From Oceanospirillales bacterium (GTDB taxonomy: Bacteria > Pseudomonadota > Gammaproteobacteria > Xanthomonadales > SZUA-36): 33,079 nt of DNA. Numbering within the stretch: the first letter of the stretch is position 1; every line of letters begins with the position of its first letter. The notes beneath the pieces were generated by a model that worked only from the letters and a program-made list of their open reading frames with translations, had not been told where the DNA came from and made no database searches. This document shows, in pieces, positions 1 through 33,079 of the stretch. The translations under genes and the position numbers were made by a program. Location: the NCBI GenBank assembly GCA_003233115.1, contig QIKV01000116.1, forward strand, positions 1 through 33,079. The letters run 5' to 3'.

Positions 1-186
1 ACACTGAAAATCATAGACGATGCCATCCAGATGCACGGTGGTGCCGGCTTGTCACAGGATTTCCCACTGGCGGAAATGTACATGAACGCCCGCACCCTGC
101 GCCTCGCCGACGGCCCGGATGAAGTCCACCGCATGGTGGTTGCAAGAGCCGAGCTGAAACCCTGGACAAAGAGGGCTCCGCAGTGA
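1..186 (+). CDS. Acyl-CoA dehydrogenase, ACAD10/11 type (C-terminal fragment)
   Basis: This is the last 61 codons of a gene that begins outside the window, read in frame 1 and ending at TGA 184-186. The fragment contains QMHGGAG followed by QDFPLAEMY and the signature [10 protein letters not shown]. This is the C-terminal FAD-binding part of acyl-CoA dehydrogenases resembling mammalian ACAD10 and ACAD11 and bacterial LvaC-like enzymes. Family members oxidise or otherwise process the alpha-beta carbons of acyl-CoA using FAD. The catalytic part lies outside the window, so substrate and activity cannot be judged. The stop overlaps the GTG start of the following SDR gene by four bases (GTGA), which suggests translational coupling in one operon. 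An APH-fold kinase gene at 2461-3510 matches the other half of the ACAD10/11 domain pairing. Confidence 0.86.
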
Positions 187-1010
187 GCACCATCAGCGAA
201 TACACCGCCTCTATTTTTAGCCTTGAAGGCAAAACTGCCCTGGTCACGGGTGGTGCCACGGGCATCGGTTACATGATTGCCCATGCATTGGTTTCGGCCG
301 GTGCCAAGGTCTATATCGCCTCCAGGAAGTTTGCAGCCTGCCAGCAAGCCGCTGACAATCTCGCAGATTTGCCTGGCAGTTGTATACCCTTCGGTGCTGA
401 CCTGTCATCCGAAACCGGCGTGGTTTCACTGGCAGAATTCATTGCTGCCAACGAACCGGCCCTGCATATCCTGGTGAACAATTCAGGTCGAAGCTGGGGG
501 GCGGCTTTCGCACAATTTCCGTGGCAGGCGTGGGAAGATATCATGACCCTGAACGTTACCGCACCTTTTACGCTAATTCGTGAATTGACTTCTTTGCTGG
601 CCGCCTCAGGCACGGCCAACGACCCCTCCCGGGTTATCAACATCGGCTCTATAATGGGTATGGAGCCACACGGCTTCCCGGCCTATTCCTACTCGGCAAG
701 CAAAGCTGCCATCCACCATATCACACGTTTTTTGAGCAATGAACTGGCCGCTAAGCACATAACCGTGAACGCCATCGCTCCAGGGCCATTCCCCAGTGGC
801 ATGACAGAATTTTTTATCCAGGATGAGAAACTCACATCTGCTGTAACGCAAGGGGTGCCGCTCGGGAGGCTGGGCCGGCCGGAAGATTTTGCCGGTTTGA
901 TCCTGTGCCTGTGCGGTATCAGCGGCGCCTATATTTCAGGTGCTATTATCCCCCTGGACGGCGGCATGAACTCTGCCCGGACCCTCGGGCTTGAACAGGG
1001 AATCGAATAG
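183..1010 (+). CDS. SDR family NAD(P)-dependent oxidoreductase
   Basis: This 275-residue protein has a classical short-chain dehydrogenase/reductase fold. The dinucleotide-binding glycine motif TGGATGIG is at residues 22-29, NNSG at 99-102, catalytic Ser at 156, and the YxxxK pair is Tyr170/Lys174. The C-terminal PLDGG is typical. Arg48 just after the second beta strand hints at NADP(H), but this is inference. The family interconverts hydroxyl and keto groups. In this cluster it may act on a 3-hydroxyacyl-CoA or similar intermediate. Translation starts at GTG 183, overlapping the upstream acyl-CoA dehydrogenase stop. The stop TAG is directly followed by the ATG of the MaoC gene, so the four + strand genes look like one transcript. 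The exact substrate is unknown. Confidence 0.93.
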
Positions 1011-1481
1011 ATGATCAAAGGCAATATTTCCGTTGAGGAATTCAAGAACTCTGCCGGTACCGAACTGGGACCTTCGGACTGGTTGTTGATTGACCAGGCA
1101 CGCATTGACCGCTTTGCGGATGCGACCAACGACCACCAGTTCATCCACGTTGATGCCGAAAAAGCTGCTGCTACACAATTTGGCTCCACCATTGCACATG
1201 GTTTCCTGAGCCTGTCATTGGTCTCGTACCTGGTGGGACAGATCATGCTTAAGCCCAAAGGTACTGTCATGGGTATCAATTACGGCTCGGACAAGGTGCG
1301 GTTTTTGCAACCGGTCAAGGTCAACAGCCGGGTACGTGCCCGCGCCAGGGTCGAGCGGGTCAGTGCACGGCCTGGCGGTCAGTTCCTGATCAAATCCATG
1401 GTGACCATAGAAATCGAAAATGAGGAACGTCCTGCATTGATTGCTGAGATCCTGTCCCTCTATGTCATCAAGGATATTTAG
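1011..1481 (+). CDS. MaoC family dehydratase
   Basis: This 156-residue single hot-dog domain has the R-hydratase motif. FADATNDHQFIH at residues 35-46 supplies the catalytic Asp41 and His46, and AHG at 62-64 follows the active-site loop. Family members hydrate trans-2-enoyl-CoA to (R)-3-hydroxyacyl-CoA or run the reverse reaction in the cytoplasm. The gene starts at the base after the SDR stop codon and ends nine bases before the quinone oxidoreductase start, so it sits mid-operon. With the adjacent SDR it could form a hydration and oxidation pair acting on the product of the acyl-CoA dehydrogenase. Its length is normal for the single-domain members. I see no defects. Confidence 0.92.
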   Translation: MIKGNISVEEFKNSAGTELGPSDWLLIDQARIDRFADATNDHQFIHVDAEKAAATQFGSTIAHGFLSLSLVSYLVGQIMLKPKGTVMGINYGSDKVRFLQPVKVNSRVRARARVERVSARPGGQFLIKSMVTIEIENEERPALIAEILSLYVIKDI

Positions 1482-1490
1482 CTACACGCC

Positions 1491-2468
1491 ATGCGTGCGC
1501 TCGTCTGTAAGGAGATTGGGTCCACCGATAAGTTGGTTATTGAGCAGCGGCCCGAGCCACGCGCCGGCCCCGGCGAAGTACTCGTGGAGGTACATGCCGC
1601 CGGGATCAATTTTCCCGATATTCTCGTTATAAAAGGCTTGTACCAGGTCAAAATCGAACCGCCTTTTATACCTGGCAATGAAGCTGCGGGCGTTGTCCAG
1701 GCTGTCGGAGAAGGCGTTAGCGACTACCAGCCCGGTGATCGCGTCATGATCATGCCCGGGGGGGCAGCATTCGCAGAGATGTGTGCGGTACCGGTTAAGC
1801 GGGTTATCCCGATACCCGCCGAGCTGGATTTTGAACAGGCAGCCGGTTTTGCCATTACCTATGGCACCAGTTACCACGCGCTCAAGCAGGCTGCAAACGT
1901 GCAGGCAGGTGAAACCGTGCTGGTGCTGGGTGCTGCCGGTGGCGTAGGCATCACCGCCGTCGAGTGTGCCACTGCGATGGGTGCCCGGGTGATTGCTGCT
2001 GCCAGCAGCGATAAAAAACTGGCGTTCGCCCGCTCTGCCGGTGCCGATGAAACCATCAACTACACCACAGAGTCTTTGAAAGACTGCTGCAAGACGTTGA
2101 CCAACGGCACGGGCGTGGACGTGGTTTATGACCCGGTCGGTGGTGAATTGGCCCAGCAGGCCCTGCGTGCACTGGCCTGGCATGGACGTTACCTTGTTAT
2201 CGGCTTTGCCAGCGGCACCATCCCCGACTTCCCAGCCAATATCGCCCTGTTAAAGGAAGCCAGCATTGTGGGAGTCTGGTGGGGTACATGGCTGATAAAC
2301 CATCCACAGGAATCCGAGCAAAATATGCGGGAACTGTTCGCCATGGTGGCCAAAGGAGAGCTAAAGCCCCGTGTTACCGAATCCTGGCCGCTGGAAAGCT
2401 ACGCCGAAGCCTTCAACAGCCTCACCAACCGCACTGCGTGCGGAAAAGTCATCCTGAACTTCAGGTAA
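1491..2468 (+). CDS. NADPH:quinone oxidoreductase family protein (zinc-independent MDR)
   Basis: This 325-residue medium-chain dehydrogenase/reductase has an N-terminal GroES-like domain with PGEVLVEVHAAGINFPD near residues 27-43. Its Rossmann domain carries LGAAGGVG at 147-154. The structural and catalytic zinc-site cysteines of alcohol dehydrogenases are absent, which places it among quinone oxidoreductases and enoyl reductases using NADPH. In acyl-CoA clusters such proteins may reduce enoyl or quinone-like intermediates, but the substrate cannot be read from the sequence. It is the last gene of the + strand operon. Its stop region overlaps the 3-prime end of the converging kinase gene by eight bases, so there is no room for a terminator between them. 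Confidence 0.92.
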   Translation: MRALVCKEIGSTDKLVIEQRPEPRAGPGEVLVEVHAAGINFPDILVIKGLYQVKIEPPFIPGNEAAGVVQAVGEGVSDYQPGDRVMIMPGGAAFAEMCAVPVKRVIPIPAELDFEQAAGFAITYGTSYHALKQAANVQAGETVLVLGAAGGVGITAVECATAMGARVIAAASSDKKLAFARSAGADETINYTTESLKDCCKTLTNGTGVDVVYDPVGGELAQQALRALAWHGRYLVIGFASGTIPDFPANIALLKEASIVGVWWGTWLINHPQESEQNMRELFAMVAKGELKPRVTESWPLESYAEAFNSLTNRTACGKVILNFR

Positions 2469-3510
2469 TCAGCCCACGACAATGATTGCCTAAGGCCTGC
2501 ACCAGCGGGCCAAATTTCCCAAAGCGTTTATCCTGAGTCATACCATGATAATAACGATAGTAAATCTGCTGTAATATCACTGTATTACGAAATAAACCAA
2601 ATGTAGAATAGAAGATAAAATCTGACACATCCAGTGCGGTTCTTGCGGCATACAACGCCAGGATTTCATGGCGGCTGAGCATCCCGGGGGCACTGGATGG
2701 CTGCATCATAAGCGCCTGCAGATAAGCAGGATCACCCGGCTCTACCCAATAGGCCAGCGCATTGCCAAGATCCATTAAAGGATTACCCAGCGCACAGATT
2801 TCCCAGTCCAGCAGGGCAATCACCCTGAACGGATCATCGTTGTCCAGGATGATATTATCCAGACGGTAATCACCATGCAATATCGCAGCGGCGGGCTCGC
2901 TTTGCGGCAGGTTTTGCACTAACCAGCCCTGGACATCTTCAAATGTCTCGCCATCTGCTGTCGCCGCGGCCTGCATACGCCCGTTCCAACCCTCGACCTG
3001 CCGGCGCGCGTAGCCTTGCGGGCGACCGAAATCTTCCAGCCCTGCAGCCCTGTAGTCTACCTGGTGCAGTTCGATCAGCCTGGACCAGAACGCAACGCAA
3101 AACCTGCGGGTGTCCCGCTCGCTAAACTTCCATGCCGCCGGCAGTGATCGCCCCGCGGCCACCTGCCCTTCTACCCGGCGCATGACATAAAATTCGGCCC
3201 CGATGATGCTTTCATCATCACTGTAGGCCAGCACTTCGGGTACCGTGCCAAATACCGGCTTCAGCGCCTTCATGATGCGGTATTCACGACTCATGCTGTG
3301 GGCGGATTTCACTTTGCTGCCAAATGGCGGACGCCGGACAACCAGGTCGGCATTGGCGTAACGCAGGCAGTAGGTCAGGTTTGAATTGCCGGCCGGATAC
3401 TGGCTGATTTCGGGCTGGCCGACCAGGCCGGGAATGATTTCCTGCAGATAGGTATCAAGCGATACCCAGTCGAGTTCTTCGCCTGCACGTACGGGTCTGG
3501 TACGACTCAT
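2461..3510 (-). CDS. APH-fold phosphotransferase, ACAD10/11 kinase-domain / LvaA-like
   Basis: This 349-residue protein belongs to the aminoglycoside phosphotransferase (APH/choline kinase) superfamily. The Brenner motif HGDYRLDN is at residues 212-219, giving catalytic Asp214 and metal-binding Asn219. The second metal aspartate is in LLDWE at Asp235, followed by GNPLMDLG. VVRRPP near 57-62 lies where the nucleotide-binding beta strand sits in this subfamily. Homologues form the N-terminal domain of ACAD10/ACAD11. The related Pseudomonas LvaA phosphorylates 4-hydroxyvaleryl-CoA. Here the kinase is a separate gene facing the acyl-CoA dehydrogenase operon, so a hydroxyacyl-CoA kinase role is likely but inferred. 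The gene overlaps the quinone oxidoreductase tail by eight bases. Antibiotic resistance is much less likely given the subfamily and context. Confidence 0.92.
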   Translation of the reverse strand: MSRTRPVRAGEELDWVSLDTYLQEIIPGLVGQPEISQYPAGNSNLTYCLRYANADLVVRRPPFGSKVKSAHSMSREYRIMKALKPVFGTVPEVLAYSDDESIIGAEFYVMRRVEGQVAAGRSLPAAWKFSERDTRRFCVAFWSRLIELHQVDYRAAGLEDFGRPQGYARRQVEGWNGRMQAAATADGETFEDVQGWLVQNLPQSEPAAAILHGDYRLDNIILDNDDPFRVIALLDWEICALGNPLMDLGNALAYWVEPGDPAYLQALMMQPSSAPGMLSRHEILALYAARTALDVSDFIFYSTFGLFRNTVILQQIYYRYYHGMTQDKRFGKFGPLVQALGNHCRGLIT

Positions 3511-3679
3511 TCAGACCGGTCCGGCACAGTCTGGAAGCACTACGGCAACAGCCGCAAGGTGTATGGATTTAAGCATGATGGAATCCCCGGCACACGCATT
3601 CTTCGGGGCTACTTTATCACCTCTGCCAACTGATTACACAGGGCGACGCAACCATTGGCCGTGATTACAAAACAAATTA

Positions 3680-3689
3680 AGTGTACACT
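3680..3689. promoter_or_regulatory. Perfect palindrome, possible operator ahead of the TonB receptor
   Basis: AGTGTACACT is a perfect 10-base palindrome, 62 bases before the TonB-dependent receptor start, within the 241-base gap between the divergent kinase and receptor genes. The surrounding DNA is AT-rich, as in promoters. Placement and symmetry fit a dimeric regulator site. No regulator gene lies beside it, so its function is inferred only. I could not assign a convincing -35/-10 pair. Confidence 0.25.
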
Positions 3690-3751
3690 CGCGTCCATGT
3701 TAAAAAAATGTTAGGTGTTTTAAATTCTGCAGTTTATAAGGGAGTAATAAT

Positions 3752-6091
3752 ATGAAAGACATTTTCCGCATGTCCAGTCTGGCTTTGTCCCTTCTTCTGG
3801 TGACTTCTTTTCCTGTCACTACAGTGGCGCAGGAATCGGATTTTATTCTTGAAGAAGTTATTGTTACCGCGCAGAAGCGCGAACAATCCCTTCAGGAGGT
3901 GCCCGTCGCCGTTACCGCGCTGTCCGCCAAGGATATATCCAACGCTGAGATTCGTGATATTCGCAGCCTGCAGTTACTCTCACCCAGCATCAACGTGACC
4001 CAGGCGGCGGCGGCCTACCAGACCACGATTAGCATTCGCGGTATTGGCACTTCCGGTTTTAACCCCGGACTGGAGCCTTCGGTGGGTGTATTTGTAGATG
4101 GTGTTTACCGTAGCAGAACCGGTTCCTCCATCGGCGACTTCCTTGATCTGGAACGGGTTGAAATACTGCGCGGCCCGCAAAGCACCTTGTATGGCAAGAA
4201 CTCCTCTGCAGGCGTTATCGGCTACTACACCAAAAAGCCGGAATATCAATTCAGCAGTCAGGTTCAGCTCAATCTGGGTAACTATAACCAGCGGATCGCT
4301 GCTGCCAGAATCACCGGACCACTTATCGAAGATACGCTGGCCTTTAGCCTGTCAGCCAACTACAACAAGCGCGATGGCTTCATCAAGAACCCGGCACAGG
4401 GCATCAAAGTCAATGACCGTGACCGCTGGGCGGTGCGTGCTCAACTGTTATGGGATCCCAGCGAAGCCGTCCAGGTACGGTTCATAGCCGATGTCTCCAG
4501 GCAGCGGGAACTGTGCTGTGCTGCACCTATATACATCAATGGTCCGACCACACCGGTTATCGCTGCCCTGGGTGGTACCATTATCAGCCCGGCTGACCCG
4601 TATAACCGTGTGGTCAATTTCGACGGCAAGATGAATTCAAACATGGATGACGGTGGCGCCTCCATGCAAATCGACTGGGCAATCAATGATGGCGTTCGGT
4701 TCACTTCCATCACCGGCTACCGTGATTTTGAATCAGATACCGATTTTGATGCTGATTTCACTGATGTTGAACTGGTGCGGGCACAAGGCAACCTGACCCA
4801 GATCAAAGCCTTCACCCAGGAGTTCCGCTTTGCTTCCACCGGCGACAACCGTGTTGACTGGCAGGGTGGCGCATTTTTCTACAAGCAGGATCTGCACGTG
4901 GAAGGCAAAGTCCACTACGGCAACTTCATCAGGCCATATTTCGATGCCCTGACCGGCGGTGCCATCTCGGGTATTGAGGGCCTGCTGGGATTTCCACCCG
5001 GTACATTTTTTGCCCCCGGAACCGGCATGGTCTCTGAAATATTTGACTCTAACAGCAATAGCTGGGCGTTATTCGGCCAGACTGACATTCACCTGACTGA
5101 TGCCTGGACTTTAACGGTTGGTCTGCGCTACACCGACGAGAGAAAGACCGGCAAGGGCCGATTTTTTGTGGTCGATCCGTGGGCGGCATTACCGCTTGGT
5201 GCAATTCTGCCGCCGCCACTTGCACAGGCGCTTGCACCCACGCAAATTTTCCCGCCGGCGACTGATTATGACAAGAGACGCAGCGAAGCACAGTGGTCAG
5301 GAAACCTGATTCTTGCATGGAGTATCAATGACGCTCTGAACACCTATGCATCTTACAGTCGCGGTTACAAGGCCGGTGGTTTTAACCTGGATCGCTCTGC
5401 AGGTTTTGCCAATCCGAGCTATACCTTCGAACCGGAATTCATTGACAACTATGAACTTGGATTGAAATCCCGTTTTTGGGAAGACCGTGCGCAATTGAAC
5501 ATCGCGGTGTTCTATCAAAAAGTGAAGGATTTCCAGACCACCCTGTTTGACGGCATCAAGTTCAACCTGGCCAATGCCGGCGATATGGATATTTACGGTG
5601 TTGAACTCGAATCACAAACCCAACTGAGCGAAAACCTTCACTGGACCTTCGCCGTTACCTATCTGGATGCAACCTATGCGAGCTACCCGGATGCACCCTG
5701 CCCGATATTCATTCAGGCGCTGTCATGCGACCTCACCGGTGCCCGCAAGGATGACGCGCCAAAATGGACTGGCACCACCAACCTGACCTGGGACAAGCCC
5801 ATCAGCAATAATCTGGCATTGTTCATACGCGGTGGGATTTATTATCGGGGTGAACGCTTCACTGCAGGCGATAATGACCCCAATTCCCTGATCGGTGGCA
5901 CCACCCTGGTGAACGCCAGCATCGGTATCCATAACATTGATCAGACCTGGGATGTACGCATCTGGGGGCGCAACCTTACGGATGAGAAATACCCACAGAT
6001 CATGTTTGATACCGTGGTTCAGGCAGGTAGCTACAGTGGTTACCCCAATGATCCGAAGACCTATGGCGTAACCGCCAGGTTCTGGTTCTGA
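3752..6091 (+). CDS. TonB-dependent outer membrane receptor
   Basis: This 779-residue protein has a signal peptide (about residues 1-27) and a TonB-box region EEVIVTAQKREQ beginning at residue 34. The plug domain includes RGIG, VFVDGVYR and ERVEILRGPQSTLYGKN, and a long beta barrel ends in aromatic RFWF. This is the type common in marine gammaproteobacteria and sphingomonads, where such receptors import large or scarce nutrients using the TonB-ExbB-ExbD system. The substrate cannot be assigned. Siderophores, terpenoid or sterol-like compounds and glycans are all possible. AAGGGAG at 3738-3744, seven bases before ATG, decides the start. It is monocistronic, with its own AT-rich upstream region and a strong hairpin terminator directly downstream. 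Length is normal and both domains are complete. Confidence 0.95.
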   Translation: MKDIFRMSSLALSLLLVTSFPVTTVAQESDFILEEVIVTAQKREQSLQEVPVAVTALSAKDISNAEIRDIRSLQLLSPSINVTQAAAAYQTTISIRGIGTSGFNPGLEPSVGVFVDGVYRSRTGSSIGDFLDLERVEILRGPQSTLYGKNSSAGVIGYYTKKPEYQFSSQVQLNLGNYNQRIAAARITGPLIEDTLAFSLSANYNKRDGFIKNPAQGIKVNDRDRWAVRAQLLWDPSEAVQVRFIADVSRQRELCCAAPIYINGPTTPVIAALGGTIISPADPYNRVVNFDGKMNSNMDDGGASMQIDWAINDGVRFTSITGYRDFESDTDFDADFTDVELVRAQGNLTQIKAFTQEFRFASTGDNRVDWQGGAFFYKQDLHVEGKVHYGNFIRPYFDALTGGAISGIEGLLGFPPGTFFAPGTGMVSEIFDSNSNSWALFGQTDIHLTDAWTLTVGLRYTDERKTGKGRFFVVDPWAALPLGAILPPPLAQALAPTQIFPPATDYDKRRSEAQWSGNLILAWSINDALNTYASYSRGYKAGGFNLDRSAGFANPSYTFEPEFIDNYELGLKSRFWEDRAQLNIAVFYQKVKDFQTTLFDGIKFNLANAGDMDIYGVELESQTQLSENLHWTFAVTYLDATYASYPDAPCPIFIQALSCDLTGARKDDAPKWTGTTNLTWDKPISNNLALFIRGGIYYRGERFTAGDNDPNSLIGGTTLVNASIGIHNIDQTWDVRIWGRNLTDEKYPQIMFDTVVQAGSYSGYPNDPKTYGVTARFWF

Positions 6092-6129
6092 TGATCTGAC
6101 GCTGATCCGGGCTCGCCCGGGTCGCCCAT

Positions 6130-6158
6130 AAAAACGGCCGGCAATGCTGGCCGTTTTT
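6130..6158. terminator. Bidirectional intrinsic terminator
   Basis: Inverted repeat AAAAACGGCC / GGCCGTTTTT flanks a short loop. The stem has a U tract on both strands. It lies between the receptor gene and the converging FadL-like gene, and its right edge touches the stop codon of the latter. It should terminate transcription from both sides. Confidence 0.88.
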
Positions 6159-7537
6159 TAGTCCCCCCAGCTATAACTGACCTGGAAATCAAACTCATCA
6201 TTGGTCAACAGGACCAATTGCATGGGATCCAACTGGTTAAAGTCCTCAATGGACTCTTCCTCGGCATACGCGAAGGAAAAGCTTAGGTCATGGCCGTTGT
6301 TCAGCTTGCGGGTAAACCCGGCCGTGTAATGCGCTTCGGTCAGGCCAATCAGCATGGCATTTAAAAAGTTCTCAGGGTTGGGTGTGGGTTGATTGCTGAT
6401 ACTCATACCAGCGCGTATGACCCACTTGTCGTTCACATCCCAACTCGCACCAAAGTTATAGACGGGAACATCTTTCCAGGCAAAACCAGGCCCGTTGGTT
6501 CCTCCCAAACAACGGCTCAAATCACTACCGCCCCGACCGCTGGCAGGGCAATCGTAAATATTCGTAAAGGAATTCCCGAACGCATCGATCTTGGAGTAGA
6601 AAATACGCTGAGCGTCAATACTGAATGAAAACCTGTCGATTGGATGCCAGGTGACCCCCATCCTGAGCCATGATGGAATGTCGAGACTACCACCGCCAGC
6701 CAGCAGGTCCGCATACTTGTCTGATGACCCCATTCTGATTTCTGACTGATACATAATACCAAAGCTGAAATGCTCGCCAAACAAGTGGTGCAAGCCCACT
6801 TTCAGGCCTGCACCGTAATTAACGTCACGGCCATTGCCGCTTAACCTGGTGGGCGACTCTGTGCCACCGCTGGCAGCAAATGTCTCCGTATACTTAGCCA
6901 GACCACCCGCACCCTTAACCTTCAGACTTTGTGCAGCCAGCACGGCGGAAACTCCGAAAGCAGTATTTTTTCCCCACTTTTTCGCCCAGGTAATATCTAT
7001 GTATGCCTGTGACAAATCCAGTGAAACTGTACCATCACCATAGATTCCGGGTAACGTCACGATACCTTGCGGGCCATCACCATCCGGGTCAAAAGTCGCC
7101 GCTCCTCCCTTGAGCGCTGTACCGATGCCACTACGCATATAGAAAGCCCAGGCAAAGACCGAGCCATTCTCAAGCTCACGGGTACGTGCCACCTCGGGAA
7201 GGAAATACACATTTTTGTCACTGTCGATATCCACGACATCAAAGGTGAATGTGTCATTTTCGCCCTTGCTGCCTTCAAGGAAGGTGGTGAAGTTACGGCG
7301 TGGTAGAAACGTGGATAAACCCACATACATTTTGTTGCCAAGGAAAGCCGCTACAGCGGGATTATTAACAATCGATATGGCATCCTCCGGCATCGCCATT
7401 CCGGCCCCCGCCATGGCCTTACTCTTTGCACCTGTACCGTATGGGAAGTAACCATCACCAGCAACGCCGGCCTGGCTGGCCAGCAAACCACCAAACAACA
7501 ACAAAACGCCCGCTGGGCGCTTAAAAAATCGCTTCAT
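6158..7537 (-). CDS. OMPP1/FadL/TodX family outer membrane transport protein
   Basis: The 459-residue protein has a signal peptide ending near residue 26 (GVA before GDGYFPYGTG). The mature N-terminus carries GAKSKAMAGAGMAMPEDA and NNPA, the hatch-region signature of FadL-type porins. The rest is a beta barrel. These proteins let long-chain fatty acids or hydrocarbons such as toluene cross the outer membrane. I chose ATG 7537, because GGAGGA at 7542-7547 on the minus strand sits at ideal spacing. An in-frame extension to 7582 adds 15 residues before the signal peptide and is unlikely. The gene follows the RND adaptor by 112 bases and may share its transcript. The many acyl-CoA genes nearby fit a role in lipid uptake. 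Confidence 0.92.
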   Translation of the reverse strand: MKRFFKRPAGVLLLFGGLLASQAGVAGDGYFPYGTGAKSKAMAGAGMAMPEDAISIVNNPAVAAFLGNKMYVGLSTFLPRRNFTTFLEGSKGENDTFTFDVVDIDSDKNVYFLPEVARTRELENGSVFAWAFYMRSGIGTALKGGAATFDPDGDGPQGIVTLPGIYGDGTVSLDLSQAYIDITWAKKWGKNTAFGVSAVLAAQSLKVKGAGGLAKYTETFAASGGTESPTRLSGNGRDVNYGAGLKVGLHHLFGEHFSFGIMYQSEIRMGSSDKYADLLAGGGSLDIPSWLRMGVTWHPIDRFSFSIDAQRIFYSKIDAFGNSFTNIYDCPASGRGGSDLSRCLGGTNGPGFAWKDVPVYNFGASWDVNDKWVIRAGMSISNQPTPNPENFLNAMLIGLTEAHYTAGFTRKLNNGHDLSFSFAYAEEESIEDFNQLDPMQLVLLTNDEFDFQVSYSWGD

Positions 7538-7649
7538 ACTATCCTCCGAAATGATGCGCCACATTTTTGCGCAGTATAACAATCACGATGAACAAGCTTG
7601 CTCCCCGACCTGAGCCACTACGCAGGAGGGCCAGTTCCTCTGGTCGCGA

Positions 7650-8705
7650 TCACGGTACCGGTAAAACCATATCACCTTCATCCAGCCCTGACAGTATTTC
7701 AATCTGCCCGTCATCCACCACCTGGCCAATGCGTACAAACCGGCGATTGACGTGTCTGCCCTGAGCGACCCAGACGAGGTGCAACTGACCCACCTGCGCA
7801 ACCCTGTCGGCTGGTATCAATAGTTGTCTTTCACTCCCGGATGGAACCAGTAAACGCGCATACATGCCCGGCAACATGTCTTTATCGAAAGCTACTCCAG
7901 CCTTGACCAGGAAGCTGCGTGAGCCCGGGTCCGCAGCCGGTACGCGTTCTTCGATAACGGCATCGACAGTCTTGTTCAGTGAAGGAATCTCCACTTGCAA
8001 TGGCTGGCCTGCTTCCAGGCCAAGCGCCAGGTGCTCCCGTACCTGCGCCTCCACACGCAAATTGAGCGGATTATACAGGGCCAGTAGTTTGACACCCGGT
8101 TGAGCCGTATCACCCGGTTCAGCGAAGCGGTCCACAATACGGCCGTCAAAAGGTGCCACGATCTCGGTATAGGTGAGCGCTGTCCTGGCTTCTTCCAGGG
8201 CTTGTCTGGCTCCCGCCAGGTCTGCTACCAGCGCCGTATGATTGGCCACGGCCTTATCCAGATCCGAGGTTGACACCACACCACCCGCCTGCAATTTCCG
8301 TACCCGGTCAAGGGATTGTTTCGCTTCTACCAGCCTGGCGGAGGTTGCCCTCACGTAAGCTTCTGCCTGCTGTACCTGCGCCCTGATATCCGAATTCTCC
8401 AACTCCAGCAGCAGGTCTCCACGGCTGACGGTGTCGCCCGCACGAACGTTTACCGCAGTAATCCGCGCCATTAACCGGGACGAAATAAGCGTAGCCTGGG
8501 TCGCCTCTACTGAAGCGGGGACTTTCTCGATGACGGCAATATATTCGGCCGTCACCGGGACTGCCTGATCCAGGCTGACTATCTCGGGCAGGTTGGTAGC
8601 CGGCGGAATTTTTTCGCTGAATAGTCCCGCCATCCAGGCAATTGCCAGCAGCAGGGCCGCAATGGCCACCAGCGGTAATACAAACTTCTTCATCGACTTT
8701 TTCAT
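7650..8705 (-). CDS. RND efflux periplasmic adaptor (membrane fusion protein)
   Basis: This 351-residue HlyD/AcrA-type adaptor has one N-terminal membrane anchor (about residues 8-28) with no lipobox. Lipoyl half-motifs lie near 77-104 and 180-210 around a helical hairpin (about 105-178), followed by beta-barrel and membrane-proximal domains. The motif YTEIVAPFDGRI is classical. It links the inner-membrane pump to an outer-membrane channel. The start ATG 8705 overlaps the permease stop (ATGA at 8702-8705), showing coupling. A second ATG four codons in is possible. The order, with permease before adaptor, is less common than the reverse. No TolC-like channel gene lies in the window, so the pump must borrow one from elsewhere. 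Confidence 0.93.
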   Translation of the reverse strand: MKKSMKKFVLPLVAIAALLLAIAWMAGLFSEKIPPATNLPEIVSLDQAVPVTAEYIAVIEKVPASVEATQATLISSRLMARITAVNVRAGDTVSRGDLLLELENSDIRAQVQQAEAYVRATSARLVEAKQSLDRVRKLQAGGVVSTSDLDKAVANHTALVADLAGARQALEEARTALTYTEIVAPFDGRIVDRFAEPGDTAQPGVKLLALYNPLNLRVEAQVREHLALGLEAGQPLQVEIPSLNKTVDAVIEERVPAADPGSRSFLVKAGVAFDKDMLPGMYARLLVPSGSERQLLIPADRVAQVGQLHLVWVAQGRHVNRRFVRIGQVVDDGQIEILSGLDEGDMVLPVP

Positions 8706-11700
8706 GCTTTAACCCCGTTCTCTTCCGGCCTGCTTTTTTCCGGCTGATCAAAGACCAGTAAATACACCACCGGAACTACGATTAACGTAAACAATGTGGA
8801 AGCAATAATGCCAAATATGATGGCCAGCGCGAGACCACTGAACACCGGGTCCAGCGTAATGATAAGGTTGCCCAGCAAAGTGGTCCCTGCGGTCAGTAGC
8901 ACCGGCCGCATCCTGACAGCACCCGCCTGCACCAGTGCTTCTTTCAAAGCAAACCCCTGCCCCCTGGCCTGGTCAATGAACTCCACCAGGATCAGGGAAT
9001 TTCGCACCACAATTCCCGCCAGTGCAATCATGCCTATCATCGCCGTGGCGGTAAACAGGACCGGGTCAGGCGCACCCGCGATAAACCTGTCCCCAATGCT
9101 GTTAAGTAACCAGAAGCCCGGAAATATGCCGATAATGGTCAAAGGAATCGCAGACATGATAATCAGCGACAGCATGGACGACGCGGTCTGTATTCTCAAC
9201 ACGAGAAAAATACCGATCAGGGCGAATGCAAAGGCCAGCCCCATATCCCGGAAAACATCAAGGGTTATTTTCCACTCGCCCTCTCCGGTCCAGGAGATCG
9301 AAATATCTTCCGGAACACGCCAGGAATCGTTGCCGCCACTGCTAATAAAACTGCGCTTACGCCAGTCTTTAACGGCATGTGCCTGTGCGCCGGGAGCAGA
9401 ATCGGCATCGAAATCGGCACTCACATCGGCAATAACTTCCGCAGGCGTACGACCGGATAGTTCTGCCGTGACGTATACGACTGGCCGCAGGTCTTTGCGG
9501 TAAATGGGCTGGTCTACCAGACCATGCTCGAAGCGACCCAGTTCCCCAATGGCCACCAGTGGCCGTGGTGCGGTATCAAGTCCCTGTGGCGAACTTTGCT
9601 GAACCACACCCGGTCTGCCCTTGACTTGTAGTCTTTCGAAATCATTCTCGCTGACCCGTTCGGTGGGTGCCAGGCGCAGCTTGATTGGCAGGGGCACGGA
9701 TTCATGGGGAATTTGTAAATAACCGGCCTTATAACCCTCGTTCGCCATCAATAAAGTTTTATTGATATCATCGGTCGCCACACCGGACAAGGCAGCTTTT
9801 TGTTTGTCGGTGATAAAGCGCCAGCGCTGTTGTGGGCTTTGCATGCTCGAGTCTACTTCAACCACGAACGGTTCCCGCTCAAGCCTGGTCATCAGGCTTT
9901 GTGCAGCCTGACGCTGCTTATCATATGGCGTCAGCCAATCGCCATAAACCTCTGCCACCAGCGTACTCATGACCGGTGGACCGGGCGGTACCTCCACAAC
10001 CTTGATGCTGATCCCGTCAATATTCAGTGGTGCGAGTATCTTGCGCAAGCGCAGCACCACACCATGGGACTGCTGCTCCCGCAACGTCTTGTCGACCAGG
10101 GTCAGGCGCAGATCTGCCATATTTGCGCCATTGCGCTGGTAGTAACGCCTTACCATGCCATTGAAGTCTATGGGTGACGGGGTGCCGACAAAGGCTGCAA
10201 TCGACCTGACCTCAGGCAGCATACTGGCCCTGGCAGAGACCTGTCTGGCCACCGCAGCGGTATGTTCAAGGCTGCTGCTCTCCGGCATATCGATAACGAT
10301 CTGCACCTCATTCTTGTTATCAAACGGCAATAGTTTAAGCGGCACCAGACGGAACACCGGCAACATGGCAGCCGCGATAAACAAGGCAACGACAACCCAT
10401 AAAACTGCTTTCGCCTTACGCCGGTCTGCCAGTAATGGACCCACCATGCGCTGGTAGAACCCGTGCATGCCCTCTACCGCGGTCTCACTTGCAGCCTCGT
10501 CGACCATTTGCCCTTTGAGCAAACGACTGGCCAGCCAGGGTGTCACCAGGAACGCGACGACTGTACTGGTAATAACACTGACCGGCACGTTAAATGCCAT
10601 CGGTGCCATGTAGGGGCCCATCATGCCAGTAATAAAAGCCAACGGAATAAACGCCAATACAATGGTGACCGTTGACATCAGCAGCGGTACGCGAATTTCA
10701 GCGATTGCGGCAACAATGCGATCACTGATATCGCCCTTGCCCCGGGCCAGAAAACGGGAAATATTATCCACCCCGGTAATCGGGTCATCAACCAGCAGGC
10801 CAAGTGAAAGAATCAGCGCAAACAGGGTGACGCGGTTAATCGTATAGCCAAAAGCCAGGTCAAGTGCCAGCGCCACGCCGTAGCAGATAGGCACCGCCAG
10901 TCCGACCACCAGCGCTGCCCTCCAACCAAGGAAAACAGCAATGAAAACGACCACGGTGAAAATCGCAAAACCCAGGCTGGTGGTCAGGTTGTTGACCTTC
11001 TCGTCAGCCGTCTTGCCGTAGTCGCGCAGGACCTCCACCTGTATTTCTTTTGGTAACACCTCACGCTGTAAACGGGCCATCAATTGATGTACGTTTTTTG
11101 CTACCGCCACCGCATTGCTGCCACGCTGTTTGGCAACGCTGATGGTGACCATAGGGTACCCGTCATTGCCGGCTTTGTATGACGGGTGTCCCGGTGCAAA
11201 ATCCAACCAGGTGTAGTAGTCGGGTTCAGCCGGGCCATCAATAATGTCCGCAATATCCCCCAGGTAAACCGGTGTGCCATCAATAACATTGACGACGAAT
11301 GAATTGAGTTCTTCAACCGTGCGCACAGAGTCGCCACTCTCCAGCACGATGGATTCGTTGTTAAAGGCCCATTGGTCGACGGCTTGCAATACATTGGAGA
11401 GTTGCAGTGCACTGACAATATCCGCTGCCGTCGTTTTGCGGGCACCCATGCTTTCAGGGTCAATCAATATCCTGACGGTACGCGGACGCCCGCCCACCAC
11501 ATTGACCTCAGAGGTTTGTGGAATACCTTGCAGGTAGGTAGAAACGTCTTCTGCCAGTCGCCTTAACTCAAAATCACCGTACCGTTCCGGCGCATCACTC
11601 CAGAGTGCAAGCAATACGATGGGTACATCATCAACTTCGATCGGTCGTACCATCCAGCGTGACACCACTTCCGGTACCTTGTCCTGGTTAGCATAGAGCT

Positions 11701-12040
11701 TGTTGTAGGTATTGAGAATGGACTTTTCACGGTCTTCGCCGACGTAAAAGGCCAGCGTCACCGCAGCTTTGCCGGCGTTGGAGGTGGAATACACATGCTC
11801 CACCCCGGGTATCTGTGCCAACAACTTCTCAACCGGTGTGGCCACCTGCCTTTCAACCTGCTCTGCGCTGAGTCCGGGTGCATCGATCAGCACATCCACC
11901 ATCGGCACCACAATCTGTGGCTCTTCTTCGCGTGGCGTAAATTGCAGTGCAAAAATACCGGCTGCAATGGCGAGGATAAATATTGCCATCGGCACGCCGC
12001 CACCGAGCGTCGATCTCACTATGCGATCAAGGGCATTCAT
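8702..12040 (-). CDS. RND family efflux transporter permease
   Basis: This 1112-residue protein has the AcrB/HAE1 layout: an N-terminal transmembrane helix, a large periplasmic porter loop starting PREEEPQIVVPMVDV, a central block of helices, a second periplasmic loop and a final helix block. GLLVDDPITGVDNI in the fourth helix keeps the paired aspartates used for proton transfer. RMRPVLLTAGTTLLG is the conserved late motif. The protein exports hydrophobic compounds by proton antiport together with the adaptor encoded next. Substrates are unknown. DDPITGVDN differs from the DDAIVVVEN of AcrB and suggests a divergent subgroup. The gene leads a - strand operon and diverges from the DUF3313-like gene across a 173-base gap. 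Confidence 0.94.
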   Translation of the reverse strand: MNALDRIVRSTLGGGVPMAIFILAIAAGIFALQFTPREEEPQIVVPMVDVLIDAPGLSAEQVERQVATPVEKLLAQIPGVEHVYSTSNAGKAAVTLAFYVGEDREKSILNTYNKLYANQDKVPEVVSRWMVRPIEVDDVPIVLLALWSDAPERYGDFELRRLAEDVSTYLQGIPQTSEVNVVGGRPRTVRILIDPESMGARKTTAADIVSALQLSNVLQAVDQWAFNNESIVLESGDSVRTVEELNSFVVNVIDGTPVYLGDIADIIDGPAEPDYYTWLDFAPGHPSYKAGNDGYPMVTISVAKQRGSNAVAVAKNVHQLMARLQREVLPKEIQVEVLRDYGKTADEKVNNLTTSLGFAIFTVVVFIAVFLGWRAALVVGLAVPICYGVALALDLAFGYTINRVTLFALILSLGLLVDDPITGVDNISRFLARGKGDISDRIVAAIAEIRVPLLMSTVTIVLAFIPLAFITGMMGPYMAPMAFNVPVSVITSTVVAFLVTPWLASRLLKGQMVDEAASETAVEGMHGFYQRMVGPLLADRRKAKAVLWVVVALFIAAAMLPVFRLVPLKLLPFDNKNEVQIVIDMPESSSLEHTAAVARQVSARASMLPEVRSIAAFVGTPSPIDFNGMVRRYYQRNGANMADLRLTLVDKTLREQQSHGVVLRLRKILAPLNIDGISIKVVEVPPGPPVMSTLVAEVYGDWLTPYDKQRQAAQSLMTRLEREPFVVEVDSSMQSPQQRWRFITDKQKAALSGVATDDINKTLLMANEGYKAGYLQIPHESVPLPIKLRLAPTERVSENDFERLQVKGRPGVVQQSSPQGLDTAPRPLVAIGELGRFEHGLVDQPIYRKDLRPVVYVTAELSGRTPAEVIADVSADFDADSAPGAQAHAVKDWRKRSFISSGGNDSWRVPEDISISWTGEGEWKITLDVFRDMGLAFAFALIGIFLVLRIQTASSMLSLIIMSAIPLTIIGIFPGFWLLNSIGDRFIAGAPDPVLFTATAMIGMIALAGIVVRNSLILVEFIDQARGQGFALKEALVQAGAVRMRPVLLTAGTTLLGNLIITLDPVFSGLALAIIFGIIASTLFTLIVVPVVYLLVFDQPEKSRPEENGVKA

Positions 12041-12143
12041 GGTGATCCAATATCTTCCTGTTTGACGCTAGCGCGCGATTTTAACACACCACGCACCACA
12101 TCAAAGATACCGCTTCCAGCCACACCCCCCTGCACTTCCTACA

Positions 12144-12152
12144 TGGTATAGT
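12144..12152 (+). promoter_or_regulatory. Candidate extended -10 promoter element
   Basis: TGGTATAGT matches an extended -10 box (TG, one base, then TATAGT). It lies 61 bases before the ATG of the DUF3313-like gene in the divergent gap. I found no good -35 hexamer at 16-18 bases, which is usual for extended -10 promoters. This is inference only. Confidence 0.3.
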
Positions 12153-12213
12153 TACTCCCCGTATTTTCAGGTTGCTGTTGCAATCACCGCTCGACTAACA
12201 GAAGGAGTTATCC

Positions 12214-12837
12214 ATGAAGTACGTTTTTTCTGCCGGACGTAAGCTGGTCCCGGGCCTGATGCTACTGCTCTTTGCAGGCTCGTTAATGGCCGAACCCACC
12301 ATCGGTGCAAACTATGTCAAACCGGGTGCCGACCTCAGCAAATACCACAAGGTGATGGTCATACCCCTGAACATTGATAATATTGAAGTCCTCAAGCCCG
12401 CATGGGAACAGGACAATCCCGAAGTATGGACTTTTGAGCACGGCACCGGCACCGCCGTCCAGAAACTATTCATGGATGCCATGCACAAAGAGTTGGAAGT
12501 CAAGGGCGGGTATCCGCTGGTTTCCAAGCCTGGCGATGACGTATTGCGTATTGAAGTTGAGTTGCTGAGCATAACGCCCTATGTAAAACCAGGTTCCCAA
12601 TCCGGTGATGAAGGCCATGAAGTTGAGACGCTTGGCTCAGGAGAGCTGGTAGTTTCTGCGGAGTTACGTGATTCAGACACCCGTGAATTACTTGTCCTGG
12701 TAGAGGGCGAAAGAAAAATTGGCAATGAATACAAGAAGCTCAGCAGGGAAAACCACATTACAAACCTCTCTGATCTGTTTTCCGGCTGGGGTGTGAAAAT
12801 ACGTGAAGCTCTGAACGAAGATCACCCAAAGAAGTAG
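12214..12837 (+). CDS. Exported DUF3313-like protein
   Basis: This 207-residue protein has a cleavable signal peptide (about residues 1-26, ending SLMA before EP) and no lipobox cysteine. ANYVKPGADLSKYHKVMV at 32-49 resembles the N-terminal motif of DUF3313 periplasmic proteins, whose function is unknown. The rest is mixed alpha/beta with a conserved-looking VLRIEVELLSITP strand region and a lysine-rich end. AAGGAG at 12202-12207, six bases before ATG, fixes the start. The gene is transcribed alone: it diverges from the RND operon and is followed by a perfect palindromic terminator. I assign the family from the motif by eye, so the name is tentative. Confidence 0.75.
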   Translation: MKYVFSAGRKLVPGLMLLLFAGSLMAEPTIGANYVKPGADLSKYHKVMVIPLNIDNIEVLKPAWEQDNPEVWTFEHGTGTAVQKLFMDAMHKELEVKGGYPLVSKPGDDVLRIEVELLSITPYVKPGSQSGDEGHEVETLGSGELVVSAELRDSDTRELLVLVEGERKIGNEYKKLSRENHITNLSDLFSGWGVKIREALNEDHPKK

Positions 12838-12864
12838 TCTCTAACAGGCTCCTGGTAGAAAATT

Positions 12865-12898
12865 AAAAAGGCCACCATTGCGCAATGGTGGCCTTTTT
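12865..12898. terminator. Perfect 34-base bidirectional terminator
   Basis: A perfect inverted repeat of 17 + 17 bases (AAAAAGGCCACCATTGC and its complement) forms a GC-rich stem with an A tract on one side and a T tract on the other. It lies between two converging genes and should terminate both. Confidence 0.92.
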
Positions 12899-12909
12899 CC
12901 GGCCAAAAT

Positions 12910-13968
12910 TCAGTTACCCAGGGCGTCGATCCTCGCGGTCTGGTCACGACAGGCATACCCGGCCGTTTCCAGTGAGAAAATCCTGCTTAGCATTATCGTA
13001 TCTGAACCGAGGCCCAGTCCCTCGAGATTGAATGTCAGGGTCAGTTCATTGCAACTGACTGCGGTCAGTGTTGCGCTGCCGACGACGCTGCGCTGTGCTT
13101 TTTTACTACCTAAAAATTCACCATTGGTCACCAGCTCCAGCTCCAAATCTACCGAATCAGCAGCCACAGGATTAAATGCGGCAGCAGTCAGCCATAAGGT
13201 CGAACCATCCGTATTGTAGGTATACCATGACAGGAAAACCTGGTTCTGGACACCGCTTGCATTGATAAACTCGTTGAATGAAATGAGGAAGCCCTGATCA
13301 GGAACGCCCGCCACAATCCAGTTGCCGGACAGGCGCCCATTGAGTGGAAATGTCCTGGGTTTCTGGAAGCCCGTATAAGCATCGACAGGTACTTCAAGTT
13401 CTGTCGACGAATCAAAACCATCCTGGATAATCAATGTGAAAGCAGCATTGTATTGCGCAATTGAAATGATATTTTCAGTGCTTGCGATTTTTGACTCGGC
13501 AACACCATCCAGTATGTATTCCCTGAAACCAACACCCTTAATAGTACCGCCTTGCTCTTGTTCAAAAGAGTTGGGTTCGTTAACCAGTCGCAGCGGATAA
13601 CGGGTAGCGCCAATTTTTGCAAACACACGCGGCATAAAAAATTTACTGTTTCCAGACGCAATCAGGTTGGTTGACAGGAAAATAACCGAGCGATCTGGAT
13701 CTTTACAACCCCGCCGGTAGACAAATACCTCAACATCTGCTTGCTTCTTGGTGTCCGGATAGGCTGTGTATTTGCCCATTTGGCCAAGGAATACGTCCCG
13801 TGTATCGCTGGGAGTGGACACTTCTTCAAGGGGCGCGGTCGATACACACGCGGGTGGATACAGCGTGGTTGCCTGGGTAATGAAATTTTCAATACCAAAT
13901 GCGACCTGAGAAAATGCGGCCTGAGAAAAAAACAATACCAGGCTGGCCAGGGAAAATCTGTTGAACAT
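12910..13968 (-). CDS. Exported protein of unknown function with C-terminal SGNW-type beta domain
   Basis: This 352-residue secreted protein has a signal peptide of about 20 residues (MFNRFSLASL, cleavage after FS or soon after). The start ATG 13968 is preceded by GGAGAAA at good spacing. A longer in-frame start at 14025 would add 19 residues and bury the signal. Residues 213-333 look like the beta-rich domain seen in many gammaproteobacterial exported proteins. It has SGNWIVAGVPDQGFLISF, then YNTDGSTLWLTA, then LTAVSCNELTLTF, matching a pattern of SGNW, GQGF, a WLTG-like strand and a late cysteine strand. Four cysteines in the mature chain may pair. No enzymatic motif is visible. It is probably periplasmic or surface located and its role is unknown. 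Confidence 0.8.
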   Translation of the reverse strand: MFNRFSLASLVLFFSQAAFSQVAFGIENFITQATTLYPPACVSTAPLEEVSTPSDTRDVFLGQMGKYTAYPDTKKQADVEVFVYRRGCKDPDRSVIFLSTNLIASGNSKFFMPRVFAKIGATRYPLRLVNEPNSFEQEQGGTIKGVGFREYILDGVAESKIASTENIISIAQYNAAFTLIIQDGFDSSTELEVPVDAYTGFQKPRTFPLNGRLSGNWIVAGVPDQGFLISFNEFINASGVQNQVFLSWYTYNTDGSTLWLTAAAFNPVAADSVDLELELVTNGEFLGSKKAQRSVVGSATLTAVSCNELTLTFNLEGLGLGSDTIMLSRIFSLETAGYACRDQTARIDALGN

Positions 13969-14142
13969 ACTTTTCTCCACAATGATTTCCATACTAAGAG
14001 CCCCGCAGAGCAAAATTCCTTTCACCCAATATGCGGACTACACCGGTAGATTAAAAGTATTCGATCAGATTTTAAAGGTGCGTCTGAAATCGCTGACAGG
14101 AACGACCACCTGATCACACGAACGTTAAAACAATGATAATGG

Positions 14143-15366
14143 TCACATAGGTTCGCGATGAGTCAGCTCATCCGTCCCGCGAACGGAGCTACTCGCACTA
14201 ACAGGGAGCCTGTCGTTATTTCGCCAGGCCAACAGGGCGAATACCACAACCAGGGGTACCGATGCATAAATCAAGCCGTTCCAGCCCCACCGGAACAGGA
14301 CCCAGCCAGAGCTGAGGCTGGCGATACCCTGCACCGAAAACACGATAAAATCATTAAATGACTGCACCTTGAAGCGTTCTTGTGCGCGGTAGCCGTAACG
14401 CAACAGGTTGGTGCCGCTTAAGTACAGGAAATTCCAGCCAATACCGAGTATCACCATCGACAGCCAGTAATGTATGAACTGTGTGTCGATCATGGCTATC
14501 AGCAGGCAGGTCAACAGGGCCCCTATACCTGCCCACATCATGCCCTTAAACCCAAGCCTGCTATACAGCCAGGGATAGACCAGTGCAGGCAGGTACATGG
14601 CTACGATATGAGACTGCAACACCAGCTTGGTTGCCTGCATGCTTTGCCCGGCGTCTTCGTGCATGCTGACCGGGCCTGCTGTCATGACAAAGCTCATAAC
14701 CGCATAGCCCAGCACGGATGCGCTCACGGCCAGCACAATGACCGGCGAGCGCACGATCTCGCGTAACGGCCGCCCCTTAATCTCGTGCCCACTGGCGGTA
14801 GTGCCGTCATCGCGGTAGAAGCTGACGACGAGGGTACCGATTACATATACGCCAGCGAGCAACAGGTAGGACCCCGCAAATTCGGCTGCCAGCAGATATT
14901 GCCCGTACACGGCGATTTCCGGCCCCACAAATGCCGCCAGAATCCCGCCAAACAACAGGATGGAGGTAGCCTTTGTAGCCACCTCGAGCGGTACGCTTTC
15001 CAGTGCAGCAAAACGATATTGGAACCCCGCAGCCGCTGACCAGCCAATCAACACGGCAGCAACACAGAACATGAAGAAATTTGAAATTACCAGACTGTGG
15101 GCTGCTAATAAGGCAGCAAACACTGCCAGGATGCCGTAGCTAACGAAAACTTTCCGACGGCCAAAGCGAATTAGAAGCCTGCCCGTGGGCAAAGTGGACA
15201 GGGCCAGTCCAACGATGGTCAACGCAACCGGCAACGTGGCAAATTCGGGTGAAGGGGCGAATTGCGTACCGATAATTCCGGCGATCAATACCATCAGTGA
15301 GGTGCCGGACATCATCAGTGCATAGGCGAACATAAGCTGCCATACCTGTGCCGGCACGTCCCTCAT
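14143..15366 (-). CDS. MFS transporter
   Basis: This 407-residue integral membrane protein has about twelve hydrophobic helices. The major facilitator motif A is GRLLIRFGRRKVF at residues 62-74, in the loop after helix 2. These proteins move small molecules across the inner membrane by proton coupling. The substrate is not readable here. It begins 42 bases after the acyl-CoA dehydrogenase stop on the same strand, so the two are probably co-transcribed, which suggests a substrate or product linked to acyl-CoA metabolism. The ATG at 15366 has only a poorly spaced GGCAGG ahead of it, so the start is uncertain by a few codons. Confidence 0.9.
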   Translation of the reverse strand: MRDVPAQVWQLMFAYALMMSGTSLMVLIAGIIGTQFAPSPEFATLPVALTIVGLALSTLPTGRLLIRFGRRKVFVSYGILAVFAALLAAHSLVISNFFMFCVAAVLIGWSAAAGFQYRFAALESVPLEVATKATSILLFGGILAAFVGPEIAVYGQYLLAAEFAGSYLLLAGVYVIGTLVVSFYRDDGTTASGHEIKGRPLREIVRSPVIVLAVSASVLGYAVMSFVMTAGPVSMHEDAGQSMQATKLVLQSHIVAMYLPALVYPWLYSRLGFKGMMWAGIGALLTCLLIAMIDTQFIHYWLSMVILGIGWNFLYLSGTNLLRYGYRAQERFKVQSFNDFIVFSVQGIASLSSGWVLFRWGWNGLIYASVPLVVVFALLAWRNNDRLPVSASSSVRGTDELTHREPM

Positions 15367-15408
15367 CCTGCCACGAGCCCGGCATCTGATCGCAACATGG
15401 TCGACAAT

Positions 15409-16575
15409 TTATTGACTGCCAGTCAGTTTTCGTTCGTCCAGACCAATGCTGCGGGCGATGATTTCTTTCATGATCTCGGAACTGCCGGCATAAATTCGTG
15501 ATACACGGGCATCGGTAAACATATGCGAAATACGATATTCGCTCATATATCCTGAACCACCGTGCAATTGCACACAGTTATCCATGACGATGGACTCCAG
15601 TTCGCTGGCCTGCAGCTTGGCCTCTGCAGCGAGGCTGGCACTCAACTCCCCCTGGTTGTGCAACAGGACACACTGGTCGATAAAGGTCTGTAAGATATCC
15701 AGTGACGTGCGCATTTCAGCCATCTTGAACCGGGTGTTCTGAAACGCGGCGATGGGCCTCCCGAAAACTCTACGCTCCAGGATATAGTCCATGGTCAGAT
15801 CGAAGGCAGCCCCGGCGTGTGCAATTTCCTGGGCTGCACTAATCAGGCGTTCTTCTCCGAGGTGGTGCATCAGGTTGTAAAAGCCCCTGTGCGGATCACC
15901 CAACACATTAGCAGCAGGTATCCTGACATTTTCAAAAAAAAGCTCGGCTGTATCCTGTGTTTTTAAGCCCATCTTTTTCAGGTTGCGACCGCGACTAAAG
16001 CCCGCCATTCCGGCTTCAACCACGAACAGGCCGATGCCGTGTGACTCATCCGGCACGGTCCGGGCCGCCACCACAAAGGCCCCGCCATTGATGCCATTGG
16101 AAATAAAAGTTTTGGAACCGTTCAATAGCCAGTCATCGCCATCGCGCACGGCTCTGGATTTCATACCCGCCAGGTCGCTGCCGGCATTGGGCTCGGTCAT
16201 GGCAATGCCAAGTATGGTCTCGCCGCTGATGCATTTTGGCAGCAGCCGGGTCTTCAGTTCCTCACTGCCAAGGTGGCCAATGTAGCGGCCAACCAGGCGG
16301 CTGTGTAATGACAGGAACAAGCCGATATCCCCATGGCGGATGGTCTCTTCGATAACGATCTGCTCGAAACGAAAATCTTCGATCCCCGCTCCGCCATATT
16401 TCTCATCTGCCCACATGCACAATAAGCCCTGCTCCCCCGCTTTTAAAAAAGCGGCCGGATCACACAAACCTTGCTCGCGCCACTGTTCAACATTGGGCTT
16501 GATTTCGGATTGCATAAAGCGACGGACAGCATCACGAAACATCTCGTGCTCTTCATCAAATATCAGACGTTGCAT
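15409..16575 (-). CDS. Acyl-CoA dehydrogenase
   Basis: This 388-residue enzyme has the complete acyl-CoA dehydrogenase fold. The FAD-contact motif AMTEPNAGSD is at residues 125-134, ERRVFGRPIAAFQNTRF at 268-284, QLHGGSGY at 336-343, and the catalytic base is probably Glu367 in IYAGSSEIM. The enzyme oxidises acyl-CoA to trans-2-enoyl-CoA and passes electrons to electron transfer flavoprotein. Chain-length preference cannot be read. The pattern is that of the short/branched and isovaleryl-like group. I start it at ATG 16575 (MQRLIFDEEH), which has GGAG upstream. An in-frame extension to 16638 has no family similarity. The MFS transporter gene follows closely. It is unrelated in subfamily to the ACAD10/11-type fragment at the left edge. 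Confidence 0.95.
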   Translation of the reverse strand: MQRLIFDEEHEMFRDAVRRFMQSEIKPNVEQWREQGLCDPAAFLKAGEQGLLCMWADEKYGGAGIEDFRFEQIVIEETIRHGDIGLFLSLHSRLVGRYIGHLGSEELKTRLLPKCISGETILGIAMTEPNAGSDLAGMKSRAVRDGDDWLLNGSKTFISNGINGGAFVVAARTVPDESHGIGLFVVEAGMAGFSRGRNLKKMGLKTQDTAELFFENVRIPAANVLGDPHRGFYNLMHHLGEERLISAAQEIAHAGAAFDLTMDYILERRVFGRPIAAFQNTRFKMAEMRTSLDILQTFIDQCVLLHNQGELSASLAAEAKLQASELESIVMDNCVQLHGGSGYMSEYRISHMFTDARVSRIYAGSSEIMKEIIARSIGLDERKLTGSQ

Positions 16576-16749
16576 TGAAAATACTCCAGAAAAAATACTT
16601 ACACCGCTCTCATTAGAAATACCAAGCCAACTGCGCAAACAATGACGTTACCGCATAAATGCACTGCTCAGGCTGCAGGCTATCACAGGCACCTCAATCG
16701 TGTTGTGCACATTAACTTCTGTTTAACGCCAGGCAAGTATTATTCAGGC

Positions 16750-17499
16750 ATGGGGAATGATTTTCAGGCTTCCAACCAAACGTTTGCACCGGCAAGCGTG
16801 AGGTCCAAACCCGGTATATGGCTGGCGCTGGCTATCGCGCTCGGGCTGCACCTGAGCATCCTGCTGCTACCGCTACCCGGGCAGGTGCCAGACAGCAGGC
16901 CCGTAGCAGCGCAAATTGAATTGCGTTTGACCTCGCCTGGGCTAAAGCTAAAGCGGCCGCGCGAGCGAGCCCCCCTACCTGACGGTCTGCCGACCCCTGC
17001 GCCCTCCCCTGCAACCGGGGGTGAAAAGCCCGTATCACTACCGTTGGCGAAAACACCTTCAAAAACGGTGCTACCAGTTTCGCCTGACGCTGCGTCGGCC
17101 CCGTTCGAGCGTGACCTGGAACATGTGGATCCACAGGAAAGAGCACGGCTCACGCGTGCCATCTTGAGCAGTCCGTTCATCACCGAGGAGTCCGCCACAG
17201 ACCAGCTTTTTGGCCAACCAACTGAGCAGTACAGCACCAAAGCCCGGCAAAAATCTCATGCCAGGGAATTTCATATTCCGGACCAACAGAACCTGCTTGC
17301 CATGCTGGATAAACCGATGCAGGAATTACCTTTTGAGTACACGCCCGGCCTCATTCGCTTCGCCTACGAGCCCGGTATCAAGGGCAAACTGCAACGGTTC
17401 GGCGATAAGATCACACCCGAGTTTGGCTGGATCACCCGGTACGGCACCGAAGTAAGGTGTATCTGGGTGCTGATCATCGCAGCGTGCGGGTGGAAATAG
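16750..17499 (+). CDS. TonB-N-terminus-like membrane-anchored protein of unknown function
   Basis: This 249-residue protein has a short cytoplasmic tail and one transmembrane helix (about residues 22-42, with GLHLSILLLPLP). A proline- and lysine-rich stretch follows (about 63-117), the layout of TonB-like energy transducers. The usual TonB C-terminal domain is absent. Instead a periplasmic segment of about 130 residues ends in ITPEFGWITRYGTEVRCIW and a hydrophobic tail with a second cysteine. I do not recognise this end. The start is uncertain: ATG 16750 lacks a good ribosome site, and the frame stays open upstream to 16642. It diverges from the acyl-CoA dehydrogenase. The large lipoprotein gene follows after 168 bases, and the two may act together in the periplasm. 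Confidence 0.75.
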   Translation: MGNDFQASNQTFAPASVRSKPGIWLALAIALGLHLSILLLPLPGQVPDSRPVAAQIELRLTSPGLKLKRPRERAPLPDGLPTPAPSPATGGEKPVSLPLAKTPSKTVLPVSPDAASAPFERDLEHVDPQERARLTRAILSSPFITEESATDQLFGQPTEQYSTKARQKSHAREFHIPDQQNLLAMLDKPMQELPFEYTPGLIRFAYEPGIKGKLQRFGDKITPEFGWITRYGTEVRCIWVLIIAACGWK

Positions 17500-17667
17500 G
17501 CTGTGCCATGGGTGAACACGGCCAGTATAGGCCCCGCGTGCATTTGATTTTAACTGTGCTACTCCTCAAAATGAGTTATCAGGCTATTCATCCCACGAGC
17601 AGCGATCAATGCAATACTGTTTCTTAAAAGCCGATTGCAGCCAATACCAGGAACAGATGGGTATAGC

Positions 17668-19926
17668 ATGCGAAATATGTTGATGCGCCTTATTTTCCTG
17701 GCTGTGGCCTCGCAACTGATTTATAGCTGCGCAACCATTCAGCCAGACGGCTTGGCTGCCAGCCAGGCTTCACTGCAGAAACAGCGTACTGCCAGTGCCG
17801 GGCTCGCTTTGTCCGGGTTGGCTGAAATCGATGCACTGGTCAAACTGGACAACCAGCGACTGGCCCGGCAGATAGTTGCCAGGCTTAAAGCGCAAGCCCT
17901 GTCAACAGGCGACTTTTATTTCCGTCAACTCAAAGTAAGCTTCGGCCAGCAATTTATAGCCTTGCGATCGACAGTAGATATTGCAGATAACACCGGCAAT
18001 GTTATTGCCGCTTCAGTTGTCGGCGACATATTGCTGGACTACACCGGCAAACGGCTGGAATGGTTTCCGTTTTTTAATCGGCTGCAAATTAACGCTGCCA
18101 ATTTTACTTTTGAGGGAAAATCTTACGCTGAAGCCAGTCCGGAACTGACCCGATTGGTCTTGCAACGCCTGAACACCGGCATCACAACTGCATTGGTGCT
18201 GCAGGACAACAATACCATTCCCCTTGATGCGGTGCCCCTGGCCAAGATAGAAGTCGGTGCATCCCTGCCGGGCCTGGGCAATGCTTCAGCCAGCCACTCA
18301 CAAGCACTCAATGGCGTGTTCGTAGTAGCGGGAAGCGCGGTATTGATTGAAGCTGATACCACCACCATTGCGCTCGACATGAATTTTATTCCGGATCTGT
18401 CAACCTGTCCCGCTGACATTGAAGTGTCAAGAGCAGTGTTTGCCCGCGACATCAAATCACGGGAGCCTGTCGGCCTGGCGCGTAATATGACCAGTCCGGA
18501 AAACCTGCGTTATTTCTATTCAGAAATTTCAGGTGCAAAACGGCCCATGACCATCATCCATTACTGGTTTGCGGATGGTCAGCCAATCGCCGTCGAAGAA
18601 CTGGCAGTCGGCCCCAGCGAGCGCTGGAGAACATGGTCTTCAATAGGTCGTACCATCACCGGGGCCTCGCACTGGGAGGTGCTGGTGGTTGAAAAAGAAT
18701 CAGGCTGTATTCTGTACTCCCAAACGGTGCGCACGCTGGTGGCAAAGGGCGCTGATTCGCAAACTGACAAAGCATTCACCAACCAGACTTTTGCGGCACT
18801 GCGCAGTGAATTCAATGCCAGAACCGCCAACTTCTCCATCGGCGATGAAGACCCGCAGATTGCCCTGATCGAGATCAGGCGCTCCTTTCTGCAGGGTGTG
18901 TTCAAGGCATCCATGGCTGATTTGCACATTGAAGCTGAGTTCGATCAGAGTGCCCTGGCACAACTGCAGTTTGCCGCTCAGATGCTGCCTTTTGAAACCC
19001 GGGACATTACCTGCGAACAACGTAGCTGCCCTTCCCCCAACCAATGTACCGCGTCCCTCGTGCAATGCAGACGACTCAGGGATACACGTGATTGTTCATC
19101 CTGCCTTTTTTACAATCCACTGAATAATCGTTGTGTCAGTCAGGCGATCGACCCAATTTGTGAGGCGGCACGCAACCGTCAGAATAACAAGTATGAGGCC
19201 GACCAAAATGCCTGTATTACAAATTTGGCAACCGAAAAAGCTGATTGTGAGCAACTGAACGCCCAAGCGGCGCGCAGTTGCGAAATAGAATCCGACGTCG
19301 AAGTATCTGCCTGTGAACGGGTCAAGACCGGCATGGAAACGCTAACGGCACTTGCCGGGGTTAGCGCAGATACAAAAAACCGCGGTAGACTCAGCGCAGT
19401 CTTTTCCAGATTCAGGATCGAGGATGATTTTTCCCGCCTCAAACTGGATATGGCGCTGAAATCCGACCTTGAAATTACCGGTAAGCTGAAATTCACGCCC
19501 GGCAATATCCCGGCACCACTGAAAACCTGCATTAGTGCCTGGAGCGCACCGTTCGCCAGTCGCGCGGTTGCAGTGGCCTCAGCAGACAGCATACTGGCCA
19601 GCATGGAAATAGGCAAAGCAACCCTGACCGCAAACTGGTCGGGGTTCGTCATGCCACTTGCCATGACGCCTTCACCATTGGAGTCGGTATTCGTAAATAA
19701 CCCGCAACTGCTGGCCAGGTGCGGGATTGGATTGACAGTCAAAAAAGTAGAACAGGCCATTGCCGGCGATGATGCAGAGTTTTTTTCCGGACAAATGGAG
19801 CTGGAAGTTCAGCCACTGCCGACCAGGATAAGGTTCTCTCCAGCCACCATCGTTTATGGCGGCCACCGCTATCACGCCGGGGCGGTGCTGGGTGCTAATT
19901 ACCTGAGGTACGATATCGGCAAATGA
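17668..19926 (+). CDS. Large lipoprotein with DUF2914-like domain and cysteine stalk
   Basis: The 752-residue protein starts at ATG 17668 with a lipoprotein signal (LIYSC, Cys21). Residues 50-245 are alternating beta strands and helices that recall lipid-binding TULIP-like domains (my inference). Residues 250-357 match DUF2914: HYWFADGQPI, then ERWRTWSS, then TGASHWEVLVV. Residues 449-549 hold twelve cysteines. The last four (516, 527, 538, 549) are spaced exactly eleven apart in a charged, helical stretch. Residues 573-752 are another beta-rich region. DUF2914 usually occurs in much smaller proteins, so this is a rare arrangement. The TonB-like gene lies directly upstream on the same strand. 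An alternative TTG start at 17635 would add 11 residues. It probably faces the periplasm, anchored in a membrane. Function unknown. Confidence 0.83.
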   Translation: MRNMLMRLIFLAVASQLIYSCATIQPDGLAASQASLQKQRTASAGLALSGLAEIDALVKLDNQRLARQIVARLKAQALSTGDFYFRQLKVSFGQQFIALRSTVDIADNTGNVIAASVVGDILLDYTGKRLEWFPFFNRLQINAANFTFEGKSYAEASPELTRLVLQRLNTGITTALVLQDNNTIPLDAVPLAKIEVGASLPGLGNASASHSQALNGVFVVAGSAVLIEADTTTIALDMNFIPDLSTCPADIEVSRAVFARDIKSREPVGLARNMTSPENLRYFYSEISGAKRPMTIIHYWFADGQPIAVEELAVGPSERWRTWSSIGRTITGASHWEVLVVEKESGCILYSQTVRTLVAKGADSQTDKAFTNQTFAALRSEFNARTANFSIGDEDPQIALIEIRRSFLQGVFKASMADLHIEAEFDQSALAQLQFAAQMLPFETRDITCEQRSCPSPNQCTASLVQCRRLRDTRDCSSCLFYNPLNNRCVSQAIDPICEAARNRQNNKYEADQNACITNLATEKADCEQLNAQAARSCEIESDVEVSACERVKTGMETLTALAGVSADTKNRGRLSAVFSRFRIEDDFSRLKLDMALKSDLEITGKLKFTPGNIPAPLKTCISAWSAPFASRAVAVASADSILASMEIGKATLTANWSGFVMPLAMTPSPLESVFVNNPQLLARCGIGLTVKKVEQAIAGDDAEFFSGQMELEVQPLPTRIRFSPATIVYGGHRYHAGAVLGANYLRYDIGK

Positions 19927-20343
19927 CCCCCGGGACTTGAGCTTTCCCGTACATGTGGTCAACTCAGACAGAGCATCACCGCAAAATCATCCTGACAGTG
20001 CGGTGACGATACTCTCTCCGGCTGGCTGGAAGAGCCCCGAATGGTTCCATGTTAATATCCTTGCAACATGGGTAATCCGGTTCCGGCTCTACTACCAGCC
20101 GCCTGCCTGCCATCCTCTCAGGTTTCTTCGCCACCCGTTAAAGGTCAGAATCCGGCAATCAGGGTCTATCTGGATCTTAGTTTGCCCAAGGCATCAGCAA
20201 GGGAAAAACTGAGTATGGTAAACCAAAGACCACGGCACAATGATAGTCCACACGACTTAACAGATAATGAAACAAACATGAACGCAAGTTAAATTTTTGA
20301 TGAAATATCAGGCACCTGAATCCAACGCCATCAGGAGTAAAAT
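19927..20343. other. Gene-free stretch between converging genes
   Basis: No convincing gene lies in these 417 bases. Short open frames (for example 20068-20292, + strand) have no ribosome site and no recognisable motif. A 7-base inverted repeat (CCATGTT at 20047-20053 with AACATGG at 20065-20071) has no T tract after it. CGGGA/TCCCG near 19931-19949 is a weak hairpin that could help end the lipoprotein transcript. The region may hold a decayed gene or a small RNA, but nothing shows this directly. Confidence 0.5.
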
Positions 20344-21024
20344 TTAACCCTTGATATTCAGACGGTAACCCAGGCCCCGGACTGTTTCGATCATTGAATC
20401 TTCAGACTGGCGATCAATCTTTTTACGTAGTTTACCGATATAAACATCGACAACATTGGTCAGAGGATCCATGTTCAGCCCCCAGACATTGCTGAGTATG
20501 CGTTCCCTGCTAAACAGGGTGCCCGGTTTACTCATCAGCAATTCGATGATTGCAAGTTCCTTGGCCGTCATCTTCACGCTATTTCCGCCCACGGAAAAAC
20601 GCAGCGACTGGCGGTCGAATTCCAGCGGACCGGCCCTGATGGGCTGTACTTCGCCGCTAATGGCGGAGCTTCTGCGCATTATCGTCTCGATACGCGCGAG
20701 TAACTCTTCAAAAGAGAACGGCTTGGTGAGGTAGTCATCAGCGCCCATGCGCAGGCCGGCAATCACATCCTCAAGGCTGTCCATGGCTGACAGGATGATC
20801 AAGGGCGTATTGATCTTGTTCATACGCAACTGCTGGCATACTTCATGACCGTGTATTCCAGGCAGCATCAGATCCAGCAACAACAGGTCAAAGTCGCCTT
20901 CAAGCGCCAGTGACAAACCGGATTCGCCGTCATTTGCAACAACACAGAAGTGGCCCTCTGCCCGCAGACCACGCTCCAGGAAATCCGCTATTCGTGCTTC
21001 GTCCTCGACGATCAATATTCTCAT
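20344..21024 (-). CDS. OmpR-family response regulator
   Basis: This 226-residue two-domain regulator has a receiver domain with Glu7/Asp8, phospho-acceptor Asp51 in LLLLDLMLPG, Ser79 and Lys101 in KPFSFEEL. The C-terminal winged-helix domain has KELAIIELLMSKPGTLFSRE and ends with RKKIDRQSEDSMIETVRGLGYRL. The winged helix binds DNA as a dimer after phosphorylation. Its start overlaps the histidine kinase stop (ATGA at 21021-21024), so the two are translated together, with the kinase first. Target genes are unknown. The diverging lipid kinase and the apyrase operon are neighbours but need not be controlled by it. Confidence 0.96.
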   Translation of the reverse strand: MRILIVEDEARIADFLERGLRAEGHFCVVANDGESGLSLALEGDFDLLLLDLMLPGIHGHEVCQQLRMNKINTPLIILSAMDSLEDVIAGLRMGADDYLTKPFSFEELLARIETIMRRSSAISGEVQPIRAGPLEFDRQSLRFSVGGNSVKMTAKELAIIELLMSKPGTLFSRERILSNVWGLNMDPLTNVVDVYIGKLRKKIDRQSEDSMIETVRGLGYRLNIKG

Positions 21025-22622
21025 GCCACCGCCTTAAGTTTGTCTTCAGCAGGCAAAACAACGGTTGCTATTGCACCCTCTCCCCGCTCACCTTCGAGGC
21101 TGATGCTACCTTTATGTGCCTCAACGATCGCCTTGGCAACCGGCAGGCCAAGACCGGTACCGTGGGCATGCCCCTGGGCTTGCCCACCCCGGAAAAACCG
21201 CTGAAACGCTTGCCGGGCCTCCTCTTTAGTCAGACCGATACCATTGTCGCGAACCGTCACAATCACTTCGCTGTCCGCTCTTGCAAGGCCCACTTCAACG
21301 CTGTCACCCGGTTCGGAGTATTGCAGTGCATTGTCAATCAGGATAGCAAAAACCTGGCGCAAGCGACCGGCATCGCCCATGACCACGGAGCTCTCATCGG
21401 CAAACGACTGAATCAGTGTAACCTCGCTTTTCTCAGCTTTGGCAGCAAAATCACTACAAACCGGAGCCAGCAAACTGCCGACGGAAACCGGACGCACTTT
21501 CAGGCGCGGTTCACCTGCATCCGCCCTGACCATAAACAACAGGTCATCGACCAGGCGGGTAGTCTGGTCAGTCTGTTCAATGATCCGCGCCAGCACTTCC
21601 CTGTATTCCCCCTCAGTTTTCTCCCTGCCGCGCATGGCAATTTCCGCTTCACCACGAATCACGGTCAGTGGCGTGCGAAATTCGTGACTGATATCAGCCA
21701 GCAATTTGCGCCGGTTTTCATCCACCATAGCCAGCATATCATTACTGCTTTTCAAGGCACGTGTACGTTCATCAACCACCGCCTCCAGGCGCACGTTCGA
21801 ATCGTGCATAGCGGTACGGTGGTCGGCCAGTTCATGTGCCATGGTATTGAAGGCTTTCCCCAGGTGCTCGAATTCCTTTTCCCGCAACTCCGGAATGCGG
21901 TGCGTCAGGTCACCGCCGGTAAAGGCCCGTACGCCGTCGTACAGAACGCTGACAGAGCGGGTCAGACTGCGTGAAAATAGCCACACAACCAGCCCGGTGA
22001 GACCTGCCAGCGCCCACATAAACCACGGCAGTACACCGGTAATATAGCGTGACAGGGAAATGGCCTCCGCATTGGCATCAGCAACTTTCTTGGAATTGGC
22101 CGCCAGCGTCTCATCCATTAATACGCTAAACAATTCCACGATCCCTTCGCTGTGTAGTGCCTCCGCTTCGGTGCGTGCCACTTCGATATTTCCTGCCTCC
22201 AGTGCCAGCCTGATCGTTTCACCAGAACCAATGATGGTTTCGACCTGGTTCTCCAACTCATCGATGTCTTCAATTTCGCGGGTATCAATTTCAGCACTCC
22301 GCAGCGCTTTTTCATCCGCAATCGCTTGTCTGATTTGGGCGAATGTGACACGTAAGTCGCGGATATTCTCCTGCCATTGCGACAAATTCCCAACGGCGCC
22401 CAGGGCCACACTTTCCTGGATAAGGGCGAGCTTCCTTTCGGTCTGTACCGATAACACGCGATGGCCGTTCAACACAGAGTTGGCCAGGGCTATACGCTCC
22501 ACGTCATATTCAAACCACTGAACGCTGTCATAAAAATACCACGCCAACGCCAGTGCAATCGCAAGCATCGCTGCAAAAGCCATGTGCAATTTTCGGCTGA
22601 ATCGTGTTTTCATTGCGATCAT
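21021..22622 (-). CDS. Sensor histidine kinase
   Basis: This 533-residue inner-membrane kinase has transmembrane helices near residues 11-31 and 196-216, flanking a mostly helical periplasmic sensor of about 165 residues. A HAMP linker follows (about 217-270). The dimerisation domain has ADISHEFRTPLT (phospho-His313). The ATP-binding domain carries N431 (IDNALQYS), DNGIG at 459-463 and GTGLGLPVAKAIVEAHKG from 488. Dense acidic residues and even helical spacing suggest a four-helix-bundle sensor, but the ligand is unknown. It phosphorylates the response regulator encoded next. Translation begins at ATG 22622 or at 22613. Neither has a clear ribosome site. The gene diverges from the lipid kinase across about 140 bases. 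Confidence 0.95.
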   Translation of the reverse strand: MIAMKTRFSRKLHMAFAAMLAIALALAWYFYDSVQWFEYDVERIALANSVLNGHRVLSVQTERKLALIQESVALGAVGNLSQWQENIRDLRVTFAQIRQAIADEKALRSAEIDTREIEDIDELENQVETIIGSGETIRLALEAGNIEVARTEAEALHSEGIVELFSVLMDETLAANSKKVADANAEAISLSRYITGVLPWFMWALAGLTGLVVWLFSRSLTRSVSVLYDGVRAFTGGDLTHRIPELREKEFEHLGKAFNTMAHELADHRTAMHDSNVRLEAVVDERTRALKSSNDMLAMVDENRRKLLADISHEFRTPLTVIRGEAEIAMRGREKTEGEYREVLARIIEQTDQTTRLVDDLLFMVRADAGEPRLKVRPVSVGSLLAPVCSDFAAKAEKSEVTLIQSFADESSVVMGDAGRLRQVFAILIDNALQYSEPGDSVEVGLARADSEVIVTVRDNGIGLTKEEARQAFQRFFRGGQAQGHAHGTGLGLPVAKAIVEAHKGSISLEGERGEGAIATVVLPAEDKLKAVA

Positions 22623-22747
22623 TGCAATATTCAGAACACCGAGTCCTTCCTGTTCGTAGCGCCAAGGATAACAAAAATTGGGTGCCAGCTGCGACCGGGG
22701 GCGACCGCAGCACCTGAGTACAATAGAATATTACCGGTTCACAACTC

Positions 22748-22754
22748 GAGGGAG
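22748..22754 (+). promoter_or_regulatory. Ribosome binding site selecting a TTG start
   Basis: GAGGGAG lies nine bases before TTG 22764 and gives near-ideal spacing for that codon. The in-frame ATG at 22776 would be 21 bases away. The site therefore supports the TTG start of the lipid kinase over longer or shorter frames. Confidence 0.6.
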
Positions 22755-22763
22755 CACAGTCAA

Positions 22764-23654
22764 TTGAGGCTGTTGATGGTTTTCAATCCCAGCGCTGCTC
22801 ATGGCCGCTCGTTAAAAAAGCTGGCCAAAATCAAAGCCCGCCTGGACAGGCTCGGTATACACGTAACCGTAGAACTGACGAGCCACCCGGGCCATGCCAG
22901 TGCGTTGGTCGCAGCCACGGACCTTACCGGTTTTGACGGGGTGGTAGCAGCCGGCGGTGACGGCACCGTATTCGAAGTCCTCAATGGTCTCTATCAGCAC
23001 CCGCAGCAGGAACGAATCCCCCTGGGGCTGTTACCTATTGGCACCGGCAACGCTTTTGCACGTGACCTGGGCTTGCAGGCATTTGACTGGGCTGCAGCGA
23101 TTGATCTGCTGCACAGAGGACAAACACGCCGGGTGGACGTCGGCCACGTTCAGGCAGCGGATACCGGGTACTACTTCCTGAATATCGTCAGCATGGGCCT
23201 GGCGGTTGATGCCAGCGTGACAGCGAAAAGTCTCAAACTCATCGGCAATGCAGCTTATACCATGGGTACACTGTGGCAGGTATTGAAGTTAAAAAGCTAT
23301 CCTCTGGTTATTGAACTCGACGGCAAGGAAATACACCAGGACAATATTTTTGTCACCATTTCAAACACCCGCTATACCGGCACGCACTTTCTGATCGCCC
23401 CCGGCGCGACCACCAATGACGGACTCCTGGACGTCACATTGCTGCAGAAACTGCCGCGCAGCCGACTGCTTAAACTGTTCCCGACGATCTACCATGGCGG
23501 ACACATTGAGCAAGCAGAGGTCACTGTCCACCAGGCCGCGCACATCAGCATACGCTCGCCCGCCGGCATGCTGCTGGGGCCGGATGGCGAATTCCTGGGC
23601 AAAACCCCGGCCAGTATCTCCTGCCTGCGGCAGGACCTGGCGATATTTGTCTGA
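22764..23654 (+). CDS. Diacylglycerol kinase family lipid kinase
   Basis: This 296-residue protein belongs to the DAGK/YegS/sphingosine kinase family. FNPSAAHGRS is near the N-terminus, the ATP-binding GGDGT is at residues 64-68, and LPIGTGNAFARDLGL begins at 90. GPDGE appears near the end. The family transfers phosphate from ATP to lipid hydroxyls such as diacylglycerol or other membrane lipids, usually at the inner face of the cytoplasmic membrane. I start at TTG 22764 because a strong ribosome site precedes it and the protein then begins RLLMVFNPSA, as homologues do. The frame is open about 100 codons further upstream, but that region overlaps the diverging kinase gene. The 3-prime end converges on the apyrase gene with only 14 bases between. 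Confidence 0.93.
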   Translation: MRLLMVFNPSAAHGRSLKKLAKIKARLDRLGIHVTVELTSHPGHASALVAATDLTGFDGVVAAGGDGTVFEVLNGLYQHPQQERIPLGLLPIGTGNAFARDLGLQAFDWAAAIDLLHRGQTRRVDVGHVQAADTGYYFLNIVSMGLAVDASVTAKSLKLIGNAAYTMGTLWQVLKLKSYPLVIELDGKEIHQDNIFVTISNTRYTGTHFLIAPGATTNDGLLDVTLLQKLPRSRLLKLFPTIYHGGHIEQAEVTVHQAAHISIRSPAGMLLGPDGEFLGKTPASISCLRQDLAIFV

Positions 23655-23668
23655 CCCACGCGGGTGCT

Positions 23669-24832
23669 TCACTCCACACAGCCAGTGCCGGACCACTGAC
23701 ATTCCGGTGATCCGGCTTTCGCCAGGCAGTCGTTGACTGTGCATATCACAGCCCCCAGTGTCCAGTCCACATCACTGAGTGCAGAACTCACCGGTACGCC
23801 CAGGGAATTCAGGAAAAACGGTTGGTACACGGCACGAAAACACGAGCTTCCGGGTTGGAACCCGCTGTCGGTATTGTTGCGGCAATAATCGTCAATATCA
23901 GAAGATTCAGCGTAGCCGAATGCGCCTGCCAGATACCAGCGACGCACATCCGCCTGACTGACCGACTCTCTGAGCGCCTGCTCAATGCCTGTGGGTAACT
24001 CAATACCCTCCGTACAGTCCGAAACTTGCCATTGCGGATTTTTCCAGCCCGCCCCGCGCTGGCAGGCGGCACGCCCGGAGAGCTTCTTCCATACCTCATC
24101 CTGGCCCAACCCTGAGAAGGAATAGCTTACCAGCGGTACATCCATACCCTGCACTATCACCTGCCTTGATGCCTTGCAGTCTGAGCATGGAAAACTGATC
24201 TGTGCCGAAACACCACCCATTTCCACAATCCCAAAATTTCCATCCTCCTGCACTTCGCGCGTGGCCAGCCAGGCAAACAACCCCTCTTCAAAACCTGTCA
24301 ACGTGCGCGTGGTCACAGCCATGCCAAGTGCAGCGCTGAGTTTCCGGTTCAAACTGTCCCACAGCCATTGGGCTGCGGCCGGATACTCCCGTTCGGCCAG
24401 CCTCATACCGGCCGTTGCATAGACAGCCACTGTGTCCAGGCGGCATTGTGACTGCCAGTCAAACGCCTGCCACCTGCGACTGCCATCCTTTTGCAACGGT
24501 CCGTCGCGGCGCATACCATCCAATGCCGCGACCATGGCATCGGTCACAGCTTCGGCCTCTGCCATGGTACTTACCTGATTCCCGCGCACCGGGTCAGACA
24601 AGGCAGCCGTTTTGGGTCCGCTGTGCTGTTTCCATCCTGCTGCAGTCTGCTGGTAGATGTAGAGCCGCGTTCCCGTGCTGCCGGCGTCGTAAACAATGTG
24701 GCAGGCAACCCCATTTGCAATCTCATTCGCGGCCGCCCCGGTTGCTGAACCACCCTCATCCGGAGCCGTGGAACACGCAGCCAGCAACAGGGCAAGCACA
24801 ATAATGGGTACTTGCTTCATGTGGATACTCAC
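23669..24832 (-). CDS. GDA1/CD39-family nucleoside phosphatase (apyrase) lipoprotein
   Basis: The 387-residue protein has a lipoprotein signal (LLAAC, Cys20). Apyrase conserved regions appear in order: ACR1 DAGSTGTR at 49-56, ACR2 YATAGMR at 138-144, ACR3 TGFEEGLFAWL at 179-189 with catalytic Glu183, and ACR4 IVEMGGVSAQI at 202-212. These residues bind nucleotide phosphates and the attacking water in ecto-NTPDases, which split ATP, GTP or UDP. The protein should act in the periplasm or on the cell surface. Cysteines are numerous, consistent with an exported fold. The GTG start (24832) overlaps the upstream gene stop (GTGA at 24829-24832). ATG 24820 is an alternative that keeps the signal. This family is common in eukaryotes and rare in bacteria (Legionella is the known example). 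Activity is inferred. Confidence 0.9.
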   Translation of the reverse strand: MSIHMKQVPIIVLALLLAACSTAPDEGGSATGAAANEIANGVACHIVYDAGSTGTRLYIYQQTAAGWKQHSGPKTAALSDPVRGNQVSTMAEAEAVTDAMVAALDGMRRDGPLQKDGSRRWQAFDWQSQCRLDTVAVYATAGMRLAEREYPAAAQWLWDSLNRKLSAALGMAVTTRTLTGFEEGLFAWLATREVQEDGNFGIVEMGGVSAQISFPCSDCKASRQVIVQGMDVPLVSYSFSGLGQDEVWKKLSGRAACQRGAGWKNPQWQVSDCTEGIELPTGIEQALRESVSQADVRRWYLAGAFGYAESSDIDDYCRNNTDSGFQPGSSCFRAVYQPFFLNSLGVPVSSALSDVDWTLGAVICTVNDCLAKAGSPECQWSGTGCVE

Positions 24833-25599
24833 TCATGTCGAATGTCTGTGCCTGGCTGTTCTTTTATCCGTTCGCTGACCTGATTCTCCACACTCTGATA
24901 GATTTCGACCAATTCAGCAATGCGGTTATAGCGCTTGAGGGTTAAGCCTTCTTGTTCAATGGCCGCAATCTGCTCAAGCTCAGGCTTGTCTGCTTTATAC
25001 AATATCCCGACCTGTACCCAGGCACTGGCAAACTGATCCAGTTCTTCATCATCGGGGATATCCCGGGGCGGTTGCTGGCCGGCCATTACCAGGCCCAGGA
25101 ACTCCCGGTCAAAATCACTTGATCCAGGCAACTCTGCCAGGGCGTGCTCCAGTTTCCAACGATTGACGGTGCGGGTGGTCTGCATGATTTTGCCGTAGCC
25201 CGCCTTGCGAAAAGCCTGGCCAAAGCGTCCATCCTGCGCCGGCCGTAAAGCCCGGATATCGCCGTTGCGGGCACAGCTCAAATGCTTGAAGTGGCTGCCG
25301 GTTGGCCGGCCCAGCCAGCAAACCCACTTGTCAATGTCTTCCTGGCGATCGCTGCGCCGGGCATTGTAAGCCTGGCGAACAATACGGAGCGCAACTTCCT
25401 GCTTGAAACTCAGGCCCGGATCTGTAACGACCATGGGGTCCAGTTCCAGTGGCAATTCTTCGGCCCCTGTCAGTTCCCCAGCGCTGGGCGCCTCGGTGGT
25501 AAAACCCAGCTCATCTTCTGCCGGGGTTTCGCCCGCATACACCATGACAGAGACCGGCAGCAACAGCGCCAGTAACAGACAAGATTGAATTTTGTGCAT
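24829..25599 (-). CDS. Exported protein of unknown function, coupled to the apyrase
   Basis: This 256-residue protein has a signal peptide of about 22 residues (LLLALLLPVSVMVYAG) and an acidic, low-complexity spacer to about residue 60. A helical region follows with a short cysteine motif: WVCWLGRPTGSHFKHLSC at 92-109, that is Cys94 and Cys109 around TGS. Small exported gammaproteobacterial proteins carry a similar C...TGS...C motif of unknown role. The remainder is strongly helical and charged. The gene is first in an operon with the apyrase lipoprotein (4-base GTGA overlap), so it may be its partner. No ribosome site precedes ATG 25599. A good promoter places transcription start at the ATG itself, suggesting leaderless translation. 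No enzymatic motif is visible. Confidence 0.8.
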   Translation of the reverse strand: MHKIQSCLLLALLLPVSVMVYAGETPAEDELGFTTEAPSAGELTGAEELPLELDPMVVTDPGLSFKQEVALRIVRQAYNARRSDRQEDIDKWVCWLGRPTGSHFKHLSCARNGDIRALRPAQDGRFGQAFRKAGYGKIMQTTRTVNRWKLEHALAELPGSSDFDREFLGLVMAGQQPPRDIPDDEELDQFASAWVQVGILYKADKPELEQIAAIEQEGLTLKRYNRIAELVEIYQSVENQVSERIKEQPGTDIRHE

Positions 25600-25605
25600 G
25601 CGGCA

Positions 25606-25635
25606 AGTATAAACTTTTATAGTTCAATCGTTCAA
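25606..25635 (-). promoter_or_regulatory. Sigma-70-like promoter positioned for a leaderless mRNA
   Basis: On the minus strand, TTGAAC (25630-25635) and TATACT (25606-25611) are separated by 18 bases. The seventh base after the -10 box is the A of the ATG of the exported-protein gene. A second TTGAAC at 25622-25627 lies inside the spacer, so TTGAAC is repeated directly. Confidence 0.5.
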
Positions 25636-25684
25636 TCCACGCTACTCTGCGGTAGTGTGCAAAAATAATCAGCCCTACCGACTG

Positions 25685-27268
25685 CTACCACCCATTTGCA
25701 TTGGCCATGGCCCAGTCCGACCGCCAGTGCGCCGGCACCGTAGATTCTTCCAACAGGCAACCGACCGGGATCGCCGGGTACATTTCATCGTAGTTCCTGA
25801 CCACAGTTCCACCGACCCGGTGGTTGATGTGCCGTGGCTGCAGATCCTCAAGCTTTTCCAAGCCGGCGGCCGCCAGAACATCGAGCAGATTTTCAACCAT
25901 GGTTCTTTGGTAGTTGCACACGCGTTTACCCTTGTGCTCAACGTCCAACGCCTTGTAACGCGCCGGATCCTGAGTCGCAACACCGGTGGGGCACTTATCG
26001 GTGTTACAGCTACGGGATTGCACGCACCCCAGTGCAAACATCATCGCACGCGCGGAATTGACCGTGTCTGCACCCAATGCCAGTAACCTGATGACATGAA
26101 ATGCAGACAATGCTTTACCCGAAGCGATCAGGCGGATCTGCTTACGCAAGCCGACGCCTATAAGTGCGCGGTTTACGAAAACCAGCGCATCCCGCAACGG
26201 CGTGCCAACTGAATTTGTCAGTTCAATAGGGGCTGCGCCGGTGCCCCCTTCCGCGCCGTCAATGGTAATAAAGTCTGGCGTGATGCCGCTTTCCAGCATC
26301 GCCTTGCAAATAGCAAGGAACTCGGCTTTGCTGCCAATACACAACTTGAACCCGACCGGCTTACTGCCTGATAAATCACGTAACCGTGCCACGAACTGCA
26401 ACAGCCCGAGCGGCGAATCGAACGCGCTGTGTGCTGCCGGTGAAACCACATCCTGACCCATGGGCACGTGGCGGATAGCAGCAATCTCTTGGGTTAGCTT
26501 CGCTGCCGGCAGAATTCCCCCATGACCGGGTTTGGCACCCTGCGACAGCTTGATTTCTATCATCTTTACCACCGGCAAATTGGCTGATTTTTCAAATTTC
26601 TCAGCGTCAAAGCCACCCTCAGGCGTGCGGCAGCCAAAATAGGCCGTGCCAATCTGCCAGACGATGTCTCCGCCATGTTTGAGATGATAAGGGCTCAGTC
26701 CGCCTTCGCCGGTATTGTGGAAAAAACCACCCATTTTGGCGCCTTTGTTCAGCGCCATGATGGCATTCTTGCTCAACGCGCCAAAACTCATCGCTGATAT
26801 ATTCAATGGTGACGCTGCATACGGCTGTTTGCAATTTTTATCACCAAAGACAATCCGTGGATCCAGATCGGTAATTTGTTTGGGTACCAGCGAATGGTTG
26901 ATCCACTCACAACCATCCCGGTAAACATCAAAAACGGTTCCGAACGGACGGGTGTCCCGGTCACCCTTGGCACGCTGATAAACCAGGGCACGAAATTCCC
27001 GGGCGACGGGTCGGCCGTCAATATCCGATTCCACAAAATACTGCTGGATTTCCTTGCGCACCGATTCGAACACATAGCGGAAATGACCAATGACGGGGTA
27101 CAGGCGCAAAATGGTGTGGTGGCGTTGCACCATGTCATGGATACCCACCGCAATGACTGGAATCAGCACGATGAACAGCCAGGCAGCCGGCGGCCAACTG
27201 GCAGACCAAAGCGCCAGCAACGCCAGTAAGGCAGCGCTGAAAACAAAGAACCCATGTCTAACTGTCAT
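25685..27268 (-). CDS. FMN-binding glutamate-synthase-like oxidoreductase, membrane-anchored
   Basis: This 527-residue protein has two N-terminal hydrophobic helices (about 6-23 and 27-45). The FMN-binding central domain of glutamate synthase follows: SPLNISAMSFGALS at 153-166, GGILPAAKLT at 250-259, IDGAEGGTGAAPIEL at 336-350, and a CxxxxxCxxxxC iron-sulfur signature at Cys415, Cys421 and Cys426. The glutamine amidotransferase and C-terminal GXGXG domains of true GltB are missing. It is therefore not a normal ammonia-forming synthase, but belongs to the stand-alone family of unknown substrate. The membrane anchor suggests electrons pass to or from the membrane. GGAG nine bases upstream supports ATG 27268. 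It diverges from the KAS III gene and is not obviously linked to it. Confidence 0.93.
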   Translation of the reverse strand: MTVRHGFFVFSAALLALLALWSASWPPAAWLFIVLIPVIAVGIHDMVQRHHTILRLYPVIGHFRYVFESVRKEIQQYFVESDIDGRPVAREFRALVYQRAKGDRDTRPFGTVFDVYRDGCEWINHSLVPKQITDLDPRIVFGDKNCKQPYAASPLNISAMSFGALSKNAIMALNKGAKMGGFFHNTGEGGLSPYHLKHGGDIVWQIGTAYFGCRTPEGGFDAEKFEKSANLPVVKMIEIKLSQGAKPGHGGILPAAKLTQEIAAIRHVPMGQDVVSPAAHSAFDSPLGLLQFVARLRDLSGSKPVGFKLCIGSKAEFLAICKAMLESGITPDFITIDGAEGGTGAAPIELTNSVGTPLRDALVFVNRALIGVGLRKQIRLIASGKALSAFHVIRLLALGADTVNSARAMMFALGCVQSRSCNTDKCPTGVATQDPARYKALDVEHKGKRVCNYQRTMVENLLDVLAAAGLEKLEDLQPRHINHRVGGTVVRNYDEMYPAIPVGCLLEESTVPAHWRSDWAMANANGW

Positions 27269-27386
27269 GGCATGTTACTCCTGTGGAGGGAGAAGGCAGG
27301 ACCGAATGCCGGTCTGGAGACTGGCCCGGGCCGTCAGCCCTGCGGGTCGGGATTGACGAACACTATACTCTTTTGAATTACAGTTT

Positions 27387-27392
27387 TATAAT
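27387..27392 (+). promoter_or_regulatory. Candidate -10 box ahead of the KAS III gene
   Basis: TATAAT matches the sigma-70 -10 consensus exactly, about 40 bases before the ATG. The expected -35 position is poor (TATACT at 17 bases), so assignment is tentative. Confidence 0.35.
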
Positions 27393-27432
27393 TTACGTTG
27401 CTAACCCCTCGCCTTCAGGATCACACTAAAGT

Positions 27433-28503
27433 ATGACTGGATATGCTGCAATCACCGGCTGGGGAAAATGTGTCCCACCCGCAGTTCTGACCAATGAAGA
27501 AATTGCTTCGGTCATTGATACTTCTGATGAATGGATCAGAACACGCAGCGGCATCATTGAGCGGCGTGTCTCGCATGTACCGGGAAGTGACCTCGCGGCG
27601 GTAGCCGCCCAGCGGGCATTGGCTGCTGCAGATGCGGATGTCAAGGATGTCGACCTGCTGATCGTCGCCACCTGTACGCCCGATACTGTTATCCCCAGTA
27701 CGGCGGCACACGTACAACGCAAAACAGGTGCCTACAATGCAGCAGTGTTTGACCTCAATGCCGGCTGTAGCGGCTTCGTCTACGGCTTGACAGTAGCAAC
27801 CTCCATGATCCGCTCCGGCGCCTTCAAAAAAGCGTTGGTGATCGGTTCAGAACGTATCACCTGGTTTTTGAACTGGTCGCTACGCGATACCGCCGTGCTG
27901 TTTGGCGATGGTGCCGGGGCCGTCGTGGTGGAACCCTCAGAAGAGGAATGCGGTTTGTTATTTTCCCACCTGGGCTGCGAAGGAGATGCAGCAGATGCGC
28001 TGCAGATTCCCGATTTTGGTACCACCGGAAACCGTTTCGCAGCAGACTACGGTGTTTTTGGTGTCCAGTTTGACGGTCGGGAGATTTTTCGCCGTGCAGT
28101 CAAAGGCATGGCCATGGAGACTAAAATTGTGCTGGAAGAGTTGGGCCTGACGACGCACGACATCGACCGGATTATCCCGCACCAGGCCAATCTGCGCATC
28201 ATCGAATCGCTGGCAAAATACCTGTCGGTTGATATGTCCAGGGTTGAAGTAAATATACACAACTACGGTAATACGTCCGCCGCTACGATTCCGGTGGCAA
28301 TGACAGAAGCACTTGAGGCTGGCCGGATCAAATCTGGCGACCGAATATTGCTGGCTGCCTTTGGTGCCGGACTGACCCGCGCAGCCGGTTTGATCCGCTG
28401 GGGTGAGCGCACCACACCGCTCAAGCTCAGTGATGCTGAACTACCACCTTGTAACCAGAGCGCGCTGGAAATCCTCGCTGAGGCCATCGAGCACACCCTC
28501 TAG
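27433..28503 (+). CDS. fabH: 3-oxoacyl-ACP synthase III family protein
   Basis: This 356-residue condensing enzyme has the FabH triad: Cys112 in DLNAGCSGF, His250 in PHQAN and Asn280 in HNYGNTSAATIPVA. TSDEWIRTRSGI near residues 30-41 and GDGAGAVVV from 158 are also family marks. It joins an acyl-CoA to malonyl-ACP to start fatty acid or related synthesis. It is about 40 residues longer than E. coli FabH, mostly as a C-terminal extension after the usual end. It stands alone with no fabD, fabG or acpP next to it, so it is probably an accessory enzyme (for example using longer acyl-CoA) rather than the housekeeping copy. The symbol reflects the family, not proven function. Its stop overlaps the converging gene by four bases. 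Confidence 0.92.
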   Translation: MTGYAAITGWGKCVPPAVLTNEEIASVIDTSDEWIRTRSGIIERRVSHVPGSDLAAVAAQRALAAADADVKDVDLLIVATCTPDTVIPSTAAHVQRKTGAYNAAVFDLNAGCSGFVYGLTVATSMIRSGAFKKALVIGSERITWFLNWSLRDTAVLFGDGAGAVVVEPSEEECGLLFSHLGCEGDAADALQIPDFGTTGNRFAADYGVFGVQFDGREIFRRAVKGMAMETKIVLEELGLTTHDIDRIIPHQANLRIIESLAKYLSVDMSRVEVNIHNYGNTSAATIPVAMTEALEAGRIKSGDRILLAAFGAGLTRAAGLIRWGERTTPLKLSDAELPPCNQSALEILAEAIEHTL

Positions 28504-29651
28504 TTGCCCTTTTTGTATGGCAAAACCATTTCTGCCTGCTGTTGATAGTCATCTGTCTCTAATTTCTCCAGGCGCAGGAAGTCAGCGATTGCAGTGCGGA
28601 AACGGACATCCTTTATCCAGTGATACGAGGTGCTTCTGACCGGTTCGAACCCCCGCAATAACTTGTGCTCACCCTGAGTTCCCGGATCGAATTTCTGCAG
28701 GCCCCGGTCAATACAGAATTCTATGCCCTGGTAAAAGCAGGCTTCAAAATGCAGGCAGGAAATATCCTGCAGAGCACCCCAGTAACGACCATACAACGTA
28801 TTGTTATCAAACAGGAACAATGATGCGGCAACAGTGACCGGTCCCTTACGCGCAACCACCAGCATCAGGTGCTCAGCCATGGACCGGCGTAGCAAATCAA
28901 AAAAATCACGGTTCAGGTAGCCATCGTGGCCGCTGCGTTTACGGTAGGTATCCATATAGCACTGATAGAAATCCCGCCAGTCTTCAGCGCTGATCTGTTG
29001 GCCTGTTTTTCTTTGCAGAACAACCCCCTGCTCCGCCACTTTTCGCCTTTCCCGCTTGAGATTCTTACGTCGGGCGGAGCGCAACGATGCGAGGAAATCA
29101 TCAAATGTGCGATAGTCGCGGTTGAACCAATGAAACTGCACTGCCTCACGACGCAGGAGCATCCCCCCGTCCTTCATCCGCGCAAGGTCCTCTTGCAGAT
29201 CCTGATCTGGAAACAGGAGGTGCCAGCTGGAATAATCCTGGGTCAGAGCCAAGCGCTGTACAGCATCAATCATCGCCGCCAGAACATCACTTTTCCGAGC
29301 CCCAGGGGCCACACCAATACGCGGACCCGTAACCGGTGAAAACGGAATGGCACTGATCAGCTTGGGATAATAATCCAGCCCATGGCGTTGGTAGGCCTCA
29401 GCCCAGCCCCAATCAAATACAAATTCACCGTAGGAATGAGTTTTGGCGTAACACGGCATCACAGCGACAATCTGCTCGCCATCCAATAGCGCCAGATGGA
29501 GGGGTTGCCAACCCGTTTTTGCGCTGACACAGCCACTTTCTTCCAACGCCAGTAAAAAGGCATGCTGCACAAAGGGGTTGGCGCTGTCGAATATACCGTC
29601 CCAAAGCGTAGACGGAATTTCAGCGATGGAGGAATAACATTTGCAATACAT
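28500..29651 (-). CDS. FemAB-like / DUF482 GNAT-fold protein
   Basis: This 383-residue protein matches the peptidogalycan-biosynthesis/FemAB-like family (COG3146, formerly DUF482). Recognisable parts are VMPCYAKTHSYGEFVFDWGWAE near residues 64-85, LYGRYWGA in the second half, LHFEACFYQGIEFCIDRGL and FDPGTQGEHKLLRGF near the end. The fold is related to acetyltransferases and to FemX peptide-bridge enzymes that use aminoacyl donors. The true substrate is unknown. It is complete and of normal family length. The gene converges on the KAS III gene with a 4-base stop overlap and diverges from the APC permease. There is no strong ribosome site before ATG 29651, so the start may shift slightly. Confidence 0.9.
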   Translation of the reverse strand: MYCKCYSSIAEIPSTLWDGIFDSANPFVQHAFLLALEESGCVSAKTGWQPLHLALLDGEQIVAVMPCYAKTHSYGEFVFDWGWAEAYQRHGLDYYPKLISAIPFSPVTGPRIGVAPGARKSDVLAAMIDAVQRLALTQDYSSWHLLFPDQDLQEDLARMKDGGMLLRREAVQFHWFNRDYRTFDDFLASLRSARRKNLKRERRKVAEQGVVLQRKTGQQISAEDWRDFYQCYMDTYRKRSGHDGYLNRDFFDLLRRSMAEHLMLVVARKGPVTVAASLFLFDNNTLYGRYWGALQDISCLHFEACFYQGIEFCIDRGLQKFDPGTQGEHKLLRGFEPVRSTSYHWIKDVRFRTAIADFLRLEKLETDDYQQQAEMVLPYKKGN

Positions 29652-29814
29652 GAGTCCGCATATTGCACCAAGACGGAAAATAATTAAACCGGCGGGGCTT
29701 AGGGGGCGTTCTCAATTAGCCGGGTTGTGCTGTTGCGCCTGACAAATGAATGTTCCGATTCTGCCAGGAACCATGGCATGATTGTCTTCCAACGGTGCCC
29801 AAACCTGGAAGAAA

Positions 29815-31110
29815 ATGAACAATAGCGAACCACTTGAACGAGATATCAGCCGCCTGGGCTTTGCAGCCATTGCCCTGAACGGCGTCATCGGCGCCGGAAT
29901 TTTTGCCCTGCCCGCGATAGCTGCTGCCCGCAGCGGTAACTTCAGCCCCTGGTTATTCCTGTTTTGCGCCGTGCTGATCATGACCATCGTCCTGTGTTTC
30001 TCACGTGCCGCCAGTTTTGTCAGTGATACCGGCGGCCCCATCCAGTACGCCGGCGAGGCATTTGGTCCGTTTGCCGGCTTCCAGGTGGGATGGTTGACCT
30101 ATATCGGACGGCTTGCTGCCTTGGGCGCCAACGTGAAATTGATGGTTATTTATGCCGGCTGGTTCTGGGCACCGCTGGAATCAGGCCTGGCTCACCAGCT
30201 TGCAGTTACACTGATATTTGTCATCCTCGCTGCATCAAACATTATCGGGGTTCGTAAGAGCATGCTGGTGATCTACCTGTTTTCAGCCGTGAAGCTGGTG
30301 CCGCTTCTTCTGCTGGTGGTGGTTGGACTGTCTCACGTTCGCCCGGACCTCCTGGTGCAAAGCGGTCTGCCGGAAATCCGGACCTTCGGTGAAACCGTGC
30401 TGGTCCTGCTGTATGCCTTTGTGGGCTTTGAAAGTGCTGTGGTACTTGCAGGCGAAGCCCGTGACCCCCGGCGTGATATCCCGCGCGCGCTGACCTATAC
30501 CGTGTTGACTATCACCGTGTTTTATTTCCTGATCCAGTGGATATCCATATCGGTGCTGCCAGGGCTCGCAGACAGCAAAGCACCGCTGGCTGATGTGTCT
30601 GCTGCTCTACTGGGCGCCGGCGGCGCCGCCCTGCTCACCTTCGGTGCGGTATTTTCCATCGGCGGTAACTGCTCTGCATCCATGTTGTCAGCACCGCGCA
30701 TGACCTATGCACTGGCCAGGATGGGTTCCCTGCCGGCGTGGTTTGGAAAAGTGCATTCACGTTTTCACACACCGGCTAACTCCATCATCTTTTTTGCAGT
30801 CCTGGCCCTGGCATTGGCGCTCAGCGGCAGTTTTGTCTGGCTGGCAGTGGTCAGCACTCTGGCCCGTTTGCTCGCCTATATCCTGAGCGTCGCCGCACTG
30901 CCAATACTGGAAAGAACCATGCAACCGCCAGAGGATCAATTTCGCTTACCGGGTGGCCACCTGATACCGGCTCTGGCATTGATATTGAGCTTGTGGTTGA
31001 TCACATTCGCTTCAATGACTGCCTGGCTAACCACGACCGCCTTCTTCCTGGTGGGAAGTGTCTTATATTTTGCTTCCGGTAAACAGCGGAACAAGGAGGG
31101 GGCAGCCTAG
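29815..31110 (+). CDS. APC family amino acid permease
   Basis: This 431-residue inner-membrane protein has about twelve hydrophobic segments. ALNGVIGAGIFALP at about residues 20-33 is the unwound helix-1 motif of amino acid-polyamine-organocation transporters. EAFGPFAGFQVGWL and FVGFESAVVLAGEARDPRRDIPRA follow as in the family. It probably imports amino acids or similar cations. The exact substrate is not readable. I start it at ATG 29815, preceded closely by GGAAG. The in-frame TTG 29782 is possible but adds 11 polar residues with no motif. It is transcribed alone. The stop codon sits inside a GC-rich hairpin shared with the converging peptide transporter region. Confidence 0.92.
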   Translation: MNNSEPLERDISRLGFAAIALNGVIGAGIFALPAIAAARSGNFSPWLFLFCAVLIMTIVLCFSRAASFVSDTGGPIQYAGEAFGPFAGFQVGWLTYIGRLAALGANVKLMVIYAGWFWAPLESGLAHQLAVTLIFVILAASNIIGVRKSMLVIYLFSAVKLVPLLLLVVVGLSHVRPDLLVQSGLPEIRTFGETVLVLLYAFVGFESAVVLAGEARDPRRDIPRALTYTVLTITVFYFLIQWISISVLPGLADSKAPLADVSAALLGAGGAALLTFGAVFSIGGNCSASMLSAPRMTYALARMGSLPAWFGKVHSRFHTPANSIIFFAVLALALALSGSFVWLAVVSTLARLLAYILSVAALPILERTMQPPEDQFRLPGGHLIPALALILSLWLITFASMTAWLTTTAFFLVGSVLYFASGKQRNKEGAA

Positions 31111-31121
31111 CTGCGCCCTCC
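31095..31121. terminator. GC-rich hairpin overlapping the permease stop (possible terminator)
   Basis: GGAGGG, a mismatch, then GCAGC pairs across a CTA loop with GCTGC and CCCTCC. The stop TAG at 31108-31110 is in the loop and descending strand. No T tract follows at once, so termination efficiency is doubtful. It lies between two converging genes. Confidence 0.4.
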
Positions 31122-31139
31122 AGGCCGTCATCTCACCCT

Positions 31140-32873
31140 TTATTTAATCCCATGCATGCCTTTTCGTACCAGCGGCACCAGCGCGAATGCGACCACCGAG
31201 GCGGCAATACCGATCCAGAACATCATCATAAACAGGTCGCCATAGCGCGCCGCTGCAACGGCTACATCCAGCGTTTCGCCTGCCGGGACATCCATCGCCG
31301 TCAATGCACCGAACCTGGCTGCCAGCACTTCCGAGTAGGCGGTCGCGAGGAACCAGGCCCCCATCATAACGCTGACAACACGCGGCACAGACAGTTGTGT
31401 GACCGCACTGAGGCCAATGGGTGAGATGCTCAATTCACCGAACTCGAGCACCGCGTAAGCCAGCACCAGCCACCAGACACTGGCCACGCCATTGATACCG
31501 GCGAGGTGGGCCGCGTAGGCCATCGGCAGAAATGCAAGACCGCCGAGCAACAGGCCGATGGCGCTCTTGGCCGGCTTGCTCGGGTTTCTGCCATGTCTTT
31601 CCAGCCAGGGCCATAACCAGGCAAAAAACGGTGTCAATACAACGATAAAGAACGCGCCCAGGAAGGTCAGCGAACCGGCCGTCTGCTGCACCACCGACAT
31701 GTCACGGATAAAGGCTGCCAACATTAAAATGGCCACCGAGCCGATCAGTATTTCGCCCAGTCTGAGTTTGCCCTGACCGGCCAGTTGCAGGGCTGCCAGC
31801 ATGGCCAGCGGACTGATTACCAAAGGCACCACGGTCCAGGGCAGCACCGGCTCGGCGGTTGCACTCGCAATGCTGAACAAATCTTTATTCAGTAACCGGT
31901 CGGTGAAGGCTACCCAGGAACCATAGGTCTGCTCATACAAAGTGAAAAATACCAGCACCATCAATATCAGTACAACCAGGCTGATCATTTGCTGGCGTTC
32001 AACCTGGCTGCATTTTTTAATCACAAACCAGATGAACCAGGTTACCAGTATGACAGACATAATGTTCATGGCGCCAGAGACAGCCCATGTGTGCTGCATC
32101 AACTGCCAGATCACGAAGACACCCAGCAGCGAGCCCAGGTAAATAGCCCATTCGCGGTTCAGCGGCCCCAACACCCTTTCCTTTAATAGTTCCGGTTTTT
32201 TCGGTTCGGCATGGCCGTGCAGGTATTTCTGACCGGTCAAAAACACAGTCAAGCCCAGGATCATGCCGATGCCTGCGGCACCAAAGCCATACTTCCACCC
32301 AAAAGTCTCGCCCAGGTAACCAACAATCAGGCTGGCAAACAGCGCGCCAACATTAATGCCGGCGTAGAAAATAGTAAAACCACCGTCCCGGCGCGGATCA
32401 TTCTGCGGGTACAGCTTGCCGACGATGGTCGAAATGTTCGGCTTCAAAAGCCCAACGCCACCGATAATCAGCGCGAGTGAAAAATAGAATATCTGCAAGG
32501 CACCTTCATCACGCTGGATTTCACCATTAATCATACGTGCCTGCTCACCCTCAAAGGCCATACCGAAATGGCCCAGAATCAACAGTACCCCACCGGCCAC
32601 GACCGCCTTGCGCATCCCCAGCCAGCGATCCGCCAGCAAACCGCCGATCACTGGCATCGCGTAGACCATGCCACCATAGGCCCCGAGCAATTGGTAACTG
32701 GGCGCATCACCCATCAAGTGGTACTTGATCAGGTAGAGAAACAACAGGGCCTTCATGCCGTAAAAGGAGAACCGCTCCCACATCTCGGTGAAAAAGCAGA
32801 TATACAGGCCTTTTGGCTGCCCCCAGAATTCCTCACCGAGGTGAAATTGTGTGCTGTGGTTGGTTGCGCTCAT
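31140..32873 (-). CDS. POT/PTR2-family peptide transporter
   Basis: This 577-residue integral membrane protein has the proton-dependent oligopeptide transporter signature. The helix-1 proton motif ExxER is at residues 30-34 (FTEMWERFSFYGMKALL), GLLADRWLGMRKA is near 78-90, and the PTR2 motif FYAGINVGA is at 169-177. LLKPNIS and about fourteen helices also fit. It imports di- and tripeptides by proton symport. I start at ATG 32873. A longer frame begins at TTG 32912, but that base lies within a possible -10 box and the extra 13 residues have no homology features. There is no clear ribosome site. Close to the amino acid permease, it indicates peptide-based nutrition. Length is normal. Confidence 0.93.
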   Translation of the reverse strand: MSATNHSTQFHLGEEFWGQPKGLYICFFTEMWERFSFYGMKALLFLYLIKYHLMGDAPSYQLLGAYGGMVYAMPVIGGLLADRWLGMRKAVVAGGVLLILGHFGMAFEGEQARMINGEIQRDEGALQIFYFSLALIIGGVGLLKPNISTIVGKLYPQNDPRRDGGFTIFYAGINVGALFASLIVGYLGETFGWKYGFGAAGIGMILGLTVFLTGQKYLHGHAEPKKPELLKERVLGPLNREWAIYLGSLLGVFVIWQLMQHTWAVSGAMNIMSVILVTWFIWFVIKKCSQVERQQMISLVVLILMVLVFFTLYEQTYGSWVAFTDRLLNKDLFSIASATAEPVLPWTVVPLVISPLAMLAALQLAGQGKLRLGEILIGSVAILMLAAFIRDMSVVQQTAGSLTFLGAFFIVVLTPFFAWLWPWLERHGRNPSKPAKSAIGLLLGGLAFLPMAYAAHLAGINGVASVWWLVLAYAVLEFGELSISPIGLSAVTQLSVPRVVSVMMGAWFLATAYSEVLAARFGALTAMDVPAGETLDVAVAAARYGDLFMMMFWIGIAASVVAFALVPLVRKGMHGIK

Positions 32874-32911
32874 GCTTGTTTTTGTATTCTGTGGTGGCAG
32901 GGTGGTGATCA

Positions 32912-32940
32912 AGAATCTATTTAAATGGGGGTGGAGTCAA
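32912..32940 (-). promoter_or_regulatory. Candidate promoter of the peptide transporter
   Basis: TTGACT (32935-32940) is a good -35 hexamer. GATTCT at 17 bases or TAGATT at 15 bases is a weak -10. Transcription would start about 30 bases before ATG 32873, which argues against the longer TTG start. Confidence 0.3.
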
Positions 32941-33003
32941 ATGCTTTGCTGGTTAGGCCGGATAATCGCGAGCGGCAGAGCTGCCAACCCAGGTCGCCCT
33001 CTC

Positions 33004-33020
33004 GACCGGATTCACCGGTC
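33004..33020. other. Small GC-rich hairpin at the right edge
   Basis: GACCGG and CCGGTC flank a 5-base loop. A second short palindrome, GGCAG/CTGCC, lies at 32974-32985. No T tract follows directly. They may belong to the 3-prime end or leader of a gene beyond the window. Confidence 0.25.
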
Positions 33021-33079
33021 TCAGCTTGTCCCTCCTACCCGATATATTGAGTGTGCGTTGCACTATAAATATATAAATA

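Follow-up and report, generated by a model that had tools for sequence, protein, structure and literature searches.

A conserved twelve-cysteine stretch in a probable outer-membrane lipoprotein encoded next to a kinase–regulator pair and a candidate structured RNA

The window, as we call the whole stretch of DNA that was analysed, comprises 33,079 nucleotides of contig QIKV01000116.1 from an Oceanospirillales bacterium. On its plus strand, a gene reading from the ATG at 17668 (17668–19926) encodes a lipoprotein of 752 residues; matches were obtained in 15 further genomes of the family, the main ones at 71 to 29% identity. Facing it on the minus strand are the genes for an OmpR-type response regulator (20344–21024; PF00072 and PF00486) and a sensor histidine kinase with a HAMP domain (21021–22622; PF00512, PF00672 and PF02518), for which the first 240 residues were aligned. 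Between the lipoprotein and regulator genes lie an array of repeats and a structured RNA region, both described below. Upstream of the lipoprotein gene, a proline-rich protein with one hydrophobic stretch and no Pfam match is encoded on the plus strand (16642–17499); relatives of it are present at the locus in L069, L070 and L071 only, several of the other contigs ending short.

The lipoprotein begins with a predicted signal peptide (17668–17730) that runs up to the lipobox cysteine, Cys21, which is kept in all 12 aligned sequences possessing the N-terminal end, the pattern by which a bacterial lipoprotein is recognized. The lipobox of the window protein, IYSC, departs at position −2 from what we take to be the consensus. 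An alanine at position +2 would, if the Lol rule is assumed to apply, direct the protein to the outer membrane, and we consider the 752-residue protein a probable outer-membrane lipoprotein. Its N-terminal domain (residues 22–245; 17731–18402) has no convincing Pfam match, the best one (E 0.075) being found in one of 12 members. Comparison of this domain with DUF1439 (YceB-like) in hhalign gave a probability of 0.9 to 2.4%, using a five-row profile of which one row was in the wrong frame. The DUF2914-containing part recognized in the initial annotation is confirmed as PF11141 at residues 294–344 (18547–18699; E 3.1e-7), with 30.4 bits on the protein and 34.8 bits on the genome against a gathering cut-off of 23.6; the conserved Cys247 and Cys347 flank this domain.

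The cysteine-rich stretch that follows may be divided into three parts. An arm (19012–19068) carries Cys449, Cys454, Cys460 and Cys467 and is proline-rich around residues 455–458, while a tip (19069–19158) contains Cys476, Cys479 and Cys489 and the motif NPLNNRC, which is invariant in the 16 aligned sequences. The third part is a probable helix (19159–19314) with Cys498, Cys516, Cys527, Cys538 and Cys549, spaced by 18, 11, 11 and 11 residues, and free of proline from 497 to 541. A C-terminal domain delimited by alignment and profile search (residues 566–752; 19363–19923) contributes the conserved Cys621 and Cys685. Besides DUF2914, no Pfam family was returned for the lipoprotein, and no NCBIfam family with an E value up to 1.

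The cysteines of the window lipoprotein are located at positions 21, 247, 347, 449, 454, 460, 467, 476, 479, 489, 498, 516, 527, 538, 549, 621 and 685. Direct counting verified what had drawn attention to the protein, namely that twelve of them are within residues 449–549 (encoded at 19012–19314) and that the last four, at 516, 527, 538 and 549, are exactly eleven residues apart; the full spacing series is 5, 6, 7, 9, 3, 10, 9, 18, 11, 11, 11. When residues 449–549 were shuffled 20,000 times, a run of at least four cysteines at spacing 11 arose in 0.8% of the shuffles, and such a run at any of eleven chosen spacings in 8.4%. In a single sequence, the 11-residue spacing is by itself only mildly unusual, and these frequencies are what would speak for an arrangement due to chance composition and maintained by no selection. 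Conservation decides the matter: 14 of the 16 aligned proteins, the window protein counted, have all twelve cysteines at identical spacing, and the spacing holds down to 35% identity within the stretch. The arrangement, invariant over the alignment, is therefore not due to chance, and that reading is refuted.

The alignment excludes L002 as a duplicate and L018–L021 as fragments or repeats of included genes; the L002 locus was found by scanning contigs with patterns from the window's own peptides, and its protein is identical to that of L004. The two incomplete sets belong to L014, which has nine of the twelve cysteines and whose contig begins inside the gene, and to L013, which has eleven, Cys549 having gone with a deletion. 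The L013 gene (1164–1538 and 1450–3435) occupies two reading frames near its start and has no stretch around Cys549; it looks frameshifted, being either a decaying gene or the product of an assembly error. There is no insertion or deletion within residues 449–549 in the 14 sequences with the full set, while single relatives have up to five such events in the N-terminal part and up to three in the DUF2914 part. The pairs Cys247/Cys347 and Cys621/Cys685, one on either side of the stretch, are also conserved. L013 has one extra cysteine at aligned position 79; all others outside the aligned set precede the start or belong to the signal peptide, and the mature proteins are practically without a spare cysteine.

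When the full protein was the query, 15 of the 200 order genomes searched had a match, each belonging to the window's family; in the family itself, 16 of 39 genomes had one. In the class, 80 of 369 genomes were matched. DUF2914 proteins elsewhere in the class share with the window protein the PF11141 domain, which it contains above the curated cut-off; among the matches listed, those other than the window's fall only inside residues 213–382 around this domain. A profile of the cysteine stretch matched the window's own genome alone among the 369 class genomes, and family proteins only in 250 order and 299 phylum genomes; a further match in the phylum scan (G812, E 0.003) was rejected because of an internal stop. 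Profiles of the N-terminal and C-terminal domains found 11 of 151 and 13 of 165 order genomes, respectively, always through the same lipoproteins, and no cysteine-free relative of either end domain turned up in these genomes. The initial annotation had proposed that the 11-residue spacing be looked for in homologues, and that homologues keeping the fold without the spaced cysteines would count against it; the spacing is kept and no such homologue appeared in the 151 and 165 genomes. No carrier of the lipoprotein was found outside one family-level clade, and the viral contigs, plasmids and phages searched contained no relative of it.

Among the sequences of solved structures (PDB), nothing matched the lipoprotein below E 0.08; PDSW, FAP275 and two other entries, with E values of 0.08 to 1.4, were judged to be chance matches. 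We consider the twelve-cysteine domain real and conserved, with no described relatives in the databases and literature searched, and it is its fold and function that we infer. Its interest lies in a disulfide framework to which neither Pfam, NCBIfam nor the solved-structure sequences offer a significant match.

AlphaFold was run on residues 366–752 and on the whole protein, with an alignment of two rows (window and L002), giving a pLDDT of 31 in both cases. At this confidence the models establish no fold, nor do they confirm the second beta-rich region named in the initial annotation; the full-length one is helical at residues 496–518, 525–539 and 550–563. No proline occurs at 497–541 in any of the 16 rows, and the Chou-Fasman averages for residues 498–541 are 1.15 for helix, the highest of eight stretches compared, and 0.89 for strand. 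The proline-free run, the Chou-Fasman average and the low-confidence model agree with a helix starting at residue 498. The helical periodicity of the non-cysteine residues is not significant, with permutation p values of 0.12 for conservation and 0.34 for hydrophobicity, and a glycine at position 543, present in eight of the 16 sequences, may break the helix ahead of Cys549. On an ideal helix, Cys498, Cys516, Cys527, Cys538 and Cys549 are at angles of 0, 0, 20, 40 and 60 degrees. Cys498 precedes Cys516 by 18 residues, or five turns, so five cysteines, and not four, could share a face of the helix. The proposal that the cysteines line up on one helical face is in this way supported in part, by the conserved spacing, the proline-free run and the helix propensity, and left unsupported by the periodicity of the surrounding residues and by the AlphaFold models.

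The five helix cysteines would be at least 16.5 Å from one another on an ideal helix, a distance that no disulfide between them could span; their partners must then be the cysteines of the arm and tip. If the helix is real and the protein a single chain, five bonds connect the helix with the remaining seven cysteines, two of which then bond each other. If the probable helix has its five cysteines along one face, these could also be imagined to bond two chains into a dimeric stalk laddered by disulfides, as had been suggested at first. This arrangement we hold to be improbable: the seven further invariant cysteines of the same chain can accept all five bonds, and the hydrophobicity of the remaining residues does not repeat at the helix angle (p 0.34).

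A redox-active or metal-binding surface, the other proposal made from the sequence, is less probable still. It would draw on the CxxC at 476/479, conserved in 16 of 16 sequences, but the stretch contains neither a CxxCH motif nor an invariant histidine in the aligned proteins, and the distance between the helix cysteines, if the helix is real, prevents them from sharing one metal ion. The protein is also exported, in hosts that have DsbC. Export and an even set of invariant cysteines together favour structural disulfides. That the stretch is a structural, disulfide-bonded domain of an exported lipoprotein, with some functional tie to its locus, is a reading we rate as evenly balanced against all others.

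In the structural-disulfide reading, residues 449–467, with prolines clustered at 455–458, would form an extended proline-rich arm and residues 468–497 a tight tip, followed from 498 to about 560 by a long helix with five cysteines along one face. Intramolecular disulfides would staple the arm onto the helix, giving a rigid oxidized rod. Oxidative folding of such a domain would require isomerization of the DsbC type, and DsbC_N is present in 38 of the 39 family genomes. The simplest pairing would be an antiparallel ladder, with bonds 449–549, 454–538, 460–527 and 467–516, plus two bonds in the tip. Such a ladder needs the arm to rise by 3.3, 2.75 and 2.36 Å per residue, which is feasible for an extended chain. 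However, the length criterion used admits 119 of the 2520 possible five-plus-one pairings, one of them containing a parallel ladder, so geometry fails to single out the antiparallel one. The retention of Cys449 in L013, which has no Cys549, argues against the 449–549 rung. We put forward this exact pairing tentatively, as less likely than not. If true, a ladder of helix and arm would be a simple route to building a rigid rod.

The initial annotation knew of no described protein with such cysteines. Among the open-access PMC papers listed by literature searches, no title or abstract describes the protein, and the databases gave the stretch no significant match, but the 11-residue interval has a counterpart elsewhere: in the excerpted text of PMC12114033, mitochondrial CHCH proteins have disulfide-joined helix cysteines 10 or 11 residues apart (CX9C, CX10C). 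In contrast to the two helices and two disulfides given for CHCH proteins in that excerpt, the window protein, a bacterial lipoprotein, has one probable helix with five cysteines. Its arm, with spacings of 5, 6 and 7, is unlike CX9C or CX10C, and the protein is not of the twin CX9C type.

In all 15 loci with a regulator on the contig (the window and 14 others), the lipoprotein gene is tail-to-tail with the regulator gene, followed by the kinase gene, with a gap of 164 to 471 bases between lipoprotein and regulator. In the sixteenth locus, L081, the contig runs out 575 bases beyond the lipoprotein gene, before any regulator, with the RNA and the array still present. Lipoprotein and kinase occur together in 15 of the 39 family genomes; one, the genome with this short contig (G156), has the lipoprotein only, two have the kinase only and 21 neither (Fisher p 8e-8, kinship ignored). 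G077, from the window's genus and 97% complete, has neither. The lipoprotein remains linked to the pair where protein identity is down to 27 to 29%, whereas the remaining window genes, compared with the loci of other genera, have no match or a weak one (24 to 34% identity). The two genomes with the kinase only are G176 and G082 (loci L084 and L085), in which the kinase part is 35 and 31% identical. In G176, the 257 bases past the regulator have another reading frame there, and in G082 there are 628 bases past the regulator; no lipoprotein end, array or RNA was found in either. These genomes argue against a strict tie: they may contain the related kinase without a lipoprotein nearby, or they may contain other kinase–regulator pairs.

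The repeat array, directly past the stop of the regulator gene, consists of five direct repeats of the TTCA/TTTA type at 11-bp spacing (20250–20304, minus strand). Repeats of this kind look to us like an OmpR-family binding site, and the array, which distant relatives retain, is a candidate binding site of the regulator. The best array beats all 200 composition shuffles in 13 of 15 gaps, L074 giving a tie and L082, with its short gap, having none; a matrix built from 14 sites recovers the held-out site of L081. No second site above 13 bits was found in the window and 17 loci. That no second copy was found, including at the upstream ends of the lipoprotein and kinase genes where these are on the contig, argues that the lipoprotein is not simply another target of the array. 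At the counts chosen, no k-mer of 7 to 9 bases was common to the upstream region of the lipoprotein gene and that of the kinase gene.

The structured RNA region (20039–20236, minus strand), recognized by covariation and by matches to held-out sequences, has counterparts in L079 (10011–10206), L072 (12358–12555) and L081 (7390–7583). At its end lies a terminator-like hairpin, CACCGC..GCGGTG (19977–20005, minus strand), after which several relatives have a run of T, though the window does not clearly have one. In seven sequences, 22 of 45 base pairs are changed on both sides, a number reached in none of 500 shuffles, the structure having been derived from the same seven-sequence alignment that was used for this count. 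Slid versions of the structure have at most 11 such pairs; the count of further pair types is matched by 74 of the 500 shuffles. A covariance model of the seven sequences found the held-out L081 (E 2.8e-42), L071 (5.8e-20), L074 (1.2e-9) and L082 (3.2e-5). The matches in L073 and L075 (E 0.0014) are comparable to one on the opposite strand of L079 (0.0033), and at the loci in L076, L077 and L078 the model had no match. The gap RNA of the window and nine related loci had no Rfam match at the gathering score, two sub-threshold matches in the gap being attributed to chance. A cobalamin riboswitch recognized by Rfam in L075 (2209–2445) is unrelated to the gap RNA. The RNA is a candidate for either an independent small RNA or the 3′ part of the regulator's message. 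Over 14 sequences and with approximate shuffles, GGA motifs number 80 against 79 expected and ANGGA motifs 35 against 17.9; with ANGGA doubled and GGA unenriched, a role in binding CsrA is only a lead.

The neighbourhood of kinase, regulator and RNA suggests an envelope-signalling locus. In such a locus, an accessory envelope lipoprotein would pass a signal on to the kinase and regulator encoded convergently with it, and these would drive the RNA encoded between the genes; that the window lipoprotein acts in this manner is possible, at a probability we would call low. NlpE appears to be the best functional analogue, and none of the tests run shows the two proteins to be related; RcsF is, as we assume, the second. 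For NlpE of E. coli, loss of the C-terminal disulfide is reported to activate CpxA–CpxR, according to excerpts of a commentary (PMC6593411). NlpE is described there as a lipoprotein of the outer membrane that has conserved disulfides and is tied to a kinase–regulator pair, features that the window protein probably shares, the tie in the window being one of gene position alone. The same excerpts give NlpE five cysteines, in contrast to the twelve-cysteine stretch of the window protein, for which Pfam and NCBIfam gave no match to an NlpE family.

The signalling reading competes with one in which the lipoprotein is a structural or surface protein, its disulfides serving only for rigidity and protease resistance and its neighbours reflecting inherited gene order or joint transfer. 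The linkage kept at 27 to 29% identity, when other window genes barely match, and the co-occurrence of the lipoprotein and kinase genes in most genomes stand against a purely structural role. What speaks for it is that no direct signalling link emerged and no array was found upstream of the lipoprotein gene, that the carriers are confined to one family, and that in two genomes a related kinase stands with no such lipoprotein next to it. We give the purely structural role roughly one chance in three. A more elaborate possibility is a dedicated, undescribed envelope-sensing locus, in which the disulfide ladder would read oxidative folding or lipoprotein sorting and pass this on to its own kinase and OmpR-type regulator; the site beside the regulator gene would then drive a structured RNA, possibly one that titrates CsrA. 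This complete scheme strikes us as a long shot.

To our knowledge, no envelope-sensing circuit has been studied in the group to which the window belongs, and the linkage of kinase, regulator, array and RNA opens a possible one to study. The linked RNA may prove a more useful discovery than the cysteine domain. Elsewhere in the window, the minus strand at 23669–24832 encodes a protein with a match (E 2.7e-14) to GDA1/CD39 nucleoside phosphatases, which are more familiar from eukaryotes.
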